Assembly: GCF_900113685.1 (NCBI RefSeq)
Contig: NZ_FOQG01000005.1
Coordinates: forward strand, 1-64,000
From: Nocardioides psychrotolerans
GTDB taxonomy: Bacteria > Actinomycetota > Actinomycetes > Propionibacteriales > Nocardioidaceae
Reading direction: 5' to 3'
DNA length: 64,000 nt
Both the position numbers and the translations under genes were made by a program. Positions 1-64,000 of this stretch are shown here, piece by piece. Below the pieces are notes generated by a model that was not told the origin of the DNA, did not search any database, and saw only the letters and a program-made list of their open reading frames with translations. Every line of letters starts with the position of its first letter. Within the stretch, counting starts at the first letter, position 1.

Positions 1-2
1 GT

Positions 3-287
3 CAGTTCAGGTCTCGGAAGTACGTCCACGCTCTGAAGAACGCTGGCCTGCGCGGCTCGATGGGCAGGGTCGGCGCGTGCGGCGACAACGCCGCGATGGA
101 GTCCTTCTTCGCGCTGTTGCAGAAGAACGTCCTGAACCGGAAACGCTGGGAGACCCGCGAGGAGCTCCGCCTCGCGATCGTGGTCTGGATCGAGAAGACC
201 TACCACCGACGACGACGCCAAGCAGCCCTCGGGCGACTGACCCCGATCGAGTTTGAGACCATCTACTCAGCAGCAGACGCTGCCTGA
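3..287 (+). CDS. IS3-family transposase (OrfB/integrase core), C-terminal fragment
   Basis: The frame is open from the left window edge and ends at a TGA at 285-287, so only the last ~94 residues are present. It carries the end of an rve/DDE integrase core. 'NAAMESFFALLQKN' holds the catalytic Glu of the DDE triad, and it is followed by the IS3-type tail 'YHRRRRQAALGRLTPIEFE', which family members share just before their C terminus. The enzyme cuts and joins the ends of its insertion sequence. Whether the element is intact to the left cannot be seen. It converges on glnA, separated by the glnA terminator. Confidence 0.9.
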   Translation, partial: QFRSRKYVHALKNAGLRGSMGRVGACGDNAAMESFFALLQKNVLNRKRWETREELRLAIVVWIEKTYHRRRRQAALGRLTPIEFETIYSAADAA

Positions 288-469
288 GAACCACCCACCC
301 CGAGTGTCAACCAGAGCCTGGGCAGTCCCTTCCGCCAATGCTCCTGCCGCCGGGAGTTCTCGAGAGCCGCTGTGACGGGCTCCCACGGTAGGCGCTGTCG
401 GCTCGAACAGCGCGTGGAGCGATTCTCCTGCGGAATCCCTGCGGAATCTGGCCCATTCTGAGCCAACGG
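288..469. other. Presumed right flank of the IS element; no gene seen
   Basis: Between the transposase stop and the glnA terminator I find no plausible gene. The first ~45 bases presumably include the right inverted repeat of the IS, but without the left end its boundary cannot be fixed. A short direct repeat of CCTGCGGAAT lies around 428-450. Confidence 0.4.
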
Positions 470-512
470 AAACGGCCCCTGATTCTGCGTTTCCGCAGGT
501 CAGGGGCCGTTT
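470..512 (-). terminator. glnA transcription terminator (hairpin)
   Basis: A perfect 13-bp inverted repeat: arm 470-482 (AAACGGCCCCTGA) pairs with 500-512 (TCAGGGGCCGTTT). The loop itself holds a nested CTGCG/CGCAG stem (485-489 with 494-498). It begins 17 bp past the glnA stop. The 3' arm on the minus strand ends in a short T run, so it fits a Rho-independent terminator and may also serve the converging IS transcript. Confidence 0.85.
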
Positions 513-528
513 CGCGTTCTACGAGAGC

Positions 529-1953
529 TCAGATGTCGTAGTAGAGCTCGAACTCGTGCGGGTGCGGGCGCATCTGCACGGGCAGGATCTCCTGGGTCCG
601 CTTGTAGTCGATCCAGGTCTCGATCAGGTCCGGCGTGAAGACGTTGCCGGCCGTCAGGAACTCGTGGTCGGCCTCGAGGGAGTCGAGGACGGCGTTCAGC
701 GAGGTCGGGACCTGGGCGATGTCGGCCATCTCGTCGGGCGGGAGCTCGTAGATGTCCTTGTCGATCGGGGCGGGCGGCTCGATCTTGTTCTTGATGCCGT
801 CGAGGCCGGCCAGCAACAACGCCGAGAAGGCGAGGTAGGGATTGGCCGACGGGTCGGGGCAGCGGAACTCGACGCGCTTGGCCTTGGGGTTGGACCCCGT
901 GATCGGGATCCGGACGCAGGCCGAGCGGTTGCGCTGGGAGTAGACGAGCGAGACCGGAGCCTCGAAGCCCGGCACCAGGCGGTGGTAGGAGTTGACCGTC
1001 GGGTTGGTGAAGGCCAACAGCGACGGGGCGTGCTTGAGCATGCCGCCGATGTAGTAGCGGGCCATGTCCGAGAGGCCGCCGTAGCCGGTCTCGTCGTAGA
1101 ACAGGGGAGTGCCCTGGTTCCAGATCGACTGGTGGACGTGCATGCCGGAGCCGTTGTCACCGAAGATCGGCTTGGGCATGAAGGTCGCGGTCTTGCCGTT
1201 GCGCCAGGCGGTGTTCTTGATGATGTACTTGAACTTCATCACGTCGTCGGCGGCCTTGAGCAGCTCGTCGAAGCGGTAGTTGATCTCCGCCTGGCCGGCC
1301 GTGCCGACCTCGTGGTGGGCGCGCTCGACGATGAGGCCGGACTTCTCGAGCTCGATGACCATCTCGTCGCGCAGCTCACCGAAGTGGTCGGTCGGCGCGA
1401 CGGGGAAGTAACCACCCTTGTACTTGACCTTGTAGCCGCGGTTGTCGTTCTCGAAGCTGTCGCCGGTGTTCCAGGCGCCGGCCGAGGAGTTGATCTCGTA
1501 GTAGCCGGCGTTGGCCTTGGTCTCGAAGCGCACGTTGTCGAAGACGTAGAACTCTGCCTCGGGGGCGAAGTAGGCGGTGTCGCCGATGCCCGTGGTGCCG
1601 AGGTAGGCCATGGCCTTCTTGGCGATGTTGCGCGGGTCGCGGGAGTAGGGCTCACCGGTCAGCGGGTCGTGGATGAAGAAGTTGACCACGAGCGTCTTGG
1701 CCACGCGGAACGGGTCGATGAAGGCCGTCGTCGGGTCCGGGAACAACGACATGTCGGACTCGTGGATGGCCTGGAAGCCGCGGATGGAGGAGCCGTCGAA
1801 GCTCAGTCCGTCCTCGAAGACGGACTGGTCGAAGGACGACACCGGGACTGTGAAGTGCTGCATGACGCCGGGCAGGTCGCAGAACCGTACGTCGACCATC
1901 GCGACGCCCTCGTCCTTGATGTACTTGAGCAGCTCGTCGCTGTTCTGGAACAT
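529..1953 (-). CDS. glnA: Glutamine synthetase type I
   Basis: Makes glutamine from glutamate, ammonia and ATP in the cytoplasm. The 474-aa product ([16 protein letters not shown] start) has the GSI beta-grasp and catalytic domains, including '[10 protein letters not shown]' near residue 260 and the glutamate-binding '[13 protein letters not shown]' region. The adenylylation segment has Tyr402 in 'DIYELPPDE', so it is of the GlnE-regulated GSI-beta class. I chose the ATG at 1953 because AAGGAGG lies 4 bases upstream; an in-frame GTG 39 bases further up has no such site. A GlnR-like operator array lies at 2058-2095 and a strong terminator follows. It is the main assimilatory GlnA1 type. Confidence 0.97.
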
Positions 1954-2057
1954 TCGTCCTCCTTGGCTGCGACCCGTGGTGGCAACCGTCAAAGCAAGCG
2001 AGTGGACACCCGACGCGCCGTTGCGTCGAGGTTATGCCCGCAACGTACGAACGGGCC

Positions 2058-2095
2058 GTGACGCGACGGTATCGGGAATGTTTCTGCGATGTAAC
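2058..2095 (-). promoter_or_regulatory. GlnR-type nitrogen operator array upstream of glnA
   Basis: Reading the minus strand from 2095, four 5-mers are spaced by exactly six bases: GTTAC (2095-2091), GAAAC (2084-2080), GATAC (2073-2069) and GTCAC (2062-2058). The actinobacterial GlnR consensus is gTnAC-n6-GAAAc repeated. The first two boxes match perfectly; the second pair is weaker. The array lies ~105-140 bp before the glnA start, so GlnR control of glnA is likely. Confidence 0.65.
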
Positions 2096-2132
2096 AGGTG
2101 GCCCAGCGGCGAGACTGTCACGGGGCCGCCAC

Positions 2133-2138
2133 TAGCCT
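2133..2138 (+). promoter_or_regulatory. -10 box of a probable leaderless promoter (RDD gene)
   Basis: TAGCCT, then 6 bases, then the GTG at 2145. The spacing places the transcription start on the start codon. Confidence 0.6.
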
Positions 2139-2144
2139 GGGGGA

Positions 2145-2558
2145 GTGGTGACCGCCGGCTTCGAGACTGCCTCGTGGGCCCGTCGTGTCCTCGCACTGTT
2201 CGTCGACTGGGTCGCCTCGACCCTCGTGGTGATCACCTTCGTCGGGCTGGCGGACTACGCCGAGCCGGGCAGCACCGCGCAGCTCTACGTCCTGCCCGTC
2301 TACGTGCTCGAGTCGGCGATCCTCACCTGGCTGCTGGGAGGGTCCTTCGGCAAGCTCGTGACGCGACTACGGGTCGTCCCGGCCGACGGTCGCCTGCGAC
2401 CGCTGAACCCGCTCAAGACCCTGCTCCGGCAGGTCCTGATCGCATTGGTGATCCCTGCTCTGGTCTACCGACCCGACGGTCGCGGCCTGCACGACGTCCT
2501 GGCCGGCACGGCGACGGTGACGCTGGAGGAGTTCAACCGGCTGCTGCGCCCGGTCTGA
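2145..2558 (+). CDS. RDD family membrane protein
   Basis: A 137-aa protein with the RDD-family opening 'SWARRVLALFVDWVAS' (conserved Arg then Asp) followed by about three hydrophobic segments (roughly residues 15-37, 48-68 and 95-112). Small actinobacterial RDD proteins sit in the cytoplasmic membrane; their function is mostly unknown, with ion transport suggested for some. It starts at GTG 2145 directly behind a TAGCCT box, with no Shine-Dalgarno sequence at a usable distance. It is divergent from glnA, an arrangement I would expect to be conserved in relatives. Confidence 0.85.
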   Translation: MVTAGFETASWARRVLALFVDWVASTLVVITFVGLADYAEPGSTAQLYVLPVYVLESAILTWLLGGSFGKLVTRLRVVPADGRLRPLNPLKTLLRQVLIALVIPALVYRPDGRGLHDVLAGTATVTLEEFNRLLRPV

Positions 2559-2644
2559 GCGGCTCCCACCAACTGGTCTGGGCCGGGTGCCAGGCGTCCT
2601 GCGGATCGCTAGCCTGAGGGGACCCACCCCCGAAAGGTGCTCCC

Positions 2645-3472
2645 ATGTCGCTCATCCTGCTCCGTCGTACGGCCTCGGCTGCCACGCTGACCCTCGCCCT
2701 GGCCGGCCTCGCTGCCTGCGGTGGCGACGACTCCTCCGCGTCGGACCCCAGCTCCGACTCGTCCAGCTCGAGCGCTCCCGACGAGGTCGGGGAGGCGGAC
2801 GGCGGTGAGGACGTCGGTGCCGAGGAGACCGAGGCGGCGGTCCCCACCGCGGGCGAGGAGATCGACGCCTCCGACATGGCCGACGTGTTCAAGCAGGCCT
2901 TCGAGGAGGCCTCGACCGCCACGATCGCCATGTCGATCGGCGGCGCCGCACAGTACGACGCCACGGGCGTCGTCGACTTCACCACCACGCCGGTGTCGAT
3001 GGCGATGGCCATCGAGCTGGCGCAGGCGCCCCAGCCGATCGAGATGATCATCGTCGACGGGTTCATCTACCAGAACCTCTTCGGCGACAAGTTCACCAAG
3101 ATGGCCCTGGACGACCCGAGCAACCCAGCCGGCAACCTCAGCGAGCAGCTCGACATCGGCGCGCAGTTCGACACCTTCGAGAAGGCGATCACCGCGGCGA
3201 CGTACGTCGGGGAGGAGGACGGGCTCGAGCGCTACAGCCTGGTGCTCGACTCCGCGATCCTGCTCCAGGAGCAGGGCGCCGACGTCGGCTCGCTGCCGGC
3301 CGGGTCGATCCCCGACGAGTTCACCTACGACCTCTGGTTCGACCAGGACGGCCTCTTCCGCAAGATGGAGAGCAACCTCGGCGGGCTCGGCGGAGACCTC
3401 ACGGCAACCTATGACAACTGGGGCGAGCCGGTCGAGATCACCGCGCCGGACGCCTCACAGATCGTGGAGTGA
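2645..3472 (+). CDS. Secreted lipoprotein, LppX/LprG-like
   Basis: 275 aa. A signal peptide ends in the lipobox 'LAGLAAC' (lipidated Cys near residue 25), followed by a low-complexity Ser/Asp/Glu linker to about residue 75. The folded domain contains 'GAAQYDATGVVDF' and repeated amphipathic strands ('MAMAIELAQAPQPIEMIIVDGFIY'), resembling the LppX/LprAFG fold that binds lipids in mycobacteria. The family assignment is by style, not by a diagnostic motif. A TAGCCT box at 2610-2615 and AAAGG before the ATG give a leadered start. A hairpin overlaps the stop codon. Confidence 0.75.
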   Translation: MSLILLRRTASAATLTLALAGLAACGGDDSSASDPSSDSSSSSAPDEVGEADGGEDVGAEETEAAVPTAGEEIDASDMADVFKQAFEEASTATIAMSIGGAAQYDATGVVDFTTTPVSMAMAIELAQAPQPIEMIIVDGFIYQNLFGDKFTKMALDDPSNPAGNLSEQLDIGAQFDTFEKAITAATYVGEEDGLERYSLVLDSAILLQEQGADVGSLPAGSIPDEFTYDLWFDQDGLFRKMESNLGGLGGDLTATYDNWGEPVEITAPDASQIVE

Positions 3473-3484
3473 CTTCGTCACTCC
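3466..3484 (+). terminator. Hairpin spanning the lipoprotein stop codon
   Basis: GGAGTGA (3466-3472) pairs perfectly with TCACTCC (3478-3484) around the loop CTTCG. The stop codon TGA is inside the 5' arm. It lies between converging genes, has no clear T run and may act with the weaker AGGACC/GGTCTT stem downstream. Confidence 0.45.
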
Positions 3485-3535
3485 GTCGGGAGTTCTCGCT
3501 GCGCTCGAACATCCAGGACCGCAGGTCTTCAGGGG

Positions 3536-4258
3536 TCAGCGGCCGCGCATGTTGCCGCGCATCCCCTTCATGCTGTTGGGCACAGGGCCCTTCGGCAGGG
3601 GGATCGCGGAGCGGTTGGCGTCGAGGGCCTTGAGCCGGTTGAGGACGTCGGTCATCTCGGCGGGCTTGACCTGACGGCCGAGCTTGGTGACGTGGCGGAC
3701 CAGCTTGGCGAGCGGGACCTGACCCTCCTCGGAGCCGACGACGATCTCGTGGATGGGCGTCTCGGAGGCGACGCGCTCGTGCTTGCGTCGCTCGCTGAGG
3801 AGCAGCTGGCGCACGCGGTGGGCGTTGCCCTCGCCGATGAGGACGATGCCCGGAGGGCCGACCACGCGGTGCACGACGTCCTGCTGCTTGGTGAAGGCGA
3901 TGACGGGGTCGGACTTCCAACCGCGCTTGAGCAGCGTGAGGGCGCTGGCGGCCGCGCCGGGCTGGCCGGCCATGCGGTCGTAGGCCGTGCGCTGGGCGCG
4001 GCGCGAGAAGACGATCATCATCGCGAGGAGGCCGAGCATCAGCCCTCCGACGACGGCGATGACCAGGCCGATGGTGCCGCTGCCGGGCAGGACGTAGAAG
4101 ATCCCGAAGCCGAGGGCGCCGAAGAGCAGGAACGCCCCGAGCATCCACAGGCCGATGCGCTTGTCGGTCTGCTTGGTCATCCGGTAGGTCGCCACGATCT
4201 GCTGGCGACGACCCATCTCGGAGGGGTCGGTGGGCTGAGCCTTGTCCTTCTTGGCCAT
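3536..4258 (-). CDS. DUF4191 family membrane protein
   Basis: 240 aa starting MAKKDKAQPTDPSEMGRR. The cytoplasmic N terminus is charged. Two transmembrane helices lie at about residues 40-60 and 65-88, followed by a soluble C-terminal half with 'GPPGIVLIGEGNAHRVRQLL'. This is the DUF4191 family, conserved in Actinobacteria next to lipA and of unknown function. The ATG at 4258 is chosen because the conserved sequence begins there; the frame continues upstream into lipA antisense without homology. It lies 43 bp after lipA on the same strand, so it is probably cotranscribed with it. Confidence 0.88.
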   Translation of the reverse strand: MAKKDKAQPTDPSEMGRRQQIVATYRMTKQTDKRIGLWMLGAFLLFGALGFGIFYVLPGSGTIGLVIAVVGGLMLGLLAMMIVFSRRAQRTAYDRMAGQPGAAASALTLLKRGWKSDPVIAFTKQQDVVHRVVGPPGIVLIGEGNAHRVRQLLLSERRKHERVASETPIHEIVVGSEEGQVPLAKLVRHVTKLGRQVKPAEMTDVLNRLKALDANRSAIPLPKGPVPNSMKGMRGNMRGR

Positions 4259-4301
4259 GGAGCAGTGCTGCCTTGTCGACTCGGGCTGACGAGGTCGTTC
4301 G

Positions 4302-5255
4302 TCAGACGGTGGCGGGGGTGACGGCGCCCTCGCGGGCGTCCATCGCCTGACGGTACAGGCGTCCGGCCCGGTAGGACGAACGGACCAGCGGGCCGGACAG
4401 GACACCGGAGAACCCGATCTCGTCGGCCTCGTCCTTGAGCTCCACGAACTCCTCCGGCTTGACCCACCGCTCGACGGGGTGGTGCCGCGCGGAGGGGCGG
4501 AGGTATTGGGTGATGGTGATGAGCTCGCAGCCGGCCGCGTGCAGGTCGCGCAGGGCCTGTGAGACCTCCTCGCGGGTCTCACCCATGCCGAGGATGAGGT
4601 TGGACTTGGTGACGAGCCCGAAGTCGCGGGCCTGGGTGATCACGTCGAGCGAGCGGTCGTAGCGGAACGCCGGACGGATGCGCTTGAAGATGCGGGGGAC
4701 CGTCTCGACGTTGTGGGCCAGCACCTCGGGCCGCGACTCGAAGACCTCACGGAGCAGGTCGGGCTTGCCGTTGAAGTCGGGGATGAGGTTCTCCACGCCG
4801 GTGTCGGGGTTGACCTCGTGGATCACCCGCACGGTCTCGGCGTAGAGCCAGGCGCCGCCGTCCGCGAGGTCGTCGCGAGCGACGCCGGTGATGGTCGCGT
4901 AGCGCAGCTGCATCTTCTGCACAGACTCCGCGACGCGACGCGGCTCGTCGCGGTCCAGCGGTTGGGGCTTGCCGGTGTCGATCTGGCAGAAGTCGCAGCG
5001 ACGCGTGCACTGGTCGCCGCCGATGAGGAACGTCGCCTCGCGGTCCTCCCAGCACTCGAAGATGTTGGGGCAGCCGGCTGCCTGGCAGACGGTGTGGAGC
5101 CCTTCGGACTTCACCAGGCTCTGGAGCGCCTTGTATTCGGGCCCCATCTTGGCCCGCGTCTTGATCCACTCGGGCTTCTTCTCGATGGGGGTCTCGGCGT
5201 TGCGGACCTCGAGGCGGAGCAGCTTGCGGCCTTCAGGGACAGGAGCGTTGGTCAC
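4302..5255 (-). CDS. lipA: Lipoyl synthase (radical SAM)
   Basis: Inserts two sulfurs into octanoyl groups on lipoyl domains of E2/GcvH proteins. 317 aa. The auxiliary cluster ligands are Cys57, Cys62 and Cys68 (CX4CX5C), and the radical-SAM cluster ligands are Cys83, Cys87 and Cys90 (CX3CX2C in 'CTRRCDFC'). The C-terminal 'RSSYRAG' with the conserved Arg-Ser-Ser that ligates the auxiliary cluster is present. It starts at GTG 5255 behind a TACAGT box with a 7-base spacer. lipB lies ~3 kb upstream on the same strand, split from lipA by an ABC transporter pair and a broken gene. Confidence 0.97.
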
Positions 5256-5262
5256 TCCCGCA

Positions 5263-5268
5263 ACTGTA
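5263..5268 (-). promoter_or_regulatory. -10 box, probable leaderless promoter of lipA
   Basis: On the minus strand, TACAGT is followed by 7 bases and the GTG start of lipA. Confidence 0.55.
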
Positions 5269-5309
5269 CGCCGCTCCCACAGGGAGGCGAACTCGCCGTG
5301 GGGTCGCGA

Positions 5310-6305
5310 TCAGGGCACGTCGCGACGACGGAACGAGAGCACCGAAGCGGCTCCGGCCAGCAGCAGGAACGAGCCGACGTAGATGCTGCCGTTGGCCGCT
5401 GGGAGGACCTTCTCCTCGTCGCACGCGATGCCCGGGGGAGGTCGGTCGGTGAAGCACTCGTCGGGGACCTGGACGTAGTAGTCGGCGCCGTCGAGGACCA
5501 CCGCGGCGATGTTGGTCTGTGGCTGGAACTGCGCGTCGATGCCGAGCACGGCGATCAGCGCCCCTCCCGCGACGGCCACGGCGAAAAGCACCCCGAGCGT
5601 CGCCACGGTGCTGCGGAACAGCATGGTGAGGGCGTAGCCACCCAGGGCCGCACCGGCGGCGACGAGGGCGCCGCGCAGGCCGTCCTGGAGGCAGTCCACC
5701 AGGATGCCGGTCGAGGACGGGAGGTCGCGTGAGCGCGCCGCCGCCCACAGGGCCAGCCAGTAGCTGGAGAAGACGACGAGCGAGAGGACCAGCGACACCG
5801 CGAAGACGACCAGCGCCTTGGCCGTCCAGACCCGGGTGCGCCGGGTCTCGAAGAGCAGCTGGTTGCTCATCGACCCGCTGTTCCAGTCGTGCCCGACCAG
5901 GGTGGTGCCGGCGAGCAGGAGCAGCACCGAGACCAGGGCGACGACGGCCAGGCCGGTCTCGTCGCGTTCCTGGACCAGGTCGAGGGTCTCGTAGTAGAGG
6001 AACCACTCGCGCTGGGGGAGGACGAAGGACTCGCACTGGGCCTGGAGGTCTGGGTCGTCGGCCGCGAGGCCGAAGCGCTGCGGCTTGGCCAGGCAGCGCT
6101 CGAGCTGCTTCTGGACGTAGGGCCGGGCGGTCTCCTCGGCAACCTGCTGGTCGACCCTGGCGAGGTCCTCGGCGGAGGGAGGGGTGGTGCTCCACGCGCG
6201 GGCGACGCCGAACACCACGGGCAGCGCGACGACGGCCAGGAGCAGGAGCAGGACGGCCCGCCGCCAGCGCAGGCGGGTGAGCTCGACGTGCAGGAGGCGC
6301 CTCAT
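5310..6305 (-). CDS. ABC-2 type transporter permease
   Basis: 331 aa. An N-terminal helix (about 14-34) is followed by a ~130-residue extracytoplasmic loop, then five hydrophobic segments and a final helix near 303-322. This is the layout of ABC-2 permeases partnered with BcrA-type ATPases. It overlaps the ATPase gene by ATGA, so the two are translationally coupled and form one exporter. The substrate is unknown; relatives move peptides, antibiotics or lipids. 'MSNQLLFETRRTRVWTAK' matches the coupling-helix region of the family. Confidence 0.85.
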   Translation of the reverse strand: MRRLLHVELTRLRWRRAVLLLLLAVVALPVVFGVARAWSTTPPSAEDLARVDQQVAEETARPYVQKQLERCLAKPQRFGLAADDPDLQAQCESFVLPQREWFLYYETLDLVQERDETGLAVVALVSVLLLLAGTTLVGHDWNSGSMSNQLLFETRRTRVWTAKALVVFAVSLVLSLVVFSSYWLALWAAARSRDLPSSTGILVDCLQDGLRGALVAAGAALGGYALTMLFRSTVATLGVLFAVAVAGGALIAVLGIDAQFQPQTNIAAVVLDGADYYVQVPDECFTDRPPPGIACDEEKVLPAANGSIYVGSFLLLAGAASVLSFRRRDVP

Positions 6306-7267
6306 GCGGCACCACCCGACGTGGGGTGGGCGACGTGCTCGTGGCCGAGGGTGTCGGCCTCGGTGAGCTCGAGGAAGACCGACTCCAGGTCGCGGCGTAC
6401 GGGGGTCAGGGCGGTCAGCCAGATGCCGGCCTCGCCGAGCACCCGCGTGACCTCGGCCGGGCTGTCGGCCTCGACCAGGAGATCCGGCTCGTCGGAGGCC
6501 GCCGGCGACACGGCGAAGCCGGCGCCCTCGAGGACGGACCGGGCAGCCGCGGGATCGGGCGCCTCGACGCGTACGACGGCGGGGCCGCCCTGCAGCAGCT
6601 CGTCGACGCGGCCGCTGGCCAGGAGCCGACCGTTGCCGATGATCGTCGCGGAGGTGCAGACCTGCTGCACCTCGGCCAGGATGTGGGAGCTCAGCAGGAC
6701 GGTGACCCCGCGCTCGCCGAGGTCACGGATGGTGTCGCGGATCTCGCGGATGCCGGCGGGGTCGAGGCCGTTGGTGGGCTCGTCCAGGATCAGCAGCTCG
6801 GGGTCCTTGAGCAGGGTGGCCGCGATGGCCAGGCGCTGCTTCATGCCCAGCGAGTAGGACTTGAAGCGGTCACGGTCGCGCCCGGTGAGGCCGACCGTCT
6901 CGATCGCGGCGTCGACGCGGCCGGTCGGCGCGCCGATGGTGCGAGCCAGCAGCACGAGGTTCTGCCGACCGCTGAAGTTGGGGGAGAACTTGGGGGACTC
7001 CACGACGGCGCCGACCCGGTCGATGACCGCCGGCAGCGACTGCGGGACCGGGTGACCGAAGAGCTCCATCGATCCCTTGCTGGCGCGGGCGAGGCCGAGC
7101 AGCATCCGGATGGTCGTCGTCTTGCCGGACCCGTTGGGTCCGAGGAAGCCGTGCACGCCGCCCCGGGGGACCGCGAGGTCCAGGCCCTGCACGGCGACGC
7201 GCAGGCCGCCCCGCCTGCTGCGGAACTCCTTGTGGAGCCCTGTCGTCTCGATCACCAGGTCATTCAC
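6302..7267 (-). CDS. ABC transporter ATP-binding protein (BcrA/CcmA type)
   Basis: 321 aa. Walker A is 'GPNGSGKTT' (about residues 44-52), the signature is 'YSLGMKQRL' (about 138-146), Walker B plus catalytic Glu is 'LLILDEP' (about 158-164) and the switch His is in 'LLSSHIL'. A ~95-residue C-terminal extension follows the nucleotide-binding domain, as in DrrA/BcrA proteins. It is the first gene of the pair with the permease (4-bp overlap). An antibiotic or lipid export role is possible but not shown by the sequence. Confidence 0.92.
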   Translation of the reverse strand: MNDLVIETTGLHKEFRSRRGGLRVAVQGLDLAVPRGGVHGFLGPNGSGKTTTIRMLLGLARASKGSMELFGHPVPQSLPAVIDRVGAVVESPKFSPNFSGRQNLVLLARTIGAPTGRVDAAIETVGLTGRDRDRFKSYSLGMKQRLAIAATLLKDPELLILDEPTNGLDPAGIREIRDTIRDLGERGVTVLLSSHILAEVQQVCTSATIIGNGRLLASGRVDELLQGGPAVVRVEAPDPAAARSVLEGAGFAVSPAASDEPDLLVEADSPAEVTRVLGEAGIWLTALTPVRRDLESVFLELTEADTLGHEHVAHPTSGGAA

Positions 7268-7351
7268 TTGTGTGTTGTCTCCGTCCGTCCCGAGGAAGAC
7301 GATCCAAACAGGCGAAAGGGTGGTGCTGTGGAGCCGCGCCGTGGGTCCACG

Positions 7352-8337
7352 TCAGGTGGTCGGGGTCGCCTCGTCCGCGAGCGCCGCCTTGAGATGGCGC
7401 CAGATGACGTAGGGCGAGCGCAGCCACCGCAGGTCGTAGACGCCGTCGACGATCTCCAGCACGGGTCCGGGCGCGTGCACGGCCCGGGCCTGCACCCGCT
7501 CGTGGGCATCGGTCCAGGCCACGACCTGCTCGTCGACCAGCCGATCGACGGCCGCGCGGCGCTCGTCGCGAGGAGAGCGGGCGAGCGTCTCCGCGAGATC
7601 CTGCTCGAGCCGGGCCCAGACGAAGCCGGGGCTGTCGTGGGGCCAGGTGGCCGGCGGTTGCGATGCGTAGGCCCTGCGGCAGGTCCACCGGTGCTGCTGC
7701 CACCGGGACCGCAGCTCCACCTCGTCCTGCACCCGGTGCAGCCGTAGGCGCATCTGGGCGGTGGCGGTGCGCATGCGCAGCGGTGGGTCGTCGCGGACCT
7801 GCCGTGGCACCCGGACGTCGCGACTGATGTCGCCGAGGCTCTTCGCCAGCCCGACGGTCAGCTCGTCGACCGCTTGCCGAGCCCAGTGCTGGGTGGTGGT
7901 GAGCATGGTCGCGACCAGGGGCTGCCAGACCCCACGCCCCGCCAGCTCGAGGCTGGTCACGAGCTCGTCGCTGCCGTCGGGTGCGGCCTCCACGCTCGCG
8001 CTGAGTCGCACGCTGAGCCAGGGTAGGTCGACCGCGAGCCGGATCAGCCGCCCCGGCTCCGGCAGCGCCGTGAGGTCCCACGTCAGCTCGGGCAGGGTGC
8101 TGGCGGAGCGGAGGGCGACGAAGCGCTCGAGGCAGTCGACGCTCGCGCCGGCGTAGGCCGCCCGGGCTGGAGGTGGGCGCCGCGCAGGAGCCGCATCGGC
8201 GCGCTGGCGGCGTCGAGGCGGTAGTGGCCGTCGTCGTCCTGGCTGCGCAGCTCCAGGTCGGCGAGCGAGTCGGCCCAGGCGACGTCGAGCTGGGTCGGCG
8301 TCGGCCACGAGACCGGCGCCCGCGAGGTGAGGATCAA
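7352..8337 (-). pseudogene. Unknown conserved-type gene downstream of lipB, interrupted by a frameshift
   Basis: A TTG at 8337 overlaps the lipB stop (TTGA) and begins '[29 protein letters not shown]'; that frame runs sensibly to about 8160 ('MRLLRGAHLQPGRP'). Coding character then moves to the neighbouring frame ('AYAGASVDCLERFVAL') and continues to the TGA at 7352-7354. Restoring one base in the GGGCGG run near 8160 gives a single protein of ~328 aa. Residues ~20-150 have the look of an SRPBCC-type ligand-binding fold (a guess); the Arg-rich remainder is unrecognised. It could be true decay or a base-calling error. Confidence 0.7.
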
Positions 8338-9065
8338 CGCCCCGGGGTCACCAGGGTGATGCGAGGGGTTCGCCCCGGCTCCGGCCGGGCGTCGTAGTCG
8401 GGCGTCGGGACGTAGGCGCCCCAGGCGAGGTAGCGCGCGAGGTGGCGCTCCACGACCGGGATGACGTCGGGGACGGTGACGCGACGGCCGAGCTCCTGGC
8501 TGAGCGTGGTGACGCCGGCGTCGGCGATGCCGCACGGGACGAAGCGGTCGTACCAGCCGAGGTCGACGTCGCAGTTGAGGGAGAAGCCGTGCATCGTCAC
8601 CCCGCGGCTGACCCGGATGCCCAGAGCGGCCACCTTGCGCTCGGGACCCTGGTCGTCGGCGCGCAGCCAGACGCCGCTGCGTCCTGGCACGCGGGCGGTC
8701 GTGACCCCGAGCTCGCCGCAAGCCTGGATGAGGGCCTCCTCCACCCGTCGTACGTAGTCGACGACCTTGACGTGGTCGGGGAGCCGGACGATGGGGTAGC
8801 CGACGAGCTGGCCGGGGCCGTGGAAGGTGATCTTGCCACCGCGGTCGACGTCGATGACGGCTGCACCGCCGGGGTCGGCGGGCCGCTCGTGGGGCTCGGT
8901 GCGCTTGCCGGCCGTGTAGACGGGCGGGTGCTCGAGCAGCAGCACGGTCGGGGGGCGGGTTGCGTCGACCACACCGGCGTGGACCTCGCGCTGCAGGTCC
9001 CAGGCCGCGAGGTAGTCGATCGCGTCGGCACCGAGGCCGACCTGCTCGAAGCGAAGCTCACTCAC
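8334..9065 (-). CDS. lipB: Lipoyl(octanoyl) transferase
   Basis: Transfers octanoate from acyl carrier protein to lipoyl domains, supplying the LipA substrate. 243 aa. The catalytic pair is Lys144 ('RKVAALGI') and Cys178 ('FVPCGI'), and the substrate motif '[18 protein letters not shown]' is intact. GTG 9065 begins inside the end of the upstream esterase gene (GTGAGTGA), and its TGA overlaps the TTG of the next gene, so three genes appear translationally chained. The C terminus ('[16 protein letters not shown]') extends a little beyond many family members. Confidence 0.96.
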
Positions 9066-9952
9066 GGGGCGAGGCTACCCCTGCGCCGAGGAAGGCGAGC
9101 TGGGCCGGCAGCACGCGGCGCCAGTAGCCCGCGGTGTGTCCGCCAGGCTCGAAGGTCGCGGTGACGTCGGCGTCGGCGGGGAAACCCTCGGCGTAGTCCT
9201 CGACGGCGCGGTAGAACGGGTCGCCCGTGCCGCAGTCGAGCCGGAGGGTGATGCCGTCGAGGTCGTCCTGGCGGCCGAAGGGCGTGAACGCGGCCCACTC
9301 GGCCTCGTCGTCGAACGCGCGCGGGGTCGCGTTCGTCGCACTCGGTCCAGATGGCGGCGCTCGTCGCCACCGCAGCGGGCACCCGGTCGCTGCCCAGGAT
9401 GCCGGCCAGGTGGAGGGCGCCGAAGCCGCCCATCGACCAGCCGATCAGGCCGACCTGCTCCGTCGGGACGTCGCGCTCCTGGAGGAGCGGCAGCAGCCCG
9501 TCGACGATCATCGCGCCGGCGTCCTCACCATCGGGACGCTCGTGCCAGTAGGTCGTGCCGCCGTCGGCCATCGCGACCTGGAACGGCGGTGCCCCGGCCG
9601 CGACGGCCGCGGCGAGGTGCTGGGGGAGGCCGAAGCCGGGACCCAGGAGGGTCTCGACGTCGTGCCCGTAGGCGTGCAGCGCGACGACCAGGGGGAGTGG
9701 GCCCGTGATCCCGGGCGGTCTCGCCAGGGCCCACCGGGTCGGAGCACCCAGTCGCGCCGCGGAGACGAAGCTGCCGCGCGCGACCGGGCCGGGCTCGACG
9801 TCCGGCACGCCACCCGTGCCCCCGTTGAGGCGCAGCTGCCCCTGGAGCCAGGGTCGCCCCGGCAGGACGCCCTGCTGGATGCCGACGCCCCCGGCCGCGC
9901 CGACGGCGAGGGTCGACGAAGTGCCCAGGAGCAGGGCACGGCGGCTGAGCAC
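9058..9952 (-). pseudogene. Secreted alpha/beta-hydrolase (esterase) with a frameshift
   Basis: The start GTG 9952 gives 'LSRRALLLGTSSTLAVGAAGG', a twin-Arg-like or Sec signal. Esterase-D-like sequence follows, with 'LVVALHAYGHD' and the nucleophile motif 'GWSMGG' (Ser173). After 'IWTECDE' (residue 207, about 9332) the frame becomes Arg-rich nonsense, while the adjacent frame reads 'TPRAFDDEAEWAAF', 'LDCGTGDPFY' (probable catalytic Asp) and 'GGHTAGYWRR' (probable catalytic His), ending at TGA 9060-9058. One extra base near 9331, or two lost, explains this. In the unshifted reading, 296 aa end at 9062 without Asp/His. Confidence 0.8.
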
Positions 9953-10041
9953 CCACCCAGGATGTCAGCAGGGTGTCAGGGGGGACCGGTGCCTGTGGAT
10001 GACGGGTCGCGGCGGGCGGCGGGAGCCGGTAGGAGTGAGGG

Positions 10042-10554
10042 GTGACCCGAATCCTGGCCTCCGTCCTGGTGCTGCTCGGCCTGCTCGCCCTCCCGGCCTG
10101 TACGCCGGACCCGACGGCCGCGAGCCCGGCCGACGGGTCGATGGTGGTCCCGGTGGGCGAGCGAGCCGGCCGGTCGCCGGTGGCGGTCCTCCAGCAGTGG
10201 GACCGTCAGCGCGCCCGAGCCTGGGCGGCGGGCGACGCCGAGGGACTTCGCGCCCTCTACGTGCGCGGGTCCCTGGCCGGCGAGCGCGACGTCGCGATGC
10301 TGGGGCGGTGGCTCGACCGGGGGTTGAGCGTCGACACGCTCGAGGTGCAGGTGCTCCGCGGCCGCGTCGTCGCTCGGGCGCCCCGGCGACTCACCGTGGC
10401 GGTCAGCGAGCGACTGGCACACGCGACGGCGAGTGCCGGCTCGCGCCGCTGGTCGCTGCCCGCAGGTGCGGTCGCGGAGCGTCGCGTCACGTTGTGGCGG
10501 ACCGGCGGCACCTGGCGGGTGGCGCGGGTGTCAGTCGAGGGCGGCCAGGCCTGA
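10042..10554 (+). CDS. Small putative lipoprotein
   Basis: 170 aa. The signal peptide 'RILASVLVLLGLLALPAC' has a lipobox Cys near residue 20. The mature part ('VAVLQQWDRQRARAWAAGDAEGLRALYV') resembles the opening of NTF2/SnoaL-like domains, and the rest is beta-rich. No function is recognised. GTG 10042 follows GGAGTGAGG; a TAGGAG hexamer with a 6-base spacer also lies upstream, so either leaderless or SD-led initiation is possible. Its last 24 bp overlap the converging epimerase gene. Confidence 0.75.
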   Translation: MTRILASVLVLLGLLALPACTPDPTAASPADGSMVVPVGERAGRSPVAVLQQWDRQRARAWAAGDAEGLRALYVRGSLAGERDVAMLGRWLDRGLSVDTLEVQVLRGRVVARAPRRLTVAVSERLAHATASAGSRRWSLPAGAVAERRVTLWRTGGTWRVARVSVEGGQA

Positions 10555-11451
10555 GGCCACGACGGCCTGCACGTCGGGGTCGGCGAAGACGTAGCCCGCG
10601 GCCTCGAGAGCGGCCGGTCGCACGTTCAGGGAGCCGAGCAGCTCCGGGCCCATCTCGCCCGCTGCCACCTTGAGGATCGCCCGGGGCACCGTGACGAAAC
10701 CCGGCCGGGACAACGCCGTGGCGAGGGTCTTGGTGAACTCGGCGTTGGTCGGCGTCCTCACGCAACAGAGGTTGAAGGCGCCGGACGCGGTCGGGTGCTC
10801 CGCGAGGTGGGAGACGGAGCCGACCCAGTCGCGCAGCGAGATCATCGCCATGTGCTGCTTGCCGTCGCCGAGCTTGCCGCCGAGGCCGGCCTTGAAGAGC
10901 AGCCGCAGCTGCAGCAACGGCGCTGCCCGGCGGTCCATCACGGGAGCGGTGCGCAGGATGCAGACCCGGGCGCCGGCGTCGACGGCGGCATCGGCGGCAG
11001 CCTGCCACTCGCGGGTGACGTCGGTCAGCAGCGCGTCGCCGCGGGTGTCGGAGGCCTCGGTCAGGACCTGGTCGCCGTGGTTCCCGTAGTAGGAGATGCC
11101 GTTGCCGGCGAGGAACGCCGGCGGGCGCTCGGCCGCGGCGATCGCCCCGGCCAGCACGCGGGTGGTCGTCACGCGGCTCTCACGCAGCTCGCGGGCCCAC
11201 TTCTTCGAGTGCGGGTTGCCCGCGGTCGGCGACCCGGCGAGGTTGACGACGACGTCGGCGGAGGCGACCAGGTCACGGTCGACCTGGCCTGAGTAGGGGT
11301 CCCAGGTGGACTCGTCCGGACCGCTGCCGGCTCGTCGTACGAGCGTGGTGACGGTGTGCCCCCGGCGGACCAGATCGGCGCGGAGGTGGGTGCCGAGGAA
11401 GCCGGAGCCCCCGGCGAGGACGACGTGCAGTGGAGCGTGGGGAGGAGCCAT
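10531..11451 (-). CDS. TIGR01777-family NAD(P)-binding epimerase-like protein
   Basis: 306 aa. The N-terminal Rossmann motif is 'VVLAGGSGFLGTHL', followed by the extended-SDR signatures 'NLAGSPTAG' and 'GISYYGNHGD' (YYG typical of TIGR01777/YfcH). A C-terminal DUF1731 region runs 'GAFNLCCVRTPTNAEFTKTLATAL' to 'LNVRPAALEAAGYVF'. The substrate is unknown. The ATG at 11451 has GGAGG about 8 bases upstream. It overlaps the converging lipoprotein gene by 24 bp at its 3' end. Confidence 0.92.
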   Translation of the reverse strand: MAPPHAPLHVVLAGGSGFLGTHLRADLVRRGHTVTTLVRRAGSGPDESTWDPYSGQVDRDLVASADVVVNLAGSPTAGNPHSKKWARELRESRVTTTRVLAGAIAAAERPPAFLAGNGISYYGNHGDQVLTEASDTRGDALLTDVTREWQAAADAAVDAGARVCILRTAPVMDRRAAPLLQLRLLFKAGLGGKLGDGKQHMAMISLRDWVGSVSHLAEHPTASGAFNLCCVRTPTNAEFTKTLATALSRPGFVTVPRAILKVAAGEMGPELLGSLNVRPAALEAAGYVFADPDVQAVVASGLAALD

Positions 11452-11571
11452 GCGGCAAGCCTCCCATCAGGGCCAAGCCGCGGGCACGGGGCCCGCACGA
11501 GACGACGCAGCCCCCGCACGAGGAGCTCGTGCGAGGGCGGCGGCGGTGTTGGGGTGGTGCTGCGGTGGTGC

Positions 11572-13383
11572 TCAGATCTCGAACTGACCCGCCTCGAGGC
11601 GCTTCTTGACGTCCTGCAGGAAGCGGCCGGCGTCGGCACCGTCGACCAGGCGGTGGTCGTAGGTGAGCGCGAGATAGACCATGTGGCGCACCGCGATCGT
11701 CTCGCCGAGGTCGGGGTCGTCGATCACGACAGGGCGCTTGACGACCGCGCCCGGCCCCAGGATGGCGACCTGCGGCTTGTTGATGATCGGCGTGTCCCAG
11801 AGCGCCCCGACGCTGCCGAGGTTGGTGATCGTGAACGTGCCGCCGCCGAGCTCGTCCGGCCCGATCTTGTTGGTGCGGGTGCGCTCGGCGACATCGGCGA
11901 TCTTCTTGGCCAACCCCGCGATGGAGAGGTCGCCGGCGTCCTTGACGACCGGGGTGATGAGGCCCTTCTCGGTGTCGACGGCGAAGGCGAGGTTCTCGAC
12001 GTCGTAGTAGGTGATCGTGCCTGCCTCGGTGTCGATCGTCGCGTTGAGCTTGGGGTGCGTCTTGAGCGCGTCGATCGAGGCCTTGGCGAAGAACGGCAGG
12101 TAGGTCAGCTTCACACCTTCGCGGGCCAGGAAGTCGGCCTTGGACGCCTCGCGCAGGCGGGCGATGCGAGTGACATCGACTTCGATGACCTGCGTGAGCT
12201 GGGCTCCCGAGTGCAGCGAGTCGAGCATCCGCTCACCGATGATCTTGCGCAGTCGGCTGATCTTCTCGGTAGTGCCGCGCAACGGCGACGCTGCGGCCGA
12301 CGGCGCGGGCGCTGCGGCGGCCGGAGGAGCAGTGGCGGCTGCGGGAGCTGCGGCCGGGACCTCCTTGGCCTTGGCGGCATGGAGCACGTCCTGCTTGCGG
12401 ATGCGCCCACCGACCCCGGTGCCGGTGATCGTCGAGAGGTCGACGTCGTGCTGGTTCGCGAGCTTGCGGACCAGCGGGGTGACGTAGCCGGCGCTGTCGT
12501 TGGACGGAGCGACCTGCTGGGTGTCCTGCTGAGTGTCCTGCTGGGCAGGCTCGGGTGCCTTGGCGGGCTCGGGCTCGCTCTTCGCAGCCGGCGCTGGCGC
12601 CTTCTGCTCGGGCTCGGGCTCGGGCTCGGGCTCCGGCTCCGGCTCGGGGGCCTTCTCCTCCTCCACCGGCGCGGCGTCGGCGGCGGCGGGTGCGGGGTTG
12701 CCTGAGCCGATGACGGCGAGCTCGGCGCCGACCTCGACGGTCTCGTCCTCCTCGACCTTGATCTCGAGCAGGGTGCCGGCGACGGGGGAGGGGATCTCGG
12801 TGTCGACCTTGTCGGTGGAGACCTCGAGCAGGGGCTCGTCGACGGCGACGTCGTCACCGACGGCCTTGAGCCAGCGGGTGACGGTGCCTTCGGTGACGGA
12901 CTCGCCGAGGGCGGGCAGCGTCACGGACGTGCTGGAGCCAGCGCCGGTCCCGCCGGAGCCGCTGTCGGGACCACCGGACGCAGCGGGCTGCTCCTTGTCG
13001 GCCTCGGGCGTCTCGTCGCCGTCGGGGAGGTCGCCGGTCTCCTCGACGATCTCCTCCTCCTGCTCGGCCTTCTTATCTGCCTGGTCGTCGTCCTTCGGCT
13101 CGGCCTCGGGCTCGGCGGTCTCGTCGGCGGCGCCGGCGGACTCGCCCTCGTCACCGATCACCGCGAGGATCGCGCCCACCTCGACGGTGTCGTCCTCCTG
13201 GGCCTTGATCTCGAGCAGGGTGCCGGCGACGGGGGAGGGGATCTCGGTGTCGACCTTGTCGGTGGAGACCTCCAGCAACGGCTCGTCGACGGCGACCGTG
13301 TCGCCGACCTGCTTGAGCCAGCGTGTGACGGTCCCTTCGGTGACGGACTCGCCGAGAGCTGGGAGGTTGACGTCGGTGGCCAT
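11572..13383 (-). CDS. sucB: 2-oxoglutarate dehydrogenase E2 (dihydrolipoamide succinyltransferase), two lipoyl domains
   Basis: Acyltransferase core of a 2-oxoacid dehydrogenase complex. 603 aa. Lipoyl domain 1 is at ~2-76 and lipoyl domain 2 at ~152-227, each with a '[12 protein letters not shown]' lipoylation loop. An Ala/Pro/Glu-rich linker with an (EP)n run follows, then a peripheral subunit-binding domain ('[23 protein letters not shown]', ~300-335) and the catalytic domain ending '[19 protein letters not shown]' with the catalytic His and Asp. The actinobacterial SucB/DlaT type may serve both pyruvate and 2-oxoglutarate dehydrogenases. lpdA lies 32 bp upstream. ATG 13383 has AGGAAG close by. 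Confidence 0.95.
12756..13272 (-). repeat. 70-bp identical direct repeat within the two lipoyl domains of sucB
   Basis: 12756-12825 and 13203-13272 are identical base for base (447 bp apart) and encode the lipoylation-loop region of both lipoyl domains. Identity including all third positions implies recent duplication or continuing gene conversion. Confidence 0.85.
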
Positions 13384-13415
13384 GGACTTCCTTTACGAGC
13401 TTGTGGTGATGGGGT

Positions 13416-14807
13416 TCAGGAGTGGGCGTGCAACGGCTTCCCGGCGAGCGCGAGGTGCGCTTCGCCGAGGGCCTCGTTCTGGGTGGGGTGGGCATGCACC
13501 AGAGGAGCGACGTCCTCGGCGTGTGCCTCCCAGTTGTAGATGAGCTGGGCCTCGCCGATGAGCTCACCCACGCGGTCGCCGACCAGGTGGACACCGACCA
13601 CGGGCCCGTCCTTCTGACGCACGAGCTTGACGAAGCCGGCGGTCTTGAGGATCTGGCTCTTGCCGTTGCCGCCGAGGTCGTAGGTCACGGTCTCGATGCC
13701 GTCGGCGCCGTAGGTCTCGACGGCGTCGACCTCGTTGAGACCGACCGAGGCGATCTCGGGGTGGCTGTAGGTGACGCGGGGGATCCCGAGCTCGTCGATG
13801 GGCTGCGGGTCGAGGCCGGCGATCTCCTCTGCGACGAAGATGCCCTGCTGGAAGCCGCGGTGGGCCAGCTGGAGGCCGGGGACGATGTCGCCGACGGCGT
13901 AGACGCCCTCGACGTTGGTGCGGCAGCGCTCATCGGCGAGCACGAAGCCGCGCTCCATCGCCACGCCGATCTCCTCGTAGCCGAGCCCGGCGGTGCTCGG
14001 ACCGCGACCGACCGCGACGAGCAGCAGCTCTGCCTCGATCACGCTCTGCTCACCACCGGCCACTCCGACGGTGACCGCGACACCGCTGTCGGTCGACTTC
14101 ACGCTCTGGAACGATGTGCCGGTCCTGAAGGCGATCTTGCGCTTGCGGAACGCGCGCTCGAGCGCCCTGGACGACGCCTCGTCCTCGACGGCGACCAGGC
14201 GCGGCAGGGCCTCGATGATCGTGACCTCGGCGCCGAAGCTGCGCCAGACGCTGGCGAACTCGCAACCGATGACGCCGCCGCCCAGCACGATGACCGATGC
14301 GGGCACCCGCTCGAGGCGCAGTGCGTGCTCGGAGGTCAGGACCCGCTCGCCATCGACCTCGAGGCCGGGCAGGGACTTCGAGTAGGAGCCGGAGGCCAGG
14401 ACGAGGTGGCGCCCGGTGTGGGCCTTGCCGTCGACCGTGACCTCACGGGGACCGGTGACCCGGCCCTCGCCCTCGATGACGGTGATGCCGCGGGACTTGA
14501 TCAGGCCGGTCAGCCCCTTGAAGAGACGCGCGACCACGCCGTCCTTGTAGGCGTTGACACCGGGCATGTCGATGCCGTCGAAGGATGCCCTGACCCCGAA
14601 CTGCTCCGACTCGCGGGCGCTGTCGGCGACCTCCGCGGCGTGGAGCAGGGCCTTGGTGGGGATGCAGCCGACGTGGAGGCAGGTGCCGCCGAGCGGACCC
14701 TTCTCGACCAGGCCGACGGACAGCCCGAGCTGGGCCGCGCGCAAGGCACAGGCATAGCCTCCCGAACCCGCCCCGAGAATGAGAACGTCGAAGTCCGCCT
14801 CTGACAC
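13416..14807 (-). CDS. lpdA: Dihydrolipoyl dehydrogenase (E3)
   Basis: Reoxidises dihydrolipoamide with NAD+. From GTG 14807 the product is 463 aa. It contains the FAD motif 'VLILGAGSGGYACAL', redox disulfide Cys43/Cys48 in 'GGTCLHVGCIPTKALL', NAD motif 'VIVLGGGVIGCEFASV', the second FAD segment 'VYAVGDIVPGLQLAH' and the C-terminal catalytic 'HAHPTQNEALGEA'. The GTG has GGAGGG 6 bases upstream; an upstream in-frame ATG would add 21 residues without homology. It precedes sucB in a probable two-gene operon. Confidence 0.96.
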   Translation of the reverse strand: MSEADFDVLILGAGSGGYACALRAAQLGLSVGLVEKGPLGGTCLHVGCIPTKALLHAAEVADSARESEQFGVRASFDGIDMPGVNAYKDGVVARLFKGLTGLIKSRGITVIEGEGRVTGPREVTVDGKAHTGRHLVLASGSYSKSLPGLEVDGERVLTSEHALRLERVPASVIVLGGGVIGCEFASVWRSFGAEVTIIEALPRLVAVEDEASSRALERAFRKRKIAFRTGTSFQSVKSTDSGVAVTVGVAGGEQSVIEAELLLVAVGRGPSTAGLGYEEIGVAMERGFVLADERCRTNVEGVYAVGDIVPGLQLAHRGFQQGIFVAEEIAGLDPQPIDELGIPRVTYSHPEIASVGLNEVDAVETYGADGIETVTYDLGGNGKSQILKTAGFVKLVRQKDGPVVGVHLVGDRVGELIGEAQLIYNWEAHAEDVAPLVHAHPTQNEALGEAHLALAGKPLHAHS

Positions 14808-14946
14808 GCTGGTCCCTCCATAGTCATCGATGCGCGACCATCCTTGCACTTCTGGCGCGCGTGACAACACCGGCCTCAGCGCGGCCGCCGTGATCCGCGA
14901 CGAGCCGTTGTGGGGGGTCGTTCGCGCGAGATGACCGGCGAAGGGG

Positions 14947-14952
14947 CAAACT
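14947..14952 (+). promoter_or_regulatory. Candidate -10 box, leaderless promoter of the 14959 gene
   Basis: CAAACT followed by 6 bases and ATG 14959. It departs from TAnnnT at the first base but keeps the A and the final T. Confidence 0.4.
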
Positions 14953-14958
14953 GGTCAC

Positions 14959-15336
14959 ATGGGTTTCATGGACCGCTTCCGCCGCGGGTCAGGCATGCGC
15001 ATGAGCAAGCCTGCGAAGGACGGACTCCGCACGGGCTCCACACGCGTCCGCGCCTCCGACAAGGTCGACGAGACGCACCTGCACGAGTTCGTCACCGCAC
15101 GTCGCGGTGTCGAGGGCTTCGTCGAGCCCCGCACCGCGGTCAGCGACGTCACCTTGCTCCTCGTCGCGCATGACGGAGAGTGGACCCGCCGGCGGGTGCC
15201 GTCGATCAACTGGGCGCACGACTTCGCCAACAAGCACCAGGTGCCGTCCTACGACGCAGCCGTGGTCGGCATCCCGCAGCGCATGCGTGACTACAACAGT
15301 CGGCAGAAGCAGCAGCGCAAGGAGCGCGGCTACTAG
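14959..15336 (+). CDS. Small conserved-type protein of unknown function
   Basis: 125 aa, strongly basic at both ends ('MGFMDRFRRGSGMRMSKPAKDGLR' region and 'YNSRQKQQRKERGY'), with a compact middle 'VTLLLVAHDGEWTRRRVPS' and 'FANKHQVPSYDAAVVGIPQRMRDY'. I recognise no domain. Divergent from lpdA, it starts at ATG 14959 just after a -10-like CAAACT. A tail this rich in Arg, Lys and Gln suggests nucleic-acid contact, but that is only inference. Confidence 0.75.
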   Translation: MGFMDRFRRGSGMRMSKPAKDGLRTGSTRVRASDKVDETHLHEFVTARRGVEGFVEPRTAVSDVTLLLVAHDGEWTRRRVPSINWAHDFANKHQVPSYDAAVVGIPQRMRDYNSRQKQQRKERGY

Positions 15337-15346
15337 CCAGCCATGA

Positions 15347-15509
15347 GGGTCTCGACGCGTCGTCGCTGACGCTCCACGGGCTCGACCAGGAACACTGCGG
15401 TCGATCGCACGCACCAGGTACGTGCGATCGACCGCACTGATGCGTGATCACTGGCTGGCCGCTCGTCGGTCGAGCCCGGCGAGCGCCAGCGAGTCGGCGT
15501 CGAGACCTC
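15347..15509. repeat. REP-like inverted pair
   Basis: Unit A (15347-15388, plus) and unit B (15468-15509, minus) align over ~41 bases with about 34 matches. Both run from GGTCTCGAC through a TCGCT core to CGGGCTCGACC. Such GGTCTCGAC...CTCGACC units are common intergenic palindromic repeats in Nocardioides-type genomes. They flank a perfect palindrome. Confidence 0.65.
15396..15436. repeat. Perfect 16-bp palindrome between the REP units
   Basis: TGCGGTCGATCGCACG (15396-15411) is exactly complementary to 15421-15436 around the 9-base loop CACCAGGTA. It could be a cruciform, a terminator for the 14959 gene (no T run) or a protein site. Confidence 0.75.
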
Positions 15510-15650
15510 GGTGAGGTGCTCGCCTGCGTGGGGTGCGCCGCACGCCGCACGCCGCACGCCGTACGTCGCACGGCTGGGGTTGCTGGTCGTCTCGCCGCTC
15601 TCCGCTCGCGGCGCGCCGCGCGCCGCGCGCCGCTCGACCGACGAACGGCC
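15457..15650. repeat. 19-bp terminal-type inverted repeat enclosing ~155 bp of simple repeats
   Basis: 15457-15475 and 15632-15650 are inverted copies with a single mismatch. Between them are several GCCGCAC-type heptamers (about 15537-15570) and a GCGCC run (about 15608-15632). The 15337-15664 interval contains no convincing gene. It may be a miniature element or an accretion of palindromic repeats. Confidence 0.5.
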
Positions 15651-15664
15651 GGCCCGGCCCGCGC

Positions 15665-17173
15665 CTACTTCTCGGCCGAGAGTGCGCGGGCGTAGTCGAC
15701 GAGGGTGGTGACGGCCCAGCCGGTGCCGCCGCTGGTGACGTGGCCGCGGGGGCCGCCGGAGTTGAAGGCGGTGCCGGCGATGTCGAGGTGCGCCCACGGC
15801 AGGCCGTGGGTGAACTCGCGCAGGAACGCGCCGGCGAAGAGGGCGCCGCCCCAGCGGACCCAGTCGTGCTGGGCGAGGTCGGCGATCTTGCTGCCCTTGA
15901 CCCGCTCGACCATGCCCTCGGGGATCGGCATCGGCCAGTGGTCCTCGCCGGCGACCTCGGAAGCGGCCAGGACGCCCTGGACGATCTCGTCGGTGCCCAT
16001 GACGCCCGCGACGCGGTCGCCGAGCGCCAGCACCATGTGGCCCGTCAGCGTGGCGACGTCGAGCAGGACGTCGGGCTGCTGCTCGGCGGCGCGACCGAGG
16101 GCGTCGGCCAGGACGAGGCGTCCCTCGGCGTCGGTGTTGAGGATCTCGACGGTGGTGCCGCCGTACTGGGTGATGACGTCACCCGGGCGGATCGCGGAGC
16201 CGGAGACCATGTTCTCCGCCATTGCGGCGAAGGTGCTGACCTTGATCGGCAGGCCGAGCGCGGCGATGGCGAAGGTCGCCTGGATCACGGCAGCGGCGCC
16301 GGACATGTCGCTCTTCATCTCGCCCATGCCCTGGGCCGGCTTGATGGTCAGGCCGCCGGAGTCGAAGGTGATGCCCTTGCCGACGAGCGCCAGGTGGCAG
16401 CGCGCGTCCTTGGGGGCGTAGGTGATCTCGACCAGGCGTGGGGGAGCGGCGGAGGCCGCGCCGACGCCGAGGATGCCGCCGCACCCGAGCTCGGCCAGGC
16501 GCTTCTCGTCGAGCACCGTGACGGTGACCTTGGGGCCACCGCGGCCCTTGGTCCACTCCTTGCCCGACGCGACAGCGGCTTCGGCGAAGGCGGGCGGCGT
16601 GAGGTCGCCAGGAGGGGTGTTGACCCAGTCGCGGGTCTGCGCGACGGCGCGGGCGACGACCTGGGCCTCCTCGAAGGCGGTGGTCATCTCCTTGCGACGC
16701 GGGTTGGGGCAGAGGAGCACGACGTCGCCGGGAGCCTCCGAGCCGTTCGCGTCCTTCTTGTACGCCGTGAACGTGTAGGCGCCGAGCATCGCGCCCTCGG
16801 TCAAGGCGCGCACCAGCTCGGGGGAGTCGGCCGGCAGCGCGATCGCGACCGAGGCGGCGTTCGTGACGGCGCGGACGGCGCCGCCGGCGGCACGGCGTAC
16901 GGACGTGGGTGTGGCCTCGTCACCGAGGCCGACCAGCACCAGCAGCGGCGAGGTGATCGTCCCGCTCGTGGGGACCTTGACCACCTCGCCGGCCTTGCCC
17001 TTGACGCCCAACGTCGCGAGCAGCGGGGCGAGCTTGCGGCCGTAGGCCTTGGCCACGTCCTCGCCACCGGGCGCGACCTGCGGTCCCTTCGCCGTGGAGA
17101 GGATCCCGACCACCACCGCGTCGGCTCGGGTCTTGGCGGGGCTGGCGCTGCGCAGTGTGTACGTCGTGGTCAC
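15665..17173 (-). CDS. pepA: Leucyl aminopeptidase (M17)
   Basis: Cytosolic metallo-aminopeptidase that trims N-terminal residues and salvages peptides. 502 aa. The N-terminal regulatory domain spans ~1-170. The catalytic domain has '[19 protein letters not shown]' and 'MKSDMSGAA' (metal-binding Lys/Asp) and the family signature '[14 protein letters not shown]'. GTG 17173 lies 6 bases after TAGTCT, a leaderless start divergent from gcvT with only 59 bp between the two genes. Confidence 0.96.
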
Positions 17174-17179
17174 CGCGGC

Positions 17180-17185
17180 AGACTA
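17180..17185 (-). promoter_or_regulatory. -10 box, probable leaderless promoter of pepA
   Basis: On the minus strand, TAGTCT is followed by 6 bases and the pepA GTG. Confidence 0.6.
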
Positions 17186-17219
17186 ACCCGCACCCCGCGA
17201 GGGCTCGCAGGGGCTGCGG

Positions 17220-17225
17220 TAGGTT
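17220..17225 (+). promoter_or_regulatory. -10 box, probable leaderless promoter of gcvT
   Basis: TAGGTT, 7 bases, ATG 17233. There is no room for a 5' leader, so no glycine riboswitch acts here. Confidence 0.6.
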
Positions 17226-17232
17226 CGCCGCC

Positions 17233-18336
17233 ATGGCCGAGCTGTTGCGATCGCCCCTCCATGACCGACATGTCGCCCTGGGCGCCAAGTTCGCCGAGTT
17301 CGGCGGGTGGTCGATGCCCCTGGAGTATTCCTCCGGCGTCGTCAAGGAACACACCGCCGTGCGCACCTCCGTCGGCATCTTCGACGTGAGCCACCTCGGC
17401 AAGGCGATGGTCTCCGGGCCCGGCGCCGCGGACTACGTCAACCGCACGCTGACCAACGACCTCGCCAAGATCGGTCCGGGCCAGGCGCAGTACACGCTCT
17501 GCTGCGACGACGCCACGGGCGGGGTGGTGGATGACCTGATCGTCTACTACCGCGACGACGAGCACGTGCTGCTCGTGCCCAACGCCGCCAACACCGCGGA
17601 GGTCGTACGACGGCTCGCGGCGTCGGCACCCGAGGGCGTGGCGGTCGCGGACCACCACCGCGACTACGTCGTGCTGGCCGTCCAGGGCACGCACTGCGAC
17701 GAGGTGCTGCGGGCGGTCGGCCTGCCGGTCGGCCACGACTACATGAGCTTCGCCGAGGCGGAGCACGACGGCAGCGGGGTCGTGGTCTGTCGCACCGGCT
17801 ACACCGGTGAGCGTGGCTACGAGCTGATCGCCGCGAACGCGGTCGCCGAGTCGCTGTGGGACGCACTCGTCGCCGCCGGCGCGGCCTACGACATGCTCGC
17901 CTGCGGCCTCGGCGCGCGCGACACGCTGCGGACCGAGATGGGCTACCCGCTCCACGGCCAGGAGATCTCGCTGGACGTGACGCCCAACGAGGCCCGCCTC
18001 GGCTGGGCCGTCGGGTGGAAGAAGGAGGCCTTCTGGGGGCGCGACGTGCTGCTCGCCGAGAAGGCGGCCGGGCCGAAGCGGACCCTGCGCGGGCTCGTCT
18101 CCACGGGTCGCGCCATCCCGCGCCCGCACATGATGGTCAGCCTGACCCCGGACGTGCTGCTCGGCGAGATCACCTCCGGGACGTTCTCCCCGACGCTCAA
18201 GAAGGGCATCGGCCTCGCGCTGCTGCCCTCCGACATCCACCCGGAGGCGGAGGTGGGGGTCGACGTCCGTGGACGTCGCGAGATCTTCCAGCTCACCAAG
18301 CCGCCCTTCGTCGACACCTCGGTGAGGGAGTCATGA
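17233..18336 (+). CDS. gcvT: Aminomethyltransferase, glycine cleavage T protein
   Basis: Moves the methylene group from lipoate-bound aminomethyl to tetrahydrofolate. 367 aa. N-terminal '[27 protein letters not shown]' holds the folate-binding face, with '[16 protein letters not shown]' next, and '[10 protein letters not shown]' and '[19 protein letters not shown]' are family hallmarks. The C-terminal barrel ends '[17 protein letters not shown]'. ATG 17233 is preferred over an upstream in-frame codon because homology starts there and a TAGGTT box ends 7 bases before it. The stop overlaps the next gene (ATGA). gcvP and gcvH are not in the window. Confidence 0.95.
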
Positions 18337-18590
18337 ACCTGCCCGACCAGCCACCCACCTTCCGTCCGCCGTCCACCGTGGAGCTGCCGTGGTCCTGGCG
18401 CCTCGAGGACAAGACGGGGGCGGAGGTCACCGTCACCGAGGACTACGCCGGCCAGCGCTTCGCCAGCCAGGCCGACGCCGAGTCGTGGGTCGGTGAGTTC
18501 TATGCCGAGCTCGCCGAGCAGGGCGTCGACGGTGTGACGCTGCTCGACGTCGACCGCGTTGTCTACGGACCGATGTCGCTCCACGCATGA
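18333..18590 (+). CDS. Small acidic protein coupled to gcvT, unknown
   Basis: 85 aa beginning [20 protein letters not shown]. Its ATG overlaps the gcvT TGA by four bases (ATGA), so translation is coupled. A Pro-rich N terminus precedes '[42 protein letters not shown]', an alpha/beta layout without a recognised domain. The strongly acidic composition, GC3 pattern and coupling make it a real gene. Its own stop overlaps the first of two mini-ORFs leading to the nucleotidyltransferase gene. Confidence 0.8.
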
Positions 18591-18613
18591 TCCACGCATG
18601 ATCCCCGCGTGAT
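18581..18613 (+). repeat. 11-bp x3 tandem repeat creating chained start-stop mini-ORFs
   Basis: CCACGCATGAT, CCACGCATGAT, CCCCGCGTGAT. Each unit joins a stop to a start: the 85-aa gene's TGA overlaps ATG 18587 (M-I-H-A-stop), whose TGA overlaps ATG 18598 (M-I-P-A-stop), whose TGA overlaps the GTG 18609 of the next gene (M-I-P-A...). Confidence 0.85.
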
Positions 18614-19427
18614 CCCTGCGGCGGTCGAGGAGGTCTGCGCGACCTTCCTGCGCGTCGCGCCACCGGGCCTGGTCACGGGGCTCTACCTGCGTGGCGGCAC
18701 CGGCTTCGGCGAGTGGGTGCCGGGGCAGAGCGACGTCGACTTCGTCGCGACGCTGGCCCACCGGCCCGACGCGGGTGAGGTGCACCGGTTGCGGGTGGCG
18801 CACGAGCAGGTCGCGGCTGCCCACCCCGACGTCGCCTTCGACGGACCGCACGTCCTGGCCGCCGACCTCGCCAGCGACGCGCGCGGGTGCCCGGACGTCC
18901 CGACCGTGCTGGGTCGGCTGTTCGAGCCCGAAGGAGTCGTCCACGACGGTGTCGTGGCGTGGCACGAGCTCGCCTGGCACGGCGTCCGCATCGCGGGCCC
19001 GTCTCTCGGCGAGCTCGGCGTCTGGACCTCCGCGCAGGCCCTGCGGGACTTCACCCGCGCCAACCTCGACACCTACTGGCGCGACAACGCCGAGGCCCTG
19101 GCGGCGATGCCGGCGGAGGGTGCGAGCGAGGGCGCCTGCTGCTGGTGCGTCCTCGGCGTCACGAGGTTGCACCACCTCCTCGTCACCGGCGAGATGACCA
19201 CCAAGTCGGGCGCGGGCCGCTGGGGGCTCACCGTCTATCCCGAGCGGTTCCACCGGGTCCTGCGCGAGGCGCTGGGTATCCGGGGGGCCGGGGTGGACGC
19301 CAGCCACGCCATCCACGCCATCCACGGTGAGCGCGGCTCCGAATACTCCGACGACAGGGCAGCCCGTGGGAGGGACACCGCCGAGCTCACGGCCTGGGTC
19401 GTGGCGCAGGGGACCGAGGAGCAGTAG
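18609..19427 (+). CDS. DUF4111/AadA-like nucleotidyltransferase-fold protein
   Basis: 272 aa. The minimal nucleotidyltransferase core is 'GLYLRGGTGFGEWVPGQSDVDFVATL' at about residues 24-49. The Asp-x-Asp pair (DVD) supplies the metal ligands, but the usual Gly-Ser before it reads Gly-Gly. A helical C-terminal domain follows, with 'ACCWCVLGVTRLHHLLVTGEMTTKSGAGRW' matching the DUF4111 part of aminoglycoside adenylyltransferase relatives. Chromosomal homologues are common and the substrate is unknown; drug resistance should not be assumed. GTG 18609 is the third start in a tandem repeat. The next gene begins 2 bp after its stop. Confidence 0.8.
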   Translation: MIPAAVEEVCATFLRVAPPGLVTGLYLRGGTGFGEWVPGQSDVDFVATLAHRPDAGEVHRLRVAHEQVAAAHPDVAFDGPHVLAADLASDARGCPDVPTVLGRLFEPEGVVHDGVVAWHELAWHGVRIAGPSLGELGVWTSAQALRDFTRANLDTYWRDNAEALAAMPAEGASEGACCWCVLGVTRLHHLLVTGEMTTKSGAGRWGLTVYPERFHRVLREALGIRGAGVDASHAIHAIHGERGSEYSDDRAARGRDTAELTAWVVAQGTEEQ

Positions 19428-19429
19428 TC

Positions 19430-20935
19430 ATGCGCGACGAGAGCGACTTCGAAGCCTACGCCGTCGCGCGCTGGACCGCGCTGGTGCGCACCGCCGTCCT
19501 GCTCGGCTCCCGCCCGGACGTCGCCCTCCGGCAGGCCCGCTCGACCCTGGGGCTGGTGCGCGCCAGGTGGCGCGGGCGCGACGAGGTCGGCGACCTCGAC
19601 GTCCACCTCTACCGCACGCTGCTCGACGTGAGGCGGGACGACCCGGTGGCCTGGTGGTCCACCGCCGCCCCGCTCGACGCCGCGCCGCTCGACCCGCAGT
19701 GGCCGGCGCTCTCGGCCTCGCTCGACGTCCTGACGCCGGGCGACCGGGCTTCGCTGGTGCTGCGCTCGGTCGCTGCGCTCGCCACCGAGCAGGTCGAGCT
19801 GGTGCTGGGTCGCGAGCTCGGTCCGGCGCCGTCCGACGACACCCTTCGCCGAGTCGCTGAGTCCCTCCACGTCACCCCGGTCGTGCTCGCCGACGTGGCC
19901 GCCGAGCAGCGGGCCGACCGCCGCGCCCGCGGGCGCCGTACGACGGTCACGGCGGGCGCCGTCGTCGCCGTGCTCGCCGTCGTGGTCGGGGGTGCGACCT
20001 GGTGGGGCACCCGACCCGAGCCGCGTGCGCCGCTGACCGACGTGCCGGTCGAGCGCTCCGCCAACCGGGCTCCGGTCGCGTGGTACACCGACGGCACCCT
20101 CCACCTGACCGACGTCGAGCTGCGGGTCGAGGCGCTGCGGACCTTCTTCGAGGTCGACAGCGGCGCGGTCTACGCCGACGCCAACGGTGCGATCGTCCAC
20201 GTCGACACCGACGGGGTCCGCACCCGCATCGGGACGCAGCGTCGCGACGGCACCTACCAGGTCTCGGCCGAGGAGGGGCTCGTCGCCTGGGTCGACGAGA
20301 GCGACGACCGTGAGCTCCGCGTGTGGGACCTCGCCGCCGGCGAGGTCGTCGGCACGGTGCCCCTGTCCGACGACGAGGACATCGACGTGGTGGCACTCGA
20401 TGCCGGCGTCGCCTACTACGTCGAGCGTGGCCGCAGCCAGGCCTACGACGTCGCTGCCGACGACGTCGCGGAGGTGGCTTCCCCACGCGTGCTCGACGTC
20501 GAGGGCGGTGCCGTCGCGCGCCAGGAGTCGGACGGCGCCATCAGCATCGCGAGTCCCCGTGATCTGCAGGACCGCATCGTCACCGTGGTCGGTCTCGGTG
20601 CGGAGCTCTCGCCCGACGGCGCCTGGGTGCTGACCCGGAGTGTGGAGGAGGACACGGGGCAGGTGACCAGGCGCCTCTACGACGCGCAGCAGAACGCCGA
20701 GGTCGACACCGGGCTGGACGCGGGGGCCGTGGTCTTCGACGCCAGCGTCCTGGAGGGCGGGGCGGTGACCTACCTGGTCGAGCTCGCGCAGGAGGACCCC
20801 GACGACGGGCCACGACTCTCCAACTCCGGCAGCCTCCAGCTCACGTCCTGCGAGACGCCGCGACCCGGGCTCGAGCCGACCTGCGAGGTCGTGCTGACCT
20901 TCCCGCGCAGCACGACGTGGGCGCTGGCCCAGTAG
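19430..20935 (+). CDS. Membrane protein joining a degenerate ECF sigma-like domain to an extracytoplasmic propeller-like domain
   Basis: 501 aa. Residues ~6-70 ('DFEAYAVARWTALVRTAVLLGSRPDVALRQA...DLDVHLYRTLLDVRRDD') follow the region-2 layout of SigE-type ECF sigma factors. Residues ~93-150 ('LSASLDVLTPGDRASLVLRSVAALATEQVELVLG') follow region 4, but the acidic residues of region 2 and the DNA-reading helix are poorly kept. A basic stop-transfer 'RADRRARGRR' precedes one transmembrane helix (~173-193). About 300 residues of repeated beta units follow outside ('VDESDDRELRVWDLAAGEVVGTVPL', 'LSPDGAWVLTRS'), resembling a WD40/YncE propeller. The function is unknown; regulation across the membrane is my inference. 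Confidence 0.75.
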   Translation: MRDESDFEAYAVARWTALVRTAVLLGSRPDVALRQARSTLGLVRARWRGRDEVGDLDVHLYRTLLDVRRDDPVAWWSTAAPLDAAPLDPQWPALSASLDVLTPGDRASLVLRSVAALATEQVELVLGRELGPAPSDDTLRRVAESLHVTPVVLADVAAEQRADRRARGRRTTVTAGAVVAVLAVVVGGATWWGTRPEPRAPLTDVPVERSANRAPVAWYTDGTLHLTDVELRVEALRTFFEVDSGAVYADANGAIVHVDTDGVRTRIGTQRRDGTYQVSAEEGLVAWVDESDDRELRVWDLAAGEVVGTVPLSDDEDIDVVALDAGVAYYVERGRSQAYDVAADDVAEVASPRVLDVEGGAVARQESDGAISIASPRDLQDRIVTVVGLGAELSPDGAWVLTRSVEEDTGQVTRRLYDAQQNAEVDTGLDAGAVVFDASVLEGGAVTYLVELAQEDPDDGPRLSNSGSLQLTSCETPRPGLEPTCEVVLTFPRSTTWALAQ

Positions 20936-20952
20936 GTCGGCCAGGTCGTCGG

Positions 20953-20958
20953 TAGCGT
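20953..20958 (+). promoter_or_regulatory. -10 box, probable leaderless promoter (phzF-like)
   Basis: TAGCGT, 6 bases, ATG 20965. Confidence 0.55.
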
Positions 20959-20964
20959 GACGGG

Positions 20965-21819
20965 ATGCGTGCATTCCGCCAGGTCGACGTCTTCTCGCCC
21001 CTGCCTCTGATGGGCAACCCGGTCGCGGTCGTCCATGACGCCGACGGCCTGGCCGAGGAGCAGATGGCGGCCTTCGCGCGGTGGACCAACCTGTCGGAGA
21101 CCACGTTCCTGCTGTCGCCGACCACGCCGGGCGCCGACTACCGGCTGCGCATCTGGACCCCGGGCGGGGAGCTGCCCTTCGCCGGCCACCCGACCCTCGG
21201 CAGCGCCCACGCCTGGCTCGAGGCCGGGGGAGTGCCTGGCGCCGCGGACACGCTCGTGCAGGAGTGTGGTGCGGGCCTGGTCCGGGTCCGGCGCGGTGAG
21301 CGGCTGGCGTTCGTCGCCCCGCCACTGCTGCGCTCCGGACCCGTGGCCGCCGACGACCTGACCCGCATCGCCGAGGCGCTGGCGATCGACGAGAGCGACA
21401 TCGTCGACGCCGCGTGGATCGACAACGGCCCCGGCTGGGTCGGGCTGCTGCTGCGCGACGCCGACGCCGTGCTCGCCGTACGACCTGACCTGGCGCGGTT
21501 CGGCGACCTCGACGTCGGCGTGGTCGGGCTCTATCCCGGTGGTGGAGCCGACCCTGGATCCGAGGGGGCCGCGGTCGAGGTCCGCGCGTTCTGCCCTGGC
21601 CTCGGCGTCGTCGAGGACCCGGTCACCGGCAGCCTCAACGCCGGGATCGCCCAGTGGCTGGCGGGCTCGCGCCTGCCCACGTCGTACGTCGCGTCCCAGG
21701 GCACGGCGATGGGCCGGCGGGGCCGCGTGCACGTCAGCGTCGAGGGCGAGGGGCCGGACCGGGAGGTCTGGGTGGGCGGCGACACCCGCACGAGCATCAC
21801 CGGGACGGTCGCCATCTGA
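20965..21819 (+). CDS. PhzF family isomerase/epimerase-fold protein
   Basis: 284 aa. The PhzF (DapF-like) double hotdog fold is recognisable from 'FRQVDVFSPLPLMGNPVAVVHDADGL', 'WTNLSETTFLL' with the conserved catalytic Glu after Ser, 'PGGELPFAGHPTLGSAHAWL' and 'EDPVTGSLNAGIAQWL'. Most homologues outside phenazine clusters have no known substrate, and nothing here suggests phenazine synthesis. It is a single gene with its own leaderless promoter, 27 bp upstream of thyA. Confidence 0.92.
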   Translation: MRAFRQVDVFSPLPLMGNPVAVVHDADGLAEEQMAAFARWTNLSETTFLLSPTTPGADYRLRIWTPGGELPFAGHPTLGSAHAWLEAGGVPGAADTLVQECGAGLVRVRRGERLAFVAPPLLRSGPVAADDLTRIAEALAIDESDIVDAAWIDNGPGWVGLLLRDADAVLAVRPDLARFGDLDVGVVGLYPGGGADPGSEGAAVEVRAFCPGLGVVEDPVTGSLNAGIAQWLAGSRLPTSYVASQGTAMGRRGRVHVSVEGEGPDREVWVGGDTRTSITGTVAI

Positions 21820-21834
21820 GCGGTCCCCGGACGG

Positions 21835-21840
21835 TAGGTT
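21835..21840 (+). promoter_or_regulatory. -10 box, probable leaderless promoter of thyA
   Basis: TAGGTT, 6 bases, ATG 21847. Confidence 0.6.
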
Positions 21841-21846
21841 GGCCCC

Positions 21847-22653
21847 ATGCAGCAGTACCTCGATCTCCTGACGCGGATCCTCGACGAGGGGGTCGACAAG
21901 GGTGATCGCACGGGCACCGGCACCCGCAGCGTCTTCGGCCACCAGATGCGCTTCGACCTCACCGCGGGCTTCCCGCTCGTGACGACCAAGAAGGTGCACA
22001 CGCGCTCGATCTTCGCCGAGCTGCTGTGGTTCCTGCGGGGCGACACCAACGTGAAGTGGCTGCAGGACCGTGGCGTCACGATCTGGGACGAGTGGGCCGA
22101 CGCCGACGGCGACCTGGGGCCGGTCTACGGCTACCAGTGGCGTTCGTGGCCGACGCCCGACGGACGCCACGTCGACCAGATCGCGCAGGTCGTCGAGCAG
22201 ATCCGCCGCGACCCCGACTCGCGCCGCCACATCGTCTCGGCGTGGAACGTCGCCGACATCCCGCAGATGGCGCTGGCGCCCTGCCACACGATGTTCCAGT
22301 TCTACGTCGCGCCGTCGGAGGCGGGGGGCCGGCTCAGCTGCCAGCTCTACCAGCGCTCCGCCGACGTCTTCCTCGGCGTGCCGTTCAACATCGCGTCCTA
22401 CGCGCTGCTGACCCACATGGTCGCCCAGGTCACGGGGCTCGAGGTCGGCGACTTCGTCCACACCCTCGGCGACGCCCACCTCTACTCCAACCACGTCGAC
22501 CAGGCCCGGCTCCAGCTCACGCGGGAGCCGCGCCCGCTGCCACGGCTGGTGCTCGACCCCTCGGTGAGCGCGCTGGACGCCTTCGACCTCGAGCACGTCA
22601 TCCTCGAGGGCTACGACCCGCACCCGGGCATCAAGGCCCCGATCGCCGTATGA
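21847..22653 (+). CDS. thyA: Thymidylate synthase
   Basis: Methylates dUMP to dTMP with methylenetetrahydrofolate, producing dihydrofolate. 268 aa, similar in length to the E. coli enzyme, with the same numbering of the nucleophile: Cys146 in '[12 protein letters not shown]'. '[21 protein letters not shown]', '[14 protein letters not shown]' (phosphate-binding Arg) and '[15 protein letters not shown]' are intact. The stop is followed 7 bp later by folA, which recycles its product; the two form the classic thyA-folA unit. Confidence 0.98.
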
Positions 22654-22660
22654 CGCACGC

Positions 22661-23203
22661 ATGACGCCCGGCGGCAAACGCGTCGTGATGGTCGCGGCCG
22701 TCGCCGACAACGGCGTGATCGGCGCGGCGGGCGACATCCCGTGGCGCATCCCCGAGGACTTCGCGCACTTCAAGGCCACGACGCTGGGCCACACGATGGT
22801 CATGGGGCGCGCGACGTACGACTCGATCGGTCGGCCGCTGCCCGGCCGCACCACGATCGTCCTGACCCGTGACCCGTCGTGGGCTGCCGAGGGCGTCCTG
22901 GTCGCCCCGTCGTTCACCGCCGCCCTCGCGCTGGCCGACGACCTGCCCGGCGAGGTGATGGTCGTCGGGGGCTCGCTGGTCTACGACGAGGCCCTGCACC
23001 TGGCAGACGAGCAGGTGCTCACCGAGGTCCACCTCACGCCCGAGGGCGACACGTTCTACCCCGAGGTCGACCGCACCGCGTGGGTCGAGCAGCGACGCGA
23101 GGTGCTCGACGGCTACGACCGGGTGTGGCTGGTCCGCCGACTCGGCGTCCCCGGGTGCGACATCGCGCCGACTCGGCGCCTGCCCGGCGAGGGTCCCGCC
23201 TGA
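22661..23203 (+). CDS. folA: Dihydrofolate reductase
   Basis: Regenerates tetrahydrofolate for ThyA and C1 metabolism. 180 aa. 'VAAVADNGVIGAAGDIPWRIPEDFAHFK' carries the Met20-loop Trp and the acidic catalytic residue. 'TMVMGRATYDSIGRPLPGRTTIVLTR' and 'VMVVGGSLVYDEAL' bind NADPH, and 'LTEVHLTPEGDTFYPEVD' completes the fold. ATG 22661 is the coupled start. ATG 22688 ('MVAAVADNG') would match the usual N terminus more tightly, so the first nine residues are uncertain. Confidence 0.96.
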   Translation: MTPGGKRVVMVAAVADNGVIGAAGDIPWRIPEDFAHFKATTLGHTMVMGRATYDSIGRPLPGRTTIVLTRDPSWAAEGVLVAPSFTAALALADDLPGEVMVVGGSLVYDEALHLADEQVLTEVHLTPEGDTFYPEVDRTAWVEQRREVLDGYDRVWLVRRLGVPGCDIAPTRRLPGEGPA

Positions 23204-23212
23204 GGCTGGACC

Positions 23213-23848
23213 TCAGAAGCCGAGCGCGGCGCGGCGCAGCGCCGCAACCTTCTCGGTCGGACCCTCGAAGGTCACGTCGTGCAGCTGCCTGCGCCCGAAG
23301 AGGAACAGCGTCACCTCGGTCGGGCTTCCGATGATCGTGACGGGCTCGGCGCCGCCGCGCAACGTGACCTCCTTGCCCGTGTCGGCGCGCCGGATTCGCA
23401 CGGGCACGCCGGCCGGCCTCACCAGGGCGCGGCCGCCGATGCGGATCGCGGTCCAGATCGCATCGTCGTCGGCCGGGGTGTTCTCGCGGGGCTGCCAGTC
23501 GGTTTGCGCGCGACGCAGGTCCTCGTGGTGGACGAGGTATTCGAGGGTGTTGCCCAGCACCTCCACCGGCCACAGCGCGTACGGCGTGAGCCCGGGCTCA
23601 CGCAGTTGCTCGACGAGCACCGCGAAGTCACGCCGGCCGAGTCGTGCCATCGCCCGGTCGGTCAGCCGGGCGAATGTCTCCACGGCGATCCCGAGAGCCC
23701 CGAGCGGGCTGTGCTCGCGCACGAGCAGATGGGCGACGAGCTCCTTGGCGGTCCACTCGCCGCACAGCGTGGGCGCGTCCTCCCCGAGCACGAGGGCCAG
23801 GTCGCACAGGTCGTGGCGTTCGCGGCGGGCGAGGGTGGGGGAGCGCAT
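23213..23848 (-). CDS. TIGR03085 family protein (DinB/maleylpyruvate-isomerase fold)
   Basis: 211 aa. 'ERHDLCDLALVLGEDAPTLCGEWTAKELVAHLLVREHSP' is the TIGR03085 N-terminal four-helix metal-binding bundle (DinB_2/MDMPI superfamily). 'GNTLEYLVHHEDLRRAQTDWQPR' supplies further His/Glu ligands, and a beta C-terminal domain ends 'FEGPTEKVAALRRAALGF'. Its biochemical role is unknown; mycothiol-linked chemistry is suspected for the superfamily. ATG 23848 lies 6 bases after TAGGCT (and near AGGAG). It converges with folA. Confidence 0.9.
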   Translation of the reverse strand: MRSPTLARRERHDLCDLALVLGEDAPTLCGEWTAKELVAHLLVREHSPLGALGIAVETFARLTDRAMARLGRRDFAVLVEQLREPGLTPYALWPVEVLGNTLEYLVHHEDLRRAQTDWQPRENTPADDDAIWTAIRIGGRALVRPAGVPVRIRRADTGKEVTLRGGAEPVTIIGSPTEVTLFLFGRRQLHDVTFEGPTEKVAALRRAALGF

Positions 23849-23854
23849 CTCCTG

Positions 23855-23860
23855 AGCCTA
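23855..23860 (-). promoter_or_regulatory. -10 box, probable leaderless promoter (TIGR03085 gene)
   Basis: On the minus strand, TAGGCT is followed by 6 bases and ATG 23848. Confidence 0.55.
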
Positions 23861-23924
23861 GGGACCGGCCTCGGGCACGGCGTAGCGGAGGGGTGAAGGA
23901 TTGGTCGATGTCGGTGCCCGGGAA

Positions 23925-23960
23925 TAGCCTTCCTCGCGCGACGGTTGGCGCCGTCAACCG
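23925..23960 (+). promoter_or_regulatory. Promoter and inverted repeat upstream of the ABC exporter
   Basis: TAGCCT (23925-23930) follows a TTGGTC (23901-23906) by 18 bases, a fair -10/-35 pair. CGGTTG (23942-23947) and CAACCG (23955-23960) form an inverted repeat ending exactly at the ATG, a possible operator or start-masking hairpin. Confidence 0.45.
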
Positions 23961-25811
23961 ATGAGTCAGGGAGACATGGGCGACAAGCGAGCAGACGGCC
24001 GGGGGTCGACCCGAGCCGGCTTCGCCGTCCTCGCGGTGGCCATCCGGCGTGAGCCCTGGATCTTCACGCTCTCGACGCTCGGCAGCGTCCTCTTCGGCGC
24101 CCTGACCGTGGCCGACGCGTGGGTGCTCGGCTGGTCCACCGACAACGTCGTGCTGCCCGCCTTCGAGACCGGAGAGGTGGGCGCGGGCTCGCTCGTCGCG
24201 ATCCTCGCGCTGTTCGTCGGCGTCGCGATCCTGCGCGCGGTCGGCATCGTCGCGCGCCGGCTCGGCGCCGGGATCATGCAATACCGCATGCAGGCCCGCA
24301 CCCGTCGTGCCGTGACCCGGCAATACCTCTCGCTTCCCATGGAGTGGCACCAGCGCCACCCGACCGGTGAGCTGCTGAGCAATGCCAACTCCGACGTCGA
24401 GGCTGCCTGGGGGCCGATCGCGCCACTCCCGATGGCCGTCGGCACGGTCGCGATGATGGTCATCGCCGTCGGTCAGATGTTCCTCGCCGACCTGGTGCTC
24501 GCGCTGGTCGGTCTGCTGGTCTTCCCGGCCGTGATCGCGGTCAACGTGATCTACCAGAACCTCGCGCAGGGCTGGATGACGCGGGCCCAGCAGCTGCGTG
24601 CCGAGGTCAGCGAGATCGCCCACGAGTCCTTCGACGGCGCGATGGTCGTCAAGACCCTCGGTCGCGAACCGGAAGAGACCGCGCGCTTCGCCGCCAAGGC
24701 CGAGGAGCTGCGCGACGTCAACATCCGCGTCGGACGGATCCGGGCCGCCTTCGACCCGGCGCTCGCCGCGCTGCCCGGCATCGGCGTGCTGTTCGTCCTC
24801 GCCTTCGGCGTCTCGCGGGTCCTCAGCGGTGCCGCCGACGCCGGTGACGTCGTCACCGTCGCCTACCTCCTGACCATCGTGTCCTTCCCGATCCGCTCGA
24901 TCGGCTGGCTCCTCGGCGAGTTCCCCCGCAGCGTCGTCGGCTACCGCCGCGTCCGCGCCGTCCTCGATGCCGCCGGAGAGATGCCCTACGGCGAGTCCCC
25001 GGCGACCGGGGGTCGCTCCGGCGCCCGTCTCGACGTCGACGGCCTCGGCTACCGCTATGTCCCCGACCAGCCGTTGCTCGAGGACCTGACCTTCAGCGTC
25101 GAGCCCGGCCGCACCGTCGCCCTCGTGGGGGCGACGGCCTCGGGCAAGAGCACCCTCACCACCTTGCTGACCCGCCTGGTCGACCCCGACTCCGGCCAGG
25201 TCGTCGTCGACGGGACCGATGTGCGCGACCTCGCGCCCGGTCAGCTAGCCGCGATGGTCTCCCTGGTCCCGCAGACGGCCTTCCTCTTCGACGACACCGT
25301 GCGCGGCAACATCACCCTCGGTGCCGACGTCGGTGACGCCGACGTCTGGGAGGCCCTGCGCATCGCCCAGGGCGACGGCTTCGTCGCGGCCCTTCCCGCC
25401 GGCCTCGACGCGCGCCTCGGCGAGCGCGGCACGTCGCTCTCGGGCGGCCAGCGCCAGCGGATCTCGCTGGCTCGCGCCCTGGTCCGGCGACCGCGGCTGC
25501 TGATCCTCGACGACGCCACCTCCGCGGTCGATCCCGAGGTCGAGGGCCGCATCCTGGCGGGGCTCCGCTCGGGCCTGGCGGCGGGTGACGGTGCTGACGG
25601 CTCCACCTTGGTCGTCGTCGCCTACCGCAAGGCCACGATCGCGCTGGCCGACGAGGTGCTCCACCTCGAGGGCGGCCGCATCGCCGATCGCGGCACGCAC
25701 GCCGAGCTGCTGGCGCGCAACCCGTCCTACGCCCGCCTGGTCAACGCCTACGAGCAGGACCCCGACCATGCCGGACACCCCGGTCATGGGGGGGAGGAGG
25801 TGCGGACGTGA
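23961..25811 (+). CDS. ABC exporter half-transporter with degenerate nucleotide site (subunit 1)
   Basis: 616 aa. Six-helix membrane domain to ~320, nucleotide-binding domain ~345-600. Walker A is 'GATASGKST' and the signature is canonical 'LSGGQRQR'. However, the residue after Walker B is Asp rather than the catalytic Glu ('[12 protein letters not shown]') and the switch His is Tyr ('VVVAYRKAT'). Its own ATP site is therefore degenerate, as in TM287 or BmrC. It overlaps subunit 2 by 4 bp. The start is ATG 23961 or ATG 23976 (GGGAG just before the latter). Substrate unknown; multidrug or lipid export is typical. Confidence 0.92.
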
Positions 25812-27622
25812 CGACCACCCAGCAGCCCAAGGCCGACGGCTCGACGGTCATGGAGACCGGCGAGGACATCGGCGCGATGGACACCATCCGTCGCGGCATC
25901 AGCCACTCGCCCGAGCTCAAGGAGGGCATTCGCGGCACCCTGCTGCTCGCCGTCCTCGCCTCGGTCGGCCAGGTCATCGTGCCGATCGCGGTCCAGCAGA
26001 CCCTCGACCGCGGGCTCAACGGCGCCGACGGACCCGACGTGTCCTACACGGTCTGGATGGGGGTGGCCGCCGCCGTCGGCATCCTGATCACCAGCTATGC
26101 CTCCTACGCGATGACGACGCGCCTGTTCACCACCTCCGAGCGGGGCCTGGCGACGCTGCGCATCAAGGCGTTCCGCCACGTCCACGACCTGCCCCTGCTC
26201 ACGCAGAACACCGAGCGCCGCGGCGCCCTCGTCTCCCGTGTCACCAGCGACGTCGACCAGGTCAGCCAGTTCCTCGTCTTCGGCGGGCTGCTCTTCGTCG
26301 TCAGCGTCGGGCAGGTCCTCATCGCCACGATCGTCATGCTCTTCTACAGCTGGCAGCTCGCCCTCGTGGTCTGGCTCTGCTTCGCGCCGCTCTTCCTCTC
26401 GCTGCGCTTCTTCCAGCGCAAGCTGTCCGATGCCTACAGCACCGTCCGCCGTCAGGTCGGCCTCTTGCTCTCGGCGATCTCCGAGCCCGTGGTCGGTGCC
26501 GCGGTCGTCCGCTCCTACGCCGTCGAGGCGCGTACCCAGGCCCGCATCGACGAGGCCATCTCGGCCCACCAGGTCGCCAGCACCCGTGCGCAGGGCTTCA
26601 CCGCCTTCTCGTTCTCGCTCGGCGGGGTCTCGGCGGGCCTGGCCAACGCCGGGGTGCTGATCGTGGGCATCTGGCTCGGCTTCGCCGGCGACATCTCCGC
26701 CGGCGAGGTGTTGGCCTTCGCGTTCCTCGTGACGCTCTTCGTCGGACCGGTCCAGCTGGGCACCCAGATCCTCACCGACGCCCAGAACGCCATTGCCGGG
26801 TGGCGCCGGGTCATCGGCATCCTCGACACCCCTGCCGACCTCGTCGACCCGGGCGTAGACGGCGAAGTGCTGCCGCGCGGCCCGATCGACGTACGGTTCG
26901 AGGACGTGGAGTTCGCCTACCCCGGCGGCCCGCCGGTCCTGCGCGAGGTCACGCTCGCCATCGACGCCGGTCGCCGCCTCGCGATCGTGGGGGCGACCGG
27001 CTCGGGCAAGTCCACCTTCGCCAAGCTCCTCACCCGGTTGATGGATCCCTCGAGTGGATCGGTGCTGCTCGACGGCGTCGACGTCCGCAAGATCTCCGAG
27101 CGGTCGCTGCGCAAGAGCGTCGTGCTGGTGCCGCAGGAGGGCTTCCTCTTCGACGACACCATCACCGCCAACGTCCGCTACGGCAAGCTCGACGCGAGCG
27201 AGGCCGAGATCCTCGCCAGCGCCGAGGAGCTGGGGCTCGCCGACTGGGTCGCCGGCCTGCCGCACGGCCTGGAGACCAAGGTCGGCCAGCGCGGCGAGTC
27301 CCTCTCGGCCGGCGAGCGTCAGCTCGTGGCGCTGCTGCGCGCCCACCTCGCTGATCCCGACCTGCTGGTCCTCGACGAGGCCACCAGCGCGGTCGACCCC
27401 GCCCTGGAGATGCGCATCGGTCGCGCTCTCGAGCGCCTGATGAGTGGCCGCACCTCGGTCACCATCGCGCACCGCCTCTCCACTGCCGAGGGCGCCGACG
27501 AGGTCGTGGTCGTGGACCAGGGCCGCGTCGTGCAGCGCGGCCACCACAGCGTGCTGAGGGCCGAGCAGGGCAGCGTCTACGCAGGCCTGCACACCTCCTG
27601 GGTCGCGCAGCAGGGCCAGTAG
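25808..27622 (+). CDS. ABC exporter half-transporter with catalytic nucleotide site (subunit 2)
   Basis: 604 aa. Membrane domain ~30-330, nucleotide-binding domain ~350-595. Walker A is 'GATGSGKST', Walker B plus catalytic Glu is 'LLVLDEATSAVD' and the switch His is present in 'TIAHRLST'. The signature departs from consensus: 'LSAGERQL' replaces LSGGQ. Together with subunit 1 this makes one good ATP site (this Walker A/B with the partner's LSGGQ) and one degenerate site, the hallmark of heterodimeric type IV exporters. GTG 25808 overlaps the subunit 1 stop (4 bp). Confidence 0.93.
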   Translation: MTTTQQPKADGSTVMETGEDIGAMDTIRRGISHSPELKEGIRGTLLLAVLASVGQVIVPIAVQQTLDRGLNGADGPDVSYTVWMGVAAAVGILITSYASYAMTTRLFTTSERGLATLRIKAFRHVHDLPLLTQNTERRGALVSRVTSDVDQVSQFLVFGGLLFVVSVGQVLIATIVMLFYSWQLALVVWLCFAPLFLSLRFFQRKLSDAYSTVRRQVGLLLSAISEPVVGAAVVRSYAVEARTQARIDEAISAHQVASTRAQGFTAFSFSLGGVSAGLANAGVLIVGIWLGFAGDISAGEVLAFAFLVTLFVGPVQLGTQILTDAQNAIAGWRRVIGILDTPADLVDPGVDGEVLPRGPIDVRFEDVEFAYPGGPPVLREVTLAIDAGRRLAIVGATGSGKSTFAKLLTRLMDPSSGSVLLDGVDVRKISERSLRKSVVLVPQEGFLFDDTITANVRYGKLDASEAEILASAEELGLADWVAGLPHGLETKVGQRGESLSAGERQLVALLRAHLADPDLLVLDEATSAVDPALEMRIGRALERLMSGRTSVTIAHRLSTAEGADEVVVVDQGRVVQRGHHSVLRAEQGSVYAGLHTSWVAQQGQ

Positions 27623-27623
27623 C

Positions 27624-27950
27624 GCACCGGCCCACCGGCGCGCACGGCTCTCGGGCGTGCCGGTGCCGGGCGAGACCGACGGCACCTACGTCGTTGGTGG
27701 CGGCGACCTCAGCGAGTGTCTGGCGGTGCGGGTGACCTAGCCCGGCACCTCCGGTGCCAACCCCGTGCGGGGCACGGTGCGGGTGCTGGTCGACGGGGTC
27801 AAGGTCGCCAGCGGGACGCTGAGCAACGGTCAGGTCGTGCTGCGACTGCGCGGTCTCAAGCCCGGACGCCAGGTCATCAAGGTCGTCTACGGCGGCGAGG
27901 CACGCGTCCTGGCCCAGAGCGTGGTGCGCAGGGTGACCGTGCGGCGATGA
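27624..27950 (+). pseudogene. Remnant of an Ig-like repeat surface protein
   Basis: One frame reads 'SGVPVPGETDGTYVVGGGDLSECLAVRVT', then a TAG (27738-27740), then 'PGTSGANPVRGTVRVLVDG' through 'VVRRVTVRR' and a TGA at 27948-27950. The first block matches the end of 'GATGxTYxVxxxDxGxxLxVRVT' repeats and the second a bacterial Ig-like repeat unit, both seen in large secreted actinobacterial proteins. There is no start and an internal stop interrupts it, so this is the decayed 3' end of a larger gene whose 5' part is gone. Confidence 0.65.
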
Positions 27951-28004
27951 TCATCAGCGCGTGACGGTTCGTCAGGCATGAGGCAGGGCGGCGATACTGG
28001 GTCG

Positions 28005-28358
28005 GTGGAGACACTCGACCCGGCCATCGCCGCCCTGCTCAAGCGTTCGGCCGAAGGACTGGTTCCGGCCGTGGTGCAGCAGCACGACACCCTCGAGGTG
28101 CTGATGCTGGGCTGGATGGACGACGAGGCGCTGCACCGGACGCTGACGACGGGTCGCGCGACCTACTGGAGCCGCTCGCGTCGGGAGTACTGGGTCAAGG
28201 GCGACACCTCCGGCCACGTCCAGTGGGTCAAGGACGTCCGGCTCGACTGCGACGGCGACACCCTGCTCGTCAAGGTCGACCAGGAGGGCGCCGCCTGTCA
28301 CACCGGCGACCGCACGTGCTTCGACGCCGTCAGCTTCGACGTGGCCGCCCGTGGCTAG
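28005..28358 (+). CDS. hisI: Phosphoribosyl-AMP cyclohydrolase
   Basis: Third step of histidine synthesis. 117 aa from GTG 28005. '[48 protein letters not shown]' is the family core. '[26 protein letters not shown]' carries the Asp triad for Mg and the Cys/His ligands for Zn. The single-function form lacks a HisE domain. GTG 28005 is preferred because a GATACT box ends 6 bases before it; an ATG 27 bases upstream is possible. It overlaps the next gene by 8 bp, where trpE would be expected. Confidence 0.94.
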
Positions 28359-28938
28359 GCCGGACGGATCAGCCAGGTCCGCCTTCGTCCCCACGGTCCT
28401 CGCCGGCCTCGCGACCGCGGGCCTGACGGCCATCGCGACCAACCAGACCCTGGCCACCGCCCGACCCACCGAGAGCGGGATCGTCTACTCCGACCTGCAG
28501 GAGGGCTCCCAGGTCCCGCTCGCACTCACGCTCAGCCTGGTCGTCCTCGCCTGCTGGGGAGTCGTCCTCGTCACCCGTCGAGTCGTACGACGAGGGGTCG
28601 CCGTGCTGGGGCTGGCCGCGGCCGTGGGGGCTGCGGCCTCCGTGGTGCTCGGCAGGGGGATGATCATCGACTCCTACCGCGCCGACTTCCGCGACATCGG
28701 TGCGACCCCGGTGGTCGACCTCAGCTGGTGGTACTGGCTGGCGCTGGTGCTGTCGGTCCTCGCCGTCCTGCCCGCCGCCGTGGCCGCGCGGCAGGTGGGG
28801 CGCTGGCCCGAGATGGGCACCCGTTACGACGCGCCCGGGGACCAGGAGGCGGTCCGCGCGACCCCGGACGAGGACGAGGAGCCGTCCAGCCTCGAACTCT
28901 GGAAAGCCATCGACGAGGGTCGCGACCCCACGCGGTGA
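28351..28938 (+). CDS. TIGR02234 trp-operon-associated membrane protein
   Basis: 195 aa. Three to four transmembrane helices (about 12-30, 50-68, 72-92 and 127-150) are followed by an acidic C-terminal tail ('[22 protein letters not shown]'). Family TIGR02234 sits in actinobacterial trp operons, normally right after trpE; its function is unknown. GTG 28351 is inside the end of hisI (GTGGCTAG, 8-bp overlap). Confidence 0.9.
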
Positions 28939-29025
28939 CCACGCCTGAATAGAATGGGCCGCACCACCCGACGTACCGAGATCCCGTGCGCACCTCGCCG
29001 CACGACCCATCGCAAGGAGCCCTGC

Positions 29026-29229
29026 ATGACGGACAACCACGGCAACACTCCGGCTGCCTGGACGGCCGTGGTCGTCGCGCTGGTCGGCTTCGTGGTGGGA
29101 GGTGTCGGCCTGATGCTCAGCCCGATCAGCTTCGTCATCTTCTGGATCGGCGTGGTCATCACGCTGGCCGCCGGCGTGCTGTTCGGCGTCATGGCCAAGC
29201 TGGGCCTCCACGAGTCCGCAACGCACTGA
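29026..29229 (+). CDS. HGxxPAAW family small membrane protein
   Basis: 67 aa starting MTDNHGNTPAAWTAV, which contains the family-defining HGxxPAAW motif at residues 5-12, then two helices (about 14-36 and 38-60). The family is found in actinobacterial trp clusters and its role is unknown. ATG 29026 has AAGGAG 8 bases upstream. It lies between the TIGR02234 gene and a DUF2752 gene. Confidence 0.9.
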   Translation: MTDNHGNTPAAWTAVVVALVGFVVGGVGLMLSPISFVIFWIGVVITLAAGVLFGVMAKLGLHESATH

Positions 29230-29237
29230 CCGATGTC

Positions 29238-29684
29238 GTGACCCAGCAGCCGACGGCGCCCGCGCTCGCACCGGAGAGCCCCCCGCAGACGCGGGGGCAG
29301 CGCCTCGTCGCGCCCCTGGTCACCATCGGCGCCCTCGGTGCCACCACCGTCGCCCTGCACTTCCGTGACCCGCACGCCCAGGGCAGCTGGGGCTTCTGCC
29401 CGAGCGCTGCGATGGGCTTCTGGTGCCCCGGCTGCGGCGGCCTGCGAGCCGTCAACGACCTGACCCACGCTCAGCTCGTCGACGCAGCCTCGAGCAACCT
29501 GGCCTTCATCGTCGCGCTGCCGTTCCTCGTCGCCGGGCTGGCGCTCTGGACCGTCGACCGCTGGCGGGGGCACCAGCGTCAGATCCCGATGAGGGTCGTC
29601 TCCCGGGTCGCGGTCACCGTGATCGCGCTGATGGCCGTCTTCACGATCCTGCGCAACCTCTCGGGATCGTGGCTGGCGCCCTGA
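29238..29684 (+). CDS. DUF2752 membrane protein
   Basis: 148 aa from GTG 29238. Helices lie near 28-46, 80-100 and 117-137. The DUF2752 signature '[15 protein letters not shown]' (Cys-Pro-x-Cys-Gly) follows the first helix, preceded by another Cys in 'GFCPSAA'. Function unknown; a Cys-containing membrane family often near trp or lgt genes. The start is uncertain: no good ribosome site, 8 bp after the previous stop. Confidence 0.82.
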
Positions 29685-29687
29685 GCG

Positions 29688-29816
29688 TCAGCCGAAGGTG
29701 CCGAGCACCAGTGCGGAGGTCGCCAGCACCGAGTTCTTGGGAGGTCGGGAGCCGTAGCCGTAGGGCTGCGGGGCGCCGTACTCGGGCGGCGGCGGCGGGG
29801 GCTGGTGGTAGCTCAG
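29688..29816 (-). pseudogene. N-terminal remnant of a Pro/Tyr-rich membrane protein (DUF4190 or dispanin-like)
   Basis: On the minus strand a CTG at 29816, with GAAGGG 6 bases before it, opens '[16 protein letters not shown]' and continues '[21 protein letters not shown]' before TGA at 29690-29688. This is the usual soluble head of DUF4190/CD225-type proteins and the first turn of the first helix; everything after is missing and the sequence runs into the DUF2752 gene. The initiator is CTG rather than ATG. Probably a deletion remnant. Confidence 0.55.
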
Positions 29817-29959
29817 GGGAATCCCTTCGACGTGGACCGGTGCAGCGGCGTGACCGCTGTCTGGACCCCAAGGCGTCGCGTGACAGACTCGTGGCAGCGC
29901 ACAGCCCGACCCGGACCAGCGATCCGACCAGCGATCCGGGCCCGATCCAGGAGGTAGTC

Positions 29960-30738
29960 ATGTCCGTGCTCGACGACATCGTCGACGGCGTGCGGATCGA
30001 CCTCGCGGAGCGCGAGTCGGTGGTCTCCATGGCCGACCTGCGCGCTGCCCTGGCCGACGTCGGGCCGGCCCGCGACCCGATGCCGCACTTCCGTGCCCCG
30101 GGCTCCAGCGTCATCGCCGAGGTCAAGCGCCGCAGCCCGAGCAAGGGCGACCTGGCCGACATCCCCGACCCGGCAGCCCTGGCCGTGCAGTACGCCGCCG
30201 GGGGCGCCGCTGCGATCAGCGTGCTCACCGAGCAGCGACGCTTCGGTGGGAGCCTCGACGACCTGCGAGCCGTGCGCGCGGCCCTCGACACCCCGATCCT
30301 GCGCAAGGACTTCATGGTCACGAGCTACCAGGTGCTCGAGGCCCGCGCTGCCGGCGCCGACCTGGTCCTGCTCATCGTGGCCTCGCTCGACGACGACACC
30401 CTTCGCCGCCTGCACGACGAGGCGCGCGAGCTGGGACTGACCGTGCTGGTCGAGGTGCACGACGAGGCCGAGACCGAGCGCGCCGTCGCGCTGGGCACCG
30501 AGCTGATCGGCATCAACGCGCGCAACCTCAAGACCCTGGCCGTCGACAACGAGACCTTCGCCCGCCTCGCACCGTTGGTGCCCGGCGACCGGGTCCTGGT
30601 CGCCGAGTCGGGCATCTCCGGCCTTCCCGACGTCGCCCGCTTCGTCAGCCAGGGAGCTCGCGCGGTCCTGGTCGGTGAGGCACTCGTCAAGAACGGCGCT
30701 CCCCGCGACGCCGTCGCCGCCATGACAGGAGTCCAGGC

Positions 30739-30742
<4 letters not shown>
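29960..30742 (+). CDS. trpC: Indole-3-glycerol phosphate synthase
   Basis: Closes the indole ring in tryptophan synthesis. 260 aa, TIM barrel. '[15 protein letters not shown]' (substrate-binding Lys), '[17 protein letters not shown]', 'ILRKDFMV', '[13 protein letters not shown]' and '[15 protein letters not shown]' are all present. AGGAGGT lies 6 bases before ATG 29960. The stop overlaps trpB by ATGA. The 143-bp leader region (29817-29959) contains a 12-base direct repeat (ACCAGCGATCCG twice) but no Trp-rich leader peptide that I can see. Confidence 0.97.
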
Positions 30743-31979
<1,237 letters not shown>

Positions 31980-31983
<4 letters not shown>

Positions 31984-32819
31984 GCACCGCTGCTACCACC
32001 CTCACCACCAGCACCGCCTTCGAGAAGACGCGCGCCGAGGGCAGGGCTGCCCTCATCGGCTACCTGCCGGCTGGCTTCCCCGACGTCCCCGGCGGCATCG
32101 ACGCACTGCGCTGCCTGGTCGACTCCGGCTGCGACATCATCGAGGTCGGCCTGCCCTACAGCGACCCCGTCATGGACGGTCCGACCATCCAGCTGGCCGC
32201 CCAGCGTGCGCTCGAGGGCGGCGTCCGCACGGCTGACGTCCTGCGCACCGTCGAGGCCGTGGCCGCCACCGGCACCCCCACGGTCGTCATGACTTACTGG
32301 AACCCCGTGGAGCACTACGGCGGCCGCGGGGGCCACGCGCAGAGCGTGACGCGGTTCGCCGCGGACCTGGCCGGCGCCGGCGGAGCGGGCCTGATCACCC
32401 CCGACCTCACCCCGGACAGTGCGCCGGAGTGGATCGCCGCCGCGGACGAGCACGGGCTCGACAAGATCTTCCTGGTCGCGCCCTCCTCGACCGAGAGCCG
32501 CGTCGCGATGACCACCGCCGCATGCCGCGGCTTCGTCTACGCGACCGCCGTCATGGGTGTGACCGGGGCGCGCACGACCACCAGCGACCTCGCCGGTCCG
32601 CTGGTCGCGCGCACCAAGGCCACGACCGACCTGCCTGTCTGTGTCGGCCTCGGTGTCAGCAACGGCGACCAGGCCGCCGAGGTGGCGTCGTACGCCGACG
32701 GCGTCATCGTCGGCTCCGCCTTCGTGCGGGCCCTGCTCGACAACGACGACCGGGCTGCTGGCCTGCGGGCCCTCGCCGCCCTGACGGAGGACCTCGCCGT
32801 GGGATGTCGACGTGGCTAG
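31980..32819 (+). CDS. trpA: Tryptophan synthase alpha subunit
   Basis: Releases indole from indole-3-glycerol phosphate for TrpB. 279 aa TIM barrel. '[48 protein letters not shown]' contains the catalytic Glu and Asp. '[10 protein letters not shown]', '[15 protein letters not shown]' and '[29 protein letters not shown]' follow the family. GTG 31980 overlaps the trpB TGA. Its end overlaps the SCO1 gene by 8 bp. Confidence 0.97.
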
Positions 32820-33444
32820 GCCGGGGGGCCCGGGCCGCGGTCGCGCGGGGCTGGCGGCAGCGCTCCTGACGGTGCTCGTCGCCTCCGGCTGCGGCGGAGG
32901 CGCCAGCGCCGACGACGGCTTCAACGGCAAGGCTCTCGACAACCCGCTCCCGGTGCCGGACATCGCGCTGAGCGACACCTCTGGCAACGACTTCTCGCTG
33001 GCGGCCGACACCGACAAGCGCCTGAGCCTCGTCTTCTTCGGCTACAGCAACTGCCCCGACATCTGCCAGACGGTCATGGGCCAGCTGGCGGGCGCGATCA
33101 ACAGGCTCGACGACGCGGACCGCGAGCAGGTCGAGGTGATCTTCGTGACGACCGATCCCGCGCGCGACACCGAGACGGCCCTGCGCCGCTACCTCGACCG
33201 CTTCAACCCCGACTTCATCGGGCTGACCGGCGACATCGACACGATCATCGACGTGGGTCGACCGTTGGCGGTCTACGTCAACGACGGCGTCGAGCTGCCC
33301 ACCGGCGGCTTCGACCTGGGTGGCCACAGCACCCAGATCACGGCCATCGACAGCGACGACCAGGCTCCGGTCTACTGGAGCCAGGACACGTCGCAGTCGG
33401 AGTTCGCCGACGACATCCACACCCTGCTCGGCGAGGAGCCCTGA
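32812..33444 (+). CDS. SCO1/SenC/PrrC-type copper chaperone lipoprotein
   Basis: 210 aa. The signal peptide ends in lipobox 'LVASGC' (Cys27). The thioredoxin-fold domain holds Cys81 and Cys85 in 'YSNCPDICQ' and the distal His in 'DLGGHSTQI', the three copper ligands of SCO1. It probably delivers copper to cytochrome oxidase subunit II or acts as an extracytoplasmic thiol protein. GTG 32812 lies inside the end of trpA (8-bp overlap), and lgt, which would lipidate Cys27, starts 1 bp after its stop. Confidence 0.93.
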   Translation: MARPGGPGRGRAGLAAALLTVLVASGCGGGASADDGFNGKALDNPLPVPDIALSDTSGNDFSLAADTDKRLSLVFFGYSNCPDICQTVMGQLAGAINRLDDADREQVEVIFVTTDPARDTETALRRYLDRFNPDFIGLTGDIDTIIDVGRPLAVYVNDGVELPTGGFDLGGHSTQITAIDSDDQAPVYWSQDTSQSEFADDIHTLLGEEP

Positions 33445-33445
33445 C

Positions 33446-34411
33446 ATGACCGATCTCCTGACGCTCACCGCCCTCTCGATTCCCAGCCCCAGCAGCGGCG
33501 TCTGGTACGTCGGTCCGGTCCCGCTCCGCGGTTACGCGCTGTCGATCATCCTCGGCATCGTGGTCGCCATCTGGATCGGCGAGCGCCGCTGGGTGGCTCG
33601 CGGGGGTCGTCCCGGTGACGTCCAGGACCTGGCGATCTGGGGCGTGCCGTTCGGCCTCGTCGGGGCCCGGCTCTACCACGTGGCCACCGACCACGGTCTC
33701 TACTTCGGTGACGGCAACAACCCGATCACGGCGCTCTACGTCTGGCGCGGGGGGCTGGGCATCTGGGGCGGCGTCGCCCTGGGAGCGCTCGGGGTCTACC
33801 TCGGGGCCCGCCGGAAGGGCATCAAGCTGCTCCCGGTCCTGGACGCGTTGGCGCCCGGTGTGCTGGTTGCGCAGGCCATCGGACGGTGGGGCAACTGGTT
33901 CAACCAGGAGCTCTACGGCCGACCCACCGACCTTCCGTGGGGCCTGGAGATCGATCCGGGCAACTACCCGTCGGGGCTGACCTTCCCCGCGGGCACGACC
34001 TTCCACCCGACGTACCTCTACGAGTTCCTGTGGAACCTGGCGGCCTTCGCCCTGGTGATCTGGGCCGACCGGCGTTTCAAGCTCGGCCACGGCCGGGTGA
34101 TCGCCCTCTACGTGATGGCCTACACCGCCGGTCGCGGCTGGATCGAGGACCTGCGCATCGACACCGTGGAGCTCAGCGACGTGGGGGGGCTGCGCTTCAA
34201 CGTGTGGGTCTCGATCGTCCTGTTCGTCGCCGCGGCGATCTACTTCGTGGTCAGCCTGCGTCTGCGGCCCGGCCGTGAGGACGACGTGTGGCGCCCGGGC
34301 CGGGGACCGGACACCACCGATGAGGGTGACACCGCCGCCACGGCCGCCCCGCCTGCTTCCGGGCCAACCTCCGGGCCTGCTTCGGGGACCACTGGGGAAG
34401 CCTCCACCTGA
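33446..34411 (+). CDS. lgt: Prolipoprotein diacylglyceryl transferase
   Basis: Adds diacylglycerol to the lipobox Cys of prolipoproteins at the membrane. 321 aa with about seven helices. The family motif 'AIGRWGNWFNQELYGRPTDLPWGLEI' with the essential Arg/Asn/Glu is near residues 145-170. 'PLRGYALSIILGI' and 'FHPTYLYEFLWNL' are also conserved. The C-terminal ~45 residues are a low-complexity Pro/Ala/Gly/Thr tail, common in actinobacterial Lgt. ATG 33446 follows the SCO1 stop by one base. Confidence 0.97.
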   Translation: MTDLLTLTALSIPSPSSGVWYVGPVPLRGYALSIILGIVVAIWIGERRWVARGGRPGDVQDLAIWGVPFGLVGARLYHVATDHGLYFGDGNNPITALYVWRGGLGIWGGVALGALGVYLGARRKGIKLLPVLDALAPGVLVAQAIGRWGNWFNQELYGRPTDLPWGLEIDPGNYPSGLTFPAGTTFHPTYLYEFLWNLAAFALVIWADRRFKLGHGRVIALYVMAYTAGRGWIEDLRIDTVELSDVGGLRFNVWVSIVLFVAAAIYFVVSLRLRPGREDDVWRPGRGPDTTDEGDTAATAAPPASGPTSGPASGTTGEAST

Positions 34412-34426
34412 GACGTCCACCGCACA

Positions 34427-34446
34427 GCCGCGGGCTGCTCCGCGGC
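34427..34446 (+). terminator. Hairpin after lgt
   Basis: GCCGCGG (34427-34433) pairs with CCGCGGC (34440-34446), loop GCTGCT. It lies 15 bp after lgt and just upstream of the gltB promoter (TAATCT at 34459-34464). There is no T run. Confidence 0.5.
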
Positions 34447-34458
34447 GTCACCGGGTGG

Positions 34459-34464
34459 TAATCT
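34459..34464 (+). promoter_or_regulatory. Candidate -10 box for gltBD
   Basis: TAATCT about 85 bases before the gltB GTG, in the only stretch between lgt and gltB free of the hairpin. A -35 element is not obvious. Confidence 0.45.
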
Positions 34465-34549
34465 GACGGTTCCTCCGCGTGGGCCAATGTCGTCCCTTGC
34501 GCCCACATGTTGCAGCGATGTCTGCACACGACGACGACGGGAGAACCCA

Positions 34550-37500
34550 GTGCCCTATTCGCACGCGTTCCCGCCGCCCCAGGGGCTCTACGACCCCCGC
34601 CACGAGAAGGACGCCTGCGGCGTGGCTTTCGTGGCGACCCTCACCGGGGAGGCCAGCCACGACATCGTGGCGAAGGCACTGACCGCACTACGCAACCTCG
34701 AGCACCGCGGCGCCGCTGGTGCGGAGCCCAACTCGGGCGACGGCGCGGGCATCCTCCTGCAGGTGCCCGACGCGTTCCTGCGCGCGGTGGTCGACTTCGA
34801 CCTGCCGCCTGCCCACGCCTACGCCGTCGGCACGGCATTCCTGCCAGGCGACGAGGACCACGTCGCCCAGACACGTCGTGAGGTCGAGAAGCTCGCAGCC
34901 GAGGAGGGCCTTGCGGTCCTCGGGTGGCGCGACGTCCCGACCGACCCCTCGATCCTGGGCGCCACCGCCCAGGGCGTGATGCCGACCTTCAAGCAGATCT
35001 TCGTCGCCGGCGCCTCGCAGCGCGTGACGGGCATGAAGCTCGAGCGCATGGCCTTCTGCCTGCGCAAGCGCGCCGAGCGCGACGCGGACGTCTACTTCCC
35101 GTCGCTGTCCTCGCGCACCCTGCTCTACAAGGGGATGCTCACCACCGACCAGCTGGACAACTTCTTCCCCGACCTGGTCGACGAGCGCGTCGCCTCCGCC
35201 ATGGCGGTCGTGCACTCGCGCTTCTCGACCAACACCTTCCCCAGCTGGCCGCTCTCGCACCCGTTCCGGTTCATCGCCCACAACGGTGAGATCAACACCG
35301 TCATGGGCAACCGCAACTGGATGCGGGCCCGTGAGGCGTTGCTGTCGAGCGACCTGATCCCCGGGGAGCTGGAGCGGGTCTTCCCGATCGTCACCCCCGG
35401 TGCGTCCGACTCCGCGTCCTTCGACGAGGTGCTCGAGCTGCTCCACATGGGTGGGCGCAGCCTGCCCCACGCGATGCTGATGATGATCCCGGAGGCGTGG
35501 GAGAACCACACCGAGATGGATGCGAAGCGCCGCGAGTTCTACTCCTTCCACTCCGCGCTGATGGAGCCCTGGGACGGACCGGCCTGCGTCGTCTTCACCG
35601 ACGGCTCCCAGATCGGTGCCGTGCTCGACCGCAACGGCCTGCGCCCCTCGCGCTACTGGGTCACCGACGACGGTCTGGTCGTCCTGGCCTCGGAGGTCGG
35701 AGTCCTCGACCTCGACCCCGCGACGATCGTGCGCAAGGGCCGGCTCCAGCCGGGCCGGATGTTCCTCGTCGACACCGACGAGCACCGCATCATCGAGGAC
35801 GAGGAGATCAAGGCCCAGCTTGCGGGGGAGCACCCCTACGGCGAGTGGCTCCACGCCGGCCTGATCCACCTCAACGACATCCCCGAGCGCGAGCACATCG
35901 TGCACACGCACGCCTCGGTGACGCGCCGCCAGCAGATCTTCGGCTACACCGAGGAGGAGCTGCGCGTCCTGCTCACCCCGATGGCCAACACCGGGGGGGA
36001 GCCCCTGGGCTCGATGGGCACCGACACGCCCATCGCCGCCCTCAGCGACAAGCCGCGGCTGCTCTTCGACTACTTCAGCCAGCTGTTCGCGCAGGTCACC
36101 AACCCGCCGCTCGACGCCATCCGCGAGGAGCTCGTCACCTCGCTGAACGGCACGATCGGCCCCGAGGCCAACCTGCTCGACCCGACCCCGGCCTCGTGCC
36201 GCCAGGTCGTGCTGCCGTTCCCGGTCATCTCCAACGACGACCTGACCAAGATCCGGCACATCAACCGTGACGGCGACATGCCGGGCTTCATCACCCACGT
36301 CGCCCGCGGTCTCTACGAGGTCGAGGGTGGTGGCGGCGCGCTCGCGCACCGCATCGACGAGATCTGTGCCGAGGTGTCGCAGGCGATCTCCGACGGCGCG
36401 CGGATCATCGTGCTCTCCGACCGCCACTCGACCGCCGAGCTCGCGCCGATCCCGTCGCTGCTGCTCACCGGGGCCGTCCACCACCACCTGGTCCGCGAGA
36501 AGACCCGCACCCAGGTCGGTCTGCTCGTCGAGGCCGGCGACGTCCGCGAGGTCCACCACGTGGCGCTGCTCGTCGGCTACGGCGCGGCTGCGGTCAACCC
36601 CTATCTCGCGATGGAGTCCGTCGAGGACCTCGCCCGCGAGGGCTACTACGTCAAGACCGAGCCCGAGAAGGCCGTGGCCAACCTGGTCAAGGCGCTGGGC
36701 AAGGGCGTCCTGAAGGTGATGTCCAAGATGGGCGTCTCCACCGTGGCCTCCTACACCGGCGCCCAGATCTTCGAGGCCATCGGGCTCTCGCAGTCCGTGG
36801 TCGACCCCTACTTCACCGGGACCACCTCCAAGCTCGGCGGCATCGAGCTGGACACGATCGCGGAGGAGGTCGCGCGGCGCCACGCCACGGCGTACCCCCG
36901 CGGCGGGATCCTGCCCGCCCATCGCGAGCTGGCCGTCGGTGGTGAATACCAGTGGCGTCGCGAGGGCGAGCCGCACCTGTTCGACCCCGAGACGGTCTTC
37001 CGCCTCCAGCACGCCACGCGCACCGGGCGCTACGACGTCTTCAAGCAGTACACCGCCGCGATCAACGAGCATTCCGAGCGGCTGATGACGCTGCGCGGCC
37101 TGTTCCGGTTCCGCGACGCCGACGAGGTCGGCCGGCAGCCGATCGCCATCGAGGAGGTCGAGCCGGTCTCCGAGATCGTCAAGCGCTTCTCGACCGGGGC
37201 GATGTCCTACGGCTCGATCAGCAAGGAGGCGCACGAGACCCTCGCGATCGCCATGAACCAGCTGGGCGGCAAGTCCAACACCGGCGAGGGCGGCGAGGAC
37301 GCCGAACGTCTCTACGACCCCGAGCGACGCAGCTCCATCAAGCAGGTCGCCTCGGGTCGGTTCGGCGTGACCTCGGAGTACCTCACGAACGCCGACGACA
37401 TCCAGATCAAGATGGCGCAGGGCGCCAAGCCCGGCGAGGGCGGTCAGCTGCCTGGCAACAAGGTCTACCCGTGGGTCGCCAAGACGCGCTACTCCACCCC

Positions 37501-39100
37501 CGGCGTCGGCCTCATCAGCCCGCCTCCGCACCACGACATCTACTCCATCGAGGACCTCGCCCAGCTGATCCACGACCTCAAGAACGCCAACCCGGTGGCG
37601 CGGGTCCACGTCAAGCTGGTCTCCGAGGTCGGGGTCGGCACCGTCGCGGCGGGGGTCTCCAAGGCCCACGCCGACGTGGTCCTGATCTCGGGCCACGACG
37701 GCGGCACCGGCGCCTCGCCGCTGACGTCGCTCAAGCACGCCGGTGGTCCGTGGGAGCTCGGTCTCGCCGAGACGCAGCAGACGCTGCTCCTCAACGGTTT
37801 GCGCGACCGCATCGTCGTCCAGGCCGACGGCCAGCTCAAGACCGGTCGTGACGTCGTCATCGCCGCGCTGCTGGGCGCCGAGGAGTTCGGCTTCGCCACC
37901 GCCCCGTTGGTGGTCTCGGGCTGCATCCTCATGCGTGTGTGCCACCTGGACACCTGCCCCGTCGGTGTCGCGACGCAGAACCCGGTCCTGCGCGAGCGCT
38001 TCTCCGGCAAGGCCGAATACATCGTCAACTTCTTCACCTACATCGCCGAGGAGGTCCGCGAGCTGCTCGCTCAGCTCGGGTTCCGCACCCTCGACGAGGC
38101 CATCGGGCAGGTGGGTGCGCTGGACGTCGCTCACGCGGTCGAGCACTGGAAGGCCTCGGGCCTCGACGTGACCCCGATCCTGCACGCGCCCGACACGAGC
38201 GCCTTCCCCGACCAGGACCTGCGGTGCACCAAGACCCAGGACCACGGCCTGGAGCGCTCGCTCGACCTGACCGAGCTGGTGCCGCTGGCCCAGGCGGCCA
38301 TCGAGAGCGGCGAGCCCGTCCGGGCCCAGGTGGCGATCCGCAACGTGAACCGCACGGTCGGCACGATCCTCGGCCACGAGGTCACCAAGAAGTACGGCGG
38401 TGAGGGGCTCCCCGAGGGCACGATCGACCTCACCTTCCTCGGCTCGGCCGGTCAGTCCTTCGGGGCCTTCCTGCCCCGGGGCATCACCATGCGCCTCGAG
38501 GGCGATGCCAACGACTACGTCGGCAAGGGGCTCTCGGGCGGCCGGATCGCCGTACGTCCCGACCGGGCGGCGACCTTCAACAGCAACGAGCAGATCATCG
38601 CCGGCAACACGATCGCCTACGGCGCGACCAGCGGGCAGATCTTCCTGCGCGGTGGTTGCGGCGAGCGGTTCGCGGTGCGCAACTCCGGCGCCTGGCTGGT
38701 GGCGGAGGGCGTGGGCGACCACGGCTGCGAGTACATGACAGGCGGCCGGGTGGTCGTCCTGGGCAAGACCGGGCGCAACTTCGCGGCCGGAATGTCCGGC
38801 GGCGTCGCATGGGTGCTCGACCTCAAGGAGTTCCGCGTCAACCGCGAGCTCGTCGAGCTCGGTCCCGTCTCCGGCGACGGGGCCGCCGAGCTTGAGCAGA
38901 TGGTCCGTGGGCACTTCGAGGAGACGGGCTCACTGGTCGCCGAGGAGCTGCTAGCCGACTGGGACATGTCCCTGACCCGCTTCACCGAGGTCATGCCCCG
39001 TGACTACCGGATCGTGCTCGAGGCCAAGGCGAAGGCCGAGGCCGACGGGTGCGATGAGACCGAGATCGCCCACGCGATGATGGAGGCCCTCCATGGCTGA
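34550..39100 (+). CDS. gltB: Glutamate synthase (NADPH) large subunit
   Basis: Converts glutamine plus 2-oxoglutarate to two glutamates. 1516 aa. A 22-residue propeptide precedes Cys23 ('[10 protein letters not shown]'), the N-terminal nucleophile of the class II amidotransferase domain (~23-440). The central and FMN/Fe-S synthase domain (~500-1240) has '[15 protein letters not shown]', with the 3Fe-4S Cys ligands, and '[11 protein letters not shown]'. The beta-helix domain (~1260-1516) is rich in Gly ('[21 protein letters not shown]'). GTG 34550 has GGGAGA 6 bases before it. It overlaps gltD by 8 bp. With glnA it forms the GS-GOGAT ammonium route. Confidence 0.97.
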
Positions 39101-40559
39101 CCCGAAGGGATTCCTCAAGGACGGCCGCGAGGTCGCGAAGCGACGTCCGGTCGACGAGCGAGTCCACGACTGGAACGAGGTCTACCCCGACGGGATCGGA
39201 CGGGCCCTCCTGCCGATCGTCGGCAAGCAGGCCGGTCGCTGCATGGACTGCGGCATCCCGTTCTGCCACCAGGGTTGCCCGCTGGGCAACATCATCCCCG
39301 AGTGGAACGACTTGGTCTGGCGTGACGACTGGGAGGGCGCCATCGAGCGTCTCCACGCGACCAACAACTTTCCGGAGTTCACCGGTCGCCTGTGCCCCGC
39401 CCCGTGCGAGACCGCCTGCGTGCTGGGGATCAACCAGGACCCCGTGACGATCAAGAACGTCGAGGTCTCGATCATCGACAAGGCCTGGGAGTCGGGCTTC
39501 GTGCGCCCCCAGCCGCCGGAGTGGCTCTCGGGCCGCACGGTCGCGGTCATCGGCTCCGGTCCCGCGGGCCTCGCTGCCGCCCAGCAGCTCACCCGGGCCG
39601 GCCACACGGTCGCGGTCTACGAGCGGGCCGACAAGATCGGCGGGCTGCTGCGCTACGGCATCCCCGAGTTCAAGATGGAGAAGAAGCACGTCGAGCGGCG
39701 CGTCGAGCAGATGAAGCGCGAGGGCACGGTCTTCCGCGCCGGTGTCGACGTGGGTGTCGAGCTCACCGGTGACAAGCTGCGCGAGCGCTACGACGCCGTC
39801 GTGATCGCCACCGGCTCCACGGTCGCCCGCGACCTCGACGTCACCGGGCGCCAGCTCTCCGGGATCCACCAGGCCATGGAGTTCCTGCCCCAGGCCAACC
39901 GCGTCGCGCTCGGCGAGGAGGTGGCGGACCAGATCCGCGCCGATGGCAAGCACGTCGTCATCATCGGTGGGGGTGACACCGGCGCCGACTGCCTCGGCAC
40001 GTCCACGCGCCAGGGCGCTGCTTCCATCACGCAGCTCGAGATCATGCCCGAGCCGCCCGAGGCACGTCCGGCTGGTCAGCCGTGGCCCACCTACCCGATG
40101 ACCTTCCGCGTCTCCTCGGCCCACGAGGAGGCGGGGGAGCGGGTCTACGCCGTCTCCACCCAGGAGTTCCTGGGCGACGAGCACGGCAACGTGCGGGCTC
40201 TGCGCCTGGTCGACGTCGTCTTCGAGGGTGGCAAGCTGACCGAGATCGAGGGCAGCGAGCGCGAGATCCCGGCCGAGCTGGTGCTCTTCGCGATGGGCTT
40301 CACCGGCCCCGAGAAGCCGGGGCTCGTCGAGCAGCTGGGCGTCGACCTGGACGAGCGTGGCAACGTCGCGCGCGACAAGTCCTACATGTCCTCGGTGCCG
40401 GGCGTCTTCGTCGCCGGTGACGCTGGGCGTGGTCAGTCGCTCATCGTGTGGGCCATCGCCGAAGGTCGAGCCGCGGCTGCCGGCGTCGACACGTTCCTGA
40501 CGGGCTCGACCACGCTGCCCGCGCCGATCCCGCCCACGGCGCGGCCGCTCGTGGTCTGA
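39093..40559 (+). CDS. gltD: Glutamate synthase small subunit
   Basis: Feeds electrons from NADPH to GltB through FAD and 4Fe-4S clusters. 488 aa. N-terminal clusters: '[23 protein letters not shown]' and '[23 protein letters not shown]'. FAD motif '[17 protein letters not shown]', NADPH motif '[17 protein letters not shown]', and the C-terminal FAD loop '[19 protein letters not shown]'. The ATG overlaps the gltB stop (ATGGCTGA), giving tight coupling for a 1:1 complex. Confidence 0.97.
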
Positions 40560-40626
40560 GGCCGGCCGGTGTCAGCCGTGCGGATGCTCGTGCGCCTGAC
40601 CTGGCTTGGATCGATCAAAGAACCGC

Positions 40627-40632
40627 TAGGGT
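40627..40632 (+). promoter_or_regulatory. -10 box, probable leaderless promoter of pyk
   Basis: TAGGGT, 6 bases, GTG 40639. A TTGGAT 15 bases upstream could act as -35. Confidence 0.6.
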
Positions 40633-40638
40633 GGGTTT

Positions 40639-42102
40639 GTGCGTAGAGCAAAGATCGTCTGCACCCTGGGCCCCGCGACCAACTCCGAGCGTCGCATCCG
40701 CGAGCTCGTGTATGCCGGGATGGATGTCGCCCGGCTCAACATGAGCCACGGCAGCCACGCGGATCACGCGGAGGCTTACCGCCTCGTCCGGGAGGCCGCT
40801 GATGCCAGCGGTCACGGGGTCGGCATCTTCGCCGACCTCCAAGGGCCCAAGATCCGGTTGGAGACCTTCGCCGACGGCCCGGTCCTTCTACGGCGCGGTC
40901 AGGTCTGGACGATCACGACGCGTGACGTGCCGGGTGACGCGGAGATCTGCGGCACGACGTACAAGGGGCTGCCCGGCGACGTCCACGTCGGCGACCCGAT
41001 CCTCATCGACGACGGCAAGGTGCGCCTCCGGGTCACGGCCGTCGAGGACACCGACGTCACGTGCGAGGTGCTCGTCGGGGGCAAGGTCAGCAACAACAAG
41101 GGCATCAACCTGCCCGGTGTCGCGGTGTCGGTGCCGGCCCTGTCGGAGAAGGACATCGATGACCTGCGCTTCGCGCTGAGCCTGTCGGTTGACTTCATCG
41201 CGTTGAGCTTCGTGCGCAACGCCGCCGACGTCGAGGACGTGCGCCGGATCATGGACGCGGAGGGTGTGCGCCTCCCGGTGATCGCGAAGATCGAGAAGCC
41301 GCAGGCGATCGAGAACCTCGACGAGATCATTGCCGCCTTCGACGGCGTCATGGTCGCGCGCGGTGACCTGGGCGTGGAGTGTCCTCTGGAGGACGTGCCG
41401 TTCCTGCAGAAGCAGATCATCGAGAAGGCTCGCCTCAACGCCAAGCCGGTGATCGTGGCGACCCAGATGCTGGAGTCGATGATCACCAGCCCGTCGCCGA
41501 CGCGCGCGGAGACCAGCGACGTCGCCAACGCGGTGCTCGACGGTGCCGACGCGGTGATGCTCTCGGGCGAGACCAGCGTGGGGGAGCACCCGATCCACGT
41601 CGTCGAGACGATGGCGCGCATCATCACCGCCACCGAGCGGCATGCCCTCGAGCCGCGGGAGTTCGGTCAGTTCGAGACCATCGACTGGGATCCCCACACG
41701 CGCGGTGGCGTGATCGCCAAGGCGGCCGACGAGGTCGCGACCCGGGTGGGAGCGTCCTACGTCGTGGCGTTCACGCAGAGCGGTGACTCGGCGCGGCGGA
41801 TGTCGCGGTTGCGTGGTCCGATCCCGGTGCTGGCGTTCACCCCGGAGGCGCGGGTGCGCTCGCAGCTCTCGTTGACGTGGGGGGTCGAGACGTTCAAGAC
41901 GGTCGCGGTCGACCACACCGACGAGATGGTGCGCCAGGTCGACGAGCAGCTGTTGCAGATCGGCCGGGTCGAGGAGGGTGACCTGGTGGTGATCATCGCC
42001 GGCAGCCCCCCGGGGATCCCGGGCTCGACCAACGCGCTTCGCATCCATCGCATGGGCGACGCGATCAACGAGGCCGCCCCGGCCTACAAGCGCCAGGGTT
42101 GA
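40639..42102 (+). CDS. pyk: Pyruvate kinase
   Basis: Last step of glycolysis: phosphoenolpyruvate plus ADP to pyruvate plus ATP. 487 aa. 'KIVCTLGPATNSERRIRELVYAGMDVARLNMSHG' starts the barrel. 'LPVIAKIEKPQAIENLDEII' has the active-site Lys and the Mg-binding Glu follows. The PK B domain lies at ~70-165, and the C-terminal allosteric domain starts near 345. It has its own leaderless GTG start after gltD. Note that pyk, the tRNA, pdtaR and polA keep the order seen in other actinobacteria. Confidence 0.97.
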   Translation: MRRAKIVCTLGPATNSERRIRELVYAGMDVARLNMSHGSHADHAEAYRLVREAADASGHGVGIFADLQGPKIRLETFADGPVLLRRGQVWTITTRDVPGDAEICGTTYKGLPGDVHVGDPILIDDGKVRLRVTAVEDTDVTCEVLVGGKVSNNKGINLPGVAVSVPALSEKDIDDLRFALSLSVDFIALSFVRNAADVEDVRRIMDAEGVRLPVIAKIEKPQAIENLDEIIAAFDGVMVARGDLGVECPLEDVPFLQKQIIEKARLNAKPVIVATQMLESMITSPSPTRAETSDVANAVLDGADAVMLSGETSVGEHPIHVVETMARIITATERHALEPREFGQFETIDWDPHTRGGVIAKAADEVATRVGASYVVAFTQSGDSARRMSRLRGPIPVLAFTPEARVRSQLSLTWGVETFKTVAVDHTDEMVRQVDEQLLQIGRVEEGDLVVIIAGSPPGIPGSTNALRIHRMGDAINEAAPAYKRQG

Positions 42103-42123
42103 TCGCCGGCCCCGACGACGGGT

Positions 42124-42129
42124 TATGGT
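42124..42129 (+). promoter_or_regulatory. -10 box, probable leaderless promoter of methyltransferase gene
   Basis: TATGGT, 6 bases, ATG 42136. Confidence 0.5.
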
Positions 42130-42135
42130 CGATCG

Positions 42136-42756
42136 ATGGCCAGACGAGACGGAGGATCCGACGACTCGACGGGTGCGCTCCGACTGCGGTGGTTCGCCAC
42201 GCTGCTGTCGCGGTTCGCTGCGGGCTCGCTGATCGACCTCGGGTCGGGGCACGGGCTGTTCGCCCAGCTCGCGGCCGACCGGGGGTGGCGCGTGACTGCC
42301 CAGGACGCTCGCGGCGACCGCTTCCCCGAGGACGACCGGATCGCGTGGGAGGTCTCCGACGTACGCGACGTGGACCTGCTTGGCTACGACCTGATCTCGT
42401 GCCTGGGGCTCTTCTACCACCTCACGCTCGAGGACCAGCTCTCCCTGCTCGACCGCTCGCGCGGTGTCCCGATCATCCTCGACACGCACGTCGCCAACGA
42501 GCGTCCGGCGCCGATGACGTTGTCGGAGCCGGTCGCTCCGCAGGGCTATCGCGGTCGCTATTACCGCGAGCCCGACCAGGTGACCCACTCCACGGCCTCC
42601 TGGGGCAACGCGGACTCCTTCTGGCCGCGGCCGCAGGCGCTCTACCGGATGCTCGACGAGCGCGGCTACGACGTCATGGCGTCGGTGCCGTTCTACCTCC
42701 CGACCAGGACCTTCTTCCTGTGCCTGCCCCGCGGTGCTGCGGCCGTCACTGCTTGA
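42136..42756 (+). CDS. Class I SAM-dependent methyltransferase
   Basis: 206 aa. Motif I 'SLIDLGSGHGLFAQLAADRG' (about 29-48) binds S-adenosylmethionine; the acidic end of beta-2 reads 'VTAQDAR' and motif IV 'YDLISCLGLFYHL' fits the Rossmann-like fold. The substrate is unknown. The C-terminal third ('YYREPDQVTHSTASWGNADSFWPRPQALYRML') is like enzymes acting on small molecules or tRNA, but this does not settle it. Its end overlaps the converging HTH/LAGLIDADG gene by 11 bp. Confidence 0.88.
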   Translation: MARRDGGSDDSTGALRLRWFATLLSRFAAGSLIDLGSGHGLFAQLAADRGWRVTAQDARGDRFPEDDRIAWEVSDVRDVDLLGYDLISCLGLFYHLTLEDQLSLLDRSRGVPIILDTHVANERPAPMTLSEPVAPQGYRGRYYREPDQVTHSTASWGNADSFWPRPQALYRMLDERGYDVMASVPFYLPTRTFFLCLPRGAAAVTA

Positions 42757-43489
42757 GCCCGATCAGCTCGTCGAGCCGGGCGACGCCCGCGCGCGTCGAG
42801 ACGCTGATGTGGTGCCGGTTGGACTGGCGCCACGGCACGTCGACGAGGTCGAGCGCCCAGCAGCACAGCTCCCGGATGTCGTCCGAGTAGTTGGTGAACT
42901 GCCAACGGGGGTAGACGTAGTACTTCATGCGGCCGGCGACCATCCGGCGTACGCGGTTGCTGACGCGCGAGCCGTCCGAGTGGAAGAGGCCCCGGAGGAA
43001 CGGCGCGGGGTGGCTCTCGAGGATCGTGCGCTGCCAGTCCTCGAGGACGATCGGCCGGCTGTGCTTGGGGCCGGGACCGTGCTGGGGGAGCAGGCAGGGC
43101 CAGTGCTTCCAGGCCTTCTGCACGACGACACAACCGGGTGCCCGGACGAGGTGGGTGGCGGCGGACGGGTGGGTCGTCTCGAGAAGTCGACGCACGTCCA
43201 CGATGATCTCGGGATACGCGATGTCGCAGGAGATGCGCAGGGCGAAGCAGCGTCGAGCCGTCGAGACGCAGCCGTCGCCGAGGTAGTAGCCGAGAAGCGC
43301 CGCGTAGACCTCTGGGACCAGGGGCGCGTCGCTGCACCGGGGGCACTCGAGGCCCCGGGGAGTGGGGCTGGTGTCACGCCAGGTGCGCAGTGTCGAGCGA
43401 GCGACCCCGGACAGACGCGCGCAGGCCGACAGCGACAGACCGGAGGCCAGCAGAGTCTCGGCCTGGCGGCGACGGTCGGGGGAGTGCAT
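42746..43489 (-). CDS. HTH protein with LAGLIDADG-endonuclease-like motifs
   Basis: 247 aa. Residues ~4-40 form a helix-turn-helix ('AETLLASGLSLSACARLSGVARSTLRTW'). Cys49 and Cys52 ('CPRC') may begin a small zinc site. Two LAGLIDADG-like blocks follow: 'AALLGYYLGDGCVS' (~64-76) and 'FLRGLFHSDGSRVS' (~164-177), each with the acidic residue at the position used for catalysis in homing endonucleases. 'HTH plus LAGLIDADG' proteins beside tRNAs recur in actinobacteria; whether they cut DNA or act as regulators is unknown. ATG 43489 lies 55 bp downstream of the tRNA, same strand. Confidence 0.8.
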   Translation of the reverse strand: MHSPDRRRQAETLLASGLSLSACARLSGVARSTLRTWRDTSPTPRGLECPRCSDAPLVPEVYAALLGYYLGDGCVSTARRCFALRISCDIAYPEIIVDVRRLLETTHPSAATHLVRAPGCVVVQKAWKHWPCLLPQHGPGPKHSRPIVLEDWQRTILESHPAPFLRGLFHSDGSRVSNRVRRMVAGRMKYYVYPRWQFTNYSDDIRELCCWALDLVDVPWRQSNRHHISVSTRAGVARLDELIGLKQ

Positions 43490-43544
43490 GCCTGCAGTGA
43501 AGCGGGCACCACCGACGGTGCTGCACGACGTGCCTCGGGTGGTG

Positions 43545-43617
43545 TGCCCCGGGTGGGATTCGAACCCACACTGAATGCTGTTTGAGAGCATCGACTCTGC
43601 CGTTGGTCTACCGGGGC
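43545..43617 (-). tRNA. tRNA with CAA anticodon and short (class I) variable arm
   Basis: 73 nt, no encoded CCA. Acceptor GCCCCGG pairs with CCGGGGC, discriminator A. The D arm has a 3-bp stem GAC/GTC and the GG pair. Anticodon stem ATGCT/AGCAT with loop CTCAAAC gives anticodon CAA (Leu, UUG codons). The variable region is only 5 nt (TCAGT). T arm GTGGG/CCCAC with loop TTCGAAT. Fold and conserved bases are convincing, but bacterial tRNA-Leu normally has a long class II variable arm, so its charging identity is uncertain. Confidence 0.85.
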
Positions 43618-43788
43618 TGAACGGCCGAAACCTTAGCCGATCGGCTCAGTTTCACCGCTACTAGACAAAGACTATAAAGAAACTATAGCTGGACCGGACG
43701 AGGACATCGGACGTCGGAGGTTGTGTGTCGAGCGGCTCGAGGTCGAGCTCTTCCTCGACTCCCTCGCCGCCCCGGGGAGGAGCGCGGC
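43618..43788. other. Intergenic region with an AT-rich island and palindromes
   Basis: No gene is seen. It holds a 12-base palindrome AGCCGATCGGCT (43635-43646) upstream of the tRNA, and a notably AT-rich stretch at about 43660-43690. That stretch contains ACTATA twice 11 bases apart (43671-43676 and 43682-43687), with CTATA/TATAG also inverted. On the minus strand, TAAGGT just upstream of the tRNA could be its -10. Confidence 0.5.
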
Positions 43789-43794
43789 TAGCCT
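43789..43794 (+). promoter_or_regulatory. -10 box, probable leaderless promoter of pdtaR
   Basis: TAGCCT, 6 bases, GTG 43801. Confidence 0.6.
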
Positions 43795-43800
43795 GTCGTC

Positions 43801-44412
43801 GTGACCCAGGACGCCACCGCCACCCCCGTGAGCCGCACCGTCGTGATCGCCGAGGACGAGACCCTGATCCGGATGGATCTCGCCGAGATGCTCACCGAGG
43901 AGGGTTACCGCGTCGTCGGTGAGGCGGGCGACGGCGCGAAGGCCATCGAGCTGGCCGAGGAGCTCAAGCCCGACCTGGTCATCCTCGACGTCAAGATGCC
44001 CGTCCTGGACGGCATCGCGGCTGCCGAGGCCATCGCCGGCAAGCGCATCGCCCCGGTCGTCATCCTGACGGCCTTCTCCCAGCGAGACCTCGTCGAGCGT
44101 GCTCGTGATGCCGGAGCGATGGCCTACCTGGTGAAGCCCTTCTCCAAGACCGACCTGCTTCCCGCCATCGAGATGGCCGTGAGCAGGTTCGCGGAGCTGG
44201 GCATGCTGGAGGCCGAGGTCGCTGACCTCACCGAGAGGCTGGAGACGCGCAAGGCGGTCGACCGGGCCAAGGGGGTCCTGCAGAAGCAGCTCCACCTCTC
44301 CGAGCCGGAGGCGTTCCGGTGGATCCAGAAGACAGCGATGGACCTCCGCCTGTCCATGCGTCAGGTGTCGGACGGTGTCGTGGAGCACGGCCCGATGCAG
44401 ACCGGAGACTGA
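43801..44412 (+). CDS. pdtaR: PdtaR-type response regulator with ANTAR domain
   Basis: 203 aa. Receiver domain ~12-130 with the acidic pair 'AEDE', phosphoacceptor Asp63 ('LVILDVKMP'), Thr in 'VILTAF' and Lys in 'YLVKPF'. ANTAR domain ~138-195 ('LTERLETRKAVDRAKGVLQKQLHLSEPEAFRWIQKTAMD') binds paired RNA hairpins and prevents termination. In mycobacteria PdtaR is phosphorylated by PdtaS and regulates ethanolamine and other genes. No partner kinase is in the window. It lies between pyk and the liv operon. Confidence 0.93.
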   Translation: MTQDATATPVSRTVVIAEDETLIRMDLAEMLTEEGYRVVGEAGDGAKAIELAEELKPDLVILDVKMPVLDGIAAAEAIAGKRIAPVVILTAFSQRDLVERARDAGAMAYLVKPFSKTDLLPAIEMAVSRFAELGMLEAEVADLTERLETRKAVDRAKGVLQKQLHLSEPEAFRWIQKTAMDLRLSMRQVSDGVVEHGPMQTGD

Positions 44413-44442
44413 ACCGTTACCTAGGCAGGCGCCCGAAGTCGA

Positions 44443-44471
44443 CACCACAGCGGGCACGTGGTGGCTATGCT
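44443..44471 (+). promoter_or_regulatory. liv operon promoter with inverted repeat
   Basis: TATGCT at 44466-44471 is a good -10 box about 48 bases before the livH GTG. CACCAC (44443-44448) and GTGGTG (44458-44463) are inverted around 9 bases immediately upstream of the -10, a plausible operator. Confidence 0.45.
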
Positions 44472-44519
44472 GCCGCTCTGGACGGGCGTCACCGGACGCT
44501 CTACTGACGGGAGTCCTGC

Positions 44520-45842
44520 GTGCTACAGCGCCTGCTGACCTTGCTCGCCTTGCTGATGGTGCTGCTGTTCCCCGTGGCGGCCGCCCACGCGGGTGGCGAG
44601 TCCGAGAGCCCGGCTCCCAGCCCGAGCAGTGAGCCGGCACCCAGGCCGGACGGCCCTTACGTGACGGTGCGACTGGTCGACAAGGACAACGACGACGCAC
44701 CCGTGGCCGGCGTGACCCTGACAGTCGTGAGCGAAGCAGGCGAGGAGATCGCCTCGGCCCCGACCGACGCGGACGGACGGATCATCGTCCCGATCCCGGC
44801 CCTCGGTGTCTACACGGTCACCCTGGACGAGGCGACGCTCCCGGACGGCATCGAGCTGTCCTCCTCGGTCGAGTCCGAGATCGAGGTGCGTGCGATCCTC
44901 GACGGCGCCAACGGCGGCCTGTTCCCGATCGGCACCCAGGAGGTCACGACGGTCTCCTTCGCGGAGCGGTTCGTCACCAGCCTGACCTCGGGCATCAAGT
45001 TCGGCCTCATCGTCGCCCTCGCCGCCCTGGGTCTCTCGCTCATCTTCGGCACCACGGGACTGACCAACTTCGCGCACGGGGAGCTGATCACCTTCGGCGC
45101 GATCATGACCTACGTCTTCAACCGGGGGCTGGGACTTCCGGTGATCCTGGCCGGGGCGGCTGCGGTCCTGGTGTCCGCGCTCTTCGGTTGGGTCCAGGAA
45201 CGCGGGCTCTGGCGACCCCTGCGCAAACGCGGCACCGGGTTGATCGCGATGATGATCGTCTCGATTGGTTTCGCCCTCCTCCTGCGCAACGTCTACCAGT
45301 ACACGATCGGCAGCTCGCGCAAGTCGCTGAGCCAGTACGTCAGCCAGGCGCGCACGGACTACGGTCCGATCAGCCTCGCCGACAAGGAGCTCGCGATCAT
45401 CGTGATCGCATCGGTCACGATCGTCATCGCCTGCGTCCTCCTGCTCAAGACCCGTCTGGGCAAGGCGATGCGCGCGGTCTCCGACAACCCGGCGCTGTCG
45501 GCTTCCTCGGGCATGCGGGTCGACGGCGTGATCGCATCGGTCTGGATCCTCGGCACCGCGCTGACGGGCCTCTCCGGGGTGCTCCTGGCGATCAACAGCC
45601 AGGTCAACTTCCTCATGGGCTTCAAGCTCCTCCTCCTGGTCTTCGCGGCCGTGACGCTGGGAGGACTGGGCACCATCTGGGGCGCGCTCTTCGGATCCAT
45701 GGTGATCGGCATCATGGTCGAGGTCGGGCCGTTGTTCGGGGTCCCGTCGTCCATCAAGGAGGTGGGCGCACTGGTCGTGCTCATCCTGGTCCTGCTGATC
45801 CGTCCGCAGGGAATCCTCGGACGACGTGAGCGGATCGGATGA
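44520..45842 (+). CDS. livH: Branched-chain amino acid ABC permease LivH with N-terminal extracytoplasmic domain
   Basis: 440 aa. Residues 1-24 are a signal peptide ('LLALLMVLLFPVAAAHA'), followed by a Pro/Ser linker and a ~90-residue beta-sandwich ('VTVRLVDKDNDDAPVAGVTLTVVSEAGEEIASAPTDADGRIIVPIP'), like carboxypeptidase-regulatory/SdrD-B domains. The LivH permease proper begins near 155 ('LTSGIKFGLIVALAALGLSLIFGTTGLTNFAHGELITFGAI'), with the coupling loop in 'LGKAMRAVSDNPALSASSGM'. GTG 44520 has GGGAG 6 bases before it. First gene of livHMGF; imports leucine/isoleucine/valine or similar. The extra domain is outside standard LivH. Confidence 0.93.
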   Translation: MLQRLLTLLALLMVLLFPVAAAHAGGESESPAPSPSSEPAPRPDGPYVTVRLVDKDNDDAPVAGVTLTVVSEAGEEIASAPTDADGRIIVPIPALGVYTVTLDEATLPDGIELSSSVESEIEVRAILDGANGGLFPIGTQEVTTVSFAERFVTSLTSGIKFGLIVALAALGLSLIFGTTGLTNFAHGELITFGAIMTYVFNRGLGLPVILAGAAAVLVSALFGWVQERGLWRPLRKRGTGLIAMMIVSIGFALLLRNVYQYTIGSSRKSLSQYVSQARTDYGPISLADKELAIIVIASVTIVIACVLLLKTRLGKAMRAVSDNPALSASSGMRVDGVIASVWILGTALTGLSGVLLAINSQVNFLMGFKLLLLVFAAVTLGGLGTIWGALFGSMVIGIMVEVGPLFGVPSSIKEVGALVVLILVLLIRPQGILGRRERIG

Positions 45843-45900
45843 CGACGATGAGCGCCGAACCCCGTCCCACGTCTGCTTCTCGCGAACGGAGCACCACACG

Positions 45901-47184
45901 ATGACCACGACGCCGCAGCAGAGGACAGCACCCGCTGTCCAGGCAGCCCGACCGCACCCTCAGGCCATCACCTCGCTGGTCCTCGGAGTCGCGGGCCTGA
46001 CGCTGACCGCCGGCATCACCTCGCCGTTCGCCTGGTGGAAGGGACAGCAGGCGCTTGCCGCGATCAAGGACGCCCCTGACCAGTACCGCGGACGCGCGCT
46101 GGCCCAGATCGGTCGTGTGCTCGGCATCCTCGGCACTGTCCTGCTGGTCGTGTGGCTGGTCCTGGGCTTCGCGACCGACGTGCTGCCGGTGGACGTGGGT
46201 CAGGTCTTCAAGACCGCGCTCAACCAGGCGCTGGGTCCCAACGCGATCGTCTACGCGCTCGCGGCGATCGGACTCAACATCCACTTCGGCTACACCGGCT
46301 TGCTCAACTTCGGCCAGGCAGGCTTCATGGCCGTCGGCGCCTATGGTCTCGCAGTCTCGGTCGTCATCCTGGAGACGCCGTTCTGGCTCGGCATCGTCGC
46401 TGCCCTGGTCGCGCCGGTGGTGCTCGCCCTCGTGCTGGGCTTCCCGACGCTGCGGCTCCGGGCGGACTACCTCGCCATCGCGACCATCGCCACGGCGGAG
46501 ATCCTCCGCCTGGCCTTCGGGTCGGTGGAGCTCAAGGACGCGTTCGGCGGCTCCAACGGACTCACCGGCTACGCCAGCGCCTACCAGGACCTCAACCCCT
46601 ACGGCGGCCCGCTGGATCTCGGCTTCGTGGAGTTCAGCCAACGGGACCTGTGGTCCGTCACCGTCGGGTGGACGCTCGTGGGGCTGTCGCTACTCCTGGT
46701 GTGGGGTCTGATGCGAAGCCCGTGGGGTCGTGTGCTCCGCTCCATCCGTGAGGACGAGGACGCCGTACGCTCGCTGGGCAAGAACGTCTTCGCCTACAAG
46801 ATGCAGGCACTGATCCTTGGCGGGGTCTTCGGTGGTCTGGCGGGCCTCTTCCTGGCCCTCAAGCAGGCATCGGTGGTCCCGGCCGACTACTCGACCAACA
46901 TCACCTTCTTCGCCTACACCGCACTGCTCATCGGTGGTGCGGCACGAGTCCTCGGACCCCTCGCGGGTGCGGTGATCTTCTGGTTCCTCATCGCCGGGCT
47001 CGGATCGTTCTTCGGCCAGGCCACCTCCGGCCCTGACCCGCTCATGCCGACGTTCATCATGGACGACACCCAGGCCAGCCTCGTGCGCTTCATCGTCACC
47101 GGGCTCGGCCTCATGCTGCTGATGATCTTCCGACCACAGGGGATCTTCGGCGACCGAAGGGAGATCGCGATCGATGGACGCTGA
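45901..47184 (+). CDS. livM: Branched-chain amino acid ABC permease LivM with N-terminal DUF4190-like domain
   Basis: 427 aa from ATG 45901 (GGAG 9 bases upstream). A coupled GTG at 45826 would add 25 charged, non-homologous residues. Residues ~15-98 ('HPQAITSLVLGVAGLTLTAGITSPFAWWKGQQALAAI' then 'IGRVLGILGTVLLVVWLV') are a two-helix DUF4190-type module. LivM proper starts near 110 ('ALNQALGPNAIVYALAAIGLNIHFGYTGLLNFGQAGFMAVGAYG') and ends 'RPQGIFGDRREI'. Pairs with LivH; its gene end overlaps livG by 11 bp. The DUF4190 fusion is unusual for the transporter. Confidence 0.93.
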   Translation: MTTTPQQRTAPAVQAARPHPQAITSLVLGVAGLTLTAGITSPFAWWKGQQALAAIKDAPDQYRGRALAQIGRVLGILGTVLLVVWLVLGFATDVLPVDVGQVFKTALNQALGPNAIVYALAAIGLNIHFGYTGLLNFGQAGFMAVGAYGLAVSVVILETPFWLGIVAALVAPVVLALVLGFPTLRLRADYLAIATIATAEILRLAFGSVELKDAFGGSNGLTGYASAYQDLNPYGGPLDLGFVEFSQRDLWSVTVGWTLVGLSLLLVWGLMRSPWGRVLRSIREDEDAVRSLGKNVFAYKMQALILGGVFGGLAGLFLALKQASVVPADYSTNITFFAYTALLIGGAARVLGPLAGAVIFWFLIAGLGSFFGQATSGPDPLMPTFIMDDTQASLVRFIVTGLGLMLLMIFRPQGIFGDRREIAIDGR

Positions 47185-48121
47185 CGCGCAGTCGACGAGC
47201 ACGAGCACGACGGCCACCTCCAGGGCGGTCGACCTCACCGCGGTGCCCGCGATCCCGGGAGCCCCCAAGCCGGACGCGGTCATCGTGGGGGACAAGATCA
47301 CCCGCAAGTTCGGCGGCCTCACCGCCGTCGACGTGGACCACATCGAGATCCAGCGCGGTGTGATCACCGCGCTGATCGGGCCCAACGGTGCGGGCAAGAC
47401 AACGCTGTTCAACCTGCTCACGGGCTTCGACGTGCCGGACTCCGGGACCTGGAGCCTCAACGGAGGCTCGCTGCAGGGCGTCGCCTCCTACAAGGTCGCC
47501 CGGCGCGGCATGGTGCGCACCTTCCAGCTCACCAAGGTGCTGGCCAAGCTCACCGTCCTGGACAACATGCTCCTCGGTGCCACGGGACAGCGGGGCGAGA
47601 AGCTGCTCTCGGCGCTCTTCGCCTTCCGCTGGCGCGGGCAGGAGGAAGAGAACGCCGCCCGTGCCCACGAGCTGCTCACCCGGTTCAAGCTCGACGCGAA
47701 GCGCGACGACTTTGCCGGCTCCCTCTCCGGAGGTCAACGCAAGCTGCTCGAGATGGCGCGGGCACTCATGGTCGATCCCGAGCTGATCATGCTCGACGAG
47801 CCCATGGCGGGGGTCAATCCCGCCCTCAAGCAGTCGCTGCTCGAGCACGTGAAGTCCCTGCGTGACGAGGGTCGCACCGTGCTGTTCGTCGAGCACGACA
47901 TGGACATGGTGCGCGACATCTCCGACTGGGTCATCGTCATGGCCCAGGGCAAGATCGTCGCGGAGGGCACGCCCCAGGCCGTGATGCAGGACCCCGCCGT
48001 CATCGACGCCTATCTCGGCGCCCACCACGACACGGACCTCCGGGAGATGGACGAGGCCGCCCTGGAGGCGGAAGCACAAGCCGAGCTCGAGGCCCAGGCA
48101 GACGGAAAGGCGACGCCATGA
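47174..48121 (+). CDS. livG: Branched-chain amino acid ABC ATP-binding protein LivG
   Basis: 315 aa. An extended, Thr-rich N terminus of ~35 residues is followed by the nucleotide-binding domain: Walker A 'GPNGAGKTT' (about 71-79), signature 'SLSGGQRKL', Walker B 'ELIMLDEPMAG', switch His in 'FVEHDMD'. The LivG insertion with 'GMVRTFQLTKVLAKLTVLDN' is present. It energises LivHM together with LivF. The stop overlaps the livF start (ATGA). The acidic Ala/Glu-rich C-terminal tail is longer than usual. Confidence 0.95.
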   Translation: MDADAQSTSTSTTATSRAVDLTAVPAIPGAPKPDAVIVGDKITRKFGGLTAVDVDHIEIQRGVITALIGPNGAGKTTLFNLLTGFDVPDSGTWSLNGGSLQGVASYKVARRGMVRTFQLTKVLAKLTVLDNMLLGATGQRGEKLLSALFAFRWRGQEEENAARAHELLTRFKLDAKRDDFAGSLSGGQRKLLEMARALMVDPELIMLDEPMAGVNPALKQSLLEHVKSLRDEGRTVLFVEHDMDMVRDISDWVIVMAQGKIVAEGTPQAVMQDPAVIDAYLGAHHDTDLREMDEAALEAEAQAELEAQADGKATP

Positions 48122-48894
48122 GTGAGTCCACCACGACCACCCCGGAGCGGGAGGCCCACCTCGCGGCCGCCGGCGACGCCGTCCTGCGCGCCGACGCGCT
48201 GATCGGTGGCTACCTGCCGGGGGTCGACATCCTCAATGGCGCCGACCTCTACTGCAACAAGGGCGAGCTCGTCGGCATCATCGGGCCCAACGGGGCCGGG
48301 AAGTCGACGTTGCTCAAGGCGCTGTTCGGCCTCGTGAAGGTGCGCACCGGCACGGTCGTGCTGGACGGTGAGGACATCACCAACATGCGCGCCGACGAGC
48401 TGGTCACCAAGGGGATCGGTTTCGTCCCGCAGTCCAACAACGTCTTCCCCAGCCTGACGATCGAGGAGAACCTCGAGATGGGCTGCTACCAGACGCCGCA
48501 GAAGTTCCCCGAGCGCTTCGCGTTCGTGACCGACATCTTCCCCAGGCTGGGGGAGCGTCGCAAGCAGCGCGCGGGCTCGCTCTCGGGTGGTGAACGACAG
48601 ATGGTGGCCATGGGAAGAGCCTTGATGATGGCGCCCTCGGTGCTGCTGCTGGACGAGCCGTCGGCCGGTCTGTCGCCCGTGCTGCAGGACGAGGTCTTCG
48701 TCCAGACGCGCAACATCAACCGTGCGGGTGTCTCGGTCATCATGGTCGAGCAGAACGCGCGGCGCTGCCTGCAGATCTGCGACCGGGGCTACGTGCTCGA
48801 CCACGGCCGCAACGCCTACACCGGCACCGGCCAGTCGCTCGGCAGCGACCCCAAGGTCATCCAGCTCTACCTCGGCACGTTGGGCGCCAGCTAG
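48118..48894 (+). CDS. livF: Branched-chain amino acid ABC ATP-binding protein LivF
   Basis: 258 aa. Walker A 'GPNGAGKST', signature 'SLSGGERQM', Walker B 'LLLDEPSAGLSP', switch region 'IMVEQNARRCL' (Gln instead of His, normal for LivF). 'NNVFPSLTIEENLEMGCY' is the LivF hallmark after the Q-loop. Last gene of the operon; a perfect hairpin follows 22 bp after its stop. The substrate-binding protein gene is the next one downstream but on the opposite strand. Confidence 0.95.
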   Translation: MSESTTTTPEREAHLAAAGDAVLRADALIGGYLPGVDILNGADLYCNKGELVGIIGPNGAGKSTLLKALFGLVKVRTGTVVLDGEDITNMRADELVTKGIGFVPQSNNVFPSLTIEENLEMGCYQTPQKFPERFAFVTDIFPRLGERRKQRAGSLSGGERQMVAMGRALMMAPSVLLLDEPSAGLSPVLQDEVFVQTRNINRAGVSVIMVEQNARRCLQICDRGYVLDHGRNAYTGTGQSLGSDPKVIQLYLGTLGAS

Positions 48895-48916
48895 CCCCCA
48901 CGTGCGCTGTCGACCG

Positions 48917-48942
48917 GCCCGGGACCATCCATGGTCCCGGGC
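48917..48942 (+). terminator. liv operon terminator
   Basis: A perfect 12-bp stem: GCCCGGGACCAT (48917-48928) with ATGGTCCCGGGC (48931-48942), 2-base loop (or 11 bp with a 4-base loop), followed by TTGT. Confidence 0.8.
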
Positions 48943-49113
48943 TTGTCGGCGTTCCCGGTCGGGCCGGCCATCGCTGTCCGCTCGCCCTGGTGCGTCGTCG
49001 CTCGGTCCGATGGCGCCCGGGCCGGCTGCTGGGTCGTGGGTCGGAGAGATCGCCCCGGCGCTGGCTGGGGCACACGACTGCCGCGCGCTGCCGGGCATCG
49101 TGCTGGCGCGGAA

Positions 49114-49145
49114 CCGGGCCCGAGACCTTGCGGTCTCGGGCCCGG
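49114..49145 (-). terminator. livK terminator
   Basis: A perfect 14-bp stem: 49114-49127 (CCGGGCCCGAGACC) with 49132-49145, loop TTGC; a second 6-bp hairpin GGGGCC/GGCCCC lies at 49161-49174. It is placed 41 bp after the livK stop. The 170 bp between the two terminators shows no gene. Confidence 0.75.
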
Positions 49146-49186
49146 TGGGGTCCTGCAGGTGGGGCCGTGGCCCCGTCAGCGGTGGA

Positions 49187-50497
49187 TCAGATCTGGCCGC
49201 TGATGTAGTCGACGGCCTCGATGGTGTTGTCGGCCTTGTACTCGTAGATGCCGATCGAGGCAGCCGTCGGGCTGCCCAGCTCGCCGAGCTCGATGGGACC
49301 GGAGACACCGTCGTAGTCGATGTCGGCACCGTCGTCGAGGAGCGCGACACAGTCGGCGAACGTCGTGCACTTCTCGCCACCGATGGTGACGTCGACGATC
49401 GCAGCACCGACGGACTCACCGTCGTCGGCACCGGCAGCCACGGCCGCGAGGGCCGAGACGATCACGGTGTCGTAGGACTCGGCCGCGTAGGCGAAGGAGT
49501 CCAGGTCCGGGTTGAGACCGAGCAGGCGCTCCTGGAACTCGCCGCCCGTGTCGGCGCCGGGGATGGTGCCCTTGGTGCCCTCGAGCACGCCCGCGGGAAG
49601 CGGCGTGCTGCCACCCTCGCTGTAGTCGGCGGTGTTGCCGTCGACGAAGTAGGTCGGGATGTCCTGGGGACCGGCACCGGCAGTGATGAGCTGCGGCACG
49701 ATGGTCGCGGTCTCCTCGAAGCCGATCAGGACCAGTGAGTCGCCGCCGGCAGCGGCGATCTCGTCGACCTGCGAGTCGAACGACTGAGCGTTCTCGCCGT
49801 AGAACACGGTGGTGGCAACGCTGGAGCCGGCGTTCTCGAGGTTCATGGCGACCTGCTCGGCCAGGGTCTCGCCGTAGGCGTCCTGGCGGGCCAGGATGGC
49901 GACGTTGGAGCGGCCGTCCTCGATGAGGAGGTTGGCCATCACGGCACCCTGGAGGATGTCCGAGGGGGCGGTGCGGAAGTAGAGGTCCGGCGAGTCGTAC
50001 GGCGGCTCGTCGAAGGCCGTCGAGGTGTTGGCCGGGGAGAACATGACCACACCGGCAGCCTGGATGGCGTCGATGACGGTCAGCGAGACGCCCGAGGAAG
50101 CGGCACCGACGATCACGTCGGATCCGGCGGCCAGGAGCTCGTCGGTCTCGGCGGGCGCGATGCCGGAGTCGGCGTCACCGGAGTCGCCGCGGACGTGGAC
50201 GACGTCCTCGCCGTTCACGCCACCGGCCTCGTTGATCTCCTGGACGGCCAGGTCGACACCCGCGAACTCAGGGGGGCCGAGGAAGGCCAGGCTGCCGGTC
50301 TCGGGCAGCAGCGAGCCGAAGGTCAGGACGCCGTCGCCGGTCTCGGCTGGGGCGCTCGACTCGGACGGCTCGGACGAGTCGGTCGACTCGCCGGCGCTGG
50401 GCTCGGTGGTGTCACCGTCGCCGCCGCAGGCCGAGAGTGCCAGCATGCCGGTCACCGCAACTACTGCGAGTCGGGTACGTGTGGTTCTGAGGTTCAT
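49187..50497 (-). CDS. livK: Branched-chain amino acid ABC substrate-binding lipoprotein
   Basis: 436 aa. Signal peptide with lipobox 'LALSAC' (Cys near 24), an acidic Ser/Glu linker, then the type I periplasmic-binding fold: 'LTFGSLLPETGSLAFLGPPEFAGVDLAVQEINEAGGVNGEDVV' (~55-97), 'DVIVGAASSGVSLTVIDAIQAAGVVMFSPANTS' and 'FAYAAESYDTVIVSALAAVAA'. It captures the ligand for LivHMGF. ATG 50497 has GGAGGA 5 bases upstream. It faces the livHMGF operon on the opposite strand with two strong hairpins between. Confidence 0.93.
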   Translation of the reverse strand: MNLRTTRTRLAVVAVTGMLALSACGGDGDTTEPSAGESTDSSEPSESSAPAETGDGVLTFGSLLPETGSLAFLGPPEFAGVDLAVQEINEAGGVNGEDVVHVRGDSGDADSGIAPAETDELLAAGSDVIVGAASSGVSLTVIDAIQAAGVVMFSPANTSTAFDEPPYDSPDLYFRTAPSDILQGAVMANLLIEDGRSNVAILARQDAYGETLAEQVAMNLENAGSSVATTVFYGENAQSFDSQVDEIAAAGGDSLVLIGFEETATIVPQLITAGAGPQDIPTYFVDGNTADYSEGGSTPLPAGVLEGTKGTIPGADTGGEFQERLLGLNPDLDSFAYAAESYDTVIVSALAAVAAGADDGESVGAAIVDVTIGGEKCTTFADCVALLDDGADIDYDGVSGPIELGELGSPTAASIGIYEYKADNTIEAVDYISGQI

Positions 50498-50633
50498 GCG
50501 TCCTCCGTGTCTTACCGGCACCATCGTGGAGCCAGGGGATTTGCTGCAACGTAATGCCCACAGCGTCGGCTGAGGACGGAATGGGGGATCGTGCGGGGTT
50601 TGTGGCCGATTCGTTATCTGTGCCCGAACGGGC

Positions 50634-51380
50634 TCAGGCGAGCTGCGCGACGGCCCAGACGAGCCCCGGCGCGACCAGCAGGGCGGGCAGCAGGTCGGCG
50701 ACCGGGATCTGCCGGATATTCAGGAGCCTGAGGGCGACGCCGACGAGGAGTAGACCACCGGTCGCGGTGATGGCGGCCAGCTCCGCCTCCGGAAGGACGT
50801 CGCCCAGGCCCAAGCCCAGCAGGGTCAGGCTGCCCTGGACGACCAGGACCGTGAGAGCCGACGCGGCGACGCCCCAGCCGAAGGACGCGGCGAAGGCGAT
50901 CGCCGCGAACCCGTCCAGGGCGGCCTTCAGGAAGAGCTGGTCGGCACCGTTGCCGAGCCCGTCGTTGAGCGATCCGAGGATGGTCAGGGGTCCGGTGCAG
51001 AAGATCAGTGACGAGACGACGAAGCCCTCGACGAACCGCTGCCGCTCGACGGAGTCGCTCGTGGCCGAGAGGCGTCGCTGGAGCCAGCGTCCCAGGGACT
51101 CCACCCGGTCCTCGAGACGCAGCAGCGAGCCGAGGATCCCACCGAGGAGGAGGGAGCCGAGGACGATCAGCATCGGGGCGCTGTCACCCACCTTGGCCGC
51201 GAGGTCGGCGTCCAGCACCGCGAGGGCGGACGTCGCCGCGATCAGGAGGGTGACCAGGCCCAGGGCATCGGTGACGAGGTCACGCGTCCGGACCGGCAGC
51301 CGGTTGCCCAGCAGCCGACCTAGGAGAGCGCCGACCAGCACGGTGGCGACGTTCACGGCGGTGCCGACTCCGGGGATCAA
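50634..51380 (-). CDS. DUF554 family membrane protein
   Basis: 248 aa, about seven hydrophobic segments. It begins 'MIPGVGTAVNVATVLVGALLGRLLG', the DUF554 opening, and holds 'FVVSSLIFCTGPLTILGSLNDGL', the most conserved block of the family. Function is unproven; homologues resemble small transporters. The start is TTG 51380, preceded by GAGGAG. No operon partners: the neighbour livK is 137 bp downstream with its own signals. Confidence 0.9.
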   Translation of the reverse strand: MIPGVGTAVNVATVLVGALLGRLLGNRLPVRTRDLVTDALGLVTLLIAATSALAVLDADLAAKVGDSAPMLIVLGSLLLGGILGSLLRLEDRVESLGRWLQRRLSATSDSVERQRFVEGFVVSSLIFCTGPLTILGSLNDGLGNGADQLFLKAALDGFAAIAFAASFGWGVAASALTVLVVQGSLTLLGLGLGDVLPEAELAAITATGGLLLVGVALRLLNIRQIPVADLLPALLVAPGLVWAVAQLA

Positions 51381-51491
51381 CGGGCTCCTCTGTCATGACG
51401 GGCGCGCTGAGCGTAGTCTTCGACCGGGCCTTGCGCGTGGTGGGGATGCAGCGCGGTCCATCCGGTGGTCAGCTCTGGAAGGCGGGGATGC

Positions 51492-52064
51492 ATGAGCCGT
51501 TCGATGGTGACGTTGCGATGTGCCGAGGTAGACGACGCCCGGGTCCTCGCCGAGCTCTGGGTGGACGCCCTGCGTCGCGCTGACGACCAGGACCAGGTCG
51601 CCGACCTCGAGCTCGTGATCAAGGCCGCCGCGGAGTCCCCGGAACAGCGGCTTCTCGTCGCTGACTACGACGGCGAGCTGGCCGGCGCCATCTTCCTGCG
51701 GGTAGGCACGCTGAGTCCGATCAACCTCGAGCAGACCGTCCAGGCCATCTCGCCCCACGTCTTCCCGCGGTTCCGGCGTCACGGCATCGGCCGCCTGCTG
51801 ATGGAGAGCGCGGTCGCGTTCGCCGAGGAGCTCGGCATCGGGCACGTCGCCACGGCTGCCAGCTCTGGCTCGAGGGACGCCAACCGGTTCATGGCCCGCC
51901 TGGCCCTGGGGCCCCACGCCACTGTCAGGGTCGCCCCCACCCAGGTGGTCCGCGCCAAGCTGACCGCTCAGCGGCCTGCGCCGCCCTCGACCAGCGGGCG
52001 TCAGCTCACCCGCGTGCTCGCCGCACGACGGTCGATGCGTCGCGCCCAGTCGCCGACCGGCTGA
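51492..52064 (+). CDS. GNAT family N-acetyltransferase
   Basis: 190 aa from ATG 51492 (GGCGGGG upstream; GTG 51465 and ATG 51504 are alternatives). 'VTLRCAEVDDARVLAELWVDALRRADDQ' opens the fold, 'ADYDGELAGAIFLRVG' is strand 4 and 'FPRFRRHGIGRLLMESAVAFAEELGI' is motif A, the acetyl-CoA pyrophosphate loop (R-x-x-G-I-G in 'RRHGIGR'). A basic ~40-residue tail follows. The substrate is unknown. Confidence 0.85.
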   Translation: MSRSMVTLRCAEVDDARVLAELWVDALRRADDQDQVADLELVIKAAAESPEQRLLVADYDGELAGAIFLRVGTLSPINLEQTVQAISPHVFPRFRRHGIGRLLMESAVAFAEELGIGHVATAASSGSRDANRFMARLALGPHATVRVAPTQVVRAKLTAQRPAPPSTSGRQLTRVLAARRSMRRAQSPTG

Positions 52065-52088
52065 CCCGGGTCGACGCAGGATCCGCCG

Positions 52089-52526
52089 TCACCGGGCGAG
52101 GCGCTCCGCGGGGATCAACGCGCACGTGATCCGGGCGGTGCAGACCCGCTTGCCGCGGTCGTCACTGATCACGACCTCGAAGCAGGCGCTGGTGCGACCC
52201 AGGTGCACAGGGGTCGCCACCCCCGTGACCAGACCCGTCGTCGCCGAGCGGTGGTGCGTGGCGTTGATGTCGATGCCGACCGCCACCCTGTCCGGATGTG
52301 CGTGGAGCGCGGACCCGATGGAGCCCAGGGACTCGGCCAGCACCACCGACGCTCCGCCGTGGAGCAGCCCGTAGGGCTGGGTGTTGCCCTCCACGGGCAT
52401 CGTGGCGACGACCCTCTCGGGTGTCACCTCCACGACCTCGATGCCCAGCTTGTCGCCCAGGGCGCCGTTGGGCATGGCGGCGAGGAACGCCTCGCGGGAC
52501 AAGGTGGGGGGCTGGTCGTCGGTCAT
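52089..52526 (-). CDS. Hotdog-fold thioesterase (PaaI/EntH type)
   Basis: 145 aa. 'LGIEVVEVTPERVVATMPVEGNTQPYGLLHGGASVVLAESLGSIGS' contains the PaaI/YbdB HGG motif and the catalytic Glu of the long helix; 'VGIDINATHHRSATTGLVTGVATPVHLGRTSACFEVVISDDRGKRVCTARIT' completes the sheet. Probably cleaves acyl-CoA, for example phenylacetyl- or hydroxybenzoyl-type thioesters. ATG 52526 lies 6 bases after CACAAT. Divergent from polA. Confidence 0.92.
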   Translation of the reverse strand: MTDDQPPTLSREAFLAAMPNGALGDKLGIEVVEVTPERVVATMPVEGNTQPYGLLHGGASVVLAESLGSIGSALHAHPDRVAVGIDINATHHRSATTGLVTGVATPVHLGRTSACFEVVISDDRGKRVCTARITCALIPAERLAR

Positions 52527-52575
52527 GAGCCCATTGTGGCCGACCCGGTCTCGCGGGACCGTCCGTGGTGGCGGC

Positions 52576-52581
52576 TAGAGT
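52576..52581 (+). promoter_or_regulatory. -10 box, probable leaderless promoter of polA
   Basis: TAGAGT, 6 bases, GTG 52588. Confidence 0.6.
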
Positions 52582-52587
52582 CAGTGG

Positions 52588-55278
52588 GTGCCCGAGGCTT
52601 CCACGACACCCCGCCCTCGTCTGCTGCTCCTCGACGGACACTCCCTGGCCTACCGCGCGTTCTTCGCGCTGCCCGTCGAGAACTTCTCCACGACGACCGG
52701 TCAGCACACCAACGCCGTCTACGGCTTCACCTCGATGCTCATCAACGTCCTGCGCGACGAGCAGCCGACCCACCTCGCGGTCGCGTTCGACGTGTCGCGC
52801 CAGACCTTCCGCCTCGAGCAGTACGCCGAGTACAAGGCGAAGCGCAACAAGACGCCGGGGGAGTTCAGCAGCCAGCTGCCGCTGATCGAGGAGGTCCTCG
52901 ACGCCCTGCGCATCCCGTTCCTCAAGAAGGACGGCTTCGAGGCCGACGACATCATCGCGACCCTCGTGACGCAGGCCCTCGCCGACGACATGGACGTGCT
53001 CGTCCTGACCGGCGACCGTGACGCGCTCCAGCTCGTCACCGAGCACTCCACGGTCCTCTACCCGATGCGGGGGGTCTCCGACCTCGCGCGGATGACGCCC
53101 GAGGCCGTCGAGACCAAGTACGGCGTGCCACCGCACCGCTACCCCGAGCTCGCCGCGATCGTGGGGGAGGTCTCCGACAACCTGCCGGGCGTGCCAGGCG
53201 TGGGCCAGGGCTTCGCGGCCAAGTGGATCAACCAGTTCGACGGCCTCGACAACGTCATCGCCCACGCCGACCAGATCACCGGCAAGAAGGGCGAGGCGCT
53301 GCGCGAGCACCTCGGCGACGTCATGCGCAACCGGCACCTCAACGCCCTGGTGCGCGACCTCGACCTCGAGCTGGTGCCCTCCGAGCTCGCCATCCGGCCC
53401 TGGGACCGCCAGGAGGTGCACACGCTCTTCGACGGACTGGAGTTCCGGGTGCTGCGCGACCGGCTCTTCGAGACGCTCGAGTCCGAGGAGGACGTCGACG
53501 AGGGCGGCTTCGAGCTCGAGGGTGCCGTCCTGGCTCCCGACACGGTGGCCGCCTGGCTGGGCGCCCTCGACGACCAGCGCGTCGGTGTCCACGTGCGCGG
53601 CGCCTGGGGGTCCGGGACAGGTCGAGTCGACGGTCTTGCCGTCGCCACTCGCGCGGGGGGTGCGGCCTACGTCGCGGTGGACCAGCTCACCCCGGCCGAC
53701 GACGAGGCGCTGGCGACCTGGTTGGCCGACCCGGCTCGCCCGAAGGTCTTCCACGACGCCAAGGGGCCGGCGCTCGCGTTGGCCGCCCAGGGCTGGACAT
53801 TGGCCGGCGTCGTCTCCGACACCGCGCTCGCCGCCTACCTCGTGCGTCCCGACCAGCGCTCCTACGACCTGGCCGACCTGACCCTGCGCTACCTGCGTCG
53901 CGAGCTGCGCCAGGAGCAGGAGGCCGAGCAGGACGCGCTCTTCGACTCCGTCGAGGGCGGGGGTGACGACGCGCCGGCCACGGCCATGCTGCACGCGCGG
54001 GCCGTCCTCGAGCTCGCGGCGGCTCTCGACGAGGCCGTCGAGGAGCACGGCGGCACCCGCCTGCTCGCCGACGTCGAGCTGCCCCTCGTCGGGCTCCTGA
54101 CGACCATGGAGCAGACCGGGATCGCGGTCGCCACCGACCACCTCGAGGCGCTGCAGGGCGAGTTCGACACCGAGGTCCGCAAGGCCGCCGAAGCCGCCTA
54201 CGCGGCGATCGGCAAGGAGATCAACCTCGGCTCGCCCAAGCAGCTCCAGGTCGTGCTCTTCGACGAGCTCGACATGCCCAAGACCAAGCGCACCAAGACC
54301 GGCTACACCACCGACGCCGACGCCCTGCAGTCGCTCTACGTCAAGACCGAGCACCCGTTCCTCGAGCACCTCCTGCGCCACCGCGACGTCATCCGCCTGC
54401 GGCAGACCATCGACGGGCTGCTCAAGACGGTCGCCCCCGACGGGCGCATCCACACGACGTTCAACCAGACGATCGCGGCGACCGGGCGGCTCTCCAGCAC
54501 CGAGCCCAACCTGCAGAACATCCCGGTCCGCACCGAGGAGGGGCGTCGGATCCGCGAGGGCTTCGTGGTGGGTGAGGGCTACGACTGCCTCATGACCGCC
54601 GACTACAGCCAGATCGAGATGCGGATCATGGCCCACCTCTCCGAGGACGCCCTCCTCATCGAGGCCTTCCGCTCGGGCCACGACTTCCACTCGATCACCG
54701 CGGCGCGTGTCTTCGACGTGCCGGCCGACGCGGTCAACGTCGAGATGCGGGCCAAGATCAAGGCCATGAACTACGGCCTGGCCTACGGTCTCTCGGCGTT
54801 CGGGCTGTCCCAGCAGCTCGGCATCGAGCCGGTCGAGGCGCGGGGCCTCATGGACGAATACTTCGAGACGTTCGGCGGCATCCGCGACTACCTCGGCGGG
54901 ATCGTCGAGGAGGCCCGCAAGACCGGCTACACCGAGACGATCATGGGCCGGCGCCGCTATCTCCCCGACCTGACGAGCGACAATCGTCAGCGACGTGAGA
55001 TGGCGGAGCGCATGGCGCTCAACGCCCCGATCCAGGGCTCGGCTGCCGACCTGATCAAGGTCGCGATGCTCCAGGTCCAGCGCGCCGTCGAGGCCGAGGG
55101 GCTGCGCTCACGGATGCTGCTGCAGGTCCACGACGAGCTCGTGTTCGAGGTCGCCACGGGTGAGCGCGGGAGGCTCGAGGCCCTGGTGCGGGAGCACATG
55201 GGCAGCGCTGCCGACCTGGCGGTGCCGCTCGACGTCTCTGTCGGCACCGGGCACAGCTGGCACGACGCCGCTCACTGA
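52588..55278 (+). CDS. polA: DNA polymerase I
   Basis: Repair and Okazaki-fragment polymerase. 896 aa. 5'-3' exonuclease domain ~1-300 ('LLLLDGHSLAYRAFFALP', 'GFEADDIIATL', 'SDNLPGVPGVG'). The central 3'-5' exonuclease-like domain (~320-480) lacks the usual Asp-x-Glu metal motif at its start, so proofreading is probably absent, as in other actinobacterial Pol I. Polymerase domain ~490-896: motif A 'DYSQIEMRIMAHLS', finger helix 'RAKIKAMNYGLAYG', motif C 'LLQVHDELVFEV'. GTG 52588 follows a TAGAGT box. Confidence 0.97.
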   Translation: MPEASTTPRPRLLLLDGHSLAYRAFFALPVENFSTTTGQHTNAVYGFTSMLINVLRDEQPTHLAVAFDVSRQTFRLEQYAEYKAKRNKTPGEFSSQLPLIEEVLDALRIPFLKKDGFEADDIIATLVTQALADDMDVLVLTGDRDALQLVTEHSTVLYPMRGVSDLARMTPEAVETKYGVPPHRYPELAAIVGEVSDNLPGVPGVGQGFAAKWINQFDGLDNVIAHADQITGKKGEALREHLGDVMRNRHLNALVRDLDLELVPSELAIRPWDRQEVHTLFDGLEFRVLRDRLFETLESEEDVDEGGFELEGAVLAPDTVAAWLGALDDQRVGVHVRGAWGSGTGRVDGLAVATRAGGAAYVAVDQLTPADDEALATWLADPARPKVFHDAKGPALALAAQGWTLAGVVSDTALAAYLVRPDQRSYDLADLTLRYLRRELRQEQEAEQDALFDSVEGGGDDAPATAMLHARAVLELAAALDEAVEEHGGTRLLADVELPLVGLLTTMEQTGIAVATDHLEALQGEFDTEVRKAAEAAYAAIGKEINLGSPKQLQVVLFDELDMPKTKRTKTGYTTDADALQSLYVKTEHPFLEHLLRHRDVIRLRQTIDGLLKTVAPDGRIHTTFNQTIAATGRLSSTEPNLQNIPVRTEEGRRIREGFVVGEGYDCLMTADYSQIEMRIMAHLSEDALLIEAFRSGHDFHSITAARVFDVPADAVNVEMRAKIKAMNYGLAYGLSAFGLSQQLGIEPVEARGLMDEYFETFGGIRDYLGGIVEEARKTGYTETIMGRRRYLPDLTSDNRQRREMAERMALNAPIQGSAADLIKVAMLQVQRAVEAEGLRSRMLLQVHDELVFEVATGERGRLEALVREHMGSAADLAVPLDVSVGTGHSWHDAAH

Positions 55279-56558
55279 GCCGCGTCGGCCTCGGACCTCT
55301 CGGGGGTGGTGGCGTCCTTGGTGACCGAGGAGGTTGGGGAGGTCGGCTGGGCGCGCCAGGCGGTGATGGTGAGCCCGACGAGGAGCACCGTGTCGAGGAC
55401 GCACACCAGCGTGACCAGTGACGTCACCGAGTGCACGGTCACGGACAGTGCGAGCAGGGCCACGAGCGTCGTCCAGATCATCAGCACCGCACGACCCTGG
55501 CGCTGCGCCAGCGCCGAGTAGAGGAGCAGCTGGAGCATCGACAGCAGCGTGCCGACGATCGCGAAGAGCCACAGCTTGTCCTTGATCCCGGCGAAGTCGG
55601 AGCCGCCCACGAAGACCAGCGCGAGGTCGGGGAGGGTGAGGGTCGCGGCGAGGCCGCAGGCGCCGAGGACGGCCGAGACTGCGAGCGCCTTCACCAGGGT
55701 CGATCTGCCGGCGTCCTTGGTCGACATCGCAGGGAACGCGATGACCACGACGAACTGGGGGAGGAACAAGATCGCCTTCACCAGGATCAGGCCGCCGGCG
55801 TAGAGGCCGGCGACGTCGGCGTCCAAGACCGCCCGGGCGAGCAGGATGTCGGCGTTGGAGAGGGCGAAGAAGGCCAAGAGTGCCTGGCTGCTGCCCGCCA
55901 CCTCGTTGAGGATGTCGGTGCGGGGGTGGCCCTCGACCGGAGTGTCGTTGGCGGCGCGTGGACGCCGCAGGGCGACGTAGCCGACCACGGCCGGCACCCA
56001 GCACCCGATCGCCACTCCGAGCATCGCGGCGAACTCGGTCTGCCACACGACCATGAAGCCGGTGCCGAGCACGACACGGCCGAGCCCCTGGGAGAGGTAG
56101 ACGAAGGCCAGCGGCTCCCAGCGGCGCTCGCCCTGGAGGACCCCCGCCTGCCCACCCATGACGGTCAGCGGCACGGCGGCCACGGCGACGAGGGCGGCCG
56201 TGGCGAGGCTCTCGAGCTGGAGCACCCAGTTGAGCACCGGGGCGAGGGCCAGCAGGAGGAGGCCAAGGACGATGGCGACGCGATAGGCGACCTCGAGGAC
56301 GTTGCGCTCGATCGTCTTCACCTGGTCGGGGTCGGCGCTGATCCGGCGGGCACCCGTGGCCTGGAGGCCGAGCGACACCACGCTCACGACCAGCAGCACG
56401 CCCATGAGGGCGGAGAAAGCGCCGAACGGGACCCGGCCGATCAGGTGGGCGGCGGCCACGGTGTAGCCGTAGGTGGCGATGTTCATGATCCCCATGGCCA
56501 CCGCGATGGCGGCGCCCCCGCGCAGCCCGCGCGAGGTGGCGGCGGTCGTTGACGTCAC
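55272..56558 (-). CDS. Polysaccharide flippase-like membrane protein (MOP superfamily)
   Basis: 428 aa from GTG 56558 with about twelve to fourteen hydrophobic helices, starting 'GGAAIAVAMGIMNIATYGYTVAAAHLIGRVPFGAFSALMG', the layout of polysaccharide-biosynthesis/Wzx-type flippases ('FGAFSALMGVLLVVSVVSLGLQ' resembles their helix 2). Probably moves lipid-linked glycans outward. GTG 56558 lies 6 bases after TACGCT; ATG 56579 is an alternative with no SD sequence. Its stop overlaps the converging polA stop by 7 bp. First gene of the envelope-glycan cluster. Confidence 0.85.
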   Translation of the reverse strand: MTSTTAATSRGLRGGAAIAVAMGIMNIATYGYTVAAAHLIGRVPFGAFSALMGVLLVVSVVSLGLQATGARRISADPDQVKTIERNVLEVAYRVAIVLGLLLLALAPVLNWVLQLESLATAALVAVAAVPLTVMGGQAGVLQGERRWEPLAFVYLSQGLGRVVLGTGFMVVWQTEFAAMLGVAIGCWVPAVVGYVALRRPRAANDTPVEGHPRTDILNEVAGSSQALLAFFALSNADILLARAVLDADVAGLYAGGLILVKAILFLPQFVVVIAFPAMSTKDAGRSTLVKALAVSAVLGACGLAATLTLPDLALVFVGGSDFAGIKDKLWLFAIVGTLLSMLQLLLYSALAQRQGRAVLMIWTTLVALLALSVTVHSVTSLVTLVCVLDTVLLVGLTITAWRAQPTSPTSSVTKDATTPERSEADAAQ

Positions 56559-56564
56559 GGTCCG

Positions 56565-56570
56565 AGCGTA
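56565..56570 (-). promoter_or_regulatory. -10 box, probable leaderless promoter of flippase gene
   Basis: On the minus strand, TACGCT is followed by 6 bases and GTG 56558. This signal decides the start. Confidence 0.5.
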
Positions 56571-56671
56571 CGTGGGCATCGTGCCTGCGCGGGCATCGAT
56601 GTGCGAGGTGGTTGGATCGGCGCCACCCCACGCGATCGCGAGCGGGCAGAACGCGTGAGAGGAGAGCCTGC

Positions 56672-58369
56672 GTGAGGCAGTGGCGCAGCTGGGTGCTCCC
56701 GGCGTGGTCATCGGTCCTGGCACTCGTGCTGCTGGGGCCGGCGCTGGGGCGCGGCTACGTGCTGAGCTTCGACATGGTCTGGGTGCCGGACCTGGCCCTA
56801 CGACCCGACTTCCTCGGCGTCGCGACGGGGCTCCCACGGGCGGTGCCCTCCGATGCGGTCGTGGCGCTCCTGGACGAGGTGGTGCCGGGGATGCTCCTGC
56901 AGAAGGCCGTCCTGCTCGGCTCGCTGGTCGCCGGGGGACTCGGCGCAGCCCGGTTGGTGCCGCACACGGCCCTCGTCGCGCGTGCCGTCGCGGTCGGCCT
57001 CTTCCAGTGGAACCCCTTCGTCGCAGAGCGGCTCGTGCTGGGTCACTGGCCGGTGCTCGTGGGCTACGCGGTCCTGCCGTGGTGCCTGGTCGCTGCGCGG
57101 GAGTGGCGGCAGACGAGGCGCTTCCCGAGACGGCTGCTGTGCTTGGTGCCGCTCGGCAGCCTCAGCGCCGGCGCCGGCCTCGTCACGGCCCTCGTGGTGC
57201 TGGCCTTCGTCGCCGGAGGTGCGCGGACGCTCCGGGCACTCCTGCTCGTGGTGGCTGCCAACGCCCCGTGGCTCGTCGCCGGTCTGCTGCACGCCTCCTC
57301 CTCGGTGACCGACGCGGACGGGGCGAGCGCGTTCGCTCTGCGTGACGAGGGCCTCCTGCCGGGCCCGCTTGCTGCCCTCGGGCTCGGCGGCGCATGGAAC
57401 GCCGAGACGATGCCGTCCTCCCGGGCGGGGATGCTCGCCGTCGTGGCGCTGCTGGTGGTCCTGGGCCTCGCGGCCGTCGGTGCGCGCACCTGGTGGCGCC
57501 GCCTCGGCGCCCGCGACGGTGTCGCGTTCCTCGTCTGCGCCGTGACGGGCTGGGCGCTGGCCGTCCTCACCTGGGTTGCGCCGGGTGCGACGGGATGGCT
57601 CGTCGAGCAGGTCCCCGGGGCCGGGCTCCTGCGGGACGGGGCGCGCCAGCTCGCGCTCCTCGCGCCCCTGCTGGCGGTGACCGCCGCCACCGGGGTCGAC
57701 GTGCTCTGGTCGCGCGGCCCGTCGGGCCTCGTGGGGCGCCTGGCAGTCGCCGTGGCGGTCGTCCTCGCGCCCGTCGCTCTCCTGCCCGACGCTGCGTGGG
57801 GTGTCACCTCGCGCCTGGGCAGCGCCACCTACCCCCCGTCGTACGACGAAGCGCGCGACGCGGTCGCCTCGGCCGTTGCCGAGCAGCCGGGAGACGTCCT
57901 GGTGCTGCCCCTCTCCAGCTATCGCCAACCCGCCTTCAACGACGATCGCAAGGTGCTGGACCCGGTCGGCCGTTACCTCACGCCCGACTACGTGGCCAGC
58001 GACGAGCTCGTGGTCTCGGGCGTCGTCATCGCCGGCGAGGACCCCCGGGTCCGCGAGGCCCGGGCGGCCCTCGACGCGGGGACACCGGGGGAGCGCTCGG
58101 AGCTGCTGGGCGAGCTGGGGATCGGCGTCGTGATCGTCGACGTGACGGCTCCGGGGCCGGCGCCGCTGGTGGCCGGTGAGCAGGTGCTCGCGACGTCCGA
58201 CCTCGTTGTCGTGGTCCTGCCGGACACGGCCGAGAGGGACGTCCCGACCGGGTGGATGGTGGCGATGGCCGGCGCCTGGTCGGCGTTCGGGGGCCTGCTC
58301 CTCGCGGCCGTCGTGGTCGGCCTCGGAAGCCTGCGCGGCGCACGCCGCCGCCGACGCATCACGATTTGA
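56672..58369 (+). CDS. Polytopic membrane protein of an envelope-glycan cluster
   Basis: 565 aa. About ten to twelve transmembrane helices up to ~390 with an early 'YVLSFDMVWVPDLALRPDFLG' and 'VGLFQWNPFVAERLVLGHWPVLVGYAVLPW', the style of GT-C-type proteins with a first-loop Asp ('SFDMVW'). An extracytoplasmic alpha/beta domain follows ('GDVLVLPLSSYRQPAFNDDRKVLDPVGRYL', ~405-540), then a last helix. It resembles in layout Rv0226c of M. tuberculosis. A glycosyltransferase role is inferred. GTG 56672 has GAGAGGA upstream; divergent from the flippase gene. Confidence 0.75.
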   Translation: MRQWRSWVLPAWSSVLALVLLGPALGRGYVLSFDMVWVPDLALRPDFLGVATGLPRAVPSDAVVALLDEVVPGMLLQKAVLLGSLVAGGLGAARLVPHTALVARAVAVGLFQWNPFVAERLVLGHWPVLVGYAVLPWCLVAAREWRQTRRFPRRLLCLVPLGSLSAGAGLVTALVVLAFVAGGARTLRALLLVVAANAPWLVAGLLHASSSVTDADGASAFALRDEGLLPGPLAALGLGGAWNAETMPSSRAGMLAVVALLVVLGLAAVGARTWWRRLGARDGVAFLVCAVTGWALAVLTWVAPGATGWLVEQVPGAGLLRDGARQLALLAPLLAVTAATGVDVLWSRGPSGLVGRLAVAVAVVLAPVALLPDAAWGVTSRLGSATYPPSYDEARDAVASAVAEQPGDVLVLPLSSYRQPAFNDDRKVLDPVGRYLTPDYVASDELVVSGVVIAGEDPRVREARAALDAGTPGERSELLGELGIGVVIVDVTAPGPAPLVAGEQVLATSDLVVVVLPDTAERDVPTGWMVAMAGAWSAFGGLLLAAVVVGLGSLRGARRRRRITI

Positions 58370-58444
58370 CCCAAGGTCTCCAGAAACACGATGGAAACGT
58401 GAGCCGCTGCTAGGCTGAGCTCGAAACTCAGGGAGGGGTCTTCA

Positions 58445-58597
58445 ATGGGAACGATTTTGACCACTATCGGCGCGCTCGTGCTCGGTGGTGTCGTGGCAGC
58501 TGCCACTATCGTGGGTGTGGTGTCCTCGCAGACTGCGGCTCCGGACAAGTCTCCGACCAACGTCAACGCGCCGGTCATCGAGTACGGCTCCAACTGA
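58445..58597 (+). CDS. DUF2613 small membrane/secreted protein
   Basis: 50 aa: MGTILTTIGALVLGGVVAAATIVGV followed by VSSQTAAPDKSPTNVNAPVIEYGSN. One hydrophobic helix or signal anchor (residues ~5-27) and a short polar tail ending in 'YGSN'. It matches the DUF2613 family, whose M. tuberculosis member Rv0236A sits beside aftD. Function unknown. GGGAGGGG lies 6 bases before ATG 58445, and TAGGCT about 32 bases upstream is a likely -10. A strong terminator follows. Confidence 0.88.
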   Translation: MGTILTTIGALVLGGVVAAATIVGVVSSQTAAPDKSPTNVNAPVIEYGSN

Positions 58598-58622
58598 CCT
58601 CGAAGCGTCACACGTCTTGACG

Positions 58623-58648
58623 ACGGCCCGGCCTCTCGGCCGGGCCGT
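58623..58648 (+). terminator. Terminator after the DUF2613 gene
   Basis: A perfect 11-bp stem: ACGGCCCGGCC (58623-58633) with GGCCGGGCCGT (58638-58648), loop TCTC, followed by TCTTG. It also faces the end of the GT4 gene on the other strand. Confidence 0.85.
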
Positions 58649-58672
58649 TCTTGACGTCCCTCACACCTCCGC

Positions 58673-59872
58673 TCAGGCGTCGATGTCCTGGACGTCCTCG
58701 GGGTCCTGGCTGTCGACCAGGCGACCGTGGAGGCTGGCGAGCAGCACCAGGGCGAACGCCTGCTGCGCGGTCTCCCAGGTGAAGGCATGGCTCTTGGCCA
58801 GTGCTCCGGCGCCGAGTCGCGCCCGAAGGTCGTCGTCGCGCAACAGGCGACCGAGGGTCTCGGTCAGCTCGTCCTGCGTGTCCACGAGCAGCCCGGAGAC
58901 GCCGTCCTCGATGGACTCGCGGGTCCCTCCGGCCGACGCGTAGGCGACTGAGGGGGTCGAGTGCATCCCGGCCTCGCCGATCACCAGGCCCCAGCCCTCC
59001 TTGAGGGAGGGAAGGGCGAGCACCCAGGCGCGCTCGTAGACCTCGTGCTTGCGCTCCTCCTCGACGTGCCCCTCGAAGGTCACGACGTCCTCGGCGCCCA
59101 CGGCGCAGACGTGCTCGCGCAGCTGGGCGTCCCACCAGCCGCCGCCCACCACCACGAGCTCCAGGTCGGGCAGCTCTGCCCGCAGGGCCAGCACCGCGTC
59201 GACCGCGTGCTCGACCTGCTTGTGGGGGACCAGCCGTCCGACCACGGCGACCAGCGGCGTGGGCGATGGGCCGGGGTCGACGGCGACGTAGGGGTCGGTG
59301 CCGTTGTGCACGACCGCGATGCGCGGTCCCCGCACTCCGAGCTGGCGCAGCTCCCCGCGGGTCGCACGCGACACCGCGACGTACTGGCAGTGGCGGTAGA
59401 GCCAGGGTGCGAAGCGTCGCTCGATCCACCAGCCGACCCGGCCCGACAGCCCTGGGTAGACCACCGGCCACTGCTCGCGGTGGACGTGGTGGACCAACAC
59501 CACGACCGGCGCCCGGGTGACGAGCCGGGAGAAGAAGGGCAGGCCGTTCTGGACGTCGACGACGACGTCGGGTCGGCCGAGATCGCCGCGGCGGAGGGCG
59601 CGCATGCCGGCGAGGTAGACCGACAGCTTGGAGCCGCGTCGTACGAACCGGATGCCGTCGACGACCTCCTCCGGAGCAGCTGCTGCGTGGGCGGCGCAGA
59701 AGACCGTCACCGTGCAGCCACGGGCCACGAGCCCGGCGGCCATCTTCTCGAGGTAGCGCTCGGCGCCGCCGCCCTCGGGGTTGCGGGTGTCGCGCCAGCT
59801 GAGGAAGACCACGTGCTTGCCCACCAGCTCGGGCAGCTCGGGCGCCTCGGCGAGCTCAGGCAGGTCGTGCAT
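58673..59872 (-). CDS. Glycosyltransferase family 4
   Basis: 399 aa. GT-B fold: N-terminal 'KHVVFLSWRDTRNPEGGGAERYLEKMAAGLVARGCTVTVF', with the Gly-rich acceptor loop, and C-terminal domain 'LVAVVGRLVPHKQVEHAVDAVLAL', 'LALPSLKEGWGLVIGEAGMHSTPSVAYASAGGTRESIEDGVSGLLV', with the E-x7-E donor motif (Glu in 'EGWGLVIGEAG'). A retaining enzyme using a nucleotide sugar in the cytoplasm. ATG 59872 lies 7 bases after TAGGGT. Similar in kind and position to Rv0225; probably acts with the neighbouring methyltransferase and membrane proteins. Confidence 0.93.
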   Translation of the reverse strand: MHDLPELAEAPELPELVGKHVVFLSWRDTRNPEGGGAERYLEKMAAGLVARGCTVTVFCAAHAAAAPEEVVDGIRFVRRGSKLSVYLAGMRALRRGDLGRPDVVVDVQNGLPFFSRLVTRAPVVVLVHHVHREQWPVVYPGLSGRVGWWIERRFAPWLYRHCQYVAVSRATRGELRQLGVRGPRIAVVHNGTDPYVAVDPGPSPTPLVAVVGRLVPHKQVEHAVDAVLALRAELPDLELVVVGGGWWDAQLREHVCAVGAEDVVTFEGHVEEERKHEVYERAWVLALPSLKEGWGLVIGEAGMHSTPSVAYASAGGTRESIEDGVSGLLVDTQDELTETLGRLLRDDDLRARLGAGALAKSHAFTWETAQQAFALVLLASLHGRLVDSQDPEDVQDIDA

Positions 59873-59879
59873 CCGGCAC

Positions 59880-59885
59880 ACCCTA
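59880..59885 (-). promoter_or_regulatory. -10 box, probable leaderless promoter of the GT4 gene
   Basis: On the minus strand, TAGGGT is followed by 7 bases and ATG 59872. Confidence 0.6.
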
Positions 59886-59918
59886 GGCCAACCCCCCTCG
59901 CGGTCCGCTACCACCGGG

Positions 59919-59924
59919 TAGGGT
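59919..59924 (+). promoter_or_regulatory. -10 box, probable leaderless promoter of the envelope methyltransferase gene
   Basis: TAGGGT, 7 bases, GTG 59932. It mirrors the divergent GT4 promoter 34 bp away. Confidence 0.6.
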
Positions 59925-59931
59925 CGCCCGC

Positions 59932-60684
59932 GTGCCGACGCCGACGACCCTCTCCAGCCCTCGCTGGAAGGCCACCCTGCGACGTTCACGGCACCTGCTC
60001 GGCGAGTTCGGCCACGAGCAGACCGACCCGGCCCGCTTCTACTCAGCCATCGCCGACGACTCCGTCGGGCAGCTCTCGCAGTACGTCGACCTCGACGGTC
60101 AGCGCTTCCTCGACGTGGGTGGTGGGCCCGGCTACTTCCGCGATGCGTTCCGGGCCGCCGGTGCGACGTACGTCGCCCTGGACGCCGACGCCGGCGAGCT
60201 CGCCGGCCTCGGTGACATCGCCGAGGGAACCGTCATCGGGTCGGGCATGCAGCTGCCGTTCCGCGACGCCTCGATCGACGTCTGCTACTCCTCCAACGTG
60301 CTCGAGCACGTGCCGGACCCGTGGCTGATGGCCGACGAGATGCTCCGCGTGACCCGACCTGGTGGCACGGTCTTCATCAGCTACACCCTGTGGTTCGGGC
60401 CGTGGGGCGGCCACGAGACCGCACCCTGGCACTTCCTCGGTGGTCGCTTCGCGCGCCGCCGCTACGCCCGCAAGCACGGGCACGAGCCCAAGAACAGGTA
60501 TGGCGAGTCCCTGTTCGCCGTGACCGCCAGCGACGGGCTGCGCTGGGCGCGCACCCAGGCCGACGCCGACGTCGTCGCCGTGGTGCCGCGCTACAACCCG
60601 TCCTGGAGCTACTGGCTGCTCAAGGTCCCGCTGGTGCGTGAGGTGGTGACGTGGAACCTCGTGCTGATCCTTCGCAGGAAGTGA
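59932..60684 (+). CDS. Class I SAM-dependent methyltransferase (Rv0224c-like)
   Basis: 250 aa. 'DLDGQRFLDVGGGPGYFRDAFRAAGATYVALDADAGEL' is motif I plus the acidic end of beta-2; 'LPFRDASIDVCYSSNVLEHVPDPWLMADEMLRVTRPGGTVFISY' is the UbiE/Methyltransf_11 core. The C-terminal 'TAPWHFLGGRFARRRYARKHGHEPKNRYGESLF' is shared with the mycobacterial Rv0224c type, linked to glycolipid or envelope methylation. GTG 59932 follows TAGGGT. The stop overlaps the AftD-like gene (GTGA). Confidence 0.9.
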   Translation: MPTPTTLSSPRWKATLRRSRHLLGEFGHEQTDPARFYSAIADDSVGQLSQYVDLDGQRFLDVGGGPGYFRDAFRAAGATYVALDADAGELAGLGDIAEGTVIGSGMQLPFRDASIDVCYSSNVLEHVPDPWLMADEMLRVTRPGGTVFISYTLWFGPWGGHETAPWHFLGGRFARRRYARKHGHEPKNRYGESLFAVTASDGLRWARTQADADVVAVVPRYNPSWSYWLLKVPLVREVVTWNLVLILRRK

Positions 60685-63600
60685 CTGCGGACGCGCTCGG
60701 TCGCACCAGGTTCCGGCTCCGTCGCCTCGCAGCGTGCGCGCTGCTGGTCGGCCTGGCCATGATCCAGTCGCCCGGCCAGCTGGTCAGCGACACGAAGTTC
60801 GACCTCGCGGTCGCGCCGGCAGGGTTCCTCGCCCGCACGCTGCACCTGTGGGACTCCGTGGGGGCGCTGGGCCAGCTGCAGAACCAGGCCTACGGCTACC
60901 TCTGGCCGATGGGACCGTTCTTCCTGGCCGGCTCCGCGCTCGACTTCGAGCCGTGGGTGGTCCAACGGCTCTGGCTGGCGCTGGTCCTGTGCGTGGCGTT
61001 CCTCGGCGCGGCCACGCTCAGCAGGCTGCTCGGGGTCCGCAGCGACCTCGCGTGCCTCCTGGCCGGGTTCGCCTACGCCCTCTCGCCGCGGATGCTCACG
61101 ACCCTCGGACCGATCTCGATCGAGGCCTGGCCCAGTGCCTTGGCCCCGTGGGTCCTGGTGCCTCTCGTCATCGGTTCGCAGCGCGGCTCCGCACGGCGGG
61201 CGGCAGCGCTCTCCGCCCTGGCCGTGGCGATGGTGGGCGGCGTCAACGCTGCCGCGACCTTCGCGGTGCTGCCGCTCGGCGTGCTGTGGCTGCTGACCCG
61301 CTCGCCGGGGCAGCGGCGCCGGACCATGATGGTGTGGTGGCCGGTGTTCACGGCTCTCGGGACGCTCTGGTGGCTGGTGCCGCTGGCGCTGATGGGCGCC
61401 TACAGTCCGCCGTTCCTGGACTTCATCGAGTCCGCCTCCAACACGACGTTCCCCACCTCGTTGTTCGACGCGCTGCGCGGCACCTCCAACTGGGTGCCCT
61501 ACATCGACACCTCCTCACGCGCGGGCAACGACCTGATCCGCGACTACGTGCTGATCATCAACAGCGGTGTGGTGTTGTTCCTCGGCTTCGTGGGCCTGCT
61601 CTGGAAGGGCAACCCCCATCGCCTGTTCCTCGCGAGCGGGCTGCTGCTGGGTCTGCTGATGGTGACCATGGGCCACCTCGGAAACGTGCAGGGCTGGGCG
61701 GCGGTCGACCTGCACTCGCTGCTCGACGGGGTCCTGGCGCCGCTGCGCAACGTCCACAAGTTCGACCCGCTCATCCGGCTGCCGCTCGTCCTGGGGCTCG
61801 CCTGGCTGGTGGGGGCCCTCGTCGAGGACCTCGCCGAGCGCCGGAGCAGGCCCGACAGCGAGGACCGCGTCGAGGCCTCCGTACGTCGGGTCAACACGCG
61901 GGCAGTGCTCGTCACCGCCGTCGTCGCCGTCCTCGGCGCGGCGCTGCCGGTCGCCGTGGGCCGGGTGACCCCGACGGGGGGTGTGCTGGCGGTGCCGGAC
62001 TACTGGACCGAGGCCTCGGCCTGGCTGGACGCCGAGCAGAGCACCGCGCTGCTGGTGCCCGGGTCCTCCTTCGGGACCTACGTCTGGGGCACCCCGCGCG
62101 ACGAGCCGCTGCAGTGGTTCGACGCCGCCGACTGGACCGTCCGCAACGCCGTGCCGCTCACCCCGGCGGGCAACATCCGGATGCTCGACGCGATCGAGGC
62201 CCGTTTCGCGCAGGGTGAGGGCTCGCCCGGGCTGGCGTCCTACCTGCGCCGCGCCGGCATCACCCACCTGGTCGTCCGCAACGACCTGCAACGCTCGGGC
62301 GACGTCCCCGACCCGGTCCTGGTCCACCAGGCGATCGAGGACTCTCCCGGGCTCACCGCCGTGCGGACCTTCGGCCCTGAGGTCGGTGGCGAGGCCCGCC
62401 TCGAGGGCAGGGACGGCAGCCGCATCCTGGTCAACGCCGGCTGGCAGAACTCCTACCGCGCCATCGAGGTCTTCGAGGTGGAGGGCGCCGCGTCATTGGC
62501 GGTCGGCAGCACCGAGCCTCCCGTGGTGGTCGGCGGCCCGGAGGACCTGCTCGACCTGAGCGACCTGGGGCTGCTCGGCGACGAACCGACGATCCTGGCA
62601 CCCGATGTCGTGGCTGCTCCTCCTCCAGGATCGGAGCTGGTGCTGACCGACGGGCTGCAGGCGGTCGAGCGCAACTTCGGTCGTGTCCACGACGGCGCCT
62701 CGGCGACTCTCGTGCCGGGGGAGACCCGGCGGCTCGGCAACCCCACCCGCGACTACCTCATCGACACCGACGACCGCTGGTCGACCTTCGCCAGGCTGGA
62801 CGGCGTCGCCTCCGTCGAGGCGTCGTCGTCGATGTCGGACTCGACCGCGATCGGACCCGTGCAGCGCGGTCAGCTGCCCTACGCGGCACTCGACGGCGAC
62901 GCCAGCACCGCCTGGGTCGGCAACTTCACCGCCGAGGCCGCCTGGTGGCAGGTCGACTTCGACCGTCCGCGCGACCTGGCCACGATCACCGTGACGGCCG
63001 GTCCCGACGAGCGCGAGGTCGTCGAGGTCTCGACCCCCGGCAGCGTCCTGGGCCCCTTCGCCGTCCCGCGCGGCGCCACGCGCACGGTCACCGTCGACGA
63101 GCCGGACGCCACGTGGTTGCGAGTCGACGACGTGTCCGGACGACCGGGCAACCGCCTCGCCCTCGCGGAGGTGGACGTGCCCGGGCTCCAGGTCACCCGC
63201 TCCCTGGTGCTGCCGACGCTGCCCGAGGCGTGGGGGAGCCCCGACACGATCGTGCTGCGCGCCATCGACGACGCCCGCCGCGGCTGTGCCGTCGTCGACC
63301 GGGCCGTGCGCTGCGTCGAGGGTCGCGACGTCGCCCCCGAGGAGCCGGCCGGCATGCGACGTGACATCACGCTCCCGCAGCCCACGACGTACGACGGACG
63401 GCTCACGGTGCGTGCCCGCCCCGGCAGCTCCACCACGCGACTGATGCAGCAGGGCCTGCCCATCGGCGTCTCCGCGTCCTCCACGGGCAACCCGGACCTG
63501 CGGGCCTCCATCGTGGCGGCCGTCGACGGGGACCGCAGCACGACCTGGACGGCGGTCCTCGCCGACATTGACCCGATCATCCGGATGAACTGGCTGGAGC

Positions 63601-64000
63601 GCCAGACCATCACCGGCCTGGACCTCTCGGTCGCGCCGGACACCGCTGCCCGGGTCCCCACCGAGCTGACCCTGACCTGGCCGGGTGGGAGTCGCGAGGT
63701 GTCGGTCGACGACGACGGCGAGGTGAGCTTCCCGGCGATCCGGGTGGACCAGCTGACGCTGGCGGTCCGCGAGGCCGAGCCCGCCTCGAGCCTCGACTTC
63801 GCCTCCAACGGCTCCCAGATCCCGGTCGGCATCACCGAGCTCGACGTGCGGGGCCTGTCCTACCTCCCGCTGGTCCTTCCCGAGGAGCCCCGCGCCTACG
63901 CGTGCGGCCAGGGCCCCACGATCGACACCGGGCGGCAGGCGATCCCCACCAGCGTGATCGCCAGCCCGCGCGAGCTCTTCGAGGGCGGCGCCCTCGAGGC
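60681..64000 (+). CDS. AftD-like alpha-(1->3)-arabinofuranosyltransferase (DUF3367), 5' part
   Basis: Open from GTG 60681, which overlaps the preceding stop, to the right window edge (~1106 residues seen, no stop). A GT-C membrane half (~1-430): 'QSPGQLVSDTKFDLAVAPAGFLARTLHLWD' with the acidic first loop, then 'GFAYALSPRMLTTLGPISIEAWPSALAPWVL' and 'ALRGTSNWVPY'. The extracytoplasmic half contains discoidin/CBM-like modules ('ASTAWVGNFTAEAAWWQVDFDRPRDLATITVTAG' near 745 and 'DRSTTWTAV' near 955). AftD proteins are ~1400 aa and add branching arabinofuranose with a polyprenyl-phosphate donor. If the organism lacks arabinogalactan, the product must differ. Confidence 0.88.
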   Translation, partial: MTADALGRTRFRLRRLAACALLVGLAMIQSPGQLVSDTKFDLAVAPAGFLARTLHLWDSVGALGQLQNQAYGYLWPMGPFFLAGSALDFEPWVVQRLWLALVLCVAFLGAATLSRLLGVRSDLACLLAGFAYALSPRMLTTLGPISIEAWPSALAPWVLVPLVIGSQRGSARRAAALSALAVAMVGGVNAAATFAVLPLGVLWLLTRSPGQRRRTMMVWWPVFTALGTLWWLVPLALMGAYSPPFLDFIESASNTTFPTSLFDALRGTSNWVPYIDTSSRAGNDLIRDYVLIINSGVVLFLGFVGLLWKGNPHRLFLASGLLLGLLMVTMGHLGNVQGWAAVDLHSLLDGVLAPLRNVHKFDPLIRLPLVLGLAWLVGALVEDLAERRSRPDSEDRVEASVRRVNTRAVLVTAVVAVLGAALPVAVGRVTPTGGVLAVPDYWTEASAWLDAEQSTALLVPGSSFGTYVWGTPRDEPLQWFDAADWTVRNAVPLTPAGNIRMLDAIEARFAQGEGSPGLASYLRRAGITHLVVRNDLQRSGDVPDPVLVHQAIEDSPGLTAVRTFGPEVGGEARLEGRDGSRILVNAGWQNSYRAIEVFEVEGAASLAVGSTEPPVVVGGPEDLLDLSDLGLLGDEPTILAPDVVAAPPPGSELVLTDGLQAVERNFGRVHDGASATLVPGETRRLGNPTRDYLIDTDDRWSTFARLDGVASVEASSSMSDSTAIGPVQRGQLPYAALDGDASTAWVGNFTAEAAWWQVDFDRPRDLATITVTAGPDEREVVEVSTPGSVLGPFAVPRGATRTVTVDEPDATWLRVDDVSGRPGNRLALAEVDVPGLQVTRSLVLPTLPEAWGSPDTIVLRAIDDARRGCAVVDRAVRCVEGRDVAPEEPAGMRRDITLPQPTTYDGRLTVRARPGSSTTRLMQQGLPIGVSASSTGNPDLRASIVAAVDGDRSTTWTAVLADIDPIIRMNWLERQTITGLDLSVAPDTAARVPTELTLTWPGGSREVSVDDDGEVSFPAIRVDQLTLAVREAEPASSLDFASNGSQIPVGITELDVRGLSYLPLVLPEEPRAYACGQGPTIDTGRQAIPTSVIASPRELFEGGALE

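Follow-up and report, generated by a model that had tools for sequence, protein, structure and literature searches.

The window analysed here, a stretch of 64,000 nucleotides of the Nocardioides psychrotolerans genome, contains a tRNA gene with an ordinary job and an unusual build. Judged from its sequence, its fold and its relatives, the gene very probably encodes a working tRNA-Leu(CAA) with a naturally short (class I) variable arm, charged by leucyl-tRNA synthetase (LeuRS) and delivering leucine to UUG codons. UUG thus appears to be read in this bacterium by a leucine tRNA without the long extra arm. Cytosolic tRNA-Leu is described as class II in the accessible parts of reviews.

The tRNA gene and its fold

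The gene and its diagnostic parts are as follows.

43545..43617, minus strand: tRNA-Leu(CAA), class I (ARAGORN, Rfam RF00005 and a class II tRNA-Leu model)
43582..43584, minus strand: anticodon CAA, within the loop CUCAAAC (sequence and ARAGORN)
43570..43574, minus strand: variable region UCAGU, 5 nt, with U48 as its last base (sequence)

By ARAGORN the window has a single tRNA gene, a minus-strand tRNA-Leu(caa). Rfam likewise gave one tRNA, a full-length RF00005 match at 43545-43617(-) with 54.9 bits against a gathering score of 29, which places the cloverleaf within that family. Position 1 lies at 43617 and the discriminator A73 at 43545, and CCA is absent from the gene-encoded sequence. The sequence gives an acceptor stem of 7 bp, a D stem of 3 bp, and anticodon and T stems of 5 bp each. 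A cloverleaf with a CAA anticodon and a class I variable region had been proposed from the sequence alone, and these results confirm it. The D stem, which stops at three pairs because positions 13-22 are C.A, had been called unusual; the length was measured correctly, but the genome's own class II leucine tRNAs also have 3 bp, so this is a normal tRNA-Leu feature. A class II tRNA has a variable region of at least 10 nt that forms an arm, and here it is 5 nt. The 8/4 or 9/3 acceptor and T stems of allo-tRNAs are likewise absent, the covariation-backed arrangement being 7/5. Another loop register or isotype was considered and ruled out by the CUCAAAC loop, the 5-bp stem and covariation.

Covariation was assessed in an alignment of 66 class I UUR sequences of 73 and 74 nt with less than 92% identity, from which 13 named loci with other lengths or unusual sequences had been excluded beforehand. 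Standard pairs filled 98.8% of 1320 pair cells, and two-sided changes were observed at 17 of 20 pairs. When partners were slid by 1-3 columns as a control, 36-54% of cells paired; the fold is therefore supported far beyond chance.

The short-arm sequences share further traits. C12-G23 together with C13 was present in all 135 distinct class I UUR sequences and all four intermediate ones, while 31 of 32 long UUR sequences had G12-C23; the lone exception has C13 and is probably the 10-nt sequence of family f4. The window tRNA fits the short-arm family, which combines C12-G23 and C13 with GGYAGAG or a close variant and a variable region of 5-10 nt, the D-loop part of these traits having been fixed by several of the search patterns. 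The variable region was 5 nt in each of 100 distinct class I CAA sequences parsed, where class I was defined as 6 nt or less and 55 of the sequences came through a pattern with fixed spacing. Some relatives have intermediate variable regions of 7-10 nt; among them, five UAA tRNAs of family f4 have C at position 20a.

Leucine tRNAs of the genome

The assembly is a 4.5 Mb draft in 43 contigs, rated 100% complete. RF00005 matched 46 places with default settings and 49 when the limit was set to E 10. At the 46 default loci, ARAGORN found each leucine anticodon once: CAG, UAG and GAG on long-armed tRNAs, CAA and UAA on short-armed ones. The second short-armed gene is

G000:C31:2984-3057, minus strand: class I tRNA-Leu(UAA) (ARAGORN; loci L002 and L070)

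and adjoins, by eye, an apparent peptide deformylase gene.

A covariance model was built from 12 class II leucine tRNAs, including E. coli leuX and the three CUN tRNAs of this genome. Searched against the genome, it scored these three at 97, 87.5 and 80 bits; the window tRNA came fourth with 66.8 bits, the class I UAA tRNA reached 57.6, and every other place scored 46.8 bits or less. Eleven class II UUR loci of relatives, some of them in the model itself, scored 93-103 bits, and leuX, also part of the model, 85.3 bits. No class II UUR tRNA-Leu was detected in the genome by RF00005 with ARAGORN, by pattern or by this model, nor was a second CAA tRNA, leaving the window gene as the sole CAA tRNA found. 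A tRNA-Lys(UUU) was also missing from the RF00005/ARAGORN list and from a pattern search, so the draft or the searches are imperfectly complete and a class II UUR gene could have gone unseen.

Two other tRNA loci drew attention. The candidate tRNA-Gln(UUG), at C31:41042-41120, scores poorly (38.6 bits) and looks odd (80 nt). By eye, a copy of the 3' half of tRNA-Arg(UCU) and the full gene share a contig, some 50 kb apart (G000:C32:51739-51800 and C32:1790-1862), which is what the two ends of an integrated element would look like.

Proposed recognition by leucyl-tRNA synthetase

The long arm had been assumed in the sequence-only reading to be needed for recognition by LeuRS. This premise fails, since the arm is dispensable for E. 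coli LeuRS according to the accessible part of PMC9976931. A73 is there said to matter to the enzyme; A15-U48, G18G19 and A20a are essential for leucylation in E. coli, and variants of E. coli tRNA-Leu without the arm keep their activity. The same part of PMC9976931 reports that human mitochondrial tRNA-Leu(UUR), which has no long arm, is leucylated via A73 and A14, the latter named 'as for E. coli tRNA-Leu'.

The window tRNA carries the complete set drawn from that part of the paper: A73, A14, A15-U48, G18G19 and A20a. All six identity elements were found together in 99 of 100 distinct CAA sequences and 35 of 35 UAA sequences of class I, and in 17 of 17 class II CAA and 14 of 15 long UAA sequences; the patterns used to retrieve many of these loci prescribe some of the elements. 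Of the 39 parsed non-leucine tRNAs of the same genome, only two had all six; one more was unparsed. A20a was missing from four intermediate sequences. In the 34 distinct short or intermediate sequences that were retrieved by BLAST and not by pattern, A14, A15, U48 and A73 were present without exception.

Among the TIGR00396 matches listed for this genome there is one LeuRS (C19:245533-247977, two joined pieces, 908.9 bits); the other five of the seven matches score under about 68 bits. In seven genomes of family f4 (genera g6 and g7), a second, divergent LeuRS-like gene adjoins the normal one, with 615-671 bits when joined (for example G052:C59:35793-40806).

In the mechanism we propose, the bacterial LeuRS of the genome would charge the tRNA via its acceptor end (A73) and would also read the elbow and hinge (A14, A15-U48, G18G19 and A20a), not the variable arm. 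The tRNA-Leu(CAA) would then supply leucine at UUG codons, and the class I CAA and UAA pair would substitute for the class II UUR isoacceptors, with class II tRNAs retained for CUN. We infer that the window tRNA is expressed, receives CCA and is charged by LeuRS.

Meaning of UUG codons

A small test with solved-structure homologues gave leucine at 7 of 22 TTG sites, where it was the commonest residue, as compared to 55 of 124 CUN sites; chain 5wrp was assumed to be mycobacterial. Because 22 pairs are too few, a comparison was made with seven congeners that have a class II CAA tRNA, using nine window genes, four to nine of which aligned per genome. TTG codons of N. psychrotolerans stood opposite a leucine codon in 68 of 76 aligned residue pairs (CTG 48, CTC 20), and the remaining partners were TAC (4), ATC (2), ATG (1) and GTC (1); the 76 pairs are not independent, since no more than 17 TTG sites, each compared with up to seven related genomes, gave rise to them. 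The leucine share of 89% was the same at the genome's own CTG (971 pairs) and CTC codons (941 pairs). TTA does not occur in the nine genes, so the comparison covers UUG only. With CTG or CTC as the usual partner in congeners whose CAA tRNA is class II, these alignments indicate that UUG is still leucine.

Distribution among Actinomycetota

The sequence-only reading had made conservation in relatives a test of the gene, and genome searches bore conservation out. Of 296 Actinomycetota genomes, 95 had matches to a strict pattern, in 104 rows; seven rows failed a stem or length test, and 15 were dropped by hand (14 from family f15, in which the pattern had matched GAAC inside a class II arm, and G059). 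The 82 rows left placed a short-arm UUR tRNA-Leu in 73 of the 296 genomes, a lower bound because the pattern fixes the D loop, A37 and the T loop. These genomes span, by eye, 17 families; 53 have the UAA form only, 12 the CAA form only and eight have both. A scan of named genomes with a narrow pattern gave at least 120 loci, each class I CAA by ARAGORN, as the pattern required, from Nocardioides, Mycobacterium, Micromonospora, Actinoplanes, Cellulomonas, Kribbella, Pseudonocardia, Glycomyces, Nocardiopsis and other genera; the 80 titles listed among its matches were all actinobacterial as read.

Within the genus (23 genomes, N. psychrotolerans included), the UAA tRNA was class I in 21 genomes and unmatched in two, and the CAA tRNA was class I in 13, class II in six and unmatched in four; these counts leave out L135 (G016:C51:11950-12250), an extra short 'Leu(CAA)' with G37 that diverges from the family. 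The four genomes unmatched for CAA by the UUR pattern (G001, G003, G013 and G014) do have a UAA gene, of class I; the gap would be explained by a variant D loop or by a UAA tRNA that reads UUG. Elsewhere in the order, family f3 has a class II UAA tRNA in five of five genomes and a class I CAA tRNA in four of five, while in family f2 and in most of the sampled f4 genomes it is the other way round, with UAA class I and CAA class II. A phage UAA tRNA used as query had no match in E. coli genomes. Among 72,556 records labelled 'plasmid', the window tRNA had a single match, an 11.85 Mb Nonomuraea replicon.

The locus and its neighbours

The genes around the tRNA are as follows.

40639..42102, plus strand: pyruvate kinase (pyk), a conserved neighbour (Pfam)
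42136-42756, plus strand: methyltransferase, between the pyruvate kinase and LAGLIDADG genes (Pfam)
42746..43489, minus strand: free-standing HTH/LAGLIDADG_3 gene, with the ATG at 43489 assumed as its start (Pfam LAGLIDADG_3, 30.5 bits)
43801..44412, plus strand: ANTAR response regulator, a conserved neighbour that marks the locus (Pfam)

By tblastn, the ANTAR gene was found at 26 and pyruvate kinase at 25 of 27 order-level class I CAA loci. Among the 120 named loci listed, which are at most 8 kb long with the match often off centre, the counts were 105 and 26. No tblastn match to the methyltransferase was obtained in either set as fetched. Loci of class II CAA genes have the same neighbours, the ANTAR gene at 22 of 23 and pyruvate kinase at 18 of 23, and in genus g11 either class can occupy the locus (class I in G218, class II in G228). 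Since the same ANTAR and pyruvate kinase genes flank either class, this is an old locus whose tRNA has been exchanged; judged by these neighbours, the class I and class II CAA forms have replaced each other in place between pyk and the ANTAR gene. Conversion of one class I gene by the other (CAA and UAA) within a genome was considered and rejected, as it has left no recent trace: identity is 0.755 within and 0.762 between genomes (12 genomes, permutation p 0.89).

An HTH/LAGLIDADG gene beside the tRNA had been pointed out from the sequence; its LAGLIDADG domain was found again by Pfam, and the HTH is our own reading of the N-terminus. With its start at 43489, the gene follows the tRNA in the same orientation after about 55 bp. 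It had no NCBIfam or PHROGs match up to E 0.01. Its relatives occur beside the same tRNA at 12 of the 27 order-level class I loci and at 12 of the 120 named loci listed, and in 23 of these 24 loci the tblastn match starts 30-130 bp 3' of the class I tRNA on the same strand. They also adjoin class II CAA genes, in full length at three of 23 loci (L302, L303 and L318) and as fragments in L304 and L305, so the gene does not explain the short arm and was rejected as its driver. It is probably a homing endonuclease that exploits this locus irrespective of tRNA class and has no part in tRNA function.

Alternative roles for the tRNA

The tRNA might instead be specialised or non-translational, as part of a regulatory or mobile cassette with the LAGLIDADG gene, UUG being left either to the UAA tRNA alone or to a class II tRNA that escaped detection. 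The LAGLIDADG gene close downstream, here and at the other order-level loci that have it, would suit such a role, as would the four genus genomes without a CAA match to the pattern; the tRNA-Lys(UUU) that was not found means that other tRNAs may have been missed too. We nevertheless consider this highly unlikely. Three kinds of search yielded no class II CAA gene in the genome; in a relative assembled as a single contig (G002), a pattern that admits both classes matched one CAA and one UAA gene only, both class I; and 15 of the 27 class I loci have no LAGLIDADG match. Less likely still is an identity switch, in which another synthetase charges the tRNA and UUG is reassigned or ambiguous: the arm that marks bacterial tRNA-Leu is missing and leucine stood at 7 of 22 TTG sites in the solved-structure test, but UUG pairs with leucine codons in the congeners, all the named LeuRS elements are present, and the window tRNA outscores every listed non-leucine tRNA of the genome on the tRNA-Leu model. 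Both roles had been offered in the sequence-only reading, and neither fits a sole detected CAA tRNA whose codon aligns with leucine codons.

Phages and the origin of the short form

Short leucine tRNAs of this kind are also carried by phages. A mycobacterial class I CAA tRNA matched 146 of 50,697 phage records. Individual phages with short tRNA-Leu genes include Mycobacterium phage Bonray (GAG and a divergent CAA), Bacillus phage P59 (UAG and UAA), Lactobacillus phage ATCC 8014-B2 (UAG), Rhodococcus phage Francesca (UAG), Pseudomonas phage ZC03 (UAA) and Pseudomonas phage vB_PseuGesM_254 (UAG and a divergent CAA). Among at least 120 viral contigs fetched by pattern, ARAGORN found a short UUR tRNA-Leu in 118 (108 UAA and 18 CAA genes); of the 126 genes listed, 125 have A73 and 105 an acceptor stem with at least six of seven pairs. 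Short-arm CUN tRNA-Leu genes (UAG, GAG and CAG; L323-L328, L384 and L458) were observed as well in phages and viral contigs. In the viral contigs listed and the six phages together, 14 of 20 short CUN genes, which the pattern had not asked for, have C12-G23, C13 and A14A15.

The locus is also a target of integration. Phage Baka, assigned by its record to genus Omegavirus, has next to its integrase the 3' half of a class I Leu(CAA) gene, in the manner of an attP site. This stretch was matched in 239 of 248 genomes of genus g12, which we take to be Mycobacterium. Among the matches listed, a second 3'-end copy lies 6-11 kb away in G564, G370 and G458 (for example G564:C492:125407 and 136072), and such paired ends suggest small integrative elements at the locus. 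In the accessible part of PMC10865867, cluster J phages such as Omega are reported to share 44 bp with the tRNA-Leu-CAA of M. smegmatis (attB-11), and phage Gaia to integrate at attB-11 without rebuilding the tRNA, bringing its own copy instead. We found Gaia's copy to be class II and 84 nt long. If the M. smegmatis gene is class I, as the Baka stretch implies, Gaia lysogens would be a natural swap from class I to class II.

Phages are a plausible vehicle of the class swap. We put forward, tentatively and as something short of probable, that a lineage of short-arm tRNA-Leu moving between phages and chromosomes has repeatedly replaced class II UUR genes of Actinomycetota in place, via integration that targets tRNA genes, including tRNA-dependent lysogeny. 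The replacements would have been tolerated because bacterial LeuRS reads the elbow rather than the arm, and may have been favoured by escape from toxins or nucleases that read the arm. The class I form may instead have arisen only by loss of the arm within Actinomycetota, with phages acquiring it there; this is a real possibility, though one that we likewise stop short of calling probable. The 3' T-arm sequence and D-loop core common to class I and class II tRNA-Leu, and the intermediate variable regions of some relatives, argue for arm loss; the classes differ also at 12-23, at 13 and in the acceptor stem, and the same short family (UAG and UAA) occurs in phages of Bacillota and Pseudomonadota hosts, both of which argue against it.

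Comparison with known tRNAs

The window tRNA shares with E. coli leuX (L301) and other class II tRNA-Leu the elements A73, A14, A15-U48, G18G19, A20a and G21A22, the 3-bp D stem and the codon set. It differs from them in its variable region, 5 nt as compared to 13-19 nt, in having C12-G23 and C13 where class II tRNA-Leu has G12-C23 and mostly G13, and in its acceptor stem. The short tRNA-Leu of phages (P59, ZC03, Bonray and ATCC 8014-B2) belong to the same family, with a CCAA..GGYAGAG core and an AGT-type variable region; they differ in being phage-borne and in occurring with CUN anticodons too. Mycobacterium tuberculosis has five tRNA-Leu, of which any short ones would presumably be the UUR pair. 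An account of its tRNA set (PMC11541572) hints, in the accessible part, at short tRNA-Leu that are there neither named nor discussed.

Human mitochondrial tRNA-Leu(UUR) resembles the window tRNA in its leucine identity through A73 and A14, its missing arm and its codon box (PMC9976931, accessible part). It is, however, organellar and has its own LeuRS, and the anticodon branch of its transcript is partly unfolded, whereas the window tRNA has a full cloverleaf in a bacterium that also retains class II leucine tRNAs. Allo-tRNAs and selC* tRNA-Cys are likewise natural non-canonical tRNAs that came from genome searches (PMC7609411, accessible part); they have longer acceptor stems and longer variable arms, unlike the short-armed window tRNA.

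In the open-access literature we found no paper describing class I tRNA-Leu in bacteria as such, or across a phylum. The accessible part of PMC6582537 mentions in passing one short Leu(UAG) in a mycobacterial tRNA cluster, and in the tRNAscan-SE 2.0 paper a human Leu-CAA gene lacking the arm is taken to be near a Met tRNA. Isotype classifiers that lean on arm length could misfile short-arm tRNA-Leu genes.

Implications

A pair of seemingly essential leucine isoacceptors is class I in the phylum of mycobacteria and antibiotic producers. This is relevant to toxins and drugs that recognise tRNA by its shape, to bldA-type regulation through UUA and UUG, and to the exchange of essential tRNA genes between phages and hosts. 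The more interesting question is how the short form replaced the long one at the same locus; the two forms, trading places there, provide a natural test of what LeuRS requires in tRNA-Leu.
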